IMG/VR virus record: IMGVR_UViG_3300001847_000838 | Span: 1-64,000 of that record | DNA length: 64,000 nucleotides | Reading direction: 5' to 3' (one strand) | Origin: a virus | The notes under the pieces: model-generated | What the model saw: only the letters and a program-made list of their open reading frames with translations | Databases searched by the model: none | Told to the model about the DNA's origin: nothing | In this document: positions 1 to 64,000 of the stretch, piece by piece | How positions within the stretch are numbered: the first letter of the stretch is position 1 | How the letters are laid out: every line of letters starts with the position of its first letter | Position numbers and translations under genes: made by a program

Positions 1-360
1 TTCCGCGGCTACAGCAAGGAGCGCCACGCCAGGACTGGCGGCCTCAATGCCAAGTTCCGCGAGAAGTACAACAGAGAGCACGGATCTAAGCTAAAAGCTC
101 CTGTGACTGAAAAAAAACCCTCTGGCAAACGTGCCGCTCGGAAGAAATCTTTCTGCGCTCGTATGTCCGGTGTTCCTGGCCCTACGTCTAAAGAAGGCAA
201 GCTTACTCCTAAGGGCGCTGCGCTGAAGCGCTGGCGCTGCAGCAAGTCCGAGGATATCTTCAAAGATAAGCTAGACCTGATCAAGAAGGCCGAGGAGGTC
301 TTGGACGTTGATCTTGATGACACCTTTCTTATCAATGACGAAGCTAACAGGAAGAAGTAG
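1..360 (+). CDS. DUF6321-like phage protein, 5' end cut by window
   Basis: The frame is open from base 1 to the TAG at 358-360, so the start lies outside the window. The visible residues carry the patterns GGLNAKFREKYNRE, KSFCARMSGVPG and LTPKGAALKRW, which I recognise from the small basic DUF6321 domain seen in many T4-like and marine phages; its function is not established. A lysine-rich and acidic tail (DLDDTF) follows. An internal GTG at 103 could start a shorter protein but would remove conserved residues. The next gene starts directly after this stop codon, so the two are probably co-transcribed. The domain match is from memory of the family pattern. Confidence 0.7.
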   Translation, partial: FRGYSKERHARTGGLNAKFREKYNREHGSKLKAPVTEKKPSGKRAARKKSFCARMSGVPGPTSKEGKLTPKGAALKRWRCSKSEDIFKDKLDLIKKAEEVLDVDLDDTFLINDEANRKK

Positions 361-2808
361 ATGGCGATCTTGAGCCCTCAGGAACACGAGAGCCTGATGC
401 ACGATGCCGCCCAGAAAGGTGACTGGGACGGAGCAATCGCGCATGCGAGGAGAGTTCCCAAGGCCTGGTCGCCTTTCGACAAGCTTCCGCAGTACAAGAT
501 CCCGCCCCACGCCATCGACAAGGTTCTGGACGCCTCCCCGCGGGACGACCGGGCCAACCTGCTCTTCGAGGTGGCAAGCAACCTCCATCCCGACCTTACT
601 GGCCCGCAGTTGAACAAGATCAGCGCTCTTGCTGGCGAGGATGCTTACGTAAACAAGGCTGTCAGGGAACATCCAAACTACAGCAAGGATGTCGAGGGCC
701 ACGAAGGAGAGTATGCCGCTTCCGAGTTCTGGAGATCCTATGAGAGAAGCGTGTCTCCCCACCACTTTGCCGCTATAAAGTCGATGTTGTCGGGTAAGCC
801 TGAGACTGTGTCTCACCGAGACAAAGAAGGTAGCAGCCACGGATCGAGCTACATCAGGGAAGGAAGGTTATTTGATGACAAAAAAAGTCTCATACATCTT
901 CCGGAAGATTTTTCTAAGTACAAAGCTTATGGGTACAAGACGGAAGCGGTGATACCCCACTTGCCAGCTCACGCTAGGAAGGTACAGGATCGTATCCTGA
1001 AGGATCCCGACATAGAAAAGAAGTACATAAACGGAAAGCCTCACGTGAAGGTTTATAGGGGCATTGCAGGTAGCTACGCAGACAAGGTAGCTAAGGCTGC
1101 CGGGTATGACAAGAATACGCACACCGTTAAGGATAAGGAATTGAAGATATCCGCGCTACCTTTTCATTCTTGGTCGCTTAGCCGTAACGTGGCAGAAGGA
1201 TTTGCTGATAGGGAACTTCCAGTAGAAGCTAGCGGAGAACATAAGGCTATCCTTTCTACATGGGTGCCTATAGATCACGTTTTGCACTCCGGTTTTCATA
1301 CGGTGCATCCTAGCCAGCAACACGCTCACCCCCACGAGCAAGAGCTGGTAGTGGCTCATCCGTCAGGAAGCTTTAGCGTACAAACCTCCGAAATGGAGTT
1401 TGGACATAAAGATCAACAAATCTCTAAACCAAATACGGTTAAAATAAAAAATACGTTAAACATTCCCAAAAAACTTGCCGCTTCAGAAGAAAGCAAAAAA
1501 AAGCTAACCAAACTTAAGCGTGCAGATGAAATAAATAATGTTAAATTAAAGGCTGGTATTGCACAAGAAATAAAAACAGTTGCAAGTCCAATTGCAGCAA
1601 AAAAAATAGCAATGCGTAATCTTGAAATAAACAGCAACCATTATGGTAATATACAACGTTCAGGAGTTAAAACTCCAAGTTATTTAATGAAAAATCCAAA
1701 GTTTAAACCTATATCAAAATTTATAGCTAAGGCTTATAAAGATGAAGATTTATGGCAAATTAAAGGACGTCATCAGCCAGGTTTTGCTAGGGACGTAGAC
1801 CATTCTGCTCACATAAAAGAGAACCCTGCTCCTGAAAATTATGTAAAAGCTGTGGAAGATATGTCCATCAAGATGCCAAATCTTGAGGAGGAAGGTAAGG
1901 AAGGAATATCCCCAAAGCTTGTAACCAAAGTTCCTAAGGCGTTCGACAATGAAGGAAAGCCAGCTGGAGGCTCTCATACGGTCATGATCAAGCCTTACCA
2001 CAAAGCTACCGAGCCGGGAACCGAGACCTATTCTCCGCATCCTATACATGGATGGGCAACTCTGACTACCAAAGGCCTGTTCAACGCAGCCGGTATAGGA
2101 AGCTTATCGGAGAAGGTTTCTGGGCATCACGTTCAAGGATTACCTGTTACGGTGCATCACTTTGAGGAAAACCACATGCCCCTAAAGTTTTCCAACAAAG
2201 AGATGGGGACGATCCCAGTCGATGCTAGACAGGCTCACAAAATAGCTGTTATAGATTTTTTATCTAACAATTTAGATAGGCACGCTGGTAACATGGCGTT
2301 AGAAAAAATACCTAATCAAGAAGGCTATCACAATCTGGTAGGTATTGACCACGATAGAAACTTTCAATACCAGAGAAGCCTTAACTTTATGGAGATGCCT
2401 CATTACAGAAGAAAGCTAGCCTCTCCAGAAAAACATGCAGAAGAGCATCTTTCGGATTATGAGAATCAAGGCGCAATGGTAAAACTATGGAATGCACCGT
2501 TTATAATGCACGATATAAACGATCCCGCCGTATATTCGTCTACTGCTAATTGGTGGCACGAAAATAAGGATAAGATTCAACAAGCTATGGATCATAATCT
2601 TAACCACATCAAAAATGAAGAACTAAAAAATCACATTTCAAAAAATTTTTTAGATCGTATGAACTACATGAACGAGTGGGCTAAGCAGGTAAAAGCTAAC
2701 CCTAGCGTTAAGCCTAAGGTTAAACCGGTAACCATAACGCCAGCGCCAGGACAACTTCATGCCCCTATAAGCGAACAAGAAATGGTTGCGCCAACTGATG
2801 TGGCTTGA
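361..2808 (+). CDS. ADP-ribosyltransferase / PI3-PI4-kinase-like fusion protein
   Basis: 815 residues, ATG directly after the previous stop. Residues about 225-340 show the R-S-E signature of arginine-type ADP-ribosyltransferases: R233 in VYRG, S270-W-S272 (the STS position) and E326-Q-E328 (the ExE motif). The C-terminal half looks like a PI3/PI4-kinase-fold enzyme: K544 in VMIKP, catalytic loop N637-L-D639-R-H641-A-G-N644, and a metal-binding segment I662-D-H-D665. It would therefore modify target proteins with ADP-ribose and transfer phosphate to an unknown substrate. The N-terminal 200 residues are not recognised. There is no signal peptide. Composition shifts from GC-rich (up to about 1400) to AT-rich, near the end of the ADP-ribosyltransferase part. 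It lies beside a MuF-like head gene, so delivery with the DNA is possible but inferred. Confidence 0.75.
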   Translation: MAILSPQEHESLMHDAAQKGDWDGAIAHARRVPKAWSPFDKLPQYKIPPHAIDKVLDASPRDDRANLLFEVASNLHPDLTGPQLNKISALAGEDAYVNKAVREHPNYSKDVEGHEGEYAASEFWRSYERSVSPHHFAAIKSMLSGKPETVSHRDKEGSSHGSSYIREGRLFDDKKSLIHLPEDFSKYKAYGYKTEAVIPHLPAHARKVQDRILKDPDIEKKYINGKPHVKVYRGIAGSYADKVAKAAGYDKNTHTVKDKELKISALPFHSWSLSRNVAEGFADRELPVEASGEHKAILSTWVPIDHVLHSGFHTVHPSQQHAHPHEQELVVAHPSGSFSVQTSEMEFGHKDQQISKPNTVKIKNTLNIPKKLAASEESKKKLTKLKRADEINNVKLKAGIAQEIKTVASPIAAKKIAMRNLEINSNHYGNIQRSGVKTPSYLMKNPKFKPISKFIAKAYKDEDLWQIKGRHQPGFARDVDHSAHIKENPAPENYVKAVEDMSIKMPNLEEEGKEGISPKLVTKVPKAFDNEGKPAGGSHTVMIKPYHKATEPGTETYSPHPIHGWATLTTKGLFNAAGIGSLSEKVSGHHVQGLPVTVHHFEENHMPLKFSNKEMGTIPVDARQAHKIAVIDFLSNNLDRHAGNMALEKIPNQEGYHNLVGIDHDRNFQYQRSLNFMEMPHYRRKLASPEKHAEEHLSDYENQGAMVKLWNAPFIMHDINDPAVYSSTANWWHENKDKIQQAMDHNLNHIKNEELKNHISKNFLDRMNYMNEWAKQVKANPSVKPKVKPVTITPAPGQLHAPISEQEMVAPTDVA

Positions 2809-2833
2809 CAATAGGGTTGATTTATTTTAGGAT
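2805..2833 (+). promoter_or_regulatory. Sigma70-type promoter, possibly giving a leaderless mRNA
   Basis: TTGACA (2805-2810), 17-base spacer, TAGGAT (2828-2833). The start codon at 2840 lies six bases after the -10 box, where transcription would begin, so the transcript may be leaderless. The -10 region also contains AGGA, which could instead act as a ribosome binding site for a transcript begun upstream. Confidence 0.5.
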
Positions 2834-2839
2834 GTACCT

Positions 2840-3049
2840 ATGAAGCTAGTAATGAAGAGCGCATACGGCGGAAAAACTATAGAATACCCGATAAACAATC
2901 TAGAAGATCTAGCAGAGTTTCTGCAAGAGTTTCCTTCCGCTACCCATGCAGCCGTCAGCTTAGGAAAAGGAAACCTTGAGCAGATGGCCACCCTAGCAGC
3001 TAAGTATTTGTCAAGCCATCACATGGACGTTAAGTTGGTCAAGGATTAA
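2840..3049 (+). CDS. Small hypothetical protein
   Basis: 69 residues, no recognised family. The sequence looks like a compact alpha/beta domain, with a predicted strand (KLVMKSAYGG), a helix around LEDLAEFLQEF and a further helix QMATLAAKYL. It follows a near-consensus promoter that places the transcription start at or near the ATG. Its last 11 bases overlap, tail to tail, the end of the minus-strand peptidase gene, so no terminator separates the two convergent transcripts. The good promoter and the conserved-looking fold support it as a real gene. Confidence 0.6.
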   Translation: MKLVMKSAYGGKTIEYPINNLEDLAEFLQEFPSATHAAVSLGKGNLEQMATLAAKYLSSHHMDVKLVKD

Positions 3050-3476
3050 ACCAAATTGATTTGCTTTCTTTGTAGGATCCGTAAGGAACTATCTGAAAGT
3101 GACACCAGTTGGGTGTCGCAGAAAAAGCTTCCATCCAAAGACCGATCTCCTTAAGCTTGTCCTCGTTTGCCTCGCACCACTGTTGAAGTTCCTTGCTTGG
3201 ATCATATATGTCGACGGCTTGTCCAAACAAATGCTTAGACTTCATGGGTACCTTAGATTCGTCAAATACACCATCCTCAAAAGGAGCTTTTTTCTTGCTT
3301 GCCTTATCGCGATAGATTTGCAGGTGATCTTCCATAGAGCGAAGACCGGAAGTTACCTTCATGGGTCTTCCCCAACAAGCCCTAATTTTGTTAATGCGTT
3401 CCATCAAGATCTCTAAATTTGCTCTTTGTTCAGAGGTAGCCTCATCTTTCGGGTCAAGTTCCTTCATGGATATCAT
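3039..3476 (-). CDS. Peptidase M15-family zinc peptidase (endolysin or virion muralytic candidate)
   Basis: 145 residues. The pattern VTSGLRS, then S80-K-H82-L-F-G-Q-A-V-D89, then W124-C-H126, matches the M15A group (D-Ala-D-Ala carboxypeptidase / L-Ala-D-Glu peptidase fold); zinc ligands would be H82, D89 and H126. It would cut peptide cross-links of peptidoglycan. There is no signal peptide and no membrane segment, so it needs a holin or acts from the virion. The start ATG overlaps the stop of the MuF-like gene (ATGA), so it is the last gene of the head operon. No holin was recognised in the window. Lysis versus entry role cannot be told from sequence. Confidence 0.8.
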   Translation of the reverse strand: MISMKELDPKDEATSEQRANLEILMERINKIRACWGRPMKVTSGLRSMEDHLQIYRDKASKKKAPFEDGVFDESKVPMKSKHLFGQAVDIYDPSKELQQWCEANEDKLKEIGLWMEAFSATPNWCHFQIVPYGSYKESKSIWFNP

Positions 3477-4246
3477 GATTTGCTTCCCTGACGTTCATAC
3501 TCGTTATGGTTGTGAGATATGTATGATATGATGCCGTTCTTAAATCCAAAACCGGGAGGAAGCAGCGTGAGGCTGCATCTGCAGTGCGGGTGCAAACCGC
3601 AAACCTTTGGGCTGCTCTCCCCCTTCTTATGATACGAGTATCCAAGCTCGCTCATTTTCCACACGCGCGGAGTAATGCCGTCCCTTAGCATGTGAAGACG
3701 CTTGCATTCTGAGCAGGTCACGGAGTCTTTTATTACAACAAAAAAGACGGTGGGATCTTCCTGACCAATGGATGCGCCCACCTTAGCTATTGTCATAAGC
3801 TTGCCCATGTTGCGAGCCTTTGTAGCCTCCGCCTCCGCAATCAGCTTAACGTGATCCCTAGCCTTGTTCAGTACCTCTGCTATCTTTCCTTTTATCTGCG
3901 CCTCTGAGGGAGTCTCTCCCTTAGCGCGAGCTTCGCGAACGTAGGAGTCTACCGCTTCTACGAGCTGAGTCTTGGTTTTTACCTTCAAAGATTCCATGAA
4001 ACCGTGCGCGGTAGACAGAAGACTTTTCATGGCCTCCTCCTCTTTAGGTAGAGGGCGAGTGTTTCCCATCGATTGCACGAAGAGGTGTGCCAACGTTAAG
4101 GTTGGGGAGGAGCTGAAGATGATCGTCTTCTTGTTACGAAAAGCGGGTATCGTACCAAGAAGTCGGTGAGCTATCCGATCGAACATGAGATCTACGATCC
4201 CAGATATGACGTCCTTGACAGGGTCTGAGATACCGCGCACGATCAA
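3473..4246 (-). CDS. MuF-like / SPP1 gp7-like minor head morphogenesis protein
   Basis: 257 residues. The C-terminal part has the typical cysteine/histidine pattern of the Mu F-type head morphogenesis domain: C-S-E-C, then LRDGITPRVW, then GLHPHCRCSLTLLPPG. A helical region with many charged residues precedes it. Proteins of this type bind the portal vertex inside the procapsid and are often ejected with DNA. The start is a TTG that overlaps the upstream stop (TTGA at 4246-4243), indicating translational coupling. Position after portal and scaffold-like gene supports the call. No toxin domain is fused to it. Confidence 0.7.
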   Translation of the reverse strand: MIVRGISDPVKDVISGIVDLMFDRIAHRLLGTIPAFRNKKTIIFSSSPTLTLAHLFVQSMGNTRPLPKEEEAMKSLLSTAHGFMESLKVKTKTQLVEAVDSYVREARAKGETPSEAQIKGKIAEVLNKARDHVKLIAEAEATKARNMGKLMTIAKVGASIGQEDPTVFFVVIKDSVTCSECKRLHMLRDGITPRVWKMSELGYSYHKKGESSPKVCGLHPHCRCSLTLLPPGFGFKNGIISYISHNHNEYERQGSKS

Positions 4247-4866
4247 TCTTCCTTCTTGGTAAGGGCCTCTGTCCCCAAGGCTCTCATGATCTCGGAGCTT
4301 GCTCCGCTAGCCTCCGACTCCCACTTTGTTAGGATGTCGTTAACTATCTTCTCTTGCAAGGCTACAGAGTTCTTTCCCTGAGATCCTAGGTTGGCACCTG
4401 CGCGAGCCGGAATCTTCTTTGGTAGCAAGGAAACCTTACCAAAACTTTTTAATGATTTAGCTACCTGCACGTTGGTGCGAAAGTTCTTGATCTTCTCTAT
4501 GGACTTCTTAAGCTCTTCAAACTTCCTTAGGTCCTCAGACTTACTTACCAAGCTTTCAAGCTCAGCTATGTGCTGATCAAGCTCTTGGTCGTTGGATTCT
4601 TGAGGCTGCATCTCCGCCTCTTGCTGATCCTCGCCTTGCTGCCCTGGTTGTTCCGAAGCCCCCGCTTCTTGCGGAGAGGCTTGAGCTGCCTGCGCCTGAG
4701 CGCCCTGCATCATCTGAGCATTCTGCGCCATCTGCTGCTGCATGTCTGACACCTGAGTATCCGTAGCTCCCTTCTCGTAACCTTGGCGAAAGGCAAGATC
4801 AAGGGATGACGCAAAGCGCCTTCTGAGTTCTAAATACTTATTCTTCCAGTCGATGGTATCTCTCAT
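4243..4866 (-). CDS. Scaffold-like coiled-coil protein of the head operon
   Basis: 207 residues. A Met/Gln/Ala-rich middle (about residues 40-90) is followed by a strongly charged predicted coiled coil (ELDQHIAELESLVSKSEDL...) and a basic stretch. No sequence family is recognised. Gene position between portal and MuF-like gene, low complexity and coiled-coil character resemble capsid scaffolding or portal-associated proteins; this role is inferred. The upstream AGAAGGT gives a ribosome binding site. The 56 bases upstream (4867-4923) hold no other feature. Confidence 0.5.
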   Translation of the reverse strand: MRDTIDWKNKYLELRRRFASSLDLAFRQGYEKGATDTQVSDMQQQMAQNAQMMQGAQAQAAQASPQEAGASEQPGQQGEDQQEAEMQPQESNDQELDQHIAELESLVSKSEDLRKFEELKKSIEKIKNFRTNVQVAKSLKSFGKVSLLPKKIPARAGANLGSQGKNSVALQEKIVNDILTKWESEASGASSEIMRALGTEALTKKED

Positions 4867-4923
4867 GGTGTTACCTTCTTTTTGTTAACCAAGAAATCTT
4901 ATCGTCTTATCCTGACGTTACGA

Positions 4924-6798
4924 TTATTGCTCTTCTTCTTTTTCGCCGATATTTCCTGGCTCATCATCTTCTTCAAGATAATCTGAAACCGCCATCTTAA
5001 GAAGTTCGAAGGCATACGGGCGAGTAGCGTAGTATGCCTTTATCGCTGTAGGGTTAGCTTGCATAAGGATGTTCATGTGCTGTATCCAGAAAGGGTCTCG
5101 ATGATACCAAAGCGTCGGATCCATCTGCGCTGCTGGATCCTCCAAAAATCCTTCCCTAAGCTCTGAAACTCTTAAGACCTTATCAGCTATGACCTGCCAC
5201 CGCTCGTTAAACGGAAAGTCTCCAGCTAAAGACTTGCCAATAGGATGCTTATCAACGTCTCCCAAAACCTCGTCCATGGTCATGTGGATAGGCATGTCTT
5301 GTTGTAATCTAAGAGACTCCTGCTCTCTACTCTGAGCGTCAAGGCCTGATAACTGTATGTAGCAGATCTGAGAAAGTTCTGGGTCAATTATAGGAAACAG
5401 TTTCTCGTTGAAGAAGGATTGAAATTTAAGAATCAACGGACGAAGGCCAGTATCGCGAGCTGCCGTAAGCTTAAACTCGTTTCCACTTTCGGAAAGCGTT
5501 TGCTGGTTTGTTCCTCTAGACAAGTGTCCGTACCCAGGTAGTTCATCTGGACTCATATTGAAGGTAGACAGTATGTTTCTAGCTACCTGATCGTAGAGAA
5601 ACTGAAACTCTCCATCTCCTGCATTTGAGGTCATTGGGATCCACATCACATCATCGGTAGGATTAACTCCAAAAACCGGTGCTCGAAAAGCGTTGTTCAC
5701 ACTATTTACCGATGCTACGAAATCTTGACGAATCTTGTTCAGGGTAGCTTGGTCGATCTCTTCCGATTTTACTACCAGCATACCCTTGGCAGCTCTGCCA
5801 TTTTGAAAATACAAGCGATTATATGCGTCTATAGAAAGGTGGGTTGTAATAGAGCTAATGCAAGTATCGATTGGAGTTACAGGATAGCCCGCGTGCTCCA
5901 CATCAGTTGATGGATAGATATTGTATACAATAAGCTCTTCATGGTTGAATGCCTGCATAGGTATACCGTCAATTGCCTGAATATAAGCGTACTCATCCTC
6001 ACTTAGTTTATTGATATCTATTTTAACGCCTGTAAGTTGTTCGAGCTTTCTGGCAGATGCTTCACGTACTGCTTGCGCTCCGTATTCGCCTTTTTTTACC
6101 GTATTATAGATTGTACCTACGTCTACGGGCCTAAACGAATGAAACTTTCTATTTGGTCCATCACTATCAAAGATAATCTCGGTAGCAAACCTACCAAAAG
6201 TAAGACCGTTTCTAGCCTGCAAATCTAAAAATTCAGAAAGTGACATTCTTTCATCTTCAGATAGACCTTGAACATTTCCACAGTTTAATAGCAACTTTTC
6301 TGCAATTCCAATTCGTTCTCGAATTTTTACCATTTGTTCAGGCTTAACGTACTGCTCAAATTCGGGTTTAAGGTTGATTTCCATACCAACGTCAAATCGG
6401 TCTCGACGTTTATGACCATGCATAGCCAAAGTATTGCCGCGTGCTCTAAGTACGGAAGCTACAAGATGGTTTTGAGTACGAATAAGTTTTAAAACATGAT
6501 CTGGAAGAAGCTTTCTTTTGGTTTTAAAAAGACCAGCATAATCAGAAACTTCAATAGGATCTTCATAGAACGCAAGTTTTACGTTCTTTTTTTGTCCGGA
6601 TCCAGAATCTATCATACCTTTAATAAGAGGCGATAAAGGGCCACCAGAACGACCTGACGCATGCTCTAAACCGCTAGTTGTAAGCGCCTGCATCAATTGT
6701 TCATCTAGATTTGGAGGATTGCCAGATAAACCTTCTGACTTCTCTACCCCTTCGAACATTATGGGTTTTTTTTCGTTCTGGTCTTTTTTATCAATCAT
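4924..6798 (-). CDS. Portal protein
   Basis: 624 residues. Composition, length and local patterns match phage portal proteins: an early segment LIRTQNHLVASVLRARGN, a middle part with NHEELIVYNIYPST (a clip/wing hallmark), a helix GRAAKGMLVVK and a later FNMSPDELPGYGHLSRGTNQQ segment typical of the region before the channel helix. It would form the dodecameric DNA channel and dock the terminase. The acidic tail (EEDDEPGNIGEKEEEQ) is common at portal C-termini. It lies downstream of the terminase gene with one structural gene between them, the expected order. Confidence 0.85.
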   Translation of the reverse strand: MIDKKDQNEKKPIMFEGVEKSEGLSGNPPNLDEQLMQALTTSGLEHASGRSGGPLSPLIKGMIDSGSGQKKNVKLAFYEDPIEVSDYAGLFKTKRKLLPDHVLKLIRTQNHLVASVLRARGNTLAMHGHKRRDRFDVGMEINLKPEFEQYVKPEQMVKIRERIGIAEKLLLNCGNVQGLSEDERMSLSEFLDLQARNGLTFGRFATEIIFDSDGPNRKFHSFRPVDVGTIYNTVKKGEYGAQAVREASARKLEQLTGVKIDINKLSEDEYAYIQAIDGIPMQAFNHEELIVYNIYPSTDVEHAGYPVTPIDTCISSITTHLSIDAYNRLYFQNGRAAKGMLVVKSEEIDQATLNKIRQDFVASVNSVNNAFRAPVFGVNPTDDVMWIPMTSNAGDGEFQFLYDQVARNILSTFNMSPDELPGYGHLSRGTNQQTLSESGNEFKLTAARDTGLRPLILKFQSFFNEKLFPIIDPELSQICYIQLSGLDAQSREQESLRLQQDMPIHMTMDEVLGDVDKHPIGKSLAGDFPFNERWQVIADKVLRVSELREGFLEDPAAQMDPTLWYHRDPFWIQHMNILMQANPTAIKAYYATRPYAFELLKMAVSDYLEEDDEPGNIGEKEEEQ

Positions 6799-6801
6799 TA
6801 T

Positions 6802-7743
6802 TTACTCTACAGCGGCGAAGAACACATTAGTAGACTCTATTCCATTATTTTCTACGCTCATAGACCATATAATATCAGATCTTAAAAGCTGCCCTGGAAC
6901 AGCTACAGTTTCTCTTATTAAAGGAGAAAGTTTAACAGAATCTAGCCCATTAGTCAAAACCTCCAATGGTTTGCTAGTTTCTAAATAAACTATTACTTTA
7001 GCTGCGCTATATATAGCAATTTCATTTGTAGTTACAGTCTCTAAAGGAAGAGATTTAGAAGAAAAGAATTCAATCAAGTTATCCTGTACAGCGGTTACTT
7101 CATACGCTGCCTGTGAAGCTATACTAAAACCCCCAAAGATTCTTAAGGTATCTCCTACTTGAACACCAGAAGCTGAATAGATTCTAATTTGGTTGACAAA
7201 ATCTGCGCCTAAAATTACAGGACTTTCGGTTACTCCAGAAGGATTTTCTACAGTAAAGCTTGTAGCTGTAATAGCTATTACCTTAAATCTACCGCGATTA
7301 CCGGCAGCAAACTGAGATCCTATAAGAACCTCATCTCCCACAATAACGCCTCCTGCAATCAGACTTAAAAGGGTGCCACCCGTGCTAGCGAATGTCAAAA
7401 TACTGTTGTTTGACGTTACCGTTACCTGCGTGGTAGCGTCAGACCCAACTGTCCGTGCTATGCGGAACTGGGGAGCCGTACCTCCTACATGCTTCAGCAC
7501 ATATGTACTACCACTTTTTAATAAAAGTTGGTACTGCGTAGTGCCATCTTGAAGCAGGGAACGGGTTCCGTCAAACAGTATTCGACTTTCTCCGGGGGCA
7601 AGAGTAAAAGAAAGGCTTATTGGACGATCTGTAGCAAGGCCAGAAAGTTGGCGAAACCATCTAAAATTATTAAGTGATGGATTATTTGAGGATGCCTCGT
7701 CCTCGTAGCAATTAAGATAGATGTTCATGTTAAGCTTGGCCAT
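6802..7743 (-). CDS. Structural protein with baseplate-like repeat, next to portal
   Basis: 313 residues, beta-rich and Thr/Ser-rich, no signal peptide. Two internal segments follow the same pattern, a G-D start, N or Q at mid-position, then F/Y-x-V: GDEVLIGSQFAAGNRGRFKV and GDTLRIFGGFSIASQAAYEV. The same module occurs repeatedly in the baseplate proteins encoded at 56759-64000. A neck, head-decoration or head-fibre function is therefore likely, but no specific family is recognised. GAGG upstream of the ATG acts as ribosome binding site. It lies three bases before the portal gene. Confidence 0.55.
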   Translation of the reverse strand: MAKLNMNIYLNCYEDEASSNNPSLNNFRWFRQLSGLATDRPISLSFTLAPGESRILFDGTRSLLQDGTTQYQLLLKSGSTYVLKHVGGTAPQFRIARTVGSDATTQVTVTSNNSILTFASTGGTLLSLIAGGVIVGDEVLIGSQFAAGNRGRFKVIAITATSFTVENPSGVTESPVILGADFVNQIRIYSASGVQVGDTLRIFGGFSIASQAAYEVTAVQDNLIEFFSSKSLPLETVTTNEIAIYSAAKVIVYLETSKPLEVLTNGLDSVKLSPLIRETVAVPGQLLRSDIIWSMSVENNGIESTNVFFAAVE

Positions 7744-7770
7744 CGTTATACCTCATGTTAAAGATTATCG

Positions 7771-9765
7771 CTAGAAGTCCCAAACGATCTTCTTGCTATT
7801 TTTATTATTTTCTTCAACATTTTCAATACGTTGAGTAGCCCTATTTGAGATCTCTGTAAGTATCTGTTGAGCATGGGCCTGATTCATAGGAATTGTAGGA
7901 ATTTTTTGATCAGGAATTAAAGGCTTAGACTTTTCTTCTCCTGATACCAATATTTTACCGCCTACTTTAGTTGCAAACACATTCTGTCCTATATAACGAA
8001 GGGCATCCATAACGTCAGCAAACTCTTCATCATCTGGTATAGTTGTAGGATTTCCAGCATTATCTAATATAAAGTGGTGCACTTTAAACCCAGTTAGTAA
8101 TTTAGCGTTTTGACAACGATCTTCTCCAGTTTTTGGGTCTATATCTTTAAGCACTAGCAACCGCCTCATGTTTCCTGAGTCTACTATTTGTCCTCTAATA
8201 GCTTCAATACCGCCAAGTACATCCTTTTTAAAGTCTGGAACTTTATGAGTTCTAAACCTTTTTCTCCAAGTTTTTATATTTGCAGGTGCCGCTGTATCAC
8301 AAAACCATTTATCTATACTATATTTGTCATCGATTTCTACAGCTTTAGGTAAAAACTCTGCTTCCACTTCAAGCTGTGGAGCCCCAAATGTTTCTAGTAT
8401 AAATGAATAGCCAACTTTAGTTACTGCCATAACAACTATAGTTGCCTCGTGTGTATATCCCCAATCTATACCGGCATAAATTTTAGAATCAAGACGTTTA
8501 AGCAAATTCACAAATTCTTGCATATTAGATCCGGAAACGTTTTCTCCAGTTAGCATACTAAACGCACTATCTATAGTCACAGCATTTTTTTGTTGGTCAA
8601 ATCTAGGATATACTAAACCTTTTGTGGAAGGCCTCCAGCACATTAGCTGCGCTTCCCCTTTGTCCGGAGTAACTCTTGCAAAAGATCCTATAGTACCAGA
8701 AATAGGACGATATAAATTTCTTATAGAGTTTTCTGGCTTTTGAGCTAATTGAGTTTTACATACTGAAAGCAGTTTACAGGAAAGACATCCAGGATGAGCA
8801 TTAATAGATTGATACTCAGGTTTGTCTTGCTGAGGCAAAGAATCATAGTCTTCTTTTGATAAATACTTTAAAGGAAGTTTTTTTGCTGCATAAACTGTTG
8901 TTGTTTTACCTTCAGAATCTGGTTTATAGCGTTCGGGAAAACATTTTTCGGTTATGTCCATAATATTCCATTGAAGTATCTCTTCTCCAGCCTCTTTTGC
9001 TTGATCAAGTTCTTTTTGCATTAAACCAAAAGCAAATTTTCTTGTCGATAGCTTAACAGTTATAGGAAATCTGCCATTTTCTCCTTGAGAAGGTATGAAT
9101 TTAGCTTCCTCATAAGCATTAGGGTCTCTTACTACATCGACTTCATCTATAAACATGATTGGCGTATGCTCACTGTTTGCACCAGCTATAGTGCATACAA
9201 TTACTACAAGATAAGGCTCTTTTTCTTCTGGAGTTTTAAATTGAATTTTAGTTTTTGAATCTGTCTGTTTACGCCACCCATTTGCATGAAGAAAAGGCTC
9301 AAGCTTGTTAAAAAACCCGTTAACATAACTAACGCATTTATCTGATTGTTTTTCAATAGCAGCCATATGGCTTATACTTACTTGAAAATGCAACAAAATA
9401 AGGACTTCAAGCATTGAGGCGGAAAGAGTTTTATAAGCTTCTCGTGCTGACAGCATGATATACCCTCTAACAACATCTCCAGTGTTATCTCTAACTGCCT
9501 TATAAATTGTCCACATAGCATCGAGGGGGTTGCTATTGGAATCCTCATCAACAGTATCAGAAGGAAGTTCTATCTTAAAAAAGGTTCTTACCCAATTCCG
9601 AAGATCTTCTTTATCTTGTAAAATTTCAAGCATAACCTCTGCTTTTGCACGCTCTTCTTGATCAAGTTTAAGGTAAGCCTTAACAGTAAAAGCGCGAAGG
9701 TCTGGGCGCATAATATTTATGCGCTTTTCAAATTTAGAAGTTATAAAATTGAACTGATCATTCAT
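7771..9765 (-). CDS. Terminase large subunit
   Basis: 664 residues. The N-terminal ATPase has a degenerate Walker A (SAREAYKTLSAS, residues about 106-117) and a Walker B IMFIDEVD (203-210). The C-terminal RNase H-like nuclease begins near IYAGIDWGYTHEAT, with later acidic residues in EFADVMDALRYIG. It powers DNA packaging at the portal and cuts concatemers. A Cys cluster, H-P-G-C-x2-C-x5-C near residues 327-338, lies between the two domains and may bind metal. The start overlaps the GroEL-like gene's stop (ATGA). Domain content and gene order make this call firm. Confidence 0.93.
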   Translation of the reverse strand: MNDQFNFITSKFEKRINIMRPDLRAFTVKAYLKLDQEERAKAEVMLEILQDKEDLRNWVRTFFKIELPSDTVDEDSNSNPLDAMWTIYKAVRDNTGDVVRGYIMLSAREAYKTLSASMLEVLILLHFQVSISHMAAIEKQSDKCVSYVNGFFNKLEPFLHANGWRKQTDSKTKIQFKTPEEKEPYLVVIVCTIAGANSEHTPIMFIDEVDVVRDPNAYEEAKFIPSQGENGRFPITVKLSTRKFAFGLMQKELDQAKEAGEEILQWNIMDITEKCFPERYKPDSEGKTTTVYAAKKLPLKYLSKEDYDSLPQQDKPEYQSINAHPGCLSCKLLSVCKTQLAQKPENSIRNLYRPISGTIGSFARVTPDKGEAQLMCWRPSTKGLVYPRFDQQKNAVTIDSAFSMLTGENVSGSNMQEFVNLLKRLDSKIYAGIDWGYTHEATIVVMAVTKVGYSFILETFGAPQLEVEAEFLPKAVEIDDKYSIDKWFCDTAAPANIKTWRKRFRTHKVPDFKKDVLGGIEAIRGQIVDSGNMRRLLVLKDIDPKTGEDRCQNAKLLTGFKVHHFILDNAGNPTTIPDDEEFADVMDALRYIGQNVFATKVGGKILVSGEEKSKPLIPDQKIPTIPMNQAHAQQILTEISNRATQRIENVEENNKNSKKIVWDF

Positions 9766-11528
9766 GGCCGCTCATTGGCTTCATTAACAAAACCATCAGG
9801 GTTGTTTACGGATCTTTCAAACTCGCGATCCGCCTTTGCCTCTTCGCGCTCAACTGCCTCATCTCTTGGATATGCGACAATTCCGCCAATAGTTCCCATA
9901 ACAGTAGCTATGGATGCGGCATTTTTTAATGCTTCCTCTACAGCCGGAGCAGAATCAAAAATTCCAAGCTCTTCTGGAAGGCCATATTCTTGGTTTTCTA
10001 CATCATAAACGTCATCAGGATGATCAATTAAATATTCTAATATGTCAGTTATTTCTTGTCCTCTGTAACCCGCATTGTCTAGTAAGCGATAAATTGGAAC
10101 CATCAAAGATGGACAAAGTACTTCCTTTATTACATCACTTGCTTCTGGATCAGATAAAAGCTCTGTGTTTAAATCAATCAAAGTACGGCAGCCTCCGGGG
10201 AGAACGCCTTTAGCGATAGCGCTGCGAACAGCGCATACAGCATCTTCGCATCTGTCATGTGCTTCTTTTAGCTCCCCATTAGATCCGCCATAAATAGTAA
10301 GCTTAGCGATACCATTAGTAATTTTGCCAAGGCGTTCTTCTAACCATCTTTTTTCTGCTTCTGATTCTGCAGATTCTTTTTGAGACCGAAGTTCATCGGC
10401 TCTAACTTCTACGTTTAAAGACTCAGGATCTCCTACTACTGTACTTCTAAACCGATAAGCTTCAAAGTACTCCATGCCTTTACCTAAATCTTCGGGACGA
10501 GCATCAGCCACGCGGTCCTTGATACCAAACACCTTGGCGCCAGTAAAAGCTGCCATATCAAGCAAAAATTGAAGCTGAGAGTTAATAAACTGAGCCATAG
10601 GGGTAATCATAGGCACAATATTCATCGTATTGGGATTGCCAAAATTGAAGGCTAGCTGGGTAAGGACATTATCGCTGTACCCATGAGCAAAGATAACTAA
10701 GTTGCGAAAGTCAGAGTTGCCTTCAATATAGCCTTGAGCAAGCATATTGAGAAGCTCATTAAAAGTTACTAAGTCGTTTACTTGACCATCATATAGTAAA
10801 AATAAAGGTTTTTCAAGAAAACATCGTTGGTTGCTTTGGTCGTTAATAAAAGCGGTGTGAAACTTTCCAATAGATTCTTCGTACCCGATCGGTATAGGAA
10901 ACCCCTCAATTAGACCAATTTCGTACCCGAACGGGCCAGAAATTTCCTTAATTGTAACATGGGAATTTTCTCCATACCCTACAAGCTCAAAAGCTTTAAT
11001 TACAGCATCGGCCATATCGTCATCCCCATTAGCCGATACTTTTGCTACCATGCGGAGTAGTCCTTTGTTGTCTTCTGTGATAGGTATTGCTTTTTCCCTA
11101 ATGCGTGGAACTAGATTTTTTCTTACTACTTTAGAAAGTTCTCTAGCTGCTTTTTGAGGGCTATATTTAGGGTTTTCTTTACAAAAATCATAAAGATATC
11201 CAACCATTGCCGCAGAGAGTATTGTGGCTGTAGTTGTCCCATCTCCTGCTTCTGTAGCGGTGCGTTTAGCTGCATCTCTAGCTTGCTCTATAATCAAGTG
11301 CTCATAAGAATTTGAAGATCCTAAGCTATTAAAAACCGTAACCCCATCCTTAGTATTTTTATTTGGAATACCGGGATAATCGCTTTCTAGCAAAATATTC
11401 TTTCCGCCAGGCCCATAAGTGTTTCCTACTACTTCGCTGATTTTGTTCATAGTTTCTACTACAATCTTTTCCAAAGTCTTAGGATTGGACACAAACATTT
11501 TGGGGCTTGTTTTAACTTTTCTGATCAT
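9762..11528 (-). CDS. groEL-like: GroEL-like chaperonin (phage Hsp60)
   Basis: 588 residues from the ATG at 11528, chosen because AAGGAG lies just upstream; an earlier ATG at 11567 has no such site. Equatorial-domain motifs are intact: TYGPGGKNILLES, TKDGVTV, GDGTTTAT (D96, equal to E. coli D87) and, C-terminally, CEDAVCAVRSAIAKGVLPGG with the conserved Asp. The GGM tail of bacterial GroEL is absent and replaced by a charged tail, and the protein is about 40 residues longer than the host type. It would fold phage proteins such as capsid subunits. It is the first gene of the head operon, ahead of the terminase. Confidence 0.93.
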   Translation of the reverse strand: MIRKVKTSPKMFVSNPKTLEKIVVETMNKISEVVGNTYGPGGKNILLESDYPGIPNKNTKDGVTVFNSLGSSNSYEHLIIEQARDAAKRTATEAGDGTTTATILSAAMVGYLYDFCKENPKYSPQKAARELSKVVRKNLVPRIREKAIPITEDNKGLLRMVAKVSANGDDDMADAVIKAFELVGYGENSHVTIKEISGPFGYEIGLIEGFPIPIGYEESIGKFHTAFINDQSNQRCFLEKPLFLLYDGQVNDLVTFNELLNMLAQGYIEGNSDFRNLVIFAHGYSDNVLTQLAFNFGNPNTMNIVPMITPMAQFINSQLQFLLDMAAFTGAKVFGIKDRVADARPEDLGKGMEYFEAYRFRSTVVGDPESLNVEVRADELRSQKESAESEAEKRWLEERLGKITNGIAKLTIYGGSNGELKEAHDRCEDAVCAVRSAIAKGVLPGGCRTLIDLNTELLSDPEASDVIKEVLCPSLMVPIYRLLDNAGYRGQEITDILEYLIDHPDDVYDVENQEYGLPEELGIFDSAPAVEEALKNAASIATVMGTIGGIVAYPRDEAVEREEAKADREFERSVNNPDGFVNEANERP

Positions 11529-11560
11529 GCTTTCTCCTTTTGAACCCTTTAAATACTTTA

Positions 11561-11582
11561 ATATCACAAAAGCATGTGATAT
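11561..11582. promoter_or_regulatory. 22-bp perfect inverted repeat in divergent promoter region
   Basis: Arms ATATCACA (11561-11568) and TGTGATAT (11575-11582) are perfect complements around the 6-base centre AAAGCA. It lies in the only divergent junction between the head operon and the replication block, so it is a good operator candidate. A weak promoter for the rightward gene (TATCTT at 11580-11585) overlaps one arm. Alternatively it is a transcribed hairpin. Confidence 0.5.
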
Positions 11583-11592
11583 CTTACTAACA

Positions 11593-13140
11593 ATGAAAGT
11601 TATTATATCAGATCCTACAAAAGCATATGTATCTGGAACGGATGAAGAGGTCTATAAGTTAAAAAAACTTCTTACCTATACAAACACCAGCGCTCAGTTT
11701 CAATATCGTAAAATATTAAAAAATAGATGGTGGAAAAATAGAGATCCAGATGGATGGGCTAAAGCCTGTGAAGACCTTAAATGCAAAATAAAGTCCGTGT
11801 TGGTATTTGAAGATTCGAACGGTATATTTGTACGGCCAGCTTCCTTATCATATTTAGAGCCTTATTTTTCAGATATGTCCCAAAATACAGTTGTTAAGGT
11901 AAGCTTTCCTAATCCTAGACCTTTTCCTTGGCATAATCCTCTTCCTTTTATTTTGCACCCTTACCAAGATGAGTCAATTAAAAACTTGATCTCTGTTAAA
12001 CACGGGAATGTTCAACTTTGCACTGGTGCAGGTAAATCTGCGATTATATTAAAAATAGCTAGAGATCTTGGTTTAAAAACAGTCGTTGCAGTTCCTTCGG
12101 TAAGCATTTTTAACGAAATGCTTAAAAACTTTGAGCATCATTTTGGAAAGTCATCAGTAGGAGCCTTAGGAGATGGAAAAAAACGTTTAGGAAAACTGTT
12201 TACGGTAGCTATATCAAATTCGCTTCGTAACCTTTCCTCTGAATCAGCAGAGTACAAAGAAATTGCTAGTGCTGACGTGTTGTTGGTAGACGAATCTCAT
12301 CTTTGGGGAGCCGATACTCTTGAGGAGCTATGCCATAGCCTATTTTGTAAGACTCCATACAGAATGTTCTTTAGCGGCACACAAACTAGAAGCAATGGCA
12401 CGGAAGTTCTTCTTCAAAGCATAATTGGCAAAACCGTCTGTACATTGACTACTGAAGATGCAGTAAAAAAAAGATATGTTTGTGATCACGACTTTACAAT
12501 AATCAAAGTCCCCACACAAAGGCCATCCTATAGTTCTGATGATCCTATAGATATGAAAAGAAAACACCTTCTTAATAACGAGAATGTAGCAATACTTTAT
12601 GCAAAGATAGCCAATTCTAGCGCTAAAGTAAAAGGAGAATCCACTTTAGTTTTGGTAGAAGAAATTCACCAAATAGCTTTAATAGCAAAATTCCTTGAGG
12701 TACCCTATGCTTATGCTCATGGAAATACTGGAAATAAAAGCGAACTTTCTGATCTTGGCTTAAGTAAATCCAACGCTGAAGAAGCCGTCGAAAAGTTTAA
12801 CAAAGGAGAGGTTAAGGTATTGATTGGGACAAGCTGTATATCAACCGGAACAAATATATACCCTACCCATAATACCTGTAACTGGCAAGGCGGAAGCTCC
12901 GAGATTAAGACCAAACAAGGTACAATTGGAAGATCGGTTAGACACCTTAAAGGCTCTAAATATGAAAAATTTCATTCTATTCCCAAAATGAAAACAAAAA
13001 TATATGATGTAGATGTAATAGGGGTGCCGGCCCCTACAAATAAAGATGGATCAACTGGAATATCCGACTTAAAACGTCAACTAATAGATCGAATAGATTG
13101 TTATCGAGATTCTGGTACTCAAATAAGATATATAGGATAA
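11593..13140 (+). CDS. UvsW-like superfamily 2 DNA helicase
   Basis: 515 residues. The ATG at 11593 is preferred because an upstream in-frame start would run into the GroEL-like gene on the other strand. Motifs in order: HPYQ (about 122-125), Walker A CTGAGKSA (143-150), DESH near 231, motif III FSGTQTR, and the C-terminal lobe with TSCISTGTN and motif VI GTIGRSVRH. T4 UvsW-type helicases remodel replication forks and recombination intermediates; this role is inferred from family and context. It is the first gene of the rightward block and starts just after the inverted repeat at 11561-11582. Confidence 0.85.
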   Translation: MKVIISDPTKAYVSGTDEEVYKLKKLLTYTNTSAQFQYRKILKNRWWKNRDPDGWAKACEDLKCKIKSVLVFEDSNGIFVRPASLSYLEPYFSDMSQNTVVKVSFPNPRPFPWHNPLPFILHPYQDESIKNLISVKHGNVQLCTGAGKSAIILKIARDLGLKTVVAVPSVSIFNEMLKNFEHHFGKSSVGALGDGKKRLGKLFTVAISNSLRNLSSESAEYKEIASADVLLVDESHLWGADTLEELCHSLFCKTPYRMFFSGTQTRSNGTEVLLQSIIGKTVCTLTTEDAVKKRYVCDHDFTIIKVPTQRPSYSSDDPIDMKRKHLLNNENVAILYAKIANSSAKVKGESTLVLVEEIHQIALIAKFLEVPYAYAHGNTGNKSELSDLGLSKSNAEEAVEKFNKGEVKVLIGTSCISTGTNIYPTHNTCNWQGGSSEIKTKQGTIGRSVRHLKGSKYEKFHSIPKMKTKIYDVDVIGVPAPTNKDGSTGISDLKRQLIDRIDCYRDSGTQIRYIG

Positions 13141-13171
13141 TTATATTGGGTCACATGATAAGTTGACCTAA

Positions 13172-14221
13172 ATGACTAAGAAAAACAAAAAAGAATTTTA
13201 TAAAAACGATAACAGCCTATATTGGCTTGCTGAATCTGTTACCAAAGCTATAGAAAACAATGAGGACGGAACCTTTCAAAAAGAACAGGTTGAAGTTCTT
13301 ATGGAATTAGAAGAAAAGTTTAGGCGTAGTCTTCTTAAATATAGACAAACTACAGAAATATACCGCATGTTTATTATGATGGTGGTTGTCCAAAATAGAA
13401 ACATACTTAGCGCTAGGCCTTATTTTAGAGAAAAGTCAGATGTTTTTAGTTCTAAAATAACTCCAGCTATAAAGACTGGACAAGTTAAGGTGCTACAAAG
13501 TTTTCATATAAATTATCTTTTAATAAAGTTTATAAAAGATAATTGGGTAGGGCCGTTTCCAGAGCGAGCCCAAAAATTTTACAACAAAGCTTTAGTTGCA
13601 AGAAGAAAGCTTATAGAAAACAATATTCCCCTTGCAATCAATAGAGCAAAGCTATTTTACCGCAAGGTCCCTAAAGGCCAACTATCTTTAATGGACATGA
13701 TTGGTATAGCATCTACAGGGTTGATAAGTGGTGTGGACAAATGGGTTGGAGAGTACACACCAGTTTTTCGAAGTGTTTGCATAGGCAGAATGGGAGGTAA
13801 TATGATAGATAGCTATTCTGATACTATGCTTCACTTTTATCCTTCTGATCGCCACATCCTTTACAGAGCAAATTCTATAGCTTACAGAGAAGGTATAGAA
13901 GACTATGAAAGTCTAGCTGGTGCTATCAATAAAAGCTTTGATCAAGATAAAACTGAAGGAAGAAAGTCTTCTACTAAACCGATAAGCTCATCAGAGTTAG
14001 CTTCTTTAATGAAAGCGGCCTCTGTAATGAGCGCTACCCTGCCATTTGATCCCGAAGCTAACTGTACTACGCTATTTGATGTTGAAGATTTAAACCCTAA
14101 CGAAGAGGATATGGAAGACTCTATAGCTAACAGAGAAGCTTTATCTAAAACATTAGCGGCTGCCTCTAAATTGTCAATTTTACATCAAAAAATTTTAAAA
14201 TTAAAAGGAGTAAAGCTATGA
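13172..14221 (+). CDS. Sigma70-family factor lacking region 4.2
   Basis: 349 residues. Residues about 142-215 resemble sigma region 2: RRKLIENNIPLAINRAK, LSLMDMIGIASTGLISGVDKW and VFRSVCIGRMGG correspond to the core-binding and -10-binding helices. The C-terminus ends in LSILHQKILKLKGVKL, which looks like the first helix of region 4, then stops before the helix-turn-helix. The last codons overlap the ribosome binding site and ATG of the next gene, so the end is genuine and not a sequencing accident. It would steer host RNA polymerase to phage promoters. A separate 74-residue protein at 26525-26749 looks like the missing part. No clear ribosome binding site precedes the ATG. Confidence 0.65.
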   Translation: MTKKNKKEFYKNDNSLYWLAESVTKAIENNEDGTFQKEQVEVLMELEEKFRRSLLKYRQTTEIYRMFIMMVVVQNRNILSARPYFREKSDVFSSKITPAIKTGQVKVLQSFHINYLLIKFIKDNWVGPFPERAQKFYNKALVARRKLIENNIPLAINRAKLFYRKVPKGQLSLMDMIGIASTGLISGVDKWVGEYTPVFRSVCIGRMGGNMIDSYSDTMLHFYPSDRHILYRANSIAYREGIEDYESLAGAINKSFDQDKTEGRKSSTKPISSSELASLMKAASVMSATLPFDPEANCTTLFDVEDLNPNEEDMEDSIANREALSKTLAAASKLSILHQKILKLKGVKL

Positions 14222-14550
14222 AATTGCCAGCATACAGCATGAACGACAAGCTTATACTTGAACCCTACGATCACGGGCAGGGATTAAAAACAGAGATAAG
14301 AAATGGTCTAGCTTTTGTGCAGCAAAAGGTTAATCTTGTACCTCTTCGCGTTCTTGTAGAGGCTAGACTAAATGATGGTAGCTATATACCTTCGGGAGCT
14401 ATTGTGTATCTAGAAGAGGATGCTTTATGCGGAAAAACAGCCACATGGGCAAAAGTTGTCAGAAAATGTAAAGCTCTTAAAGATCAACAGTTTATTATTG
14501 TTGATAAGCAGCACATTATAATGGTTGACACAGGGGAAGATATCCAGTAA
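14218..14550 (+). CDS. GroES-like co-chaperonin candidate
   Basis: 110 residues. The layout resembles GroES/gp31: an early strand DKLILEPYD, a flexible loop (HGQGLKTEIRNG) followed by LAFVQQK at the mobile-loop position, a turn DGSYIPSGAIVYL resembling the GroES segment before 'GD-V', and an ending FIIVDKQHIIMVD like the GroES C-terminal strand. Overall identity to GroES is low, so the call rests on pattern plus the presence of a GroEL-like gene in the same phage. GGAG upstream is a good ribosome binding site and the ATG overlaps the sigma gene stop (ATGA). It could be an unrelated beta-barrel protein. Confidence 0.5.
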   Translation: MKLPAYSMNDKLILEPYDHGQGLKTEIRNGLAFVQQKVNLVPLRVLVEARLNDGSYIPSGAIVYLEEDALCGKTATWAKVVRKCKALKDQQFIIVDKQHIIMVDTGEDIQ

Positions 14551-14559
14551 ACTTATTGG

Positions 14560-15528
14560 ATGAAAACCATCCGAGTAGGCGATCCACATATACGCCCAGA
14601 TAATCTAGAAGAATCAGAACGCCTTATGCAGTTCATCTATGAGCTAGCAAGCTCTCCAGACATTGGAAGCTTAGAGTTTATGGGAGATCAAATGCATACT
14701 CACGCGGTTCTTCGAATGGAAGTTATAGAGTTTTGGATGAGGTGGGCAAAAAAATTTGGCTCTATTGTTTCAACAAAGTTTATCGTTGGAAACCACGATC
14801 AACCAGGAGACTATCAAAGAGAGCGAAACATGAACTCTATGGCTTGCTTGGAGGGTATTTCTAATGTTTATGTAATATCTACCCCTTGGATATCAGACAA
14901 AACATTGTATATACCTCATATGAGCAAACAGGAAGATTTTATTGCGGCAATAGAGTGGGCAAAGGGTCAGCACGCAAATTTATCAGATCACATATTAATT
15001 TGTCATCAAACTTTTAATGGAAGTATGTACGAAAATGGTTTTTATGCCAAGGATGGCTTTGAACCATCTACAGTTTTGGAATTTAAAGCTGTAATATGTG
15101 GCCATATTCATAAGCAGCAAAAGTTTGCTAATATATTTTATATTGGTACTCCTAGATGGGATTCTGTATCTGATGCAAATGAAGATAAGGGCGTATGGAT
15201 ATTTGAAGGAATAGACGCCAAATTTGTATCAACAAAAAAAGTGTGCACACCTATTACATCAATACTATTAAAAGAGGGTGATCAGTTACCAGAAATTCCT
15301 GACGGTAGAGTTTTAGTAACCCTAGAGGGCTCTCAAGTGTGGATAGCATCTATTGGAAAAAATCTTAAGGGAAAAGTAAGAATAATCCCTAAGCCTACAG
15401 ATGCTCGCAATAAAGCCAAGGATGCTAGCAATAAGCTAAGTTCTATGGAAAGCTATGCAAAACATCATAAGTTTGATCCAAACGTTACGGCTAAAGAAGT
15501 TCTTGATTACCTAAAAGGTTTAGCATGA
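14560..15528 (+). CDS. SbcD / gp47-like recombination nuclease
   Basis: 322 residues of the calcineurin-like phosphoesterase family. Metal-binding motifs in order: D8-P-H10, GDQMH near 42, GNHDQ near 78, CHQT near 148 and CGHIHK near 183. With the SbcC-like protein at 17808-19913 it would form the Mre11-Rad50-type complex that resects DNA ends and supports recombination-dependent replication, as T4 gp47/gp46 do. No strong ribosome binding site is seen; the ATG lies 9 bases after the previous stop, so translation may depend on coupling. The C-terminal part (after about residue 260) is a lysine-rich helix. Confidence 0.88.
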   Translation: MKTIRVGDPHIRPDNLEESERLMQFIYELASSPDIGSLEFMGDQMHTHAVLRMEVIEFWMRWAKKFGSIVSTKFIVGNHDQPGDYQRERNMNSMACLEGISNVYVISTPWISDKTLYIPHMSKQEDFIAAIEWAKGQHANLSDHILICHQTFNGSMYENGFYAKDGFEPSTVLEFKAVICGHIHKQQKFANIFYIGTPRWDSVSDANEDKGVWIFEGIDAKFVSTKKVCTPITSILLKEGDQLPEIPDGRVLVTLEGSQVWIASIGKNLKGKVRIIPKPTDARNKAKDASNKLSSMESYAKHHKFDPNVTAKEVLDYLKGLA

Positions 15529-15845
15529 GCGATGAACTAAAAGGTATTATGAAAGGATCTATATTGTACGGAATGCTGTCTGATGTACATGAAAATAATA
15601 TAAAAATATATCCTTTTGTTTTTCTTGACGGAGTAAAGGAAGCTGAGATATCATATAACATACCTACTATGGGAGAATCTACAGCGAGGGCTTCTGTTAT
15701 ATACACTATAAAATTTAATAACGGTTTTCCTGCGGGCAATGTAAAACAACAAGTATCTAACCTTAAAAAAGCAGTTCAGATTTTAATGCAGCATGATGCC
15801 TCAATAAAAGTTTTTAATGAGCAAGGCAAAGAGATTGGAGAATAG
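15525..15845 (+). CDS. Hypothetical protein between SbcD and SbcC
   Basis: 106 residues, no recognised family. Beta strands seem to dominate (KIYPFVFLDG, ASVIYTIKFNNG), followed by a helix NLKKAVQILMQ. The ATG overlaps the SbcD stop (ATGA), and AAAGG lies upstream. Its place inside the recombination genes suggests a related role, which is only inference. Confidence 0.6.
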   Translation: MSDELKGIMKGSILYGMLSDVHENNIKIYPFVFLDGVKEAEISYNIPTMGESTARASVIYTIKFNNGFPAGNVKQQVSNLKKAVQILMQHDASIKVFNEQGKEIGE

Positions 15846-15846
15846 T

Positions 15847-16533
15847 TTGAGCCAAGATCAAAAGCAGGATATAGAAAACTCACTAGAGCCTGCTCGTACC
15901 TATGGGATGAACCCTAAAGAGATAGACTCTTTAAGAAGGTACATAGAAAGTGGTATGCCCGGAATAATTTCCGTAAAAGATGAGCAAGTAGAGACTATTT
16001 TTAAACTATATATGGAAGGTTGTAGCTACAGCGAAATTTCAATGAAGACCTTCATTAAGAAGGACATAATATTGTTTTTGTCATATAAATATGACTGGTG
16101 TTCTAAAAAACAGGAACGAGTAAGAAGCATCATTGAATCTCTAGACAACAAGATCGGGATGATACGCCTAGAAAGCTCAGAATTTATAGTAGACGTAGCA
16201 AGGTTTATACACGGATATATAAGAGATAGAATTAAGATATACGAAAAAACAAAAGACCCAGCCGTTCTTGATGCTACGGACTGGAAAATGCTTAACCATT
16301 ATTACAAGTGCGTAGAGGTAATGAAGGGATCTAACCCCATGACTCTGCCTACTCAAGGGTCACAACAAACTCCAAACGTCAGCATATATGCTGCTGACGG
16401 GTCTACGGTAAACTTAGGGAAGGAAACTAGCAATACCAACGTTGATCATGGATCCCTCTTAAAGTTCTTTGCAGACTTGGAACGTGCGAAGGAACAACAA
16501 CAAAACGAAAAGAAAGAAAGAAAGGAAAAATAA
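15847..16533 (+). CDS. Hypothetical helix-turn-helix protein, possible small terminase subunit
   Basis: 228 residues from a TTG at 15847, chosen because GGAG ends six bases upstream; an ATG at 15817 would overlap the previous gene and has no such site. Residues about 38-80 (VETIFKLYMEGCSYSEISMK...) resemble a helix-turn-helix, followed by a helical region and a flexible, then strongly charged C-terminus (EKKERKEK). This order, DNA-binding domain, oligomerisation helices, charged tail, resembles phage small terminase subunits. It lies far from the large-subunit gene and on the other strand, so the call is tentative. A general DNA-binding protein is the alternative. Confidence 0.4.
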   Translation: MSQDQKQDIENSLEPARTYGMNPKEIDSLRRYIESGMPGIISVKDEQVETIFKLYMEGCSYSEISMKTFIKKDIILFLSYKYDWCSKKQERVRSIIESLDNKIGMIRLESSEFIVDVARFIHGYIRDRIKIYEKTKDPAVLDATDWKMLNHYYKCVEVMKGSNPMTLPTQGSQQTPNVSIYAADGSTVNLGKETSNTNVDHGSLLKFFADLERAKEQQQNEKKERKEK

Positions 16534-17537
16534 TGAGTAAGCTATTATCAATGCTCGCTTTTGTCCTTGCCTTAACGGTATCTACCGCTATGGCAGGCGA
16601 TGGAGCAAAAAACAACACAAATAGTTCTGAGCAAGAACTAACGCTATCTAAAGACAACACAGTGATTTTATCGGATGTTATTGACGATCTGTCGGTAGCT
16701 AAGGTAGTTTCACAAGCCCGACAACTTGATGCCAGCTTAAAAAGTGGATATCCTATTGTTTTGGTGCTCAATACACCAGGTGGAAGCATTCAATCTGGAA
16801 TTGAAATGTTTGAGGCGCTTAAGGCTCTTAATCGACCAGTAAAAACGCTCACTATCTTTGCTGCATCTATGGGCTTTCAGACCGTGCAGCATTTAGGTGA
16901 GCGAAATATCCTAAATTACGGAGTGCTAATGAGCCATAAAGCTTATGGCGGTTTTCAGGGAGAGTTTGCAGATGGGCTTTCTCAGCTAGATAGCCGATAT
17001 GGATTTTGGCTTCGTCGGTTAAAAGCTATGGATGAGCAAACTGTTAGGCGCACAAATGGCAAACAAACGCTTCAATCTTATCGTAACTCTTACCAGAATG
17101 AACTCTGGCTAAACGGCCAAGAAGCTGTAGATAGCGGCTATGCTGACAAGGTTGTTAGCGCTCGCTGTGATTCTTCTTTAAACGGTACCAGAACTCAGGA
17201 CGTAAGCTTTTTTGGGATGACAATCCGACTTTCTTTTAGTGAGTGCCCATTGATTACGGCTCCGCTTGAAGTCGCAGTTCTTGTTCACACAAACGTTGGA
17301 GCCTTGCCGTTAAATGAATTCCTTCAAAAAGGTGGACTAATGCAAACAGATTGTCCTCCTTCTGATTCATCATATTCCTATTCTACTTTTGGGCCTCCAG
17401 TACCAGATACAAAAAAACAAGTTGTATGTGCACTGGATAAAGCTTTGACAGTAGAAAAGGTCCAACAAGAAAAAGACAAGCTAATGTTAAAATACTCTAT
17501 CAATGGTCGCAAGTCTGAAATATTAGTTAAACCATAA
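16533..17537 (+). CDS. Exported ClpP-like serine protease
   Basis: 334 residues. Residues 1-21 form a typical Sec signal peptide (hydrophobic core LLSMLAFVLALTV, cleavage after AMA). The ClpP/crotonase fold follows: LNTPGGSIQSG, nucleophile S112 in FAASMG, H135 in LMSHKAYG, and ELWLNGQEAVDSGYADKV, where Glu (about 190) sits at the position of ClpP's catalytic Asp. It resembles periplasmic ClpP-like proteins of the COG3904 type. Four Cys occur in the mature C-terminal part, compatible with disulfides outside the cytoplasm. Its ATG overlaps the previous stop (TAATG). The substrate is unknown; envelope remodelling or exclusion are inferences. Confidence 0.78.
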   Translation: MSKLLSMLAFVLALTVSTAMAGDGAKNNTNSSEQELTLSKDNTVILSDVIDDLSVAKVVSQARQLDASLKSGYPIVLVLNTPGGSIQSGIEMFEALKALNRPVKTLTIFAASMGFQTVQHLGERNILNYGVLMSHKAYGGFQGEFADGLSQLDSRYGFWLRRLKAMDEQTVRRTNGKQTLQSYRNSYQNELWLNGQEAVDSGYADKVVSARCDSSLNGTRTQDVSFFGMTIRLSFSECPLITAPLEVAVLVHTNVGALPLNEFLQKGGLMQTDCPPSDSSYSYSTFGPPVPDTKKQVVCALDKALTVEKVQQEKDKLMLKYSINGRKSEILVKP

Positions 17538-17547
17538 AGGATAGGCC

Positions 17548-17808
17548 ATGCCAATGATCAGGTACAAATGTTCTGATGATAAGTGTGGCCATTCTTTTGC
17601 CAAGCTATATAGAAAGGGCACGGATGCTCTTTCAGAGCTTGGTTGCGATAGGTGTAAGGGGAAGGCTAAGCGTATGCTTTCTTCTCCTGCATCTGCATCA
17701 AAGATAACTATTGACAATGGGCTACAGGCTAGGGCAGTAGAGACGTACCCCGATATAGAAGAAGTGATGTCAGAAAGGGCCAGAAAACCTTATGATAGAG
17801 GTGATTAA
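17548..17808 (+). CDS. FmdB-like zinc-ribbon small protein
   Basis: 86 residues. It starts MPMIRYKCSDDKCGHSF and continues with GCDRCKGKAKRM: two Cys pairs in the spacing of FmdB/putative regulatory zinc-ribbon proteins, with the typical MP-Y-C-C opening. The C-terminal half is a polar tail. Function of such proteins in phages is unknown. The stop overlaps the start of the SbcC-like gene (TAATG), so production is coupled to the nuclease complex. Confidence 0.7.
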   Translation: MPMIRYKCSDDKCGHSFAKLYRKGTDALSELGCDRCKGKAKRMLSSPASASKITIDNGLQARAVETYPDIEEVMSERARKPYDRGD

Positions 17809-19913
17809 TGTTTAAAATCCTCAAGATACGGTTCTCAAACTTTGGTAGATTTGTAGGAGATCACGAAGTCGATTTCTCTGAAAAATCTAACATAATGCAA
17901 GTAGATGCTATTAACAAAAACACTGGTGGCTCATCCGGATCAGGAAAGACTACAATTTTTTTGGCTTTAGAATACGTGCTAGGTATAAACGATATACCGG
18001 CAACAGCTCTACAGAGCAGGCTGACAAAAGACCCTATGTCCGCTTCTGTGACCGCTTTAATTGGTCAAGAAATATATGAAATTACTAGAAATATAAAGAA
18101 AGGTTTGTCTATAGTATCTGCTTTAAAGTCCGTTTCGGGAAGTAGTTCAATAGCAGAAGATGAACTTCGATCTTTAATAGGGATACCGATAAAGCTATTG
18201 AGGCCATTGATCCATAAACGCCAAAATGAAGGCGGATTCTTTTTATCTAAAACTCCATCAAAGATGCATTCTTTTTTGATGGACTGCTTAGATATGAAGG
18301 ACTATGAGGCCAAAATTAAAAAAGCCGAGTTAGATGAAAATACAGTAGAAGAAACTATAAAAGTTTTAGATTTTGCAATACAAGAAAAAAAACAAGATCT
18401 AATAAGCGCTCAAGCTGTTTTGGGGTCGTTATTAGAGCCTCAAAAAACTATAGAACCAAGCGTAATTTTTGATATAGAAAGTAAGCTAAAAAAAACAGCG
18501 GACTTAGTAAGATCAGAAACTGAAAAGCATTCTATAGAACTATCTAAGATACTTAAACCCGAAGCTCCTGACATTAAAGATAATGAAGATATTTTGTCTA
18601 AAATTAAAGCACAAGAGCTATCAATAACTGAACTTGAACTCTTTATAAAAAGTTCTGAAGATAAAGAGCTATCTTTAAAATTGGACAGGCAAAAGCGTTC
18701 AGTGAGCTTACAGAAAGATCTATCTTTAGCAAAATCTCAAGTAATATCGCTTAAGGCGGCGGCCAAAAACATGGCGGATCAACAAAGAGAATTTGATGCT
18801 ATCAAAAAAGAAATTGAGCATGCAAAAGGAGAATCTTGCCCTACCTGTAGACAAAAACTTCAAGGTGGCAATATGCAGGAAATACTTAGCAGATTAGCTG
18901 ATAGAGCTAAAAGAATATATGTTTCAATACAAGAATCCAGCGCTGCCATCGCTGACCTTCCTTCTTGGGAAAGCAAGATTTTAACCGCAGAAGACCAAAT
19001 AAAGAGTTTAAATTTAGAAATGATACAAGTTAATCCTGAGATAGATAGTGCAAAAAAAGCTATATCGTTAACGAGAACAGGACTTGCCGCTCTTTTTGTA
19101 GAAAAAGATCGATATCGCAATTCTCAGTTGCAAGCTTACAAAGAAACCCTAAAAAGCTATGAGTCTACAATTAGTGCGCTGTCTTCTGAGCATACTTCTA
19201 AGATGGTGTTGCTCAATGGAAGCTTAAGGGCATATGAGATGGCACTTTCTGATGCTAAGATGCGCCTACAAAAAGAATCTTTAGATTTAGAAAGATATCA
19301 AGCAGATATGATTAGATGGAACAAGTCAATATCTCAGATATCCCTACGGTTAGACTCTTTAGAAAAAGAACGTGAAGATGCAAAAAGAAAATTAATAGTA
19401 ACCAAAGAAGCTGTAAGGTTTGTTAAAAGTTATAGCAATCAATTGTTTCAAGATTCTTTATCTATGGTAGCAGAAAATGCCACCAAAATATTGTCTAGAG
19501 TACCAAATACTAGCACTGCAACTATAATGTTTGATTCATCTAGAACTACTCAGTCTGGAACTATAAAAGAAGAAGTGGTACCAGTCCTCTCTATTGATGG
19601 GGAAGTTGGTATTCCGGTAGATTCATTGTCTGGTGGAGAGCGTGCAGCAGTAGATCTTGCTGTAGACTTAGCGGTTATAGATATGATAGAATCTAGAACC
19701 GGAAAAGGCATAGATCTATTTGCTTTGGATGAACCATTTGACGGATTAGATTCTGTATGCAAAGAAAACTGCTTAGAAGTACTAAAGAATCATATGTCTG
19801 ACAGAAAAATAATTATAGTTGATCATTCCAACGAAACAAAGCAAATGGTTTCTGATAAGATAGTCGTAATAAGAGAAGGTAACGTTAGCAGTATAGGAAA
19901 GGCGCAACAATGA
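17808..19913 (+). CDS. SbcC / gp46-like recombination ATPase
   Basis: 701 residues with the Rad50/SbcC architecture. N-terminal lobe with Walker A GGSSGSGKTT (residues 40-49), a long coiled coil, a zinc hook CPTC near residue 344, the returning coiled coil, then signature motif LSGGERAAVDLA (about 607-618) and Walker B IDLFALDEPFDGLD followed by IIIVDHSNE. It partners the SbcD-like protein at 14560-15528. The intervening four genes separate what is usually an adjacent pair. Start ATG overlaps the zinc-ribbon gene stop; GAGG lies upstream. Confidence 0.9.
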   Translation: MFKILKIRFSNFGRFVGDHEVDFSEKSNIMQVDAINKNTGGSSGSGKTTIFLALEYVLGINDIPATALQSRLTKDPMSASVTALIGQEIYEITRNIKKGLSIVSALKSVSGSSSIAEDELRSLIGIPIKLLRPLIHKRQNEGGFFLSKTPSKMHSFLMDCLDMKDYEAKIKKAELDENTVEETIKVLDFAIQEKKQDLISAQAVLGSLLEPQKTIEPSVIFDIESKLKKTADLVRSETEKHSIELSKILKPEAPDIKDNEDILSKIKAQELSITELELFIKSSEDKELSLKLDRQKRSVSLQKDLSLAKSQVISLKAAAKNMADQQREFDAIKKEIEHAKGESCPTCRQKLQGGNMQEILSRLADRAKRIYVSIQESSAAIADLPSWESKILTAEDQIKSLNLEMIQVNPEIDSAKKAISLTRTGLAALFVEKDRYRNSQLQAYKETLKSYESTISALSSEHTSKMVLLNGSLRAYEMALSDAKMRLQKESLDLERYQADMIRWNKSISQISLRLDSLEKEREDAKRKLIVTKEAVRFVKSYSNQLFQDSLSMVAENATKILSRVPNTSTATIMFDSSRTTQSGTIKEEVVPVLSIDGEVGIPVDSLSGGERAAVDLAVDLAVIDMIESRTGKGIDLFALDEPFDGLDSVCKENCLEVLKNHMSDRKIIIVDHSNETKQMVSDKIVVIREGNVSSIGKAQQ

Positions 19914-20242
19914 GATCCCTTCAAGATATAGAGGCAGATATTCACCTTTTCTTGTTAAAAGTAGATGAAATGAAATACAATGATCGCAAAAGCTTGCTTA
20001 TGGCTATGTTTCAAAAACATATATCTTTAAATGAATCTGAACTTGTACTATCAAAATACGATTTAGACACCATAGTAAACTCAGCGGCATCTATATATTC
20101 TAGCGCTTCGCTACCAACCAACATAAGCGGAAAATTTCTTTTACCAAACGAGGCCGTAAACCTTGCGTTGGTAGAATCAACTATAGAACTATTAAACAGT
20201 AAGGGAGCCATTAAAAGGCTTCCTAAATTTGATCGGAGGTAG
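19910..20242 (+). CDS. Hypothetical protein
   Basis: 110 residues, mainly helical, no recognised family. Start ATG overlaps the SbcC-like stop (ATGA), with GGAAAGG upstream. It ends with a basic segment (KRLPKFDRR). The next gene begins three bases later. Co-translation with SbcC suggests a linked role but nothing in the sequence tells what. Confidence 0.6.
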   Translation: MRSLQDIEADIHLFLLKVDEMKYNDRKSLLMAMFQKHISLNESELVLSKYDLDTIVNSAASIYSSASLPTNISGKFLLPNEAVNLALVESTIELLNSKGAIKRLPKFDRR

Positions 20243-20244
20243 TA

Positions 20245-20535
20245 ATGTCCAGTGAACTAGAACAGTCTAAGCTACGTAAAAAAATTCAAAAAGAATACCC
20301 AGATTTTGTTGAAGCCGTTAATGGCATGTCTGTTTTGCAGCTTGAAGCTCGATTGACCACAATGGCAAAACATCGAATAAAAACCAAACAAGCCAAAAAA
20401 GAGGACGAAAAGCTTAACGAGGTTGCTGCAATTAAAGCAGAGCTTGAGTCTCCTTATAATGATACCTTAAAAGCTCTTGATATTCAAAGTGAATATGTAG
20501 CTTTGCTAATAAAGGAAAAAGGTGGCCAAGCTTAA
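20245..20535 (+). CDS. Hypothetical charged helical protein
   Basis: 96 residues, no recognised family. Highly charged and predicted helical throughout (KLRKKIQKEYPDFVEAV, then a Lys/Glu-rich middle). GGAGG precedes the ATG. The 3' end overlaps the GTG start of the HNH gene by 14 bases. Confidence 0.6.
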   Translation: MSSELEQSKLRKKIQKEYPDFVEAVNGMSVLQLEARLTTMAKHRIKTKQAKKEDEKLNEVAAIKAELESPYNDTLKALDIQSEYVALLIKEKGGQA

Positions 20536-21151
20536 AAAAGAAGCTTCTTTATACGATGCAAATGGGCGCTGGATAGAGGAGCGAGGTCGAATAAAGGGAG
20601 CCATTAGACGCACGTTTCGTCTCTTTCCTCAGCTAAAGGAGGCGAAACAGCGTGCAAGAGTAGAGCTACCCCCTAAAATTCTTAAGGATGGATCCACAGG
20701 AAAGAAAAATCAAGTTAGATATAGGTGTGCAATTTGTCAGGATTTGTTTCCAGATAAATATACCCAAGTAGATCACATATCTCCAGTAGTCCCTCTTTAT
20801 ATGAAAGAAGGAGATATGTCTTATGATCTGATGGTAAAAAATATATGTTGTGGATTAGAAAATTTACAAGTTATATGTTCTACGCCAAAAAAAATAGCTA
20901 AGGATGGTAAACCTAGTTGTCACAACACAAAAACAAATGAGGAGAACTTTATACGAGATATATTGTCAGAAGAATGTAGGTCTGGTAAAGTCGATATGGG
21001 GGCTATACCTTTCAGAATCATAGAACTAAAAGAACAATACAAATCGTACCTTGCTGAAAAAGAAAAGTTACGGCTTGAAAAGCTAAAGCGAAAAGCGGAT
21101 AAAGAAGCAAAAAAGAAGAAAGCAAAGGAGAAAAATGAACCTGTCAAATGA
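20522..21151 (+). CDS. HNH endonuclease
   Basis: 209 residues from a GTG start with AAGG upstream. The HNH pattern is visible: Y-R-C-A-I-C, then T-Q-V-D-H-I-S-P, then LENLQVIC and S-C-H-N, i.e. two metal-binding Cys pairs framing the catalytic DH and N. The C-terminus is a long lysine-rich helix. It could be a resident nuclease of replication or packaging, or a free-standing homing endonuclease; it sits directly before and overlaps by 17 bases the ribonucleotide reductase gene, a classic neighbour for homing nucleases. Overlap with both neighbours argues for long residence. Confidence 0.75.
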   Translation: MAKLKKEASLYDANGRWIEERGRIKGAIRRTFRLFPQLKEAKQRARVELPPKILKDGSTGKKNQVRYRCAICQDLFPDKYTQVDHISPVVPLYMKEGDMSYDLMVKNICCGLENLQVICSTPKKIAKDGKPSCHNTKTNEENFIRDILSEECRSGKVDMGAIPFRIIELKEQYKSYLAEKEKLRLEKLKRKADKEAKKKKAKEKNEPVK

Positions 21152-22988
21152 ACTACTTAGCAGTGTAACAGCATTTCGTACTTATGCCAAATATATCCCC
21201 CATCTCCAACGAAGAGAGTCTTTAGAAGAAACCATCAACCGTTCCATGCAGATGGATCTTGAGATGTTTCCTAAGCTATCAAAAGAAATAGTAAAAGCTT
21301 ATGGCTATGTTCATGAGTTAAAAGTAATGCCATCAATGCGAAAGATGCAATTTGCTGGCGAAGCTATTAAAAAAAATCACGCTAGATCGTACAACTGTTC
21401 TTATTTAGTAGTAGATGATCCTAAAGCTTTTTCGGAAGCTCTGTTTCTTCTTTTGTCGGGTTCTGGTGTGGGATATTCAGTACAGGGAAAACATACAGGT
21501 AGACTACCAAAAATTCAACCCCCTAGAGAAGAAGGTATTTTTATTGTTCATGATTCTATTCAAGGGTGGTCTCAGGCTATAGAGGCACTTTCAAATGCTT
21601 ATTTTTATGGGCAAATTCGTCCAGTATTTGATCTATCTAGAATTAGGCCTAAAGGATCTTACTTAGTAACTACAGGAGCTAGGGCTCCTGGCCCTGAACC
21701 TCTTCGTGTTGCTTTGGGCCGTGTAGAGGATATTCTTAAAAAAGCAACGGGGAGAAAGCTTAAGCCTATTGAAGTGCATGACATTATGTGTATTATATCG
21801 GATAGCGTGCTTGCTGGCGGTATTCGCAGAGCTGCTTTGATAGCGCTTTTTGATCGCGATGATCAAGAAATGCTAACATGCAAACATGGCAACTGGTACG
21901 AAAAGTTTCCATGGAGAGCTAGAGCTAACAACAGCGCAATGCTCCTTAGAAGCTCTACTACTAAAGAAGAGTTTATGCACGTTTATAAAATGTGCGAACT
22001 CTCTGGCTCTGGAGAACCAGGTTTTTATTGGACAAATGATCTTGATTATGGCTGTAATCCATGCTGCGAAATTGGGCTTCGCCCATTTCAGTTTTGCAAT
22101 CTTACGACTATAAATATGACAACGGTAGCTAACGAAAAGGACTTTCTTAAACGGGCTCGAGCAGCCGCTGTATTGGGTACCTTACAGGCAGCCTATACAG
22201 ATTTCTCTTATGTTCGTCCTATTTGGCGTGATAATTCTGAAGCAGAAGCCCTATTAGGCGTTAGTATGACCGGTATTGCAGACGTATACCCTATGGTTAC
22301 CGATGAAATGCTTGTAAATGGCGCAAAAATGATCTTAGATACAAACAAAGAGATTGCAAAACGTATTGGTATCAACATTGCCGCCAGAACCACGTGTATT
22401 AAGCCAGAAGGTACGGCCAGCTGTGTAGTAATGTCTAGCAGTGGTATGCATGATAGGGAAGACCATTATTACATAAGGCGTATACGCATGAACTTAGATG
22501 ACTCTTTGTACAAATATCTACAAACAGTAATACCGGAACTTTGTGAGCCAGACTTCTATTCTTCAACTGGTGGGGTAGTATCTATTCCTATTGAATCTCC
22601 AAAGGAAGCTATTATTAGATCTCAAAGCTCTGCTCTTTCTATATTTGATAGAGCATTAAGATTTAATGAACTTTGGGTTGCAAAAGGGCATAGAGAAGGT
22701 GTAAACTCACACAATGTAAGTGTAACAGTAAACGTAAGAAGTGACGAATGGGACAAGCTCGGGGAATCCATGTGGAAAAATAGAAAAGGATATAACGGAG
22801 TAAGCTTGTTGCCTTATGATGGAGGAAATTATAAACAAAAGCCTTTTGAATCATGCAGCAAAGAAGATTTTGATAAGATGTCACAGCTTGTTAAAGAAAT
22901 AGATCTTCGTCAAGTTATAGAGCTAGATGATATGACAAACAGGTCAGAAATCATTGCGTGCGCTGGAGGCCTTTGTGAGATACCTTAA
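21135..22988 (+). CDS. Adenosylcobalamin-dependent ribonucleoside triphosphate reductase (class II)
   Basis: 617 residues, similar in plan to the monomeric RTPR of Lactobacillus leichmannii but shorter. Visible motifs: SYNCSYL (first redox Cys), GSGVGYSVQ, ANNSAM, C-N-P-C-C-E-I with the thiyl-radical Cys and general-base Glu, FQFCNLT (second redox Cys), and the C-terminal pair C-A-G-G-L-C-E that reloads the active site. It turns ribonucleotides into deoxynucleotides without oxygen or a small subunit, using vitamin B12 from the host or surroundings. AAAGGAG precedes the ATG. No thioredoxin or thymidylate synthase gene was recognised in this window. Confidence 0.88.
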   Translation: MNLSNELLSSVTAFRTYAKYIPHLQRRESLEETINRSMQMDLEMFPKLSKEIVKAYGYVHELKVMPSMRKMQFAGEAIKKNHARSYNCSYLVVDDPKAFSEALFLLLSGSGVGYSVQGKHTGRLPKIQPPREEGIFIVHDSIQGWSQAIEALSNAYFYGQIRPVFDLSRIRPKGSYLVTTGARAPGPEPLRVALGRVEDILKKATGRKLKPIEVHDIMCIISDSVLAGGIRRAALIALFDRDDQEMLTCKHGNWYEKFPWRARANNSAMLLRSSTTKEEFMHVYKMCELSGSGEPGFYWTNDLDYGCNPCCEIGLRPFQFCNLTTINMTTVANEKDFLKRARAAAVLGTLQAAYTDFSYVRPIWRDNSEAEALLGVSMTGIADVYPMVTDEMLVNGAKMILDTNKEIAKRIGINIAARTTCIKPEGTASCVVMSSSGMHDREDHYYIRRIRMNLDDSLYKYLQTVIPELCEPDFYSSTGGVVSIPIESPKEAIIRSQSSALSIFDRALRFNELWVAKGHREGVNSHNVSVTVNVRSDEWDKLGESMWKNRKGYNGVSLLPYDGGNYKQKPFESCSKEDFDKMSQLVKEIDLRQVIELDDMTNRSEIIACAGGLCEIP

Positions 22989-22997
22989 GGAGAAAAT

Positions 22998-23948
22998 ATG
23001 AACACCTTTGATGATCAACGGGAAGATTTTTGGTCAGAATCTGAAGATATTATGGATGAAGAGCAAGCTAGCGCTGTTCTTTCTGGATCATCCACCCTGT
23101 CTACTCCAATAAAAGAAGTTGAAGTAGCGCAAGATATCTTTCAAAAATCTTTATCAGAAGATGATGAGGAAGACCCTAATGCTGTACGCCAGATCATGAG
23201 CGACGCTAGACTTCGTCTTGAGCAAGGAAGGCTGTACGAAATGTTACTTGAACATAGTCTTTTTGGCGACGTTCAAGCTAACCCTCAGGCGGTTAAAAAT
23301 GTAGAAAAAGAGATTCGCAGATTTATTAGGGAAAGATTAGAGATTTTGCTAGGCCTTCGAGAAGACCCTAGACTAATTAAAGATTTTCAATCACAATCAG
23401 CAGGGCAGTTTACTCCTTTTGAGGTTGATTTTCTTAAAAAACTTATCTCAAAAACTACAGGAGGAATATCGCAGCAAGTTCATGCTCCACCTCCAGAACC
23501 GTCTGTATCGGGATCTATACGAAAAATAGGGGCACCTATATCTAAAGCTGTTTCTGTACCTAAAGCTAGCAAACCCTCCAACGTAAGAGTAGCTCCTCCC
23601 AAAAGAGCCCAGCCATCCGCACCCGCTCAGCCAGCTATGACGGTTAAAACCAAACAAGGTTTTATAGAAATTCCTGAAGAAGTTGAAGTCCCACTAGAAA
23701 AACCTGTAAGCAAGATGAAAAGATCTGAGCTTGAGGAACGCAACAGACGAATAGCAGAAAGGCAGGCTAGCAAAAAAGCACAAATTCCTTCTGATAGACT
23801 CCCTACGCCTTCTCCAGACCAAGCACAGGCAATGGTGGTGGCTTCAGTGATGGGGCGAATGCAGAACGGAAAGATGGCTAACGGAATGATGTTAGCTCCC
23901 TTGATAAATAAGATAGTAAATAACAATAATGAAGGAGAATCAGAATGA
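22998..23948 (+). CDS. Hypothetical protein with Pro/Lys-rich linker
   Basis: 316 residues. An acidic N-terminus (DEEQ, EDDEEDP) leads to a helical middle with RLEQGRLYEMLLEHSLFGD and EIRRFIRERLEILLGLRED, then a flexible Ala/Pro/Lys-rich linker (about residues 165-215) and a charged helix with R-E-R/K-K repeats. No family is recognised. AAGGAG precedes the ATG and the stop overlaps the next start (ATGA), so the two are a coupled pair. Confidence 0.6.
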   Translation: MNTFDDQREDFWSESEDIMDEEQASAVLSGSSTLSTPIKEVEVAQDIFQKSLSEDDEEDPNAVRQIMSDARLRLEQGRLYEMLLEHSLFGDVQANPQAVKNVEKEIRRFIRERLEILLGLREDPRLIKDFQSQSAGQFTPFEVDFLKKLISKTTGGISQQVHAPPPEPSVSGSIRKIGAPISKAVSVPKASKPSNVRVAPPKRAQPSAPAQPAMTVKTKQGFIEIPEEVEVPLEKPVSKMKRSELEERNRRIAERQASKKAQIPSDRLPTPSPDQAQAMVVASVMGRMQNGKMANGMMLAPLINKIVNNNNEGESE

Positions 23949-24541
23949 GTAATCTAAACAAAAATGACCAAAAGAAAAACCTAACTGCAGCTCAGCGGCT
24001 AGATGCGCTAGAGCAGGGCCTAGCTATGGTGGATAGCACTATAGGTGAGCTTTTTAATACTTTAGACAGAACAACTCGTGCTATCACGCTTCTTTCTAAA
24101 AAGCTTGAAGCTATTAAGCGTGCTGCAGACATAACTGACGATCAGATAGCTAAAATTCTTCAAGATATTGACATTGATGATCTTAAAAGTAGAGTAGATG
24201 ATTTGATCAACAAAAACATGCTCAAACCTTCTGAATTGATTGATATTGAAAAAACGTTGGTAGTAGCCAGAGAGCTTAACCGTAATACAAATGAAATCTC
24301 TAACTTACGCACTCAGTTTTTAACCTTTAACTTACCAGAAAATATAAAGATTTTGTTCTCCGGTAAAAAAGTTGGCGATATTGTTGACTTAGGAGAAAAT
24401 CGAAACCTTATAGAAATCCTTGAGATCTATGAAGTTTTGCTTCCAGAGCCCCCTAAAAATGATATTGAACAAGAATCAGTAGGACAAGAAGCGTCAGAGC
24501 AAACAAGCAAAGAAATTCAGCCAGCAGCTACCTCTGCATAA
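23945..24541 (+). CDS. Coiled-coil hypothetical protein
   Basis: 198 residues. Residues 15-115 form a predicted coiled coil with regular hydrophobic spacing (RLDALEQGLAMVDSTIGEL...), followed by a short folded part and a Gln/Glu/Ser-rich tail. No family recognised. The ATG overlaps the preceding stop and AAGGAG lies upstream. A partnership with the preceding protein is likely from coupling only. Confidence 0.6.
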   Translation: MSNLNKNDQKKNLTAAQRLDALEQGLAMVDSTIGELFNTLDRTTRAITLLSKKLEAIKRAADITDDQIAKILQDIDIDDLKSRVDDLINKNMLKPSELIDIEKTLVVARELNRNTNEISNLRTQFLTFNLPENIKILFSGKKVGDIVDLGENRNLIEILEIYEVLLPEPPKNDIEQESVGQEASEQTSKEIQPAATSA

Positions 24542-24553
24542 AAGAGAATTATT

Positions 24554-26134
24554 ATGAGTCGTAAAAATGAGATTGCCTTAGCTTATGCTAAACTAGCTAA
24601 GGCAATTAAAGAATATCCTAGAAGATCAGACCTTAAAAAGAAGGGGATCTCTAGAGATATGGTTAGGGATCACTTTGGTACAATGGAAGATCTTAGGGAT
24701 TACGCTAAAGGGCGTCTCCCTAAGTACTTTGAGAAAGTAATTGATTTAGACATCTTTGATGATGATGCCCATCGCGAATTACAGTCAAAGGTGTTTAAGT
24801 GCAATCGTTTTGTTATAACCACAGCCGTTGCTGGAGCGCCTGCTCACGACAAGTTTTTGTCTTCTATAAAAAAGTATGCGGAAATCAAAAAGGCTATGGT
24901 TTTGGTAATACCAGCAAACTATGCACTAAAAGAGATGGACCCTGATCTTATTGGTGATCCTAACATTCACATAGTCTTTAAACGACTTAGGCTAAATTCA
25001 AACATAATTGTAGACCCAATTAAAATTGACCCTAAACAAGTTGATCCCGTAGTAGGTTTAGATGCTATGGGGCATACGGAAGGAACCTTAATTATAGGCA
25101 GCCCTAAACAAAGGCGTGTTCCTATAGCTAATTCAAATCAAAAATTAGCCAGAATAATTCAAGCTACCGGAGCAATAACTAGACCTAGATATATACCTCG
25201 AGATGGTATACAGAAAAGAAGAGATAGATTGGCTGAAGAGCATCATGTTATGGGCGCTGTGGTAGTAGAAGTTGTAGATGAAAAGTTGTACCATTTTAGA
25301 ATTGTTCAAATGAAAAAAGACGGTTCTTTTAACGATATTTTTTATAACTATTCAAGTAAAGAAAAAAAGTATGTTGGGTGTCTAGCTATAGTTCAGGGAG
25401 ATAAGCATGTAGGTGAAACCGACCCTGAAGTCGATGCGGCAGTTGATGAACTTTGTGCCCTCGGTAAACCAAAATACAGAATACAACACGATTTTGTGTC
25501 TGGTATATCAATAAACCATCACGAAATACGCAATAAAGTTAAAAGAGCTATACTTGCTCGAGAGGGAAAAATTGATCTTGATTCTGAGCTTCGTATGGTA
25601 GCTCAAGAGCTTAACAGAATGCGTGCCCTTAAAACAGCTAAGCATATTGTAATTGTTAAATCAAATCACGATGAGTTTCTTGACCGTTATTTAGCAGAAG
25701 GAAATTTTGATGATCAAAACCGCATAATTTCTACAAAACTTCAGGTTCTTGCCATGGAGGGCAAGGATCCCCTTAAGGCTGGATTAGAAAAATATTATAA
25801 CATTAAGCCGGGCATTGATATTATGTGGCTAGAAAGAGATGAAGATTTTCGGATTGCCGGAATAGAATCTGGATGCCATGGAGATCTTGGGTCTAATGGT
25901 CGCCGGAATCCTGGCGCTAAAGGTATGTATAAAGCCTATGGTAAATGTAACTATGGGCACTGCCATTATGGAGAAATTTGGCATGGGGCTATGTCGTGCG
26001 GTACTTCTAGTTACAAAAAGTTAGGTTACAACAGAGGTTCAAGCTCTTGGGATAATTCTCAAATAGTTGTATACGACGATGGAACTAGGCAGCTTTTAAA
26101 CATCATTAACGGAAATTATGAACTAAAAGATTGA
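24554..26134 (+). CDS. Metallophosphoesterase, T5 A1-like
   Basis: 526 residues. After an N-terminal helical DNA-binding-like segment (KKKGISRDMVRDHFGTMEDL) and an alpha/beta middle, calcineurin-like motifs appear in order: G-D-K-H-V-G (about 283), HDFVSG, S-N-H-D-E-F, C-H-G-D-L-G-S-N-G and Y-G-H-C-H-Y-G. The size and motif order resemble the A1 protein of phage T5, required for host DNA degradation and second-step DNA transfer. This family link is from memory and needs a profile search. It is clearly distinct from the SbcD-like protein at 14560. AGAG lies before the ATG. Confidence 0.6.
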   Translation: MSRKNEIALAYAKLAKAIKEYPRRSDLKKKGISRDMVRDHFGTMEDLRDYAKGRLPKYFEKVIDLDIFDDDAHRELQSKVFKCNRFVITTAVAGAPAHDKFLSSIKKYAEIKKAMVLVIPANYALKEMDPDLIGDPNIHIVFKRLRLNSNIIVDPIKIDPKQVDPVVGLDAMGHTEGTLIIGSPKQRRVPIANSNQKLARIIQATGAITRPRYIPRDGIQKRRDRLAEEHHVMGAVVVEVVDEKLYHFRIVQMKKDGSFNDIFYNYSSKEKKYVGCLAIVQGDKHVGETDPEVDAAVDELCALGKPKYRIQHDFVSGISINHHEIRNKVKRAILAREGKIDLDSELRMVAQELNRMRALKTAKHIVIVKSNHDEFLDRYLAEGNFDDQNRIISTKLQVLAMEGKDPLKAGLEKYYNIKPGIDIMWLERDEDFRIAGIESGCHGDLGSNGRRNPGAKGMYKAYGKCNYGHCHYGEIWHGAMSCGTSSYKKLGYNRGSSSWDNSQIVVYDDGTRQLLNIINGNYELKD

Positions 26135-26679
26135 TGATGTCTAAGATAAAAACAATTCCCAAAATAGAAGATTTAGAGCTTGCTAGAGACAAAATACGCT
26201 CTGACATGTCCAATATAAATTTTTACTTAGATAAAGTAAGAGCGGATAGGGCAAGGCTCAATCAAATGCTTAATTACTATAATGATAATGCTTATTATCT
26301 AAAAAAGCATGTGGGCGTTATTAATATAGATCAATATAGAAAGTTAAAAGATAGCATTGCAAGGTGTTCTTTTTTTTTAAAAAATGCAAACAATGATATA
26401 GATCAGTTTGAAAAAACGTTAGATAAAAATAGCAAACAATTGTCTAAGATAATAGAGGATATAGAGCACTTGACGGCATATCATGCCAGAAAAGTGCTAC
26501 AGTTTCCTTTAAAGGAGATAGAGAATGCCAAGCAAAGAAGAGACAAAAAAGAAAATAGAAACGGAACAGGATTTCATTTACTGTCCGAGTACGGAGAACT
26601 CGCTGGAGAAGTTCATGAGGAAGCATCCGAACGGAGTGTCGAACGAAAAGATAGCCCAGGTTCTAGCGATAACTCCTGA
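26134..26679 (+). CDS. Coiled-coil hypothetical protein with long out-of-frame overlap
   Basis: 181 residues from ATG 26134; a TTG at 26131 or ATG at 26137 are alternatives. Residues 1-120 are a strong predicted coiled coil. The last 50 or so residues are translated in a different frame from, and overlap by 155 bases, the next gene. That tail is Arg/Glu/Ser-rich without obvious structure, so it may be read-through of little importance, a frameshifted end, or a true dual-coded region. Confidence 0.5.
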   Translation: MMSKIKTIPKIEDLELARDKIRSDMSNINFYLDKVRADRARLNQMLNYYNDNAYYLKKHVGVINIDQYRKLKDSIARCSFFLKNANNDIDQFEKTLDKNSKQLSKIIEDIEHLTAYHARKVLQFPLKEIENAKQRRDKKENRNGTGFHLLSEYGELAGEVHEEASERSVERKDSPGSSDNS

Positions 26680-26749
26680 AGAGGTAGAAAAACTTTATGG
26701 TGACGCTATAAAAAAAATACGCGAGCAGCTTAAGGTGGGTGAAGAGTGA
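26525..26749 (+). CDS. Small sigma-region-4-like helix-turn-helix protein
   Basis: 74 residues. AAAGGAG eight bases before the ATG is a strong ribosome binding site. The C-terminal half, NGVSNEKIAQVLAITPEEV followed by EKLYGDAIKKIREQ, matches the helix-turn-helix of sigma70 region 4.2 (pattern: T-L-E-E-I-A-x-x-L-G-V-T-x-E-x-V-x-x-I-x-x-x-A-L-x-K-L-R). Region 2 and region 3 are absent. It could bind the RNA polymerase beta flap or -35 DNA and complement the sigma factor at 13172-14221, or be an anti-sigma-like or T4 gp33-like co-activator. Confidence 0.6.
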   Translation: MPSKEETKKKIETEQDFIYCPSTENSLEKFMRKHPNGVSNEKIAQVLAITPEEVEKLYGDAIKKIREQLKVGEE

Positions 26750-27375
26750 GCCAAAACATTATAGAGATATATACTGACGGTAGCGCAACTAAAGAAAACC
26801 TTCCAGGCGGTTGGGCCTTTAGAATTGTAGCCAACGAAAGTAGAATCTTATCGGAACGCTGTGGGCATATGAAACAAGCCAGCAACAATGATGCTGAGTT
26901 AGAAGCAGCAGTTCAAGGTTTAATTTTCATGCATGAAAACTATGTAAAAGCCAATAGAAATCCTTTAGAAGATGATATATACTTAGTTAGCGATAGTCAA
27001 TTAACTTTGGGGTGGGCTACTGGAAAGTACAAAGTTAAACAGCCCAAAAAGCTTGAGCGCGTTAAAACTTTAAATTATTTGATGTCTTTAATGAATGTAA
27101 AGACCAAATGGGTGCGAGGGCATAGCGGAAATGAACATAACAATAGATGTGATAAGCTTGCCAAGCGTGCTCGCATGGGTATTACAGAGTTTGAAAAACA
27201 TATAGGAAAAACCAAAAAGACTGTTATTGGAGTCAAAAAAAAGGGAACAATAGCTTTAAGATACAAAGAAAAACGTTTTGTTATAGATTTAGAGAACATG
27301 GTAGTAGAAGAATATGATAGGCTTGTTCATGGCCACAGGGATATATTTTTGCAGGTGGTATCAGATGAAAAGTAA
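26746..27375 (+). CDS. rnhA-like: RNase HI
   Basis: 209 residues from a GTG that overlaps the previous stop (GTGA). Catalytic residues are all present: D11 in YTDGSA, Glu in ELEAA (51-53), D83 in VSDS, and the GHSGNEHNNRCDKLAKRA helix with its His and Asp. It removes RNA from RNA-DNA hybrids such as lagging-strand primers. A C-terminal extension of about 60 residues (KTVIGVKKKGTIALRYK...) beyond the usual RNase H fold is basic and may bind nucleic acid. Confidence 0.92.
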   Translation: MSQNIIEIYTDGSATKENLPGGWAFRIVANESRILSERCGHMKQASNNDAELEAAVQGLIFMHENYVKANRNPLEDDIYLVSDSQLTLGWATGKYKVKQPKKLERVKTLNYLMSLMNVKTKWVRGHSGNEHNNRCDKLAKRARMGITEFEKHIGKTKKTVIGVKKKGTIALRYKEKRFVIDLENMVVEEYDRLVHGHRDIFLQVVSDEK

Positions 27376-28000
27376 AAGGCGTTACATTGCATTTGATACA
27401 GAAACTGGAGGAATTAACCCTAAAGTTAATCCTATATTGACCGCATATTTTGTTATTATAAGTGATGATTATTCTAAAATAGACGAATTAGAACTTAAAA
27501 TTAAAGCTTCTGATCCTTATAGCAAAGTAGAAGCAGATGCTTTAGAAATAAATAAAATAAATATAGAAAAACATAATTCTGACCCAGATACGCTAGATAG
27601 GCTATTAGCAGTAGAAAAACTTAGAGAGTTTTTAAAAAAACACAAAGGCAAAGCTAGATGGGAAGAACCCGTACCTCTTGGCCACAATATAAGTTTTGAT
27701 ATTAAGATGATCAATCAACAACTAATTCCAGAAGATGAATGGAATCAATATGTAGGCTATGCAATTAGAGATACAAAACCTGTCTCTGATTTTCTTAAAG
27801 ATTTTGGAGTGCTACCGCCAGAGGTTGGAAAGTTAGAAAGTTTAGTAAAGCACCTAAATATACCCAGCGGTATAGCGCATACTGCAAAAGATGACGTAAT
27901 TATGACAATAGAAGTTTACAGAAAACTAGGAGAAATGGTAAAGAACCTTAGCTTAGGATCTGGACTTTCTATAGATGTTCTTGATATTCTAGAAAAGTAA
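27365..28000 (+). CDS. DnaQ-like 3'-5' exonuclease (DEDDh)
   Basis: 211 residues from ATG 27365; the longer frame starting at 27314 would overlap RNase H by 62 bases without a ribosome binding site. Exo I D11-T-E13, Exo II GHNISFD near 103, and Exo III H-T-A-K-D-D near 171 define a DEDDh nuclease. It probably acts as the proofreading subunit of the family C polymerase that follows directly: stop and start share one base (TAATG). Confidence 0.88.
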   Translation: MKSKRRYIAFDTETGGINPKVNPILTAYFVIISDDYSKIDELELKIKASDPYSKVEADALEINKINIEKHNSDPDTLDRLLAVEKLREFLKKHKGKARWEEPVPLGHNISFDIKMINQQLIPEDEWNQYVGYAIRDTKPVSDFLKDFGVLPPEVGKLESLVKHLNIPSGIAHTAKDDVIMTIEVYRKLGEMVKNLSLGSGLSIDVLDILEK

Positions 28001-31000
28001 TGAAGCTAGTAGCAAGCCCTCATACTCATGTAGAAAGTCCCATGTCAGGCTCTACCATGGAAAGCATGGTAGAACAAGCTGTTCTTCTTGGAAGAACACA
28101 TTTTTCTTATACCGATCCCGCCTACCTTACAAGTGCATACCGCACTTACCAGCACGCTATTGCTAAGGGGCTAAAATATATACCCGGTATTGAAGTATAT
28201 TTTAAAGATTCAAATTGCGATATCATAAGAGGCACTAGGTCTGAAAGAGTAAAATATTATAAACTAACCCTTCATGCACTAGATCAGGAAGGCTATCAAA
28301 GAATATGCTGGCTTTCATCTAAAGAGCGATCAACCTTTGTAAGTTCTTATGGATCAGAATTTCCATTGTGGTGCTGGTCAGATCTAGAGGATTGTAGAGG
28401 ATATAATATAGCCGTTTGCAGTAGCGATGTTCACGATATAGTTACCAAACATCTTTTAATAAAAAGACCCGATCTTTCTGTTAAAGTTTTAGAAAAATTA
28501 AAAAATATCTTTGGCGATAAACTTTATCTTTCTATAATAGGAAACCGTGCTGATAGAGCTTATGAATCGTTTGTTCATCTTAAGTTTGTAGATGGTACAG
28601 ACAAAGTTATATTTGCTAAAGACAAAGTTAGGACGGGCGCTTACAAAATGGGTGTACCGGCACAAGAAATACCAAACAATTTTCAGAGGCATCAACATGT
28701 TTTGGCTTATGTTTCTGGAGGCGCATACCATCCTGTAGATAAAGATCTACAATTTGCAAAAGTTATCTCTGGTTTTGTAAAACTCCCTAACGGCGATCCT
28801 CAAATGCTTGCAAACAAGCTAGTAGTAGCTTTAGGTGATCGGTATGGGATACCAGTGCTGTATTCAGATTACGCTTGTTATGCTACCCAAAAAGATAAGC
28901 CCGTACAAGATGTAAGGCTATCTTCAGAAAATATTAAAGAATTTTCTGTACGCCACATGCAAAGTGGCGAAGAAGCAGTAGATTACATGGTGCGGTACCT
29001 TGGTTTGTCAGAACAAAAAGCATATCAAGTATTAAACAACAACGCCAAATGGGCGTCTATGTTTAACAACTTTTCTTTAAAATACGAATACAGTATTCCA
29101 GAACTTCCTGAAAATAGAGACCCTATAGCTATAGCTATGGATATAATAAAAATTAATGGCAGAATGCGATGGGGTGATCCTACATACGTTGACCGTTTAG
29201 CTACTGAAATTAAAGTTCTTGCTAAAAACGGTAAAATTAATTTAATACCTTATTTTTTTCCTATTCGAGATGTATTAAATCATTACGCTCAAAATGACTT
29301 ACTTACTGGTCCCGCTAGGGGCTCTGCAGCTGGATCTCTATTTATGTACCTTATGGGGATTACGCAGGTAGACCCAATTAAGTATGACACTAGCTTTGAA
29401 CGATTTCTATCTTTAGATCGGGTACTTGCAGGAAATTGGCCTGATGTCGATATAGATTTAGTAAGTAGGGATCACTTAGTGGGAATTGATGGTAGATCAG
29501 GATATTTATACGGTCGATGGGGCAATAAGGCCGCACAAATCTCAACTAGAACAAACATGAGGTTAAAATCGGCTATCAAGGATGTAAACCGTTATTTAAA
29601 GGGTGAGGTTGAGCCAGATATAGAAAAACTCTCTAAATCACTACCTCCACCTCCACAAGGAGTATCAGATCATGATTTTGTTTTTGGATACGAAGAAGAG
29701 GGTATACATCAGGAAGGTCTTATAGAAATAAACGATGATTTAAAAAAATATGCGTTAGAAAGACCTGTAGAATGGGATCTTGTAAAACGCTGTTTAGGTA
29801 TAGCTCGACAGCATTCTAAACATGCTTCTGCATTTGTTATAGCAGATAAACCTATTGCGGAAATAGTTCCCATGTTTATGGGTAATGTTACGCAGTATGA
29901 AGCCAAAGGCGTAGAAAAAGCCAAGCTTATAAAATATGATTTTCTGGTAGTTAAACAGTTAGAAGATATACAAAAATGTATAAAGCTTATAAACAAAAAG
30001 AGCGGCAACCCACTAAAAGCTACCCATTTTTGTCACAACAATGTTTTAACATATATTTGGGATCTTCCTGAAGATTTAGATGTATATGCTAGTATTTGGG
30101 AAGGAAGTACAGAATCTTTATTTCAAATAAATACTAGATCAATGGTTCCATTTGTTAAAGATATTAAGCCATCGTCTATCTTTGATTTATCTGATATTTT
30201 AGCTCTTGTTCGGCCTGGTCCTCTCGATTATGTAGATGAAAAAACGGGGCGCACTATGGCTGAAGAGTACATCTATCGCAAAAAAGGTCTAAGCCTACCA
30301 GACATACCAAAGCTTGCAGAGATACTTCCTAAAACGTGCGGAGTCATGATTTATCAAGAAGATCTTACAAAGATAGCTCGCATATTGGGAGAGATGCGTC
30401 CGGATGACGCAGAAAACCTAAGAAGGGTAATGTCCAAAAAACTTAAGGTTGAGATGGTCAAAATGAAACCCCTTTTTATGCAAGGAGCCATAAAAAACTT
30501 GGGTGAAGAAACCGCAGAAAAGATTTGGGACATGATGGCTACTTTTGCTCGTTATGGTTTTAATAGAGCGCATTCGATATCTTACGCAATGATAACATAT
30601 GCCTGCATGTACCTTAGATACTACTACCCCAGCGAATGGTGGGCTTCAGTGTTATCAAATGCAAGTGAATCAGAGATCTCCAACGAACTTTATAAATATG
30701 TACATGATCGGTTAGCGCCTCCCGATATCAATAGCTCAGGATCGGATATGACAATAGATTACGATACGGGCAAGATAAGATCAAAAATAAGCGTTCTTAA
30801 GGGGATAGGAGAATCGGCTGCGGAAGCTATTGTTTCTCAGCGGCCCTACACCGATATCAAAGACTTTGTTAAAAAGAAAGTTGCAGGCAGTTCACTTACA
30901 AAAAAATTAATTGTTGCAGGGGTTATGGATAGTTTGTTTGCTCCTAATACTACGCTATCAGAAAAGATGCTTGAACTTGAAATTGCAACCAAAGAGGCTG

Positions 31001-31554
31001 AGTATGAAAAAAAGCTTGCGGCAGGCATTAAAGCTAAACCTATAGATAAATCCAAGATTCTTCCCGACGAAGAATGGTTAGGTATGCATCCACTAAAAGA
31101 ATATTGTATAAAAAAATCGGTACTTCCAACGCTGCCATATAGTTTGTACAATATAGTTGTTAATCACTTTATGCTAAATATTGGCACCGAAAATAAGCCT
31201 TTAGTAAGCTGTACTAAGGGAAGACCTGTAAGACTTTATAAAGGCGAACACTTACAAAAAATAGAGCAGATAACGCTTAAAGATCGCGACGTGTTCTTTG
31301 CTTCGACGGGATATGTTTTAAAAGCAGAAGAATTTTCGTATGCCAAAGGCTCTAAAAAAGCCCTAAAAATGGTAGTAGATTCAGATGGCTATATAACTGA
31401 AAGAGTAATTTGGCCAGATTATGATACGGGAAAGCTTAAGTATCCAAAAAATCTAAAGAAAGGTACAGCCTGTCTATTGTTTTTACAAAGACGAGTGGGT
31501 AAAGATCAGACAAAAATATATGACATCAAGGTTCTTGACGAAAGCAAGTCATAA
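28000..31554 (+). CDS. dnaE-like: Family C DNA polymerase, DnaE-like
   Basis: 1184 residues. Order: PHP domain with PHTHVESPMSG at the N-terminus; palm with GPARGSAAGSL; catalytic P481-D-V-D-I-D-L (two Asp at 482/484, with 486); K-Y-D-F-L carrying the third catalytic Asp; then QEDLTKIARILGEM and YGFNRAHSISYAMI of the fingers; helix-hairpin-helix IGESAAEAIV near the C-terminus. It would copy the phage genome. Many large phages use family A or B enzymes, so a family C enzyme with its own proofreading gene is notable. Stop at 31552-31554. Confidence 0.95.
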   Translation: MKLVASPHTHVESPMSGSTMESMVEQAVLLGRTHFSYTDPAYLTSAYRTYQHAIAKGLKYIPGIEVYFKDSNCDIIRGTRSERVKYYKLTLHALDQEGYQRICWLSSKERSTFVSSYGSEFPLWCWSDLEDCRGYNIAVCSSDVHDIVTKHLLIKRPDLSVKVLEKLKNIFGDKLYLSIIGNRADRAYESFVHLKFVDGTDKVIFAKDKVRTGAYKMGVPAQEIPNNFQRHQHVLAYVSGGAYHPVDKDLQFAKVISGFVKLPNGDPQMLANKLVVALGDRYGIPVLYSDYACYATQKDKPVQDVRLSSENIKEFSVRHMQSGEEAVDYMVRYLGLSEQKAYQVLNNNAKWASMFNNFSLKYEYSIPELPENRDPIAIAMDIIKINGRMRWGDPTYVDRLATEIKVLAKNGKINLIPYFFPIRDVLNHYAQNDLLTGPARGSAAGSLFMYLMGITQVDPIKYDTSFERFLSLDRVLAGNWPDVDIDLVSRDHLVGIDGRSGYLYGRWGNKAAQISTRTNMRLKSAIKDVNRYLKGEVEPDIEKLSKSLPPPPQGVSDHDFVFGYEEEGIHQEGLIEINDDLKKYALERPVEWDLVKRCLGIARQHSKHASAFVIADKPIAEIVPMFMGNVTQYEAKGVEKAKLIKYDFLVVKQLEDIQKCIKLINKKSGNPLKATHFCHNNVLTYIWDLPEDLDVYASIWEGSTESLFQINTRSMVPFVKDIKPSSIFDLSDILALVRPGPLDYVDEKTGRTMAEEYIYRKKGLSLPDIPKLAEILPKTCGVMIYQEDLTKIARILGEMRPDDAENLRRVMSKKLKVEMVKMKPLFMQGAIKNLGEETAEKIWDMMATFARYGFNRAHSISYAMITYACMYLRYYYPSEWWASVLSNASESEISNELYKYVHDRLAPPDINSSGSDMTIDYDTGKIRSKISVLKGIGESAAEAIVSQRPYTDIKDFVKKKVAGSSLTKKLIVAGVMDSLFAPNTTLSEKMLELEIATKEAEYEKKLAAGIKAKPIDKSKILPDEEWLGMHPLKEYCIKKSVLPTLPYSLYNIVVNHFMLNIGTENKPLVSCTKGRPVRLYKGEHLQKIEQITLKDRDVFFASTGYVLKAEEFSYAKGSKKALKMVVDSDGYITERVIWPDYDTGKLKYPKNLKKGTACLLFLQRRVGKDQTKIYDIKVLDESKS

Positions 31555-31564
31555 ACGCTATAAT
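31535..31564 (+). promoter_or_regulatory. Near-consensus sigma70 promoter for the subtilase gene
   Basis: TTGACG (31535-31540), 18-base spacer, TATAAT (31559-31564), inside the last codons of the polymerase gene and the gap. The ATG at 31571 lies six bases after the -10 box, so transcription would begin at or next to the start codon: the same layout as at 2805-2840. There is no ribosome binding site before this ATG. Confidence 0.6.
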
Positions 31565-31570
31565 TTAAGT

Positions 31571-32242
31571 ATGAAGACATTTGTACTTTTTTTAATTATG
31601 TCTATAAAAGCGCAGGCAGCATCACCTGTTATTGTTGCGGTTATAGATACAGGCTACAGCATACAAGATGAGTCTTTGCCTTTTTGCAAATTTGGGCATG
31701 CTACTTTTGCAGGAAACGATGTAAAAGACCGTTTAGGTCACGGAACAAACATTGCGCATATAATTAATGCACAAGTAAAAAGTTTACCTAAGGGATCTTG
31801 GTGTATGGTTGTGATCAAATTTTTTGATAAAGATACGTCTTCCGATGAGGCTTTATCAAACAGCGTTAAAGCATTACGTTGGATTAAAAAATTAAATGTA
31901 GATATTGTTAACCTTTCTTATGAGGGTGGATTTTCTAGCAATGCAGAAAAAGCTGCTGTTAAGGCTCTTTTGGATAAAGGGATAAAAGTTGTAGCGGCTG
32001 CTGGAAACAGAAATACAAAACCAGGGTTTCCTGCTTCTGCAGATAAGAGGGTAATAGTAGTAGGAAACCTTCAAAAAGATGGAAGTCGTCATCCTACATC
32101 AAATTTTGGTGATAGTGTTAATAGATGGGAAGTGGGTACAGATGTTTGTGCGGGCGGTAGCTGCATGACAGGAACAAGTCAAGCTACGGCTATTGTAACA
32201 GGCAAAATACTTAAAAAAATGATAGAAAGGAAGTCTAAATGA
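31571..32242 (+). CDS. Exported subtilisin-like (S8) serine protease
   Basis: 223 residues from ATG 31571. This start gives a clean signal peptide (MKTFVLFLIMSIKAQA, cleavage before AS); an ATG at 31520 would add a basic 17-residue leader and overlap the polymerase gene. Catalytic triad: D26 in VIDTGY, H57 in GHGTNIAH, S203 in GTSQATA, with oxyanion N146 in AAAGN. The mature enzyme would begin directly at the catalytic core: no inhibitory propeptide is present, which is unusual. Four Cys could form disulfides. A periplasmic or secreted role is inferred. Confidence 0.85.
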   Translation: MKTFVLFLIMSIKAQAASPVIVAVIDTGYSIQDESLPFCKFGHATFAGNDVKDRLGHGTNIAHIINAQVKSLPKGSWCMVVIKFFDKDTSSDEALSNSVKALRWIKKLNVDIVNLSYEGGFSSNAEKAAVKALLDKGIKVVAAAGNRNTKPGFPASADKRVIVVGNLQKDGSRHPTSNFGDSVNRWEVGTDVCAGGSCMTGTSQATAIVTGKILKKMIERKSK

Positions 32243-33054
32243 TGGATTTAAAAACAGCTTTAGCAGAAATCAAAAAAGCACGACTAAAGAAGAGTGTAGA
32301 CCTCACTAAAGTTAGCCAAGAAACAATTACGGCACAAAAAGGCAGAAAAAGAGCTGCACAGCTTCGTTTGCCATACCTTGAAAGAGATTATAAAGTAGCG
32401 TTAGCTAAGCATTTGGCAGTATTTTTGGTAGTGGGAAAAGGATCGTCAACTTTTGGAGAAATGGCAGAGGAAATTACAAAAGCTCCGGTTTTAGATGCGG
32501 AAGGATTTTACAAAGAGCTATTTAAACGTATGCCCGTTGAAGCATCTTCTGGAAAACTTGCACCAAAAGTTGTAGTTGATATTATGCAGAGGCACCTATT
32601 GGATGTTGCTCAAGAGCTAGAGATTGCATCTTTTCCTCTCCCTCATTACAAGCATAGCCGAGGTTTTGCTATTAACAATTCTGAAGATTTATATAGATTT
32701 ATCAAAAGAGTTATGCTTGAAACAGCCGGGGCTGAAATAGCGGCTGCGTACTTGTTAAAACAAGCTGCAAAACAAGCTCTGGAAGCTGAATTTGATGGAG
32801 ATCTTTATCCGTTAATAGTTCGTCTCGATGACTCATCTATTGCCGATAAAACAGTAGAAGGATTAAGTGATGTTTTAGGAAGTGTAAATTTGTTGACAGC
32901 AGGAGGCGTTGAGAGTAAAATAAATACAAAAGCATTCTCTAGTATAGATGATGTAACTAAGACATCGGTACTAGATACGCTCAAAGAAGTAAAAAAGATT
33001 ATAACTAAGAGTGGTCGAAAGGCATCTACTCGTAAAACTAAGGAGAATAACTGA
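32239..33054 (+). CDS. Hypothetical protein before ssDNA-binding protein
   Basis: 271 residues, no recognised family. The N-terminus is basic (KTALAEIKKARLKKSVD, GRKRAAQLR), the middle is helical with an Ala-rich segment (AGAEIAAAYLLKQAAKQALEAEF), and the end is lysine-rich (KSGRKASTRKTKENN). ATG overlaps the subtilase stop (ATGA). Its place directly before ssDNA-binding and recombinase genes suggests DNA metabolism. Confidence 0.6.
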   Translation: MMDLKTALAEIKKARLKKSVDLTKVSQETITAQKGRKRAAQLRLPYLERDYKVALAKHLAVFLVVGKGSSTFGEMAEEITKAPVLDAEGFYKELFKRMPVEASSGKLAPKVVVDIMQRHLLDVAQELEIASFPLPHYKHSRGFAINNSEDLYRFIKRVMLETAGAEIAAAYLLKQAAKQALEAEFDGDLYPLIVRLDDSSIADKTVEGLSDVLGSVNLLTAGGVESKINTKAFSSIDDVTKTSVLDTLKEVKKIITKSGRKASTRKTKENN

Positions 33055-34139
33055 TGAAGATCGGAAACGCTAATTATGCTCAAAGCGGAGGAAAAAAACA
33101 TTATCACAAACTTGCAAAAGGGGAAGGTGTGGTAGGAATTTTTCGAATTTTACCCCCTCTTGGAGAGCTGGCGGATAAAGGAATTTGGGCTTTGTTTTAT
33201 AAAGTTCACTATGGTTATCGCAATAGCGAAAATCGTATGAAACTGTTTCTTAGTCCAGAAGTTGTAAACAGATCGTCCAGAATGATTGAAGTAGAAGACG
33301 CAGCTAAGCGCCGAATTGATAATCTTAGAGCAAAATATGGTGAAGCTCGAAGTTCTGGTAATCAAGAAGCCGCTAGTAGCCTTAAAGAACTTCTTCGCAC
33401 CTATAATCTTGAAAACCGATGGCATATGAATGCTATTGATTTATCTGGTAAAGTTGGGCTTCTTAAGCTTCCACATACTGCAAAAAAAGATTTAGATAAC
33501 GAAATCAAAAAGCTTACAGCTAAGGGCGTTGATCCACTTGGAGTTGATCAGGGTCGCTTTTTCTCAATCATTCGCAATATTGATGGCATGAAAGTAACTT
33601 ATAAGGTTCAAGTATACAAAGAAGAAGTTGACACAAAAGATTATGGTAAAGTAGAAAAAGATGTGGTTCATGCATTAACAGAAGATTTAATTTCTAGGTT
33701 GTCTACTGAGGCTTTTGAGCTTGATAAGCTTTATAAGGCCCCAACAGCTGAACAGGTAGAACGAATTGTTAAAGATGGAAAAAATGCTGTGGATGAGATT
33801 TTAGGGGCTGGAAGTCCAAACGGCTCTGCTCCTACGGGTAAATCTAATTTGCATAGCTCGGCAGAAGATGAAGATGTTCCTTCTGATGAAGATCTAGAAA
33901 GCTTGGTTGAGGAAGCTTCAGTTTCTTCTTCTGTTAAAAATGCAGCGCCGCCTACCAAACAGCCTTCTCCAGTACCGGTTAAACAGCCTGAGCCTACGCC
34001 GAATATGGGGTTAAAGATTGGCAAGGCTACCACTTCATCTGAATCTAAGGGGGCTGTTGAAGCTAAAGTTGCCAATGAAAAGATTAAGGGTATGTCATCA
34101 GAAGATTTTTTGGCAGCATTAGAAAACGGCACTCTTTAA
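33054..34139 (+). CDS. Single-stranded DNA-binding protein, gp32-like candidate
   Basis: 361 residues. Residues 20-220 follow the plan of phage gp32-type proteins: GIFRILPPLGELADKG-W, a conserved H near VHYGYR, a W-H-M-N segment, and beta strands with GRFFSIIRNIDG and KVTYKVQVYKEEV. The C-terminal 140 residues are a flexible Pro/Ser/Glu-rich tail with an acidic stretch (EDEDVPSDEDLESLVEE) and a short conserved-looking end (SSEDFLAALENG), as in proteins that recruit partners by an acidic tail. The gene pairs with a UvsX-like recombinase downstream. AAGGAG precedes the ATG. No zinc-binding Cys cluster like T4 gp32 is seen. Confidence 0.6.
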   Translation: MKIGNANYAQSGGKKHYHKLAKGEGVVGIFRILPPLGELADKGIWALFYKVHYGYRNSENRMKLFLSPEVVNRSSRMIEVEDAAKRRIDNLRAKYGEARSSGNQEAASSLKELLRTYNLENRWHMNAIDLSGKVGLLKLPHTAKKDLDNEIKKLTAKGVDPLGVDQGRFFSIIRNIDGMKVTYKVQVYKEEVDTKDYGKVEKDVVHALTEDLISRLSTEAFELDKLYKAPTAEQVERIVKDGKNAVDEILGAGSPNGSAPTGKSNLHSSAEDEDVPSDEDLESLVEEASVSSSVKNAAPPTKQPSPVPVKQPEPTPNMGLKIGKATTSSESKGAVEAKVANEKIKGMSSEDFLAALENGTL

Positions 34140-34151
34140 TAGGAGAGATAG

Positions 34152-34694
34152 ATGTCTGATAACAGACTTCCATCTAATACGTTTAATGACGGGCTTGCCA
34201 TAGAGCTACCAGAGTTTATGAGCATGCCCGCAATTCGTCTTGATTTAAGCAATATTGTAGAGGCAGACCGTAGGGAGACTAAGCTTATGGTCAAGAATGT
34301 TAACCCTTCTACATATTCTCATTTAGAGTATGTATACAATGAAGCTTACAGGGACCTTAAAAAGCATGTGGCTACTGTTGGCTATCAAATACTGCGGGCA
34401 GATAGCGAGCTAGAAAAAGCTAAAGCTACAGCTTTACTAGAAAAGTTTCCGGTATTTCTTGATGGTAAACCTAAAAATATGAACAATGCTGCAGTAAGAG
34501 ATGCGTTTGTTGCTCAGGATGAAAGTGTTAGGGCCATAAAAGACCGTCTAGATTCGCTAAAAATGATTGAGATTTTTTTAGATGGAAGGATTAAGGTCAT
34601 GGAAAATGTCTGTCGCTTTATGAGAAAGCAAATGGACATGTATATACGAGCTGGGGCGGGGTTAAGTCCGGATATATTTAATTCACAAAAATAA
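34152..34694 (+). CDS. Possible recombination mediator (UvsY-like position)
   Basis: 180 residues, almost wholly helical, with a C-terminal amphipathic helix (IEIFLDGRIKVMENVCRFMRKQMDMY). It lies exactly between the ssDNA-binding protein and the UvsX-like recombinase, where a mediator would be expected. No sequence motif proves this. AGGAG lies upstream of the ATG. Confidence 0.45.
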   Translation: MSDNRLPSNTFNDGLAIELPEFMSMPAIRLDLSNIVEADRRETKLMVKNVNPSTYSHLEYVYNEAYRDLKKHVATVGYQILRADSELEKAKATALLEKFPVFLDGKPKNMNNAAVRDAFVAQDESVRAIKDRLDSLKMIEIFLDGRIKVMENVCRFMRKQMDMYIRAGAGLSPDIFNSQK

Positions 34695-34703
34695 GGAGAT
34701 CTA

Positions 34704-35759
34704 ATGGGAAATAAATGGACTAAGGCTTTAAATGCCTATGATGACGTTGTAAAATACGACTACGATGCGTATGCTGCAGAAAACTGTCTGTACACCCCAA
34801 GCCCATATGTTAATTGGACTTTTGCTAACAAAAGCCATGGCATTCCAAAAGGATCTTCTATCTTGCTATTTAGTGAGCAAAAAGCTGGAAAATCGATGAT
34901 GATGCAGGCAATAATTGGCGAAATGCATCAGAGAGATCCCGAAGGCATTGCCATCGTTTTTAACACCGAGATGAGAGGCAAGTTTCAAAGCGGCATGTTT
35001 GATACTATTGACAAAGACCGGCTGATCACCTACGACTCTAACCGACCTGAGGATATATTTGATCGATTTGAGCGCGACATCTTGCCAATGGTGCAGGAGG
35101 GTATGCCTCTTCGAATTGTATGCATCGATTCTCTTACTGCAGTTGGTGGAACCAAGTCCCTGTCTGCTGATCGCAGCGTAAACGATCACCTTGTGGGCGA
35201 TCATGCGCTCACGATCAATAAAGGTCTAGACAAGATTGTTCCTTACTGCAAGCGTCACAACATTTTATTGATCTGCAGCTCTCAGATGAGGGCTAACGTG
35301 GACGCCTCCAATCCACATGCCCCTAAGGAAAAGATGGCGGAAAGCTGGAAGGTTAAACATACTTTTGAATTTTTTATGTCAATCAAGCGTGCGGCAGCTG
35401 CAGATGATAAAGTTGATCTTTCTGGAAATAAGTTTGAAGATGAATCCGTCAAAGATGCTCGAGGCAACAAAGACCAGACCGGACACAAGATTTACTTCAA
35501 GATGGAACAGAGCAGCATCGGTAAAGCTGGAAGATCTGGTATACTTACACTTGATTATACTAGGGGAATTGTAAATACTAATGAAGAAATTTTTGAGTTA
35601 GGTAAAAATACGGGTGTAATTGAGAACGTAGGTGCTGGATCGTACATTGTTTATGGAGAAAAGATTCGCGGAAAAGCTGAAGTAGCTGAGCGCATCAAAA
35701 ATGATTCTGAGCTAGCAAAAAAGATTTTAGATGATGTACGAAAGAAAGATGCGGAGTAG
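34704..35759 (+). CDS. uvsX-like: UvsX/RecA-like recombinase
   Basis: 351 residues. Walker A SEQKAGKS (57-64) and Walker B LRIVCIDSLTA (about 130-140), followed by LLICSSQMR and a later GHKIYFKMEQS strand, give the RecA core as in T4 UvsX. It would catalyse strand exchange for recombination-dependent replication and repair with gp32-, gp46/47- and UvsW-like partners encoded in the same block. The start of Walker A has Ser where RecA has Gly. AAGGAG precedes the ATG. Confidence 0.85.
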   Translation: MGNKWTKALNAYDDVVKYDYDAYAAENCLYTPSPYVNWTFANKSHGIPKGSSILLFSEQKAGKSMMMQAIIGEMHQRDPEGIAIVFNTEMRGKFQSGMFDTIDKDRLITYDSNRPEDIFDRFERDILPMVQEGMPLRIVCIDSLTAVGGTKSLSADRSVNDHLVGDHALTINKGLDKIVPYCKRHNILLICSSQMRANVDASNPHAPKEKMAESWKVKHTFEFFMSIKRAAAADDKVDLSGNKFEDESVKDARGNKDQTGHKIYFKMEQSSIGKAGRSGILTLDYTRGIVNTNEEIFELGKNTGVIENVGAGSYIVYGEKIRGKAEVAERIKNDSELAKKILDDVRKKDAE

Positions 35760-35761
35760 CC

Positions 35762-36721
35762 ATGAGCAACAACGTACGCCCCATGCCGTTCTCCGATGAA
35801 AAGGATGAATGCGGCAAACATCTTCCCTTGCCCGAAGACCGCCGTATAAATCATAAAGATCACTTTGAACTAGCGTACATGAGATGGCGTTATTTTATGC
35901 GATCTCCAAACCCCGATCCTAAACTGCTTAAAAAGTTTGAGCCACTCATAAAAAAAGTATCTCAACAAGCTTTTGGTAGGTTTAGACCACTTTTTAGAGC
36001 TACCGGTATGGACATTTCTGATATAGAAAATGTAGCTCGCGTTCAATTAGTAAGCTATTTAGGTTTATTCAGTATAGAGCATAATGTTAGTAATTTTAAA
36101 AAATACAAACAGGATGTCATAACTCGCCTAGGAAGGGCACCAACAATTCAGGAAATACAAGAAAAAGATCTAAATAACATGGCAGCTTTTATATCGCAAA
36201 GGCTGTTAGATATGTCAAGAGTATGCCAACAAAAAAACAAGCGGATGGTAGGCGAACAGTTTACTTATGCTATGTTTAAATTAATAGGCCCAGAAAATGT
36301 TAAAGCTACAGATTATGACCTAATGATGAATCCTAAGCTTCATGGCTATAAAAGGCTTTCTCAAGATGAACTTGTCAAAGTAAAAAGGTTAGTAAAGAGA
36401 AAAATGAACTCAAGTGAACGCTTTATAGTTGATGGAAAAACTTATCGCCTTGTGTACGAGACAAAGCCTAGAATAAACTTAGAAGGAATAGAAGGCTATG
36501 AAGATATGGTCTTTGTAAGTTCTCAAGATCAAGATAGCTATTCTAAGCTAGAGGAGTTTGAGAGCAGAAGTAGAATAGAAGCTTTACAAGATAGGTTCAA
36601 AAACTTATCAAAAAAAGAAAAGAAAAAGTTTTTAATAAAAGCTATTCAAAAACTTGAAAAGATTAAGGGAAACGAAGAAGAACTTAAGCTTGCAAAGAAG
36701 ATGCTGGCTAGGTTAAGATAG
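35762..36721 (+). CDS. Sigma-like protein (possible late sigma, gp55-like)
   Basis: 319 residues. Residues about 58-105 (FEPLIKKVSQQAFGRFRP, then GMDISDIENVARVQLVSYL) resemble sigma region 2.1-2.2, and FISQRLLDMSRVCQQKNK resembles 2.3-2.4. After this the protein is lysine-rich and has no clear region 4. The similarity is weak and could reflect another helical fold. The start overlaps nothing: it is three bases after the recombinase stop, with GGAG upstream. The gene lies between recombinase and helicase. Confidence 0.4.
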   Translation: MSNNVRPMPFSDEKDECGKHLPLPEDRRINHKDHFELAYMRWRYFMRSPNPDPKLLKKFEPLIKKVSQQAFGRFRPLFRATGMDISDIENVARVQLVSYLGLFSIEHNVSNFKKYKQDVITRLGRAPTIQEIQEKDLNNMAAFISQRLLDMSRVCQQKNKRMVGEQFTYAMFKLIGPENVKATDYDLMMNPKLHGYKRLSQDELVKVKRLVKRKMNSSERFIVDGKTYRLVYETKPRINLEGIEGYEDMVFVSSQDQDSYSKLEEFESRSRIEALQDRFKNLSKKEKKKFLIKAIQKLEKIKGNEEELKLAKKMLARLR

Positions 36722-36724
36722 CGT

Positions 36725-37240
36725 ATGCCAAACGACCAGGATGAAAGAGATATTTACGACGAAATTGGCACCTGGTATTCTTCAGAGTGCGATGAAAGAG
36801 GCGATCTTCCTAAAGGGGGAAAAGATGATCGCGTACTTTGTTTTATGAAGCTATTTAGTCGGTTAAAAAACAAAGGATACCTACTAAAAGATATAAAGTC
36901 TTCTAAAATAGTTCAAACCGTATGTCAACATTATTATCCAAAATATGAAGCAGCAGCAATAAAGAAAAAAGGTAGAAACTTTGTAAACTCTTGGAAATCA
37001 GGTGTTGATAAAGACTTTTATAGGGCACTTTATCGTATATATATTCCAGAAGATGAAGTTGGTAAAGTGGAAACGCTTATTGTTCCTGAGGCCCCTAAAG
37101 TTTTAATAGAAGAAAAATTTCAAAGACAAAGTGTAGAACTTGATAAAAGCTTAGTATCTAGTGGTATGGGAGCTGCTAAATTTGAGGTAGACAAGGAAGT
37201 TTGCGATCTCTTTGGTATACCGGAGGATCATCGTGAGTGA
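36725..37240 (+). CDS. Hypothetical protein upstream of DnaB-like helicase
   Basis: 171 residues, helical, no recognised family. It ends in an acidic segment carrying the ribosome binding site (GGAGG) of the helicase gene, which it overlaps by 8 bases. Position suggests a helicase-loader or accessory role; no motif for an AAA+ loader is present. Confidence 0.55.
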   Translation: MPNDQDERDIYDEIGTWYSSECDERGDLPKGGKDDRVLCFMKLFSRLKNKGYLLKDIKSSKIVQTVCQHYYPKYEAAAIKKKGRNFVNSWKSGVDKDFYRALYRIYIPEDEVGKVETLIVPEAPKVLIEEKFQRQSVELDKSLVSSGMGAAKFEVDKEVCDLFGIPEDHRE

Positions 37241-38318
37241 TTCGATGAAAAGGATACAAGAAGACTTTGAGAGGCGGATGGAGGAAGAGTCTACTCTTTT
37301 GTCTAAAAAAAGGCAAATTGAGAGCATCCGCATAGAGCAAGAATATGATCGAATTCAAAGATCAAAAGAAGAATCGCAGTTTTACAGCAATATGGGCATT
37401 GGAGAGGACGATCCAGAAGAATTAGATCGTCTACAGCGAGAAAACACCGAGTTTTTTGAAGCCTCTAAAACTCGAATGTCTTTTATTAACGATGAATTTA
37501 TGGACGTAGTGCCCTTTTTTGCTAAGCAGTTACTATTGATAGGAGCAGAAACTGGGCAGGGCAAATCTACTACTGCAGCCAATATTATATATACATGCTT
37601 ACGTCAAGGAAAAAGGTGTCTTCTTATAACTAATGAAGAAAATCCCACAGACGTATATAATAGAATTGTATGTTTAATAAAAGGATGGAATTACGATCCC
37701 AAAAATTGGGCAGAAGAGCAAAAGAACGAAATGAATTCTTTTTATGTTCACCTTAGAAAATACATAACTATTATAGATGATAATTACAAAAAACATAGAG
37801 GCGTTACCACTACATATGAAGGATTTTGCGGTATTTTAGATAACTTGCTAACTCATGATGTTAAGTTTGATGCTGTACTTGTAGATTATGTGCAAAAAAT
37901 CAACGTAAGCATTAAATCTCCAACCAAAAAAGGTTGGGAAATTTTGAGAATGGTTACAGATAGACTGACTAGCTTTAAAAATGAATACATGGCCCCAGTA
38001 GTTTTGCTTGCGCAGCTTCACGCGGATGCTGAAGACAAAAGTTTTGAGGGTAGGCTAAAAGGTTATCATGGCATGCTTGAAGCTATGACGTGCGCCGTTG
38101 AACTCCGTCCAGATAAACAGGGCTATAGATCAGAATGGATTATAAAAAAGAGCCGTTGGCCTATTGAACAACAAGGGTTTTTTACCGGATGGTTTAATGG
38201 CTTATTTGTAAGTGAAAAAAACGATAAATATCAAAAATGGAAAAAAGACAAATTAATGTCAAGAGCTAGAAATTTAATGGAGGTTCAAGATGGAGAGATT
38301 GACAAGCTTGGAACGTGA
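37233..38318 (+). CDS. dnaB-like: DnaB-like replicative helicase
   Basis: 361 residues from GTG 37233, chosen because GGAGG ends six bases upstream. The RecA-like motor has Walker A GAETGQGKST (104-113), the RadA/DnaB-type LLITNEENP strand, Walker B AVLVDYVQKI near 212 and the motif VVLLAQLHADAE. The helical N-terminal primase-binding domain of DnaB is reduced to a charged coiled coil of about 80 residues. It would unwind DNA at the fork with the primase encoded at 38624. Confidence 0.85.
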   Translation: MSDSMKRIQEDFERRMEEESTLLSKKRQIESIRIEQEYDRIQRSKEESQFYSNMGIGEDDPEELDRLQRENTEFFEASKTRMSFINDEFMDVVPFFAKQLLLIGAETGQGKSTTAANIIYTCLRQGKRCLLITNEENPTDVYNRIVCLIKGWNYDPKNWAEEQKNEMNSFYVHLRKYITIIDDNYKKHRGVTTTYEGFCGILDNLLTHDVKFDAVLVDYVQKINVSIKSPTKKGWEILRMVTDRLTSFKNEYMAPVVLLAQLHADAEDKSFEGRLKGYHGMLEAMTCAVELRPDKQGYRSEWIIKKSRWPIEQQGFFTGWFNGLFVSEKNDKYQKWKKDKLMSRARNLMEVQDGEIDKLGT

Positions 38319-38619
38319 AGAAATTGAATTGCTAAGCATGCAGCTAACAGGACGTAGTTCCGCTTGGCAAACAATGGTTAAAAGGGGAATTATAGAAAAA
38401 GTTTTAGATGAAGAAGGAAAACAAGTTTTTTATAAGGGGTCTCCTTTATCTCGTACAATCTACAAAACAGAGCGTGAAATTTTAGATATGCTAAAAGATC
38501 TTAAAAATAAAAAAGATGCCTTTCAGCGTGCTCAAGAAGAAGCTAAAGAAAAAGCAGCCAAAGAACAAGAGATACTTAAGCAAGTTCAGGGGGCTACGGG
38601 AAGCGTATCGGGAGGCTAG
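38290..38619 (+). CDS. Hypothetical protein between helicase and primase
   Basis: 109 residues, no recognised family. A small folded N-terminal part (TGRSSAWQTMVKRGIIEKV) precedes a long charged helix (EILDMLKDLKNKKDAFQRAQEEAKEKAAK). It overlaps the helicase gene by 29 bases and has GGAGG before its ATG. Association with the primosome is inferred from position. Confidence 0.6.
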   Translation: MERLTSLEREEIELLSMQLTGRSSAWQTMVKRGIIEKVLDEEGKQVFYKGSPLSRTIYKTEREILDMLKDLKNKKDAFQRAQEEAKEKAAKEQEILKQVQGATGSVSGG

Positions 38620-38623
38620 TAGC

Positions 38624-39514
38624 GTGATCTCGGAATCTGGAAGAAAACTTCTAAAGTTACTATTCAATGAGGGGGAACATATCTGTGTTAGTCATGATGG
38701 TTATGGATATCACAGCATACCGTTAGAAAGCCTTGAATATGCTACTTTAGAGCTAAAAGCTCCCCCAGATAGCAAGCTTAAAGATACAGCTATATGTACG
38801 TCTGAAATAAAACTGGTAGCAATAAATCCTGTTAGTGGGCTTAGAAGAGATGAAAACTGTACGGCATACCGTACATTTATGATTGAGATGGATGATAGGG
38901 ATTTAAAATCTCAAATGCGCTACGTAAAGGATAAAGGTATGCCCTACAGCGCATGCGTTTATTCCGGAGGTAAATCGTTGCATTTTGCAATAACTGTAGA
39001 TCGCGATTTTCCTAACTATAAGATGTACTATTATTATGCCTGTTGGATACTAAAAGTTATGTCTTCTGCTGACCAAAACACTAAAAACCCTACAAGAAGT
39101 ATCAGGATGGCTGGCGCCAAAAGAGAGACAGGCAAAGAGCAAAGGCTTATAGAGATTAAAGGCAGGGTTAGCGTTGACGATCTCAATACATGGTTATCTA
39201 AGTTTGATTCGCTAAGGCCTGAAGGATTCTCTAACAAAAATGAAGATGTAGACAGTGCAAATGTTAATTTAATAGGCAGTAAGCATATACCTGCATGGGT
39301 TTTTAATGCGCTAAAAAACGGCGTTAACGAAAGTGCAAAGTTTGGAAGAAACGTACAATGGTTTAAAATAGCCTTAGCCTTAGGCAAGGCTGGGTATGAT
39401 GAAGATAAGGCTATAGTTTTGCTTGACCGTTACTTTGAACCAGAGTATGATTTTAAGAGACAGGAATGGCTGTCCACCGTTCGTAGCGGTGTGCGTAACG
39501 GAATAAAGAAATGA
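38624..39514 (+). CDS. Archaeo-eukaryotic-type primase (AEP)
   Basis: 296 residues from GTG 38624; GGAGG lies 8 bases upstream, and the longer frame from 38516 would run through the preceding gene. AEP motifs: F-M-I-E88-M-D90 (metal-binding acidic pair), S114-G-G-K-S-L-H120, and NPTRSIRMAGA. The C-terminal about 80 residues (FGRNVQWFKIALALGKAGYD ... WLSTVRSGV) look like a PriCT-type helical domain. It would make primers for the DnaB-like helicase and family C polymerase. No DnaG-type zinc finger or TOPRIM is present. Confidence 0.75.
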   Translation: MISESGRKLLKLLFNEGEHICVSHDGYGYHSIPLESLEYATLELKAPPDSKLKDTAICTSEIKLVAINPVSGLRRDENCTAYRTFMIEMDDRDLKSQMRYVKDKGMPYSACVYSGGKSLHFAITVDRDFPNYKMYYYYACWILKVMSSADQNTKNPTRSIRMAGAKRETGKEQRLIEIKGRVSVDDLNTWLSKFDSLRPEGFSNKNEDVDSANVNLIGSKHIPAWVFNALKNGVNESAKFGRNVQWFKIALALGKAGYDEDKAIVLLDRYFEPEYDFKRQEWLSTVRSGVRNGIKK

Positions 39515-40122
39515 GCAGAACAAAAAACGATAACAATATAGAGATGTTTCATGGGTATGGATTGCATATTCCTACACGTACCATCTTTATAGGTAGTGAA
39601 TCCAGTCCAGACTCTGGGTTAGAAATGGGCGAATCTGGTACCGATCACGTTATGGCAGAAAAAGCTACAAAAAATTTGCATATATTAGAGCAGATAAGCA
39701 ATGAGCCGATAACTATTATTATGAATAATCCTGGCGGAGATGTATGGCACGGACGGGCTATATATGATGCTGTAAAATCATGCAAAGCACATGTAACAAT
39801 GCTTGTAAGAGGTCAAGCAATGAGTATGGGTGCCTATATCTTACAGGCTGCGGATAAAAGGATTATTTCAAAAGGCGCTAAAATAATGGTACATTACGGC
39901 CACGTAAGTGTTGGTGGAGAAGCCTTAACTGTATACAGACAAATAGAAGAATATAAACGTGAAGATCGAGAAATGGAAAGAATTTTATTAGAAAAAATAA
40001 AAGAAAAGCATCCGCTTTTTACCTTACAAAAGCTTAAAAAAATGCTTACTAACGATACCTTTTTAAGCGCAAAACAGGCTGTAGAGCTTGGCTTAGCAGA
40101 TGAAGTTGAGTCTGGACAATAA
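39511..40122 (+). CDS. clpP-like: ClpP-like protease
   Basis: 203 residues, no signal peptide. The catalytic triad is complete: S105 in GQAMSMGAYI, H128 in IMVHYGH, and D182 in NDTFLSA; the substrate strand IIMNNPGGDVWHG is present. Length fits a ClpP subunit. No ClpX/ClpA ATPase was recognised in the window, so it may use a host ATPase, act alone, or mature phage proteins. Its ATG overlaps the primase stop (ATGA), placing it in the replication block and not near the capsid genes. Confidence 0.88.
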   Translation: MSRTKNDNNIEMFHGYGLHIPTRTIFIGSESSPDSGLEMGESGTDHVMAEKATKNLHILEQISNEPITIIMNNPGGDVWHGRAIYDAVKSCKAHVTMLVRGQAMSMGAYILQAADKRIISKGAKIMVHYGHVSVGGEALTVYRQIEEYKREDREMERILLEKIKEKHPLFTLQKLKKMLTNDTFLSAKQAVELGLADEVESGQ

Positions 40123-40128
40123 AATTTC

Positions 40129-40719
40129 ATGAGACAAAATACTTTGTATGTAGAAATTGAGCAAAAATATAAAGCCGATCATATGAATTGGGATAAATTT
40201 GTTCAATTAGTTTGTTCAATGGGGCCAGTAAAACAGCTTAGGATATTGGGGCCGGATACTTATTATTTGCTCGGTAAAGAAGTTTTGCGCTGGAGATTTA
40301 GCAAAGAAAAATCTGAACTTACCGTAAAAAATAGATGCTCTTCTAAAAGTACTTTTGTTAGAAAAGAAGTTGATTTAAACATAGAAGAAAATTCTCCTAA
40401 AACTATAATTGCTTTTTTAAAAGTTTTAAAATGCAAAAAACTATTTAGAATCTATAAAGACTGTCATATTTTTTGGTTTGATAGAAAAGAAGGAAAAGTT
40501 TCTATAGTTATATATGATGTAAAATGTAAAGGAAAAAAAAGAAAAAGATTTATAGAGATTGAAGCGGATAAGGGGCAAAATTATGATGCTTCTAAAAAAC
40601 TTGTAAGAATTTGGGAAAAAAGATTAAAGCTTAAAATATGGCAACGTATTAATCGTAGTCTTTATGAAATTTATAGTGGAAAAATTATGCGTGTAGAAAA
40701 TTTAAGGAGATCTTTATGA
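40129..40719 (+). CDS. CYTH-domain triphosphate tunnel metalloenzyme
   Basis: 196 residues. The defining ExExK motif is at E9-I-E11-Q-K13. Further tunnel residues appear in the right order: R54/R56 (LRWRF), K67 (ELTVKNR), R78/E80 (VRKEVDL), R107 (LFRIYK), D130 (IVIYDV) and E143/E145 (RFIEIEAD). Members bind triphosphates and act as thiamine triphosphatase, tripolyphosphatase or class IV adenylyl cyclase; the sequence does not decide which. A basic C-terminal extension of about 45 residues follows. No ribosome binding site is clear before the ATG. Confidence 0.75.
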   Translation: MRQNTLYVEIEQKYKADHMNWDKFVQLVCSMGPVKQLRILGPDTYYLLGKEVLRWRFSKEKSELTVKNRCSSKSTFVRKEVDLNIEENSPKTIIAFLKVLKCKKLFRIYKDCHIFWFDRKEGKVSIVIYDVKCKGKKRKRFIEIEADKGQNYDASKKLVRIWEKRLKLKIWQRINRSLYEIYSGKIMRVENLRRSL

Positions 40720-41210
40720 GATTTTGGAATATTACAGAAGAAGATAAAAATTATCAAGAAGCTATAGCTAGGCAAGCAGCTGAAGATTCAAACGCTTATG
40801 GTCAAGGAAAAATGTCAATCGCAGCAAGAATTAAGAACGCAGTAGCTTTAGTTTCTGATATAAAAACCGATTCTGGATCTGATATGTTTATGTTGTCAAG
40901 CTATATGGCGCACTCACTTGAAGCAGTTTATAGGTTGATTGGCTCTATAGATATGTCAGATGAAGCTAAAATTACTATAGCTAACGCTATAAAAAATATT
41001 GAAAATTCTCCCTCAAGATTTGCTGAAGCAAAAAAACTGCAACAAATAGAGGCTAGAAAAAAATATATAGAAGATGCTGCCGCTCGTAAGGCTGAATTGG
41101 CAAAAATGGAAGCTGAAGCCAACAATCAAGTAATAGAAAATAAAGCTAGCAATTTTTTAGATACCACTATGCTAGTTAACGTGCAGGGGAGCGACGATGA
41201 GCCAGCATAA
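40716..41210 (+). CDS. Hypothetical helical protein after CYTH gene
   Basis: 164 residues, no recognised family. Helical, with an Ala/Glu/Lys-rich coiled coil in residues 105-150 and an acidic end. AAGGAG precedes the ATG, which overlaps the CYTH stop (ATGA). Translation overlaps the aminotransferase gene by 14 bases, so the three genes 40129-42231 form a coupled group. Confidence 0.6.
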   Translation: MRFWNITEEDKNYQEAIARQAAEDSNAYGQGKMSIAARIKNAVALVSDIKTDSGSDMFMLSSYMAHSLEAVYRLIGSIDMSDEAKITIANAIKNIENSPSRFAEAKKLQQIEARKKYIEDAAARKAELAKMEAEANNQVIENKASNFLDTTMLVNVQGSDDEPA

Positions 41211-42231
41211 GTATCAACATGATTTTTCTTGGGGAGATACAAGAGGAGTCCGTAAAGTAATGGACAATGAACTTCGTCGGATTGGGCTACATATAGTACC
41301 TCAAGATCTTAACGGGTTTGGCTATCCTCCCCACGAAGGCTATCCAGAATTAATTGTGCAAGTACGAAAACTCATCAAAGATCTTGCTAATTTAGAGTAC
41401 AAATACGTACTTATTACAAATGGAGCTACTCATGGTTTGAATGCATATATATATGCAGCAAAACGAATGCATGGGCACAGAAAAGAAATAACTGGACTGG
41501 TAACAAAAAAACTTTATTTTCCCTTTTATCCCCAAATAGCTACTATAAATGGGTTAAATCATAAAAACTATTCTCCCAACTTTGATGGTAATCTACCTCA
41601 TCTAGACGATTTAGGTATAATAGATTCACCTAGCAACCCAGAAGGGGTTATGAGCCGTGGCGGCTTATCTGGTACCAGAGTGGTATGGGATGCAGCCTAT
41701 CATTCTCCAACATATTGTGGTGTTGAAAAAGAAGGAAAGTTGGTATGCCCAAACATTTTTCCTGCTCATGAAGCTATGGTTGGATCCTTAAACAAGCTGA
41801 CGGGAATAAACGGTTTAAGGGTTGGGTGGCTAGCAACAAACAGCTGGAGTCTGTACACAGATGCTTTGCATTATGCCGAAACAACCTTATGTGGAGTTAG
41901 TGGTCCTAGCCAAGAATATGCAACAAAGATCTTGGAAAGAGTAGACTTGCATCCGTTTTATTGTCAATCAAAAAAAGTTTTAGATGAAAACCGAAATGAG
42001 TTACAACGCCTTGGGTACCTTTTTGGTGGACAGCCTATCTTTCCTTACGGTATGTTCGCCCTGTTTGAGGTGGATGATAGCCTGAAAGATCTTTTTGAGA
42101 AAGCCTCCGTTAACGTAAAAAGAGGCAAGGATATAGGCGATGAACGCCAAAGCGTTCGGATTAACTTAGCCAACACGAACGAGTCAATGAAGGCCATGGT
42201 TGATGCGGTACTAAAAATAGATAAAAGTTAG
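41197..42231 (+). CDS. PLP-dependent aminotransferase-like protein (fold type I)
   Basis: 344 residues. Class I/II aminotransferase features: GFGYPPHEGYPEL, TNGATHGLNAY, SPSNPEG (Asn147 for the PLP ring), W-D165-A-A-Y (PLP nitrogen), GSLNK200LTGINGLR208VGW (Schiff-base Lys and phosphate-binding Arg) and the C-terminal S-V-R-I-N-L substrate Arg. All key residues seem intact, so activity is likely; the substrate is unknown. GGGGAG precedes the ATG. It is the last gene of the rightward block, its stop overlapping the stop of the first leftward fibre gene by four bases. Confidence 0.82.
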   Translation: MSQHKYQHDFSWGDTRGVRKVMDNELRRIGLHIVPQDLNGFGYPPHEGYPELIVQVRKLIKDLANLEYKYVLITNGATHGLNAYIYAAKRMHGHRKEITGLVTKKLYFPFYPQIATINGLNHKNYSPNFDGNLPHLDDLGIIDSPSNPEGVMSRGGLSGTRVVWDAAYHSPTYCGVEKEGKLVCPNIFPAHEAMVGSLNKLTGINGLRVGWLATNSWSLYTDALHYAETTLCGVSGPSQEYATKILERVDLHPFYCQSKKVLDENRNELQRLGYLFGGQPIFPYGMFALFEVDDSLKDLFEKASVNVKRGKDIGDERQSVRINLANTNESMKAMVDAVLKIDKS

Positions 42232-42695
42232 TTGCTCACTTTTACGATAGTTACCATACAGTTGCTATCAGTAACATTTGATCCAAGATTAGTCTGAAGA
42301 TAAACAATATCACCAACATTTAGATTGCCTGTCCATGCAATACTGCCCGTAAAATTTATTGCGCTATATACCATTCCCCGCAATCCTTGAGCATATGTAA
42401 TAGGGGTGTCGGGGTTGGTAGTTAACGCTGTACCGTTTACAACAATAGCTATAGCTTGTGTTGTAGTTGTTGATTTATCACAATATGTAATAGAATATAT
42501 TCCAACTTCATTAATAGTAAATGTTCCGCCTAATGTAGAACTGTCTGCATAAGTAATTGCAGATCCTACATTTTTTCTTATATTTGAAAATCTACGTATT
42601 TTTGTATTAGTTGAACCGTATCCATTACCAGTATCAACAGTAACTTCGCTACGCGGTACTGACGTATCGTTAAAAATCCTATTTGTTTGCGGCAT
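42228..42695 (-). CDS. C1q/TNF-like tail tip or fibre protein
   Basis: 155 residues, beta-rich. The layout NGYGSTNTKIRRFSNIRK, then GGTFTINEVGIYSITYCD, then VNGTAL and LNVGDIVYLQTN is the jelly-roll pattern of C1q-like domains in phage receptor-binding proteins. It probably trimerises at fibre tips. GGGG upstream acts as ribosome binding site. Last gene of the leftward fibre group. Confidence 0.6.
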   Translation of the reverse strand: MPQTNRIFNDTSVPRSEVTVDTGNGYGSTNTKIRRFSNIRKNVGSAITYADSSTLGGTFTINEVGIYSITYCDKSTTTTQAIAIVVNGTALTTNPDTPITYAQGLRGMVYSAINFTGSIAWTGNLNVGDIVYLQTNLGSNVTDSNCMVTIVKVSN

Positions 42696-42698
42696 ATT

Positions 42699-43034
42699 TT
42701 ACCCCATTAAAGCCGCGATCTCTTCGTCGGAGAGACCGAGGATTTTTAGTTTTGCTTTTCCAGAAGCAGCCTTAGCCTCAACATCAGCTTTGCGAGCTTC
42801 TTGAGATTTATAAGAAGCACACATTTCATGATCTTCATCATCAAGCTCTTCCCATTTAACATCGATTGCCAAGATGATGTCCTCCGAAGGTTCCTCTAAA
42901 AAGTGAAGCTTCAAAGAAGAATTTGCAGAATTTCCGCAATAATGCTCTCCGCAATTTGCTTTTGCCCAAATATCAAATGCCTCAAGATTTATCTTGTGCT
43001 CTTTCCAACTTAATTCTTTTGTGTATTTAACCAT
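42699..43034 (-). CDS. Hypothetical protein of fibre operon, possible assembly factor
   Basis: 111 residues, no recognised family. Charged, with a Trp/His-containing N-terminus, an acidic middle (KWEELDDEDHE) and a lysine/alanine-rich helix at the end. Position directly after a large fibre gene is where fibre-assembly chaperones often lie, but no family motif was recognised. AAGGAG precedes the ATG. Confidence 0.5.
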   Translation of the reverse strand: MVKYTKELSWKEHKINLEAFDIWAKANCGEHYCGNSANSSLKLHFLEEPSEDIILAIDVKWEELDDEDHEMCASYKSQEARKADVEAKAASGKAKLKILGLSDEEIAALMG

Positions 43035-43046
43035 TGTTTTTGCTCC

Positions 43047-45746
43047 TTAGAGTTCTGTTATGCTAATCATGCGCCTTAAACCTACCGCAGTTAGCGTTGT
43101 TGCTGAACCGGCAGCCCAATACAAATCAATTTTATGTGTTCCTTTTGGCAAAAACATAGGGATCGTGTTTGATGCAGCATAACCAGTTGCATCGCGAAGT
43201 GCTCCGGGACTATTTTGGGCATTTGAAGGAACTACGGCATAATTTCCATTAATAAATATACCAACCCAACTAGCTGTACTGGTACTCGCATTTATAAGAG
43301 CATAATAATTGATCAAAAACCAAGACCCATTTGAATTGACAGTAAGAGACATGTCTGGACAGGGAACTGGTGTTGTTGAAGTAGTAGTGGGGTCGCTTGT
43401 TATAGGAAAAGCTGAAGCATGATACTTTTGAAAAGCAAAAGCTTCCTTTACAGGTGTTAATTTTCTGTTATCACTAATCGCGTTCGATCCAACCGGAAGA
43501 GTATTTTGAAGATTGCCGTAAAGGTTACTCTTGTGAGAGTGGATAGGAGTGATAATGTCGATGGTGTTTACATCCAATACGCTGGATGCGGTGTTGTTTG
43601 TGAAGCGAACCTTGTACAGTCCGAGAGGCAAGTTGTTGATGCTGAGGCCCGATCCTGGGGTGTCGGATGCGTCAAGCTGGTCGAGGACTCCAGAGGAGAA
43701 AGTTACCCCAGTGCCATAGACGCTCGCAGTGAGTGTAGGGTAGTTAATCGTGGTCGCGGCAAGACCGTTCAGCGCGACAGAGATGCTTGCCGACCTGCCG
43801 GATGTGGCTCTGAACCGCATCTCGAAGCCAGTACCGAAGAAGGTATACTCGGAGTACGCAGAGCTTCTATCGGTGGTTATGTTCACACCACCGATGAAGG
43901 TAGTGGCGGCGATTGCTCCGGCCATAGACCAGTCGAAGCTACCACCAGTTCCGTTAATGTACGTCAGCTCTCTAGTACAGAATTTTCTGAGAACCCCTGC
44001 ACCGATCGTGTCGATGCCAGCCGTAGAGTTGGCTACATAATTAGCCATCACATTGTAATCAGCTAACTCTACTGCACCGGAAGGTAAACTAGGTTTTTTG
44101 GGTTGATAAACGATGAAAGAATGTAAATGTTCAGTATTTGTTGGAGAAGGAGATAAGTTGGCAATCTTTAAAGTATGTGTTCCGTATGGAAGACCGGATG
44201 CAATTTTTCTTGTTTGAGCTGATCTTGATAATCCAGTTACGTTTCCTACGTTTGTTCCATCTATATATATTTGAACGTTATCGGCTACAGTTCCGGATAA
44301 GTTAGCTATAACGTAATCAACCCCAGTACCCACAAATGTAAAAATTACAAAACTATTAGCATTTGCTAACCTTAAATATTCGTTTAATGTAGAGCCGTTA
44401 TCTACAGCAGAAGCAACTAAAGCAGTTGAGCCATCATCAAGAGTAAATGCTCTATTGGTAGAGCCAGATGCTACAGCCATTGTAGAAAAGTCATCTGTTC
44501 TACCGGCACCAAACTCACGGAAATGATAACGACGAGCTATTTCTTCGTTTGTATGATCTGCAGAACTCATATATGCAGCGCTTGCGTTGGCCGCTTGAAA
44601 TGCTTGTCCTAGTGTACCATCAGACTTTAAATACGTTAAGGTACGACCGCCTTTTGTGCCGGTTACGGAGGTATTGTAAGAAAAGCTTTGAAGCGACGAG
44701 GCTACATATTGTTGATTTTTTAAGTAAGCATAGCCAGAAGTTACTTTTACAGATGAAGATTCATTTAAGATTTCAAAACCGTAGATCTTAACTGCGTTTG
44801 TGCTGTTGTTACGAAGCTTCACGGTGTGAACGCCGAGCGTCTGCGCAGAGTAAACTGGCAGAACCTGATTGGTAGAGTAGTTTCTAGTATCCAGAGCACT
44901 GCTGTAGGAGGCCGCGAAGATGTTAGCAGCTTCTGATCCCCCATCTATGGAGGGGCGGATGTCCATGCTTGCGGAGGCAAGGTCGGCAAGCAGGTTAAGG
45001 CCCGTACCATAAAAGGTAATCTCGATGAAATCCCCAGACGTAGAGGAGGACATAAACTGGCCGCTGGAGGTTATATTGTTAGACCAGCTACCTACAAACC
45101 TAATCAGTCCCTTATCATCATTTAAAACACCAAATACTCTCTCACCACTCGATCCGAATTCATTCTGAATCTCGTAAACCTGCTGGACGATCAACCGATC
45201 AATACCCATCCTAGGCTTAAGATCCTGTGAAAGATCTGTGATTGAAGCACGCTTGGTGATAGAAGAATAAAAAGTACCGGCAGCAGGGGAGCCAGCAGTA
45301 GTAGTTGCTGAGATAAGATATGAGCTATTATCTATAAACGCTTGAAAACCAGCGTCCTGAGCAGCATACAGCTGCACGAACCGGTTGTCCATTCCAAACT
45401 GAACTTCGGGTTTGAGGCCAAGTTTATATGCTTGAATGTTTAGGTTAGCTGAGATGGCAGCGGTAAGGGTAACTTGCGAAGACGTGCCATCTGAAGCTAC
45501 CGAGGTAAAGGTGTAGTCATGAGATGAGCCAAGCCTAAGCTTTTTGCCATCCACAAACAGCCAGAAGTTGTCCGTGTAGCCAGAAGAGGTGGTGTCAACG
45601 GTGAATGACAGGTTGATCACTGTCTGGCTGGCCGTGGACGTAGCGTAATAGCTGTTGATGACCGGCTGGTTGAGGTTAGCAGGCAGATCGCTGTTGGTTA
45701 GCTTTTTAATGTTTGACTTACTATTTATTGATTGTGTCAACGGCAT
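43047..45746 (-). CDS. Tail fibre protein with three beta-sandwich repeats
   Basis: 899 residues. After a distinct N-terminal attachment part (about 140 residues), three similar modules follow, each opening with F-x-G-T-G (FYGTGLNLL, FVGTGVDYV, FFGTGFEMR), then an I-D-G/L-N-G turn, and closing with L-G/Y-G-x-H-T/Y-x-V/L-K. The C-terminal domain has FINGNY and LPKGTHKIDLYW. The modules look like carbohydrate-binding sandwiches. The protein is a paralogue of the 1312-residue fibre at 46333-50271, and both share long DNA stretches. GC-rich patches alternate with AT-rich ones. The upstream site is weak (TAGG). Confidence 0.8.
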   Translation of the reverse strand: MPLTQSINSKSNIKKLTNSDLPANLNQPVINSYYATSTASQTVINLSFTVDTTSSGYTDNFWLFVDGKKLRLGSSHDYTFTSVASDGTSSQVTLTAAISANLNIQAYKLGLKPEVQFGMDNRFVQLYAAQDAGFQAFIDNSSYLISATTTAGSPAAGTFYSSITKRASITDLSQDLKPRMGIDRLIVQQVYEIQNEFGSSGERVFGVLNDDKGLIRFVGSWSNNITSSGQFMSSSTSGDFIEITFYGTGLNLLADLASASMDIRPSIDGGSEAANIFAASYSSALDTRNYSTNQVLPVYSAQTLGVHTVKLRNNSTNAVKIYGFEILNESSSVKVTSGYAYLKNQQYVASSLQSFSYNTSVTGTKGGRTLTYLKSDGTLGQAFQAANASAAYMSSADHTNEEIARRYHFREFGAGRTDDFSTMAVASGSTNRAFTLDDGSTALVASAVDNGSTLNEYLRLANANSFVIFTFVGTGVDYVIANLSGTVADNVQIYIDGTNVGNVTGLSRSAQTRKIASGLPYGTHTLKIANLSPSPTNTEHLHSFIVYQPKKPSLPSGAVELADYNVMANYVANSTAGIDTIGAGVLRKFCTRELTYINGTGGSFDWSMAGAIAATTFIGGVNITTDRSSAYSEYTFFGTGFEMRFRATSGRSASISVALNGLAATTINYPTLTASVYGTGVTFSSGVLDQLDASDTPGSGLSINNLPLGLYKVRFTNNTASSVLDVNTIDIITPIHSHKSNLYGNLQNTLPVGSNAISDNRKLTPVKEAFAFQKYHASAFPITSDPTTTSTTPVPCPDMSLTVNSNGSWFLINYYALINASTSTASWVGIFINGNYAVVPSNAQNSPGALRDATGYAASNTIPMFLPKGTHKIDLYWAAGSATTLTAVGLRRMISITEL
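45265..45323 (-). repeat. 59-bp direct repeat, copy 1 (fibre gene 43047-45746)
   Basis: Bases 45265-45323 are identical to 48530-48588. They encode the same peptide, SYLISATTTAGSPAAGTFYS plus one residue, at the junction where the distinct N-terminal parts of the two fibres meet their shared modules. A likely recombination seam. Confidence 0.85.
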
Positions 45747-45768
45747 ATTTACCTACTATATCATAAAG

Positions 45769-46323
45769 TTAAGGGGTTGCAGGAACAATATCAAAACTGG
45801 TCCAGCCTGAAATTGGTACCGTTACAGTAAAACTATAAGATTCTGCTGTTTGAGTTAAAGCACAAAATGCACTTCCTACAAAAATAGGAGTTGAATCATT
45901 AAATTGAAAAACACTAATTAGTGCGATGTTTGTTGTGTTATATGCTACAGCGTATGCAAGTGCTCTTTCTGTTCCACTTGGCGCTCCGTTACTATTGACT
46001 GCTCCGCTTGAATTTCTAACAATAGCATTTCCAACAATTGCTTGATTTCCAAGAGTAGAAGGCGTTAATTTTGAACTATCTATTGTATAACCCAAAGGAA
46101 GTGGAAAAAGATAAATACCACTACCAGCAGCGGCTCCAGTATTGTTTGTATGATAATAATTGTAAGTAATTTGCATGGAGTCGCCTAATCTTCTCCATTT
46201 TGCAATATCAATTACTGTTGTAGTTGCTTTTGTTGGATTACTTGTAGTACCGGCTATATTCATTGTATAGCTTTGCCAATCTGTTGATGCAAGTTTTGCA
46301 TGTACTCCAAAGATCTTGCTCAT
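45769..46323 (-). CDS. Receptor-binding-type tail protein
   Basis: 184 residues, beta-rich. The pattern DWQSYTMNIAGTT, IAKWRRLGDSMQITYNYYH and IYLFPLPLGYTID is one I have seen at the ends of phage fibre or tip proteins (jelly-roll type); no specific family name is offered. AGGAG precedes the ATG. It lies between the two paralogous fibres, so each large fibre gene is followed by a small tip-like gene. Confidence 0.55.
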   Translation of the reverse strand: MSKIFGVHAKLASTDWQSYTMNIAGTTSNPTKATTTVIDIAKWRRLGDSMQITYNYYHTNNTGAAAGSGIYLFPLPLGYTIDSSKLTPSTLGNQAIVGNAIVRNSSGAVNSNGAPSGTERALAYAVAYNTTNIALISVFQFNDSTPIFVGSAFCALTQTAESYSFTVTVPISGWTSFDIVPATP

Positions 46324-46332
46324 GTTATTCTC

Positions 46333-49300
46333 CTAAATTTCTTTAACTGAAAGTGCTCGCTGCACGCTATTAGCTGTAACTGTTCCCGCACCAGAAAACA
46401 CATACCAATAAACGTCTATTTTGTGAGTTCCAGCAGACAAATAAACTGGAAGATTCATAGAAACTGGATAGTTTGGAGCATTAGTTGCGCCAATTAACTG
46501 TTCTGCTCCTACATATACTCCATTAACATAAAATCTTATAGCTACGTTCATTGTATTTACGCTAATTGCCATTGAACAATAAAAACTTAAATCAAACCAA
46601 TTAGCAGATAAAGCCCTAACAGTAAGGGACATATCCGGTATTGGTACGGGAGTTGACGAACTTGCTGTTGGACTAGAGCTAATACCAAGAGCAACCCCCC
46701 TAAATTTCTGGCTAGACTGAATTTCCTTTACGGGTGTTAATTTTCTGTTATCACTAATCGCATTAGAGCCTACAGAAAGAGTATTTTGAAGATCGCCGTA
46801 AAGGTTGCTCTTGTGAGAGTGGATTGGGGTGATGATGTCAATTCCGTTAACATTTAATTGAGCAGCATTTCCTGTAGTAATTCTTAATGTATATCGTCCA
46901 AGTGAAAGCCCTGAACATACAAAGCCAGTAGCGCGGGTGGTAGAAGCATCGTTCATATCAAGAACGCCCGTTCCACTATTATATCCGGTTCCTGTACCGT
47001 ATGTGCTAAAAACAGCAGTTGGAAAATTTGCAGATGTTAGGGATGTTCCGTTTATAGTTACATTTAACGTAGAGGAAACAACTGAAGCTGCTTCTAAGCG
47101 ACAGTCAAATCCGGTACCAAAAAAAGTATATTCAAAATAATTGTTAATAGCCGCTGAAGAGGTGGCAGCATATCCAAAAATAAAAAGGGTAGGATCAAGA
47201 GCTGAAAGAATCCATGTTCCAGAATATATCATTTCTCTTAAGCCAGATTTTCTTAATGTTCCAGTAGAAATACGCTCCAATCCAGCCGTAGAATTGGCGA
47301 CAAAATCCGCCATCACATTGTAGTCAGCAAGTTCAATGGCCCCCAAAGGAAGTGAAGGCTTTTTAGGTTGGTAGACAATGAAGCTGACAAACGCACCAGC
47401 GTTTCCGCTAACGTTAACCCTTGTAAACTTTACGGTATGGGTTCCATACGGAAGACCAGAAGCAACCTTTATTGTTTTTAACGATGTAAACGCGCCCAAC
47501 GATCCGACGGAAGTACCGTCTACGGTCGCTGTAAAGGTATCGGTACTTGCTCCACTGCCAACATTAGTAAGAATATCAAGTCCAGTACCGACAAAGGTAA
47601 TAGTTAAAAAGTTTCCAGCAGCATTCGGAGTAATGTTTTCAATGCTATTTGTAGTAAAGATAAAAGAAGAGTCGGTAACCAACGTAGTAGTTCCGTCGTC
47701 TAGCGTAAAAACCAGGTTGGTTACGACTCCGTTGGCTGACTTACTAAAGTCATCTGTTCTACCGGCCCCGAACTCGCGCCAACGATAAATCCTAGCAATT
47801 TCCTCGTTCGTATGATCCGCACTTGTTAGGTATGCAGCGCTTGCGTTGACCGCTTGAAACGCTTGGGCTCGAGCACCAGAAGAACTTAAATACTCAAGGA
47901 CTCTTCCTCCTTTAGTTCCCGTAACAGCGGCATTGTAAGCAATAGAGGATTGTGCGCTAAGCGCAAGCTTTTGACCGCCGACGTATGCAATGCCAGGCTG
48001 AATTTTTACAGATGAAGATTCATTTAAGATTTCAAAACCGTAAACGTGTATATCTTGAGTGGCAGCTGTTGTAGCGGTTATTTTGATTGTGTGAACTCCT
48101 AAAGAAAGACCACTTACAATAGGAACGATATTGTTAGGAGCATAGTTTCTTCCAGTAAGAACAGAGGAGTAACCAGTGCTTAATATATTTGCCGAGTCAG
48201 CGCCCCCATCTACGGAATAAGTAAGGGTTCTTGTGGCAGAAGAGTGAACAAAAAGCAAGTTTAAGCCTGTACCGTAAAAAGTTATTTCAACATAATTGTT
48301 GTTGATTACTGTATCTGCATATGCACCGTTGTTATCAACAAGATTAGTCCAATTTCCAACAAACCTTATCTGTCCAAAAGTATCATTTAATGCAGCAAAA
48401 ACAGGCTCTCCACTTGATCCAAACTCGTTTTGAAGTTGATAAATTTGTTGAACTGATATTCTTTCAATGCCCATTCTAGCTTTAAGGTCTTGACTTAAAT
48501 CAGGAATGGCAGCGCGGTTTATAATTGATGAATAAAAAGTACCGGCAGCAGGGGAGCCAGCAGTAGTAGTTGCTGAGATAAGATATGAAGTTGTGTTAAC
48601 AAACGACTGAAATCCCTGCGACATGATTTCTTGTTGAGCAAAGATCGCAGTTGTGTTGGTCGTAGAAGAATCAATGGTTTGTTGACGCTGTAGAACCTCT
48701 ACGTTCACGCTTGAGCTGCTGTAATCCTTATCCAACCTAATTACGTTACTGGTTATCTCCGTGTAGCAACCGTCAGGGGTAAGGGTGGCATCGATGTATC
48801 TAGGGATAAGTTGACCGTTCAGATAAACGTCAATGCTTCCATATGGACCGCCGGAGTTTAAGCCTAATGCATACTGCCAACTTAGCGTTATCTGTGTTTT
48901 TCCACCAACTACGGAAAGCGAGCAGTTTACCGGCGAACCAACGCCGTTGGTAAAGGCGTAAGCATAGTTTGCCACGTTCGTGGCGGTGCCAGTTTGAGTA
49001 GCCTTCTGCATGAAGGCGCGGTAGGCGATTAGGCTGGCCGTTCCTGATCCGCTGGTCTTAGATGCAAAGAATCGAAGGTAAAGGCTGGTACCAGAAGTGG
49101 GGCAAACTACGCTCGAGACCTGACCTTGCTCAGATGATGGTCGGTTGTTTGCCGAGGTCCAACTGGAATTGTCTGTTGACGCAGCATATCCTACATAAGG
49201 AGCTACGTTAACAGCGTATAAATTGTTGCTGATTGAGTTGTTGTCTTGATAGGTTACTAAGATTTCAGAAAAGCTTGAGCTAAAAGCAGAAGAAATAGCA

Positions 49301-50271
49301 TTAGACCCTACAGAAAGATTGTAAATATCTTTTGTGTGCACACATTGGGATACTGTAACTTGTGCCCCTATTGAAGGCACTGAACTTATTGTCTCTACCG
49401 TAAAGTTGGTCTGGCTATTTACCGTAGTGATTTTTACAATCTGACCAGTAGATAGAACGCAAACGTCTCCAACAGCAACTGTAAAAGATGGGGCGCTGCT
49501 AATGATTACAGTTGTTGAATTAGTTCCAGCGGCAATTGTTTTAGACGCATCATAGCTCATACTTAACATTGATAGGCTACCGCTATAGATAGCGTTTGTA
49601 TAGCCAGCAGAACTATTTATTGAACTTGTAGACGTAGATGGAGATTCGGGAAAAACTTCTCTAAAGCTTGCTTGAAATTGAAGAGCATCAAGATCGTCGC
49701 CTATCCCTGATCCTGAACCAGACGATGCTCCGCCACCGCCATGTATTTGATATAGCATAGCGTTAGTAATATTTTGAATGATGCTGGAAGCATTAGATTG
49801 AGCTACAATGTATCCAAGGGAAAGAGCGCTTGAGCTTGGTGCGGGAATTATTACTGAGCCTAAAGAAGCGGCAGCCGAACCTACCGTTAAAGCAATTTGA
49901 CCAGAGCTGTTTACAGATACAAGTACCGCACAAAATTGGTTAGCACCAATTGTAATGGTAGCATTTGATCCGTTGCTGTTTGTTATGGTGCCGCCACCTA
50001 TTCCGGAAGGAAAAGTGAGAGTACCTCCAGCAAAGCTTACAAAAGTGTTATTTACAGGAGATAAAACTCTTTTCTTTGAAGTGTTTGAATTGGATACACT
50101 TCCAGACCCTACCGTAACGACCAAGCTAGGTGTAGACTGAGCAATTAAACGTCCAGGAGCAGTAAGCTCGCTATTAATAGATGCTAGAGTGCTATCCATC
50201 CCCACCTTAGCGGAAGAGTTAAGTTGATCTTGAAGTACCCGTGTTTCTGATTGTCTTATATCTAAAGCCAT
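46333..50271 (-). CDS. Large tail fibre protein, paralogue of 43047-45746
   Basis: 1312 residues. An N-terminal part of about 560 residues differs from the shorter fibre and is Ser/Thr/Gly-rich. From about residue 565 on the two proteins align throughout: MGIERISVQQIYQLQNEF, three F-x-G-T-G modules (FYGTGLNLL, FVGTGLDIL, FFGTGFDCR), SHKSNLYGDLQNTL and the C-terminal LPVYLSAGTHKIDVYW domain. It probably recognises host surface glycans. AGAGG precedes the ATG. Confidence 0.8.
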   Translation of the reverse strand: MALDIRQSETRVLQDQLNSSAKVGMDSTLASINSELTAPGRLIAQSTPSLVVTVGSGSVSNSNTSKKRVLSPVNNTFVSFAGGTLTFPSGIGGGTITNSNGSNATITIGANQFCAVLVSVNSSGQIALTVGSAAASLGSVIIPAPSSSALSLGYIVAQSNASSIIQNITNAMLYQIHGGGGASSGSGSGIGDDLDALQFQASFREVFPESPSTSTSSINSSAGYTNAIYSGSLSMLSMSYDASKTIAAGTNSTTVIISSAPSFTVAVGDVCVLSTGQIVKITTVNSQTNFTVETISSVPSIGAQVTVSQCVHTKDIYNLSVGSNAISSAFSSSFSEILVTYQDNNSISNNLYAVNVAPYVGYAASTDNSSWTSANNRPSSEQGQVSSVVCPTSGTSLYLRFFASKTSGSGTASLIAYRAFMQKATQTGTATNVANYAYAFTNGVGSPVNCSLSVVGGKTQITLSWQYALGLNSGGPYGSIDVYLNGQLIPRYIDATLTPDGCYTEITSNVIRLDKDYSSSSVNVEVLQRQQTIDSSTTNTTAIFAQQEIMSQGFQSFVNTTSYLISATTTAGSPAAGTFYSSIINRAAIPDLSQDLKARMGIERISVQQIYQLQNEFGSSGEPVFAALNDTFGQIRFVGNWTNLVDNNGAYADTVINNNYVEITFYGTGLNLLFVHSSATRTLTYSVDGGADSANILSTGYSSVLTGRNYAPNNIVPIVSGLSLGVHTIKITATTAATQDIHVYGFEILNESSSVKIQPGIAYVGGQKLALSAQSSIAYNAAVTGTKGGRVLEYLSSSGARAQAFQAVNASAAYLTSADHTNEEIARIYRWREFGAGRTDDFSKSANGVVTNLVFTLDDGTTTLVTDSSFIFTTNSIENITPNAAGNFLTITFVGTGLDILTNVGSGASTDTFTATVDGTSVGSLGAFTSLKTIKVASGLPYGTHTVKFTRVNVSGNAGAFVSFIVYQPKKPSLPLGAIELADYNVMADFVANSTAGLERISTGTLRKSGLREMIYSGTWILSALDPTLFIFGYAATSSAAINNYFEYTFFGTGFDCRLEAASVVSSTLNVTINGTSLTSANFPTAVFSTYGTGTGYNSGTGVLDMNDASTTRATGFVCSGLSLGRYTLRITTGNAAQLNVNGIDIITPIHSHKSNLYGDLQNTLSVGSNAISDNRKLTPVKEIQSSQKFRGVALGISSSPTASSSTPVPIPDMSLTVRALSANWFDLSFYCSMAISVNTMNVAIRFYVNGVYVGAEQLIGATNAPNYPVSMNLPVYLSAGTHKIDVYWYVFSGAGTVTANSVQRALSVKEI
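48530..48588 (-). repeat. 59-bp direct repeat, copy 2 (fibre gene 46333-50271)
   Basis: Identical to 45265-45323, same orientation and reading frame, 3265 bases away. Sequence diverges sharply on the side coding for the N-terminal parts and gradually on the other side. Confidence 0.85.
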
Positions 50272-50280
50272 TTCAACCTC

Positions 50281-50631
50281 TTACGAGTTTCTCTCCGTCC
50301 TAAGATCTAGGTAGTCATCTGTAACAAGACCAAACGTGAGCTGGAACTGCGTATAGTTTGGACCGGCTCCTGATGTCAGCCAATCCCTTCCATACTCTAA
50401 TCTATCACCGTTTAAAAAAATGTTCAAATTAGGTACCCCAGTTTGGACAGTATATGTTCCAGAAGAGGGCAAAGTAATAGCTGTACTTGCAGATATTGGA
50501 CCATTAAGCGAACTTGGGGGTGTTGCCCCAGAAGCCACAATCGATATTGTTTGATCGTATATAGAAGGAAGGGAAGCCGATACGGTTACCATCCTTGAGA
50601 CTCCATTAACTAATGCTAAAGCGTTAGCCAT
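50281..50631 (-). CDS. Small tail structural protein
   Basis: 116 residues. Its central part (TVQTGVPNLNIFLNGDRLEYGRDW) is the phage pattern 'L-x-V-F-L-N-G-x-R-L' followed by a Tyr-rich turn, which is also found in the 925-residue protein at 53044 (MLQVFLNGQRLDDSQW). Such segments form a beta domain in fibres and baseplate proteins. GGGGGT lies before the ATG. Confidence 0.55.
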   Translation of the reverse strand: MANALALVNGVSRMVTVSASLPSIYDQTISIVASGATPPSSLNGPISASTAITLPSSGTYTVQTGVPNLNIFLNGDRLEYGRDWLTSGAGPNYTQFQLTFGLVTDDYLDLRTERNS

Positions 50632-52356
50632 TTAGTTTACCCCCATCATCTGAGGATGTATCCACATAGAGCTAGTTGATTGTGCCATAGCAATTTTTGA
50701 GCTTGCTATGTTGGAGCTGCTTGAAGCGCTTGAGTTTGGTACGATAGCGCCAGAAGCACCCAACCAAACAGGTTTGCCTATATCATTAGAGCCAAAAGTT
50801 GTATCTCCACTTGCTAAAGAATACGTACCTTCTGCGGTAAAAGAGATTGTTTGTCCAGCAGAAACAACTGACCCCGAATTAAATACTCCAATAACCCAAA
50901 ACAGATCGTTAGTTGCCGCGTTATAGTCAGCAGCATAAACTCTACCGGCTGTTTCTCCTAAAGAAGGTACGCCCCAACGTATAGCATAAGTTATGTTTGC
51001 GGAAAAAGATTGACCGGCAACTGCAGATTTTACAATTGCAGGGGCTGCTATAGCAGAAAGTGCGGATCCTCCACCACCAGAAATAGTAGTCCCATCAACA
51101 GCGCTTGCGGCAATCTTTGAAGCGGTTACACCGCTATCTTTGATTCTTAGCGCGTTTGTAGCTATCTCTACGGTAGAGTTGTCTACGTTAAGGCCAATAC
51201 CGCTAGACCCCGTAGTTATAGCTCTAGCGCCGTCTAGCTTTATGCCTAGTTGGTTAGAGCCGTCTATCTGAAGAGTAGGATTAGAAGCCTCAAGTTTTAC
51301 TCTTAGTTGGCCAGCTACGTTTCCGGGGTTAGTAGATTCAAGGCCGGAAACTGTGGCTAGATCAACAGAAAAGGTTGAGCTAGAAAACGTAATCATATCG
51401 CCGCCAATTAAGCCTGCGATTGGGTTATAATAAGAAAAGTTTATAGGATCAGTTCCAACGGTAGTCACTGTACCGTATTGAACCCAAACTTGACCGGCCT
51501 GACTGCCTTGTTGTACGGTTACCCATGCGCCGTTGAACTCGTCAAAGGGTGTAAGGGAATCCATATCAGAAGCTCTAGTCATAGCGCTACCGGCACCATT
51601 AAATATATATATGCCGTTTTGAGAAGCTATAGCTTGATCTTTAACAAGAACTCTATTTCCACTTGTTAACGTAACGGTATCAACTGAAGCAGGAGCAGAG
51701 GACAGGTTGATGCTTGTTGTGGTGGCCGCTACTGCTGGAGCCTTAGGCGTTAAGCCGTTTAGGCGAGCGTTCATATAAGCCAAAGTAACAGGATCTTGAT
51801 TAGAAGATGGATCCGATAAGTTTGTAAGGCGATAACCGCCCATTGATTGATTGTTAGCAAAAGCTATAGAGCCATCGCTTTGTATGGCAGTATTTACCTT
51901 GCCAAGATCAACATCAGCATTAGGCATTGTTATAGTTCTGGTATTACCGGTATTTATAGATAAAGCAGAAAAAGCTATTTTTTTAGTGTTATCTACAGAG
52001 TTTTGTATTCTAAAGGTACTGTCTAGTACAAGCTGCGATTCTAATGATGTCTGCAAAGCTTGAAGGGCAGTTTTAATAGTAGAGTTTGCGGGGATAGTCG
52101 ATCCTGTAAACGTACCTAAATCATTGCTTCCACCAGAAACGCCAGATAGGGTTACAAGGTTAGATATCCATCCCAACTGAACATCGGCATCCGGTACGTC
52201 GATTGTGCGGACAGCTGTAGGGGTACCAGAAAAAGTAAAGTAAAAAGAGGTGCCAGCATTAACCTTAAGGTTTTGCACCACCAAAGTATTTGAAGTAAGA
52301 TCTTGATTTCTTGCTACAGTTCCTATTACCCTGGCAAGCCTAGTTATATCAGCCAT
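50632..52356 (-). CDS. Tail fibre protein
   Basis: 574 residues. Contains SMGGYRLTNLSDPSSNQDPVTLAYMN, a phage fibre segment with the usual 'G-x-x-I/L-x-N-L-x-D-P-x-x-x-D-A/P' form, then the repeat LTSGNRVLVKDQAIASQNGIY, and glycine/serine-rich beta repeats typical of a trimeric shaft (LEASNPTLQIDGSNQLGIKLDG). N-terminal residues carry two copies of an 'I-x-x-P/M-x-A-D-V-x-L-G' segment. GAGG lies before the ATG; its start overlaps the next upstream gene's end by eight bases. Confidence 0.75.
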   Translation of the reverse strand: MADITRLARVIGTVARNQDLTSNTLVVQNLKVNAGTSFYFTFSGTPTAVRTIDVPDADVQLGWISNLVTLSGVSGGSNDLGTFTGSTIPANSTIKTALQALQTSLESQLVLDSTFRIQNSVDNTKKIAFSALSINTGNTRTITMPNADVDLGKVNTAIQSDGSIAFANNQSMGGYRLTNLSDPSSNQDPVTLAYMNARLNGLTPKAPAVAATTTSINLSSAPASVDTVTLTSGNRVLVKDQAIASQNGIYIFNGAGSAMTRASDMDSLTPFDEFNGAWVTVQQGSQAGQVWVQYGTVTTVGTDPINFSYYNPIAGLIGGDMITFSSSTFSVDLATVSGLESTNPGNVAGQLRVKLEASNPTLQIDGSNQLGIKLDGARAITTGSSGIGLNVDNSTVEIATNALRIKDSGVTASKIAASAVDGTTISGGGGSALSAIAAPAIVKSAVAGQSFSANITYAIRWGVPSLGETAGRVYAADYNAATNDLFWVIGVFNSGSVVSAGQTISFTAEGTYSLASGDTTFGSNDIGKPVWLGASGAIVPNSSASSSSNIASSKIAMAQSTSSMWIHPQMMGVN

Positions 52357-52588
52357 TTACTTCTTCCTCTATCACGTTATCTTCTTCACCTTTAAGATTA
52401 ACATGCTCCTCTTTTGGGCTTATTTCCATAACCATTCGAGCTTGTATGCCGTAAACATTGAGGAATTCATTAGCTTCTTTAACAGCCTTAAAAACAACGT
52501 CTGAAACTTTTGCGGACAACAAACTTTCTACTTGTTTGAGTTGATCTTCGTCAAGAGCATTTAAGTCAACTTTTCTAAATCTTTCCAT
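52349..52588 (-). CDS. Small hypothetical protein of tail cluster
   Basis: 79 residues. A helical, charged protein with a short beta-like centre (VYGIQARMVMEISP) and an acidic end. No family recognised. GGAG lies about ten bases before the ATG; the 3' end overlaps the fibre gene's start. Confidence 0.55.
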   Translation of the reverse strand: MERFRKVDLNALDEDQLKQVESLLSAKVSDVVFKAVKEANEFLNVYGIQARMVMEISPKEEHVNLKGEEDNVIEEEVNG

Positions 52589-52591
52589 AAT

Positions 52592-53044
52592 TTACAAAGC
52601 TCCGCCGTACTCTATATTCACTATAAGATCTTTTTGGGAAGGGTTATCTTTGTTTTTAACTATCATTCCCACTTTGATAGAATAGTCACCATCAGTAAAG
52701 CCGTTCGTCCCATAAGACGGTTCCACATTAGTTAGTGTTCCATCCTTAGCCACATATACAAAGTCACCAAAAGAAAACGGCGTAGAAATGTTCTGTATTC
52801 TTCCATGAGTAACTACATCTCCATAGTCACCATTAGGTATAGCGGCTGATGTTAATCCTAATACTCTAAAAGAAGAACTTCCATTGCTTATATCGACCGG
52901 CTGTATTTCACCTGTTCCAGCAACGGGCGCTACAGGCTGCAAAGCGGTTATGCTGTAGCCTGAATTGTTGTACAAATTTAAGGATAGTTTTGTACTTGTT
53001 GCTTGGGCTGCGGCAATGATAGCAGAATATGGACGGTAGGTCAT
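52592..53044 (-). CDS. Tail or capsid-decoration-like structural protein
   Basis: 150 residues from ATG 53044, which overlaps the stop of the preceding gene (TAATG); a GTG at 53056 is an alternative start. Beta-rich pattern NNSGYSITALQPVAPVAGTG, VLGLTSAAIPNGDYGDVVTHG and FSFGDFVYVAKDGTLTN resembles the small beta-barrel of phage decoration proteins, where a G-D-x-V-x-x-x-G loop repeats. Location in the tail cluster favours a tail function. Confidence 0.5.
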   Translation of the reverse strand: MTYRPYSAIIAAAQATSTKLSLNLYNNSGYSITALQPVAPVAGTGEIQPVDISNGSSSFRVLGLTSAAIPNGDYGDVVTHGRIQNISTPFSFGDFVYVAKDGTLTNVEPSYGTNGFTDGDYSIKVGMIVKNKDNPSQKDLIVNIEYGGAL

Positions 53045-55821
53045 TATTTCACCCACCAGCTAGCGCCATCGCTTACAAGCGTTATAGTTTCATACTGTAC
53101 AGAAATTTGTAATGGGGTAGCCGTAGCATTTGTTCCATCAATTGTTTGACTAAGCACCGTTTTAACATAAAGAGAATTGCCGCTATCTAAAAGCTTAAAG
53201 GCAATTTGTTTTCCACTATTTCCTATTGCAGTAGGTATAGTTACAGTACGGTCAACACCCAAGCAGCTTACAAGAATAAAATCATCATTTAAAGATGCAG
53301 TATAGTTTGCTCCATTTATAGTTACTACGTTTAATAAAGGAGCGGTAGCGGCTGATGCAATTGTAATATCATCAGTATTTTCAGTAATTGTTATACCGGT
53401 ACCTTGTTTTAGCCGGCGAAAGTTTAGCGTTACACCAGTTTTATTTTTATATATAGCAGCGCCCGTACCTAAATTAGAGCCAGCATTAGCTTCTCCTCCA
53501 GAAGCTCCTACTACCAAGCTAGGGTCTATTCTAAAAATAAGTTCATCATCAATTAACAAGTTAACGTTTATTGTTATGGTATTGCTTTCAGTTCCTGTAG
53601 TTCCTATTTCTGACCACTGGCTATCATCTAGCCTTTGGCCGTTTAAGAACACCTGAAGCATGCCCATGCCTACTACATAATATTTATTAAGGCTACCATT
53701 TCTAGAATCAGGGGGAAGAGTTAAGGTGCTACCAGAAGAGACCGGCCCCGTAATCTGTGTGGGTCCCGAAGGAGCCCCAGATACTACAAGGATAATTTCT
53801 TCATAATCGTTTTTATCATCTTGAGTAAAAGCATTTAAAACATCGTCGAGGCGTTTAATACTTAATGTTAAATCGTCTCCATCTACTAAAAAGAAGTTAG
53901 GGACGCCTGTTCCTTGTGTAGCTACTGATATAGTAAGGCCACCAACACTAACGTTTGAAGCATCAGTTGTAGTTCCAGCTATTAAATTTGTTACTGTAGC
54001 TTGAGCACTAAGGACGCTAACGCTGAACTGAAGAGGGGCGGCAGAGTTTATGGCGACTTGAAACGCTGAAGCTACTTGAGCCCCAGTATCTCCAGTAGAT
54101 ACGCTAACAAGTATGCCGGTACGGTTAACTGGAGCAGGATCTAAACCTATACCATTCTTTTTAAACCATACATAATACTTGGCAATATCTCCGCCACCGT
54201 TTATTAGCAAATATTGACCGCCAGATATAGCAGCTGCTCCGGTAAATGTAAAGTTGGTCACTTCAGAAGTAAGGGCACCTAGCTTTGTAGAATACTCGGG
54301 AGCATCATCCGCTTCGTCTTTTGCTCCTATATACTGAATTAGCTGTTCTGAAGTTTCATCATTAATATCTACACTTTCACCTTGTTTGAGTTCTGCTCCG
54401 ATGAATCGGGCGTATACTCTTGATGTAGGACTTGAATTGTCAGATCTCAATAGTATCCAAAATATATCTTCATTAAAAGGTACATTTGCACGCGAAGCTA
54501 TCTTTACATGGCGCCCAGTGCTTGGAATAGCCACAGCCTGATAAACGCCGTAAGCATAATGAGATTTTGAGCCAGTCGGCCCTGTAGATGTTCCTGTAAA
54601 AGAAGATGTAAGTGTTACTTGACTTAATGAATCAACAGATTGTATTTGATAATATTTAGTATCATCATCAGTAGCAAGCTTTACCCAGTCGCCAGCTACT
54701 AAACTGCTGGTCCAGCTTACCGCTCCTACCGAACTTACAGTTTGAGATCCTGTTGTCCAAATTAAATTTGGTATTACTGACTGTCCACGAACAAGATTTA
54801 TATATGCAACTTGATCGTCAGCAAGGGTTATATAAGAATTTGGTGTAGAATTTGCAAGAATTTTATAAGAAAGTCTTGAGCCTACAACTTTTATATAAAT
54901 ATCGTCAGACCAATTTATTCGACCAGAAACTGTTTTGTCGTGAGCGATATCTCCTCTACCCGTAAACACAGTATTTCCAAGATCTTCACGCAAAGAAACA
55001 AGGGATCCACCAATGTTTTCGGAGTACCAAAAGGTAGTGCCCTTTAGCTCTTTAAACATGGTCATTACTGAGTCCATCCACTCTTTCATGTTGTAAATCA
55101 TTTTGTCCCCACCACGGAACGGATTTACAGCATTGGATGTAGAGGTAGGTGAATTTTCCGATCTACCCTCGGATTGGTTAGTCCATGGGTATTCATATGA
55201 TGGATTTGGATTAGATTTTCCGCCTTTTCCAAGGCGAAACAGCATGTCACGATCATCCGTAACATCTACTACGTTGTTAGCGACGTCGGTGGTTACCTTC
55301 GCTATCGGCAGCACGTTGCTTGCCCATACGCTGGTAGTTATTACTATGGTATAGCTTAATGTCTTTGCTAACGGAACTGTCTTGCTGGTTTCGTTCTTGT
55401 TTGTAGGATCCCAAATGTAGATCTGATCATTTGTACTATCATCTACTGCTCGCTGGTACTCTATACCGACATAGTTAACGGCGTTAGGAGTAAAAGCTCC
55501 TATAACTTTAGTGTTAATAGTAGAATTGAGTATTTCTGGAGAAGTTCCTGAAGGTACTAAGAAAAAAGTGCCGCTTTCTTTAGAGGAACTGTGAAATATG
55601 CATCCAGAATCTACAAGAAGTTGAAGTCCTGATGCCGAACCCCCAATGGCTCCAGACATGCTGATTTCAAAACCCCGAAGAATGTAGCCGTTACCGCTAC
55701 CCGTCACTAAGCCAGAAAGTAGCTCATCAAAGTCGTTAGATGTAGCGGACTCAATGCTCCGCATGTGTGGAACATCAACCCTAGCTTGAGACAAGAAGTT
55801 AAACCGTCTTCTGACTGCCAT
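53044..55821 (-). CDS. Large baseplate / fibre-attachment protein
   Basis: 925 residues. N-terminus MAVRRRFNFLSQARVDVPHMR is typical of baseplate proteins that fix fibres. The middle carries one copy of a roughly 100-residue module (GGQYLLINGGGD, YYVWFKKNGIGLDPAPV, NRTGILVSV) also present in the two other baseplate proteins at 56759 and 58781. Near the end MLQVFLNGQRLDDSQW matches the small protein at 50281. A C-terminal part is a Ser/Thr-rich sandwich ending in SDGASWWVK. It is the first gene of the leftward fibre group. Confidence 0.65.
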   Translation of the reverse strand: MAVRRRFNFLSQARVDVPHMRSIESATSNDFDELLSGLVTGSGNGYILRGFEISMSGAIGGSASGLQLLVDSGCIFHSSSKESGTFFLVPSGTSPEILNSTINTKVIGAFTPNAVNYVGIEYQRAVDDSTNDQIYIWDPTNKNETSKTVPLAKTLSYTIVITTSVWASNVLPIAKVTTDVANNVVDVTDDRDMLFRLGKGGKSNPNPSYEYPWTNQSEGRSENSPTSTSNAVNPFRGGDKMIYNMKEWMDSVMTMFKELKGTTFWYSENIGGSLVSLREDLGNTVFTGRGDIAHDKTVSGRINWSDDIYIKVVGSRLSYKILANSTPNSYITLADDQVAYINLVRGQSVIPNLIWTTGSQTVSSVGAVSWTSSLVAGDWVKLATDDDTKYYQIQSVDSLSQVTLTSSFTGTSTGPTGSKSHYAYGVYQAVAIPSTGRHVKIASRANVPFNEDIFWILLRSDNSSPTSRVYARFIGAELKQGESVDINDETSEQLIQYIGAKDEADDAPEYSTKLGALTSEVTNFTFTGAAAISGGQYLLINGGGDIAKYYVWFKKNGIGLDPAPVNRTGILVSVSTGDTGAQVASAFQVAINSAAPLQFSVSVLSAQATVTNLIAGTTTDASNVSVGGLTISVATQGTGVPNFFLVDGDDLTLSIKRLDDVLNAFTQDDKNDYEEIILVVSGAPSGPTQITGPVSSGSTLTLPPDSRNGSLNKYYVVGMGMLQVFLNGQRLDDSQWSEIGTTGTESNTITINVNLLIDDELIFRIDPSLVVGASGGEANAGSNLGTGAAIYKNKTGVTLNFRRLKQGTGITITENTDDITIASAATAPLLNVVTINGANYTASLNDDFILVSCLGVDRTVTIPTAIGNSGKQIAFKLLDSGNSLYVKTVLSQTIDGTNATATPLQISVQYETITLVSDGASWWVK

Positions 55822-55885
55822 GTTTTAAACCCTTTGACCTTCTGATTACTCTATAAAGATTCGGTTCCTTTTGATATTCTTTATG

Positions 55886-55899
55886 TGTTATGATATCAT
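55886..55899 (+). promoter_or_regulatory. Extended -10 promoter with overlapping palindrome
   Basis: TG (55886-55887), one base, then TATGAT (55889-55894) is an extended -10 element upstream of the plus-strand gene at 55937. The 10-bp perfect palindrome ATGATATCAT (55890-55899) covers the box and could be an operator. No good -35 box is present. This 115-base gap (55822-55936) separates divergent genes. Confidence 0.4.
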
Positions 55900-55936
55900 G
55901 TATCAAGGTAGGCTAACCTATTGGGACGGGAGAGCT

Positions 55937-56326
55937 ATGTCCAAAAGTTGGAATGGCAAGCGCGGACGAGATAAAGATCAAGACTCTACCAAAATCCGCA
56001 AATTATCTTATAATAACAAAGAGTTAAAAAGAGAAATTGCAAAACTTCGCAAACATATAGAGCGCATGGACGCCGGCTGGTGTCCGGGGTGTCTTCAAAA
56101 GCTTGAAAATGGAGAGCATGAAGGGGCACCAACTCCTGAGGAAGTTCATGTAGTTGACGCCCCTAAAAAGACCAAGGATTGGTCTTGCTTTCAATGTAAG
56201 GTAGGCAAGCTTGAGCTTGTTAAATACTATAAAATAGGAGAGGCTTGGTATTATAGAAAGTGTTCGGAGCCCAACTGCAAAAACAGAACAAAAGGCAAAA
56301 GATGGACTCCAGACGTAAAAGAATAA
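55937..56326 (+). CDS. Lone zinc-ribbon coiled-coil protein
   Basis: 129 residues from ATG 55937, with GGGAG upstream; an in-frame upstream ATG (55871) has no such site. A basic N-terminus (KSWNGKRGRDKDQD) and a short coiled coil (ELKREIAKLRKHIERM) lead to C-P-G-C, then C-F-Q-C and C-S-E-P-N-C: six Cys able to bind two metals. It could bind nucleic acid or RNA polymerase as a regulator. It is the only plus-strand gene in the tail and baseplate region and ends seven bases before a convergent gene. Confidence 0.7.
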   Translation: MSKSWNGKRGRDKDQDSTKIRKLSYNNKELKREIAKLRKHIERMDAGWCPGCLQKLENGEHEGAPTPEEVHVVDAPKKTKDWSCFQCKVGKLELVKYYKIGEAWYYRKCSEPNCKNRTKGKRWTPDVKE

Positions 56327-56333
56327 GTAACTA

Positions 56334-56759
56334 TTAAGCTCTGTCTAGCGCTTCAAAACCTACCAAACCTTCAAAATCAAAGGAAAGTTTAAGTGTTCCT
56401 CTAGCCGCAGCACTAACTGCTTGACGTTTTATTTTGGCGTTAGGTATGAACAAAATGTCTTCTTTAGTAGCCCTATCTTGTATTCTAATACTTATGTAAG
56501 GTGAAGATAGTATATCTTTTATTAGGGGGCGTATATCATAAGCTTGAATACCCCCAGAATTTTTTAACCGAAGACCACGTACCGAACCAGCTACAGAAGC
56601 ACGTCCTGGAGCTATTTCTTGAGGAAAAGCACAGTCTATGCCGCGTATTGAGTTTTCATCATAATCTAGAGTATATGAAACGTCCTGTACTTCTTTATAA
56701 AGCTTATTGTTTACATACAACTTTATGCATGCACCAGCTAGAATCATTGCTTTAGCCAT
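56334..56759 (-). CDS. Tail-tube-like protein
   Basis: 141 residues. The pattern KLYVNNKLYKEVQDVSYTLDYDE, IRGIDCAFPQEIAPGRASVAGSV and the final RGTLKLSFDFEGL resembles tail tube and tube-initiator proteins of contractile-tail phages, where an edge-strand 'G-S-V' and an F-x-F-E/G-G end recur. The ATG overlaps the stop of the upstream baseplate gene (TAATG), with GGGGTG as ribosome binding site. A role as the baseplate hub-to-tube adapter is an alternative. Confidence 0.5.
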   Translation of the reverse strand: MAKAMILAGACIKLYVNNKLYKEVQDVSYTLDYDENSIRGIDCAFPQEIAPGRASVAGSVRGLRLKNSGGIQAYDIRPLIKDILSSPYISIRIQDRATKEDILFIPNAKIKRQAVSAAARGTLKLSFDFEGLVGFEALDRA

Positions 56760-58777
56760 TAGTCACCCCAGATATAAACTTTTTCGGAGCTATCAGTATC
56801 CCATTTACCAAGACCAACATCTCCAGGATAAAGGATGGTTATCATTACGTTTATACCTGTAGCTGATACCATATTTATTAAATCTTCAACGTAAATTCTA
56901 CCGGCTACAACATCGGTAATATAAAATGGATAATCAGTCCCATCTTTTGATATATTTACTGGACCGTTTTGAGAAACAAGAGCCACATCTGTGCCTATAG
57001 GATGTATATTTTTTATTCTATAAGAAGGGTTCAGCAAAAGTGAGCTACTACTTGGCCTAGCAAGATATGGTATAGGACCTTCTTGATGGGAAGTTCCATA
57101 CCCTATAACTATAAGTCCTTGATTGTCAGGAAAGCTTGAGGCATTACTGACAGATATAACTCTACCGGTATCAGGATTGTATTCTTGAGTAGAAGTAGTC
57201 CCTACGGAAGATACTACAAACGGTTGCGAAATATCGTATACGTAAGGGCCTTCTTGATCAGAAAAAGTCGATATTGGATTAGGTGTGGACACTGTGGTCG
57301 TAGAAGGATTAGATCCTACTTGAAAAGTAGTAACTGTAAGCCCAAGAACATTTACGTTTAAAGCTGTAGATACTGATCCAACGGCAAGATTGCATGCTCT
57401 TATGGTGGATCCTATTGGCTCAACGGAGCTTATTTGATTGGTACTTGTTAATGCCAAGGCAAAAGCTATTGCCACATCGTTAGCTGTAGTGGCTAGAGAA
57501 ATATCTACCCTAATCCCAATTCTTCCTACGGGAGCTGGATCAATTAGATTGCTACCGGTTTTATCAAAATACACGTAATACGCATAGCCTGGAGCATCAA
57601 TTGTTAGATATTGGCCGTCAGATATTGAGGCCGGCACAGGAACAGAGATATCTGATATCTGGTTTTTTCCTGAATCAAATGTAGTTACAGTTTGTACTGG
57701 CTCATGAAGATGTGCTGACCCTATACGATCGCGCCTAACAACTTTTGTGGTAGCAGGTATAAATACCTCTAATAGCCTAGCTTCTTCTTGAAAAGCAGCC
57801 GCATACCTTTGACGAGATATAACTGTTTTTTTAAGAGGCTGAAAAAACAGTACAGAATCAACAGTTCCTTGCACTACAACTTCTGAGGCTCCATTTGGAT
57901 TATAAACTTCAAAATAAGCATTTCCAGCAATTCCACTTTTTACGCTAGTAACAGTATACGTACCCCTATTGGCATAGCTAAAAGATGCACCATATACGTT
58001 TACATAATCTCCTATTTGAACTTTTCCAACAGATGGCGAAGCTCCTCCAGACCATGTAAACCTTAAAGATCCACCCGAAATTTGCGCTACTGTCCATTGA
58101 GTAGATGCTCCTGCTGTAGTTGGTCGTATACGATCAAATTTAAGAATGTTTTGAGAGCGGCCTCCAGTAACAGCAACAGAAGATGATGGGCCTACTGTAT
58201 CTGATATAAGCGTAACATAAGCTCCCTGCCCATCATCTTTTGCAAAGGCGCTACCTTTTTTTCCTTGTTTTCTTAAACTTTTTGTTATTGCATCAGAAAC
58301 TTCCTGAGCAGTAGCAGAATTTATATTTGTAAATTGATCGGATGTAAAAGTTACAGTTAGAAGCTCTCCACCGTCAAAGCGCATAGATAAAGTATCACCA
58401 TCTAATAGGCTATAAGGTTCAAAAGTGTTCGATTTAGATGTAGCATTAGTTGTTTCGGCGCCAAAAATTGTTAACAAAATGGCATTTATCAGGTCTCTTA
58501 CCTGTTTTCTGTTGATTACACTTATTCCTATTTCTCTAAAAACATCATCAGAAAGACCTACGTTAGCTGGTCTTATTAGATTATAATCGGCCAACCTTTG
58601 ATCTAAGTATCTTTCTGTAGCGGTTGAAATATAAATCTGATCGTGTACAGCCTCAACTGCGCTAGTAAGGTACTGAGTAGCTGAGCCTATAGAGTATAGG
58701 ATAGCATCAGTATTTTTTCCACGAATAGCAGGGTTAAGAAACTGTCTTAATCGTTTGTATTCATCTTGTATAGACAT
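56759..58777 (-). CDS. Baseplate wedge-like protein
   Basis: 672 residues. N-terminal 120 residues (ATERYLDQRLADYNLIRPANVGLSD, then RKQVRDLINAILLTIFG) resemble the start of baseplate J-type and wedge proteins. The middle has one copy each of two modules shared with neighbouring proteins: GDYVNVYGASFSYANRGTY and YYVYFDKTGSNLIDPAPV. The C-terminus is a beta-rich domain (YPFYITDVVAGRIYVEDL). Together with the next upstream gene it probably builds the baseplate periphery. Confidence 0.65.
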   Translation of the reverse strand: MSIQDEYKRLRQFLNPAIRGKNTDAILYSIGSATQYLTSAVEAVHDQIYISTATERYLDQRLADYNLIRPANVGLSDDVFREIGISVINRKQVRDLINAILLTIFGAETTNATSKSNTFEPYSLLDGDTLSMRFDGGELLTVTFTSDQFTNINSATAQEVSDAITKSLRKQGKKGSAFAKDDGQGAYVTLISDTVGPSSSVAVTGGRSQNILKFDRIRPTTAGASTQWTVAQISGGSLRFTWSGGASPSVGKVQIGDYVNVYGASFSYANRGTYTVTSVKSGIAGNAYFEVYNPNGASEVVVQGTVDSVLFFQPLKKTVISRQRYAAAFQEEARLLEVFIPATTKVVRRDRIGSAHLHEPVQTVTTFDSGKNQISDISVPVPASISDGQYLTIDAPGYAYYVYFDKTGSNLIDPAPVGRIGIRVDISLATTANDVAIAFALALTSTNQISSVEPIGSTIRACNLAVGSVSTALNVNVLGLTVTTFQVGSNPSTTTVSTPNPISTFSDQEGPYVYDISQPFVVSSVGTTSTQEYNPDTGRVISVSNASSFPDNQGLIVIGYGTSHQEGPIPYLARPSSSSLLLNPSYRIKNIHPIGTDVALVSQNGPVNISKDGTDYPFYITDVVAGRIYVEDLINMVSATGINVMITILYPGDVGLGKWDTDSSEKVYIWGD

Positions 58778-58780
58778 CTA

Positions 58781-61700
58781 TTAGCCTATTTGACTTACGG
58801 TGATGTCCTTCACCGGATCTATAATTCGAGCTTTCTCTGAAGGCCCTACGTTTATGGTATCATTAGATGCATTATATTGTGGCGAAGTAATAGCCATAGC
58901 TCTTACGCCAGGAATAGCGTTAACCACCGAAACAATATCGCTAATAGCTATGGCTATGCCAATTTCGTTTCCATTTATCAAAGAAGAAACGTTAGTTCTT
59001 ACTTGCTCAACTATTTGAGCAAAAGGTATACCAGTAACTAAACGAACGGCAATGCCTACTTGTACGCGCTTACGAAGCGGAGGCTTAATATATATTTCAG
59101 CTCCTGCAGCGGCATACCCAGGGTAAGTTGTATTGTCTCTAGGATCTCCATATACAATTCGGTTGGCTTCTGCAATAAGTCCAGTATGATAACGATAGCT
59201 ATCTAAACCTTTTCTTAGCGTAGTACTAAAACCTAGTTTTCCTATAGATTCTATTTGAACTGAAGCCGCTTCGTTAATTTTGTTACATTGTGCAGCGGTA
59301 TTAAACAATATTAAGCCACGTTGAACATAGTTAGAAGGATCTATAGAAGCATAAGTAATTTTTTTGTATCCTACATATTCAGATTGTTCTCTAACAAAGA
59401 TGTTGTCTTGATTTCCAGACGCACCGCTTGGATCTATACTGGTCATATTGCCACTAACAATTACTTTGTCTTGACTTAATACTTTTAAAACTATCCAGCT
59501 AGACTGGTTAGAAGATCCCAAGAAAGAACTGGATACAACAACAGAATCACCAGAAACTGTCGCTTCGTACTCATAAAATAAAATGGGCGGCCTATTAACC
59601 TGTAAAATGTTAGTAATACCTATATTAGATTCGTTTATTGCAGCTGGATTTATAGCTTCTAAAAACGTCCTTTGTCCCTGCTGAACTACAAGAAACTCGG
59701 TCACGCCCGAAATATCAATATTTGTAGCATCAGTTGCTGGGCCATATCCCGAGTTTGTGATTCTTATATAAGATCCAGATGCAACCGCTGAAAAATCTAA
59801 AGAGGCATCTATTGCGGCAGCTGTTACGGATGCAACTTGTGAAGCTGAATCTGTAGACGCTACGTTTACCAATATTCCAGTTCTACCAACTGGAGCAGGA
59901 TCTAAACCCAAACCATCTACTTTATACCATATATAATATAAAATAGAATCGTTTGCAGAACTTATATGAAATCTTTGACCTCCCGATATCTGACTACCTT
60001 GAGGTAAACTTATTCTAGTAATTTCTTTAGCTTTAGGCTCTGCTTTAGTAACCATAAAAGTTCCTTGGTTAACAGAAGAAAAGTCAGTTCCTAAAGTAAT
60101 TTCATCACCTGGTTGGGCATTGCCTAATTGCGGCTCTGTGCCTACCCCATTCCATGAAAGAAGCAAGCTATTGTTAGTTGCATTGATATCAAATCTAGTA
60201 GTTAGATCGTACCCTAAGCTTATAGAAGATAAAGAAAGAGAAACTGTCTCTTCTATAGATTTACTATTATCTAAGTATATAGAGTTTAAATATCTTCTAA
60301 TAACTCTATATGTACCCTGATTGAGGATGTTAAATGGAGACCCTATTACCACTGTATCCCCTTCAGAAACTTCAGTAATACAGGAAAAATCTCCAGAAGA
60401 AAAAGAAGTTCCCACTAAAAAAGCTCCAGAAACGGTAGCTCCTGGCCCTCCAGAATTATTAATATAAGCTATAGATATATTTGCTTGGGTAGCATCGGCT
60501 ATAATGGTAACAATATTAGCATTAGAGGACGCACTTACGTTAGGCAAAGCTGATATAGCAGAAGCTAAATTTTGAGCAGATATTGCTGCAGTACCGCCTA
60601 CAACAAAATCAATACCCGCTGTAAGTACGTTTCCATTTACTACAAAATCATCTCCAGATATATCTGCGTTGTTTGTTATGGTAAAAGTTCCACTGGAAAA
60701 TTCATCTACAGCATTAGCGTTTAATACCCTTAAAATCTTACCATCATCAGATACACCTGTTACTAAAAAAGTACCATCATTTGCAGAATTTAACATGTTT
60801 TGAACAGAAACAATATCACCTATTGATACTTCATTAAAGTTGGCGTTTCCAGTAAGCACATAATATCTAGCTTCGCTAGTTCCTATTATGCGCTCTACAT
60901 TTACTGTGCCACCACCAAAGTCATTTAAGTTAGCAGACTTTTGAAAATATGGTTGAATTCCCGATCCATTCCAGCTAATACAAGTTAAAGATCCTTGTTT
61001 TTCTACTTTAAAAGTTCTTCCTTGAGTACGAACATGATGCCTGGGCTTACCAAAGTGTCTGCTGTTCATAGCTCTATTCGATATTGTAATAGTAGATTGT
61101 CCCGCTATAGGAGATCCTCCATCTATTTTAATTACATCGCCAACCTGAAATAGTGCTTCTTTTTTTTGTAAACTAGAAGCAGATAATTTAACCCATTGAT
61201 CTCCATGAAATCCATCTAAACCTGCTTTTGCAATACTGGTTAAAGCAAAAAGATTATCAAGTGTTGAGGATGTTCCCAAAACGGGTGTAGAAGAACTGTT
61301 ACCTTGACCCCCTACAACTTGAACCGACCCCTCTCCACCCAATGTGTTAGTTGAGATTTCTAATCTACCACCACGCTCAGTTAAACCTATAGAGCCCAGG
61401 GTTGTTATGCCTGTAACGGCCAAAACATTAAGAAATTCAGATAGCTGCAATATAGTTGTAGGCACAAGTCTAATCTCTTCTCCGTCATTAAATGCATAGC
61501 CCTGCGCTGTAGGAAGATCTAAAGACTTTTTAAAAGAAAACTGAGGAGAACCAGAAATGTTGCTTAAGTATATCCAGTTAATTCCATCTTTTAGATAAAT
61601 GCTTTTGTATTGAAATCCACTCTCCTCATCAGTAGACAAAGCTATAGATCCCAAACCTGATAACCCAGAGTCATTCACTAAAGTTGCACTTATAAAAGAT

Positions 61701-64000
61701 AGCAAACCCGCACTGGCCGATATATAAGTTTGTATGTCGGCTGCCGTTGTTGTTGAAGATTGAAAAAAACTAAAAACGCCAGAAATTAAAGTAGCAATAT
61801 TAGATTGAGCTACTGCTTCTCCAGATTTTCTTACAACTGTAAAGCTATTAGCCGTAGGAGCAAAACCAAGTTCTGTGCTAACCCTAAAAGTTCCAAGGTT
61901 TGCACTGTTTAATTCTGAACCCGATACAATTGTTACATATTCTCCTCCAGAAAGAGATCCTAAACCAGGAGAAGTTCCCGTTCCGTTCCATGTAAACGTT
62001 ACTTGATCTATTCCAACAGAAGGAACGTTAGGCGATACAGTAACGTTCCATTCAGTAGTTCCATCAATAGTTGTAGGTATAGCAGCTCCACTTTTTAAAG
62101 ATATGCGTATATTTATGTTTTGATCGGTAGTAATAGTGTGGGATATGTCAAGGTTAGAAGAGGTTGGGTATATATAGCCCACGTTAATATATTCGCCTGT
62201 TTTTCCCCAAAACTGCGACCTATAGAGGATGGCATTTTGAGCCCCAGAAGGGTCAATTACATTTTTAGCCTGCATTACAGCTTTATAGTTATTAAACGCA
62301 AAAGAAGATGGGAAAAAAGTTGTAAAAGGTGCCGTTGCACCGGCATCAAGATCATAAGCATTAAAAGATGTCGGATTAGAAGCAAAAGTAGTATTAGTTT
62401 TTGCTTTTCTGTAAAGTGGAACAGAAAAAGTTTTAGATGAAGCGTCTCCATCCAGTATGACAACTATTTCATCAGATTCGCTCATATCAAGTGGGCTTGC
62501 TACGTATAGTCTATCTCCTGAACGAATTCGTTTTATTAAACTATCTTGAGAAATACTTATTGCAATACCAGATTGAGCACTCATCGGTACGCTTTCTGAT
62601 GGTTGCAAAATATCAAGTATAGATCCATAAGGTTGCAAAAATCCTATAGTATAATTAGGATCAAGACCTACACTTGATGGAGAAATGGTGCTATTTATAG
62701 AACCAACAAAGCTGTCAGGAGGAGAAGCGCTAGAGTCCGATGATGCAATGTCATGAAAAAAGAGCGGAAAATTTCCTTCTTTAAAATCGCTTTCATAAAA
62801 AGCATACAATGATTCATTGCTAGAATCACTGCTTCCACTAGTAAAACCAAGTGGTTTTGCATATGTATCAGAAGACAAGAAAAGCACAGATCCGGCAGAA
62901 GTTTTTGTTTTTGTTTTTAATACTAGCACTTCTTCATTGTATACTAAAAACTGTGCACTTAAGATCTGACTATTTAGTTCATCGGCAATCTCGCTAAGGC
63001 TTTTAGTTCCGGCGGTGATCTTAATTTTTTCCGGTACTAAAGATGTTCGTACTACAATAAAACCATCTTGAAAAACTATACCACTTTCTACTACTGCTAA
63101 AGAATATTCTGAAGAGGTTATTTTAATATCTAAAGTAGTAGAAGTTTTGGCATACACTCTACCTTCAAACCTATTGGTTAAACTAAGCTCTTTACTCCAT
63201 GCTATAAGATAATCGCCTACTTGAACGTTTGAAAATGCACTGGGTTGTGAAGATGTATATCTTACTATATTAATAGAAGGTTTTGATACATCAATTACAG
63301 TATTGGCTACTACTCCTGTCTGAATAATTGAAGAAGATAGGTCGTCTATCAATATCCATATATAAGCATCAGAAGAAAGTGTGACCGTTCCACCAAGTAT
63401 TTGAGCAGACTGTACGCTAGCTTCTGTATCTGTTGTGCCTGCAGTTAAACTGTCCCCTTTAGAGAGGGCAGATGCTAGTTTGATTTGAGCTGTATTTCTT
63501 GAAAAACTATAGTCTGATTTTAGTCCAGTAGCAGAAAGGCCAATTGAAGATGTAAACATACCTTTAGTTACTAAACTAGACGATGGATCAATAGCCACCT
63601 TAGCTCTATTTGAAGCGCCTAAATTTGAAGTGATCTCTATTTGCTCGCCTACTATTTCAGCGGTAACTCCTGTTAGTTTGGAGTTCATAACATTTACCCA
63701 GCTTTCAAGAGAATTTGACGAGCTAAGCGATACGTATGATCCCTCTGAAATAAAATCTGCATCTGTAAAGGTATAGGTTATAAATGCGGTACCATCAACC
63801 GAAACAATTAATGTGTCTCCAGTAGCAATAGATGGAGACCAATCAACCTGTATAGCGCTAGAAACGGTGGCCGAGTTACCATCTTTACTTAAAGGTTTGT
63901 TATTTTTAAAAAGTCTAAGAGTTTGAACTTCATTTGATGGTAGCTCAAGGAGATCTGCAACATTTCTACCAACAGTAACAGAAGCTATTTGTATTGATTC
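58781..64000 (-). CDS. Giant baseplate J-like protein, 5' end cut by window
   Basis: The frame is open from the window end (64000) to the TAA at 58781-58783, giving at least 1739 residues; an internal ATG at 63688 is not the true start because the frame continues without a stop to the edge. The C-terminal 150 residues (TYPGYAAAGAEIYIKPPLRKR, then IGIAIAISDIVSVVNAIPGVRAM) match the end of baseplate J proteins. The centre holds at least four modules with the G-D/E ... N-x-G-T-F/Y-x-V pattern and one YYIWYKVDGLGLDPAPVG module. J proteins form the baseplate wedge; this one is several times longer than the usual 300-500 residues, apparently by domain repetition. Confidence 0.7.
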   Translation of the reverse strand, partial: ESIQIASVTVGRNVADLLELPSNEVQTLRLFKNNKPLSKDGNSATVSSAIQVDWSPSIATGDTLIVSVDGTAFITYTFTDADFISEGSYVSLSSSNSLESWVNVMNSKLTGVTAEIVGEQIEITSNLGASNRAKVAIDPSSSLVTKGMFTSSIGLSATGLKSDYSFSRNTAQIKLASALSKGDSLTAGTTDTEASVQSAQILGGTVTLSSDAYIWILIDDLSSSIIQTGVVANTVIDVSKPSINIVRYTSSQPSAFSNVQVGDYLIAWSKELSLTNRFEGRVYAKTSTTLDIKITSSEYSLAVVESGIVFQDGFIVVRTSLVPEKIKITAGTKSLSEIADELNSQILSAQFLVYNEEVLVLKTKTKTSAGSVLFLSSDTYAKPLGFTSGSSDSSNESLYAFYESDFKEGNFPLFFHDIASSDSSASPPDSFVGSINSTISPSSVGLDPNYTIGFLQPYGSILDILQPSESVPMSAQSGIAISISQDSLIKRIRSGDRLYVASPLDMSESDEIVVILDGDASSKTFSVPLYRKAKTNTTFASNPTSFNAYDLDAGATAPFTTFFPSSFAFNNYKAVMQAKNVIDPSGAQNAILYRSQFWGKTGEYINVGYIYPTSSNLDISHTITTDQNINIRISLKSGAAIPTTIDGTTEWNVTVSPNVPSVGIDQVTFTWNGTGTSPGLGSLSGGEYVTIVSGSELNSANLGTFRVSTELGFAPTANSFTVVRKSGEAVAQSNIATLISGVFSFFQSSTTTAADIQTYISASAGLLSFISATLVNDSGLSGLGSIALSTDEESGFQYKSIYLKDGINWIYLSNISGSPQFSFKKSLDLPTAQGYAFNDGEEIRLVPTTILQLSEFLNVLAVTGITTLGSIGLTERGGRLEISTNTLGGEGSVQVVGGQGNSSSTPVLGTSSTLDNLFALTSIAKAGLDGFHGDQWVKLSASSLQKKEALFQVGDVIKIDGGSPIAGQSTITISNRAMNSRHFGKPRHHVRTQGRTFKVEKQGSLTCISWNGSGIQPYFQKSANLNDFGGGTVNVERIIGTSEARYYVLTGNANFNEVSIGDIVSVQNMLNSANDGTFLVTGVSDDGKILRVLNANAVDEFSSGTFTITNNADISGDDFVVNGNVLTAGIDFVVGGTAAISAQNLASAISALPNVSASSNANIVTIIADATQANISIAYINNSGGPGATVSGAFLVGTSFSSGDFSCITEVSEGDTVVIGSPFNILNQGTYRVIRRYLNSIYLDNSKSIEETVSLSLSSISLGYDLTTRFDINATNNSLLLSWNGVGTEPQLGNAQPGDEITLGTDFSSVNQGTFMVTKAEPKAKEITRISLPQGSQISGGQRFHISSANDSILYYIWYKVDGLGLDPAPVGRTGILVNVASTDSASQVASVTAAAIDASLDFSAVASGSYIRITNSGYGPATDATNIDISGVTEFLVVQQGQRTFLEAINPAAINESNIGITNILQVNRPPILFYEYEATVSGDSVVVSSSFLGSSNQSSWIVLKVLSQDKVIVSGNMTSIDPSGASGNQDNIFVREQSEYVGYKKITYASIDPSNYVQRGLILFNTAAQCNKINEAASVQIESIGKLGFSTTLRKGLDSYRYHTGLIAEANRIVYGDPRDNTTYPGYAAAGAEIYIKPPLRKRVQVGIAVRLVTGIPFAQIVEQVRTNVSSLINGNEIGIAIAISDIVSVVNAIPGVRAMAITSPQYNASNDTINVGPSEKARIIDPVKDITVSQIG

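What the first reader, a model, noticed from the sequence alone, without database searches (positions are those of the whole stretch)
361..2808. ADP-ribosyltransferase fused to a PI3/4-kinase-like domain
Seen: R233, S270-W-S272 and E326-Q-E328 in the first half, and N-x-D-R-H-x-G-N plus I-D-H-D in the second. Known: phage ADP-ribosyltransferases such as T4 Alt and ModA modify host proteins. Inferred: one protein with two different post-translational activities, perhaps a host take-over effector delivered with the virion, because a MuF-like head gene is its neighbour. I know of no described phage protein with this combination.
Basis: partly seen in the sequence, partly recalled or inferred. Interest (0 to 1): 0.75.

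Follow-up and report, generated by a model that had tools for sequence, protein, structure and literature searches.

The report
Phage protein joining ADP-ribosyltransferase and kinase
A large virus of bacteria carries, next to its capsid genes, one protein that combines a probable ADP-ribosyltransferase with a PI3/4-kinase-like enzyme; related viruses swap the first part for other enzymes, so it looks like one member of a mix-and-match set of proteins injected to take over the host.

Summary
The C-terminal half (452-779) is a PI3/4-kinase/HipA-superfamily kinase-like domain. K544, N637, D639, R640, H641, N644 and D663 are invariant in 10 phage relatives (31-36% identity); several relatives pass Pfam PF00454, and the AlphaFold model matches PI4K-II-alpha (Foldseek E 6e-5). 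The N-terminal half (1-353) is probably an R-S-E ADP-ribosyltransferase: R233, S270-W271 and E326-Q-E328 are invariant in two distant relatives, motif and strand order fit, but Pfam, profile and fold searches were not significant. The halves occur in different proteins elsewhere, so this is a mosaic. In relatives the kinase carries GNAT, ART-PolyVal, helical or head-protease partners. The gene abuts the tail of a prohead-protease gene (TAGATG) and, with a 69-aa partner, fills a slot that is empty in two close relatives. Virion delivery is inferred, not shown. The claim of an undescribed combination fails in part: mycobacteriophages McProf and Onyinye already encode kinase-like plus ART proteins, although no paper found describes the kinase. 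Best filed as a new variant of phage polyvalent effectors.

The parts
1..360 (+). 3' end of a head maturation (prohead) protease gene, cut by the contig end; C-terminal DUF6321 tail
   Evidence: PF19846 64 bits; relative L012 has head-protease N-term (phrog_1028) plus this tail in one 654-aa protein
361..2808 (+). ART-kinase fusion protein, 815 aa; stop of the upstream gene and start ATG abut (TAGATG)
361..1419 (+). N-terminal half, residues 1-353: helical region plus R-S-E ART-like domain; R233 at 1057-1059, S270-W-S272 at 1168-1176, E326-Q-E328 at 1336-1344
   Evidence: 40% and 36% identical to L029 and L042 proteins with these residues kept; alpha/beta order of an ART in the model
1714..2697 (+). 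PI3/4-kinase-like domain, residues 452-779; K544 at 1990-1992, N637-N644 at 2269-2292, I662-D665 at 2344-2355
   Evidence: PF00454, A3 alignment, PI4K-II-alpha fold match
2840..3049 (+). small 69-aa protein; same domain follows the kinase gene in seven of the relatives examined, there fused to lytic-transglycosylase-like, NUDIX or other parts
3039..3476 (-). VanY/M15 peptidase (endolysin-like), convergent
   Evidence: PF02557, PF08291
3473..4246 (-). MuF-like head protein, convergent operon
   Evidence: PF04233 26 bits, phrog_2662
4924..6798 (-). portal protein
   Evidence: phrog_12
7771..9765 (-). terminase large subunit
   Evidence: 32% to Mx1 TerL over 89%

Best explanation
A modular bifunctional phage effector. 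The N-terminal ADP-ribosyltransferase and the C-terminal PI3/4-kinase/HipA-type kinase are made late, together with the head protease, taken into the prohead, and ejected with the DNA. In the new host the ART mono-ADP-ribosylates, and the kinase phosphorylates, host proteins, altering transcription, translation or defence before phage genes are expressed. Shown: the two homology modules, intact kinase catalytic residues, conserved ART motif, mosaic exchange of partners, head-gene operon. Inferred: catalysis, packaging, injection, targets.
For: Halves match different proteins elsewhere (residues 8-353 to an ART protein at E 6e-73, residues 452-779 to GNAT-kinases at 1.5e-43 and 2.4e-24). Catalytic residues invariant in 10 kinases. 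PI4K-II-alpha, PI3K, HipA and CtkA fold matches. Kinase domains fused to head maturation protease in G009, G013, G014, G017 and Mx1. Start codon abuts the protease stop. Empty slot in L012 and L004. L040 holds GNAT + ART-PolyVal + kinase, all over Pfam cut-offs. McProf gp54 joins a head-protein domain, kinase-like motif and ART. Head-fused ARTs are argued to be injected in PMC5512222 and PMC9503650.
Against: No virion proteomics, no activity, no target. ART domain without a significant profile or fold match. Patchy occurrence: PF00454 absent from 9 of 13 records searched, many of them fragments.
Confidence: 0.55

Rival explanations
1. The kinase-like half is mainly the constant packaging or anchoring module that loads exchangeable N-terminal payload enzymes (ART, GNAT and others) into the head; the payload does the work in the host.
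For: C-terminal kinase is constant while N-terminal partners vary; the same kinase superfamily is fused directly to the head protease.
Against: All catalytic residues are kept in every member, which an anchor would not need; some members have only a helical N-terminal part.
Confidence: 0.2
2. The kinase acts inside the producing cell on head proteins, regulating prohead maturation; the ART is a separate activity.
For: Operon with, or fusion to, the head maturation protease; position in apparent connector operons.
Against: Close relatives L012 and L004 lack the gene at this place, so it is not generally needed for head assembly.
Confidence: 0.1
3. An intracellular take-over or counter-defence protein made during infection and never packaged.
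For: No direct virion evidence; ART, GNAT and NUDIX enzymes also serve as free phage proteins.
Against: Head-gene context in the relatives; head-domain fusion in McProf gp54.
Confidence: 0.1
4. The N-terminal half is not an ART; R, S-W-S and E-Q-E are coincidental.
For: No Pfam, PDB-profile or significant fold match; profile comparison with phage ARTs is not significant.
Against: Invariance in three proteins of 36-40% identity; secondary structure order; motif found only in ARTs among 503 ORFs; ART-fold proteins (PARP1, PARP4, PltA, Tne2) recur among the weak fold matches.
Confidence: 0.12

Closest known systems
Phage polyvalent proteins (Iyer et al. 2017, PMC5512222)
   Same: Large multidomain proteins encoded near head genes combining ARTs, GNATs, kinases and peptidases, proposed to be injected
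   Different: The kinases described there are a distinct Ser/Thr/Tyr-type group that lost the C-lobe, mostly in phages of Verrucomicrobia-Chlamydia and Bacteroidetes; no PI3/4K-type kinase is named in that paper
McProf gp54 / Onyinye gp16, annotated ADP-ribosyltransferase (mycobacteriophages)
   Same: One polypeptide with a PI3/4K- or HipA-like region and an ART
   Different: Order reversed (kinase then ART); ART is PF03496-positive; McProf also has a VG15 head domain; not full-length homologues of this protein
L040 protein (IMG/VR 3300020183_005033)
   Same: Same kinase subfamily, with an ART in front
   Different: ART is of the ART-PolyVal family, preceded by two GNAT-like domains, one of them over the Pfam cut-off
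T4 Alt
   Same: A packaged ART acting on the host at infection is the model for the delivery proposed here (from PMC5512222 and general knowledge)
   Different: No kinase domain; no sequence match found here
Haloviral 'phosphatidylinositol kinase' (HRTV-11 gp16)
   Same: PI3/4K-like domain encoded among head-tail connector genes
   Different: No ART found

Membership tests
PI3_PI4_kinase (PF00454) superfamily | Pfam gathering score | tested here: inconclusive
   24.4 of 27.1 bits for this protein; relatives of the same subfamily reach 27.2-40 bits, over the cut-off
PI3_PI4_kinase (PF00454) superfamily | Lys on strand 3, D-x-x-x-x-N catalytic loop, metal-binding Asp | tested here: met
   K544, D639, N644, D663 invariant in 10 sequences
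PI3_PI4_kinase (PF00454) superfamily | Kinase fold | tested here: met
   PI4K-II-alpha E 5.6e-5, prob 1.00; HipA and CtkA also matched
ADP-ribosyltransferase, R-S-E clade | R, S-x-S/T and E/Q-x-E in order, conserved | tested here: met
ADP-ribosyltransferase, R-S-E clade | Profile match to known ARTs | tested here: not met
   No Pfam or PDB match; profile-profile with 9 phage ARTs not significant, only the E-x-E strand aligned. Hence called ART-like, not filed as PF03496
ADP-ribosyltransferase, R-S-E clade | ART fold | tested here: inconclusive
   pLDDT 63 model, best Foldseek E 0.34
Phage polyvalent proteins | Several distinct effector domains in one polypeptide | tested here: met
   Two modules with separate homologues
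Phage polyvalent proteins | Encoded with virion structural genes | tested here: met
Phage polyvalent proteins | Packaged and injected | not testable with these tools
   needs virion proteomics

The most novel reading that the evidence does not exclude
A PI3/4-kinase-like domain is the constant module of a widespread phage head-delivered effector platform: it is fused to the head protease or to exchangeable payloads (ART, GNAT and others), and has joined ARTs at least three separate times (this phage, the L040 phage, mycobacteriophages).
Probability: 0.4. Interest if true: 0.75.

Novelty: new variant of a known kind. Interest (0 to 1): 0.55.

Why it matters
Injected phage enzymes act before any phage gene is expressed and are mostly untested. 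A recurrent PI3/4K- or HipA-like kinase tied to capsid proteases and swappable effectors would be a new general delivery or take-over module, testable in laboratory phages such as Onyinye on M. smegmatis or Mx1 on Myxococcus, whose relevant domain is partly unannotated.

Tried and rejected
Whole-protein searches in INPHARED and IMG/VR found no close relative. Bacterial genome scans with the kinase and ART profiles found none, so no host or prophage form was seen. FAM20C-like kinase considered: Pfam and PDB profile matches are weak and limited to the catalytic loop, and no FAM20C appeared among the 50 best fold matches. Fusion by simple joining of neighbouring genes rejected: in L020 and L042 the kinase gene lies upstream of the ART gene, so an N-terminal swap is likelier; the 69-aa partner stays downstream of the kinase. 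Other phage ART proteins (Sixama, Jeremy, GMA2, ObLaDi) showed no kinase motif. Promoter and terminator scan at chance level.

Full report
Observation. The window is the first 64 kb of a 121,191-base IMG/VR virus record.

Kinase half. Pfam finds PF00454 at residues 622-676, 24.4 bits, E 3.3e-5, just below the curated 27.1. A short query from this stretch found a 135-kb phage (L020), and profile scans found further phages. Ten kinase domains align, the others at 31-36% identity to the query, with K544, N637, D639, R640, H641, N644 and D663 invariant. Relatives exceed the Pfam cut-off. An AlphaFold model built on 13 rows gives about 75-97 pLDDT in most of the kinase core; its best solved matches are PI4K-II-alpha (E 5.6e-5), followed by PI3K, HipA and CtkA. 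Profile-profile comparison links four kinase groups (effector-kinases, protease-kinases, a second GNAT/ART-linked group, mycobacteriophage proteins) at probabilities of 89-98%. The domain is therefore a PI3/4K-HipA superfamily kinase-like domain with an intact active site; its substrate is unknown.

ART half. Residues 8-353 match an 870-aa protein of L020/L029 at E 6e-73 and an 853-aa protein of L042. R233, S270-W271 and E326-Q-E328 are invariant in the three; S272 is Ser or Thr. The model places R233 in a strand after a helix, the S-W-S before a helix, and E-Q-E at the start of a later strand, the order of R-S-E ARTs (general knowledge of the fold). However, Pfam and PDB searches found nothing, the fold search was not significant (best E 0.34), although PARP1, PARP4, PltA and Tne2 recur among the weak matches, and comparison with nine phage ARTs aligned only the E-x-E strand, without significance. 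A strict motif was found in 3 of 503 ORFs and 0 of 5030 shuffles; a looser one in 11 ORFs, all of them ARTs or this family, against 1.2 expected (both written with the sequences in view). I call it ART-like, about 0.85 likely.

Mosaic. The two halves occur in separate proteins of the L020 and L042 phages. The kinase domain is preceded in relatives by GNAT (G009, G011, L038), a helical region (L035, L036, L037, L041), or GNAT plus ART-PolyVal (L040, all over Pfam cut-offs). In G009, G013, G014, G017 and Mx1 a related kinase domain is fused to a head maturation protease.

Context. The left-edge ORF ends in DUF6321; in relative L012 this tail is the C-terminus of a 654-aa protein with head-protease similarity. 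Its stop and the ATG of this gene abut as TAGATG. In L012 and L004 the protease gene and the convergent portal-MuF operon meet with nothing between them, so ART-kinase plus the 69-aa partner is an insertion there, or was lost in the relatives. L038 carries a GNAT-kinase, the partner domain and a NUDIX gene facing the same MuF-portal genes. The partner domain follows the kinase gene in seven relatives examined. In L035, L036, L037, L041 and L045 the kinase gene sits between genes that look like connector and virion structural genes (function by position and appearance only).

Precedents. Mycobacterium phage McProf gp54 (1185 aa) has a VG15 head domain, a kinase-like motif (WLVKGP, GNHDSHAGQF, GIDKG) and a PF03496 ART of 59 bits. 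Onyinye gp16, Leopard and Aikoy are related in the kinase-like region, and Onyinye gp16 has PF03496 at 32.6 bits. The combination is thus in GenBank with only the ART annotated. Polyvalent proteins with ARTs, GNATs and other kinases, and head-packaged ARTs, are discussed in PMC5512222 and PMC9503650; no PI3/4K-type kinase is named in PMC5512222, and two text searches for such phage kinases found no relevant paper.

Mechanism. Most likely a late, head-loaded, injected effector with two protein-modifying activities. Packaging, injection, catalysis and targets are inferred. The main rival is that the kinase domain is chiefly a loading module. Verdict: real, two-domain, new variant of the known polyvalent-effector kind, interest 0.55.

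Noticed in passing
L040:69-3206: One 1046-aa protein with two GNAT-like domains, ART-PolyVal and PI3/4K-like kinase; GNAT, ART and kinase each pass a Pfam cut-off.
   Followed up: partly
L029:787-2781: N-terminal domain with weak similarity to S-adenosylmethionine lyases (PF23780, 21 of 28 bits), fused to GNAT and kinase; similar N-termini in L038, L042 and Mx1.
   Followed up: no
window 2840-3049: Small domain conserved downstream of the kinase genes and fused in relatives to NUDIX, lytic-transglycosylase-like or protease-like parts; could be a loading or adaptor domain.
   Followed up: partly
L020:1-780: MuF gene appears interrupted by an intein-like insert ending VVSHN before Cys, with an endonuclease-like part.
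   Followed up: no
window 9762-11567: Phage-encoded chaperonin (Cpn60, 106 bits) next to the terminase, conserved in the relatives.
   Followed up: partly
L078 (Mycobacterium phage Settecandela): A protein starting with the kinase-like region (gp220) lies a few genes after an annotated ADP-ribosyl glycohydrolase (gp216).
   Followed up: no
L063 (halovirus HRTV-11 gp16): Annotated phosphatidylinositol kinase encoded between head completion and tail completion genes: the same neighbourhood in an archaeal virus.
   Followed up: partly
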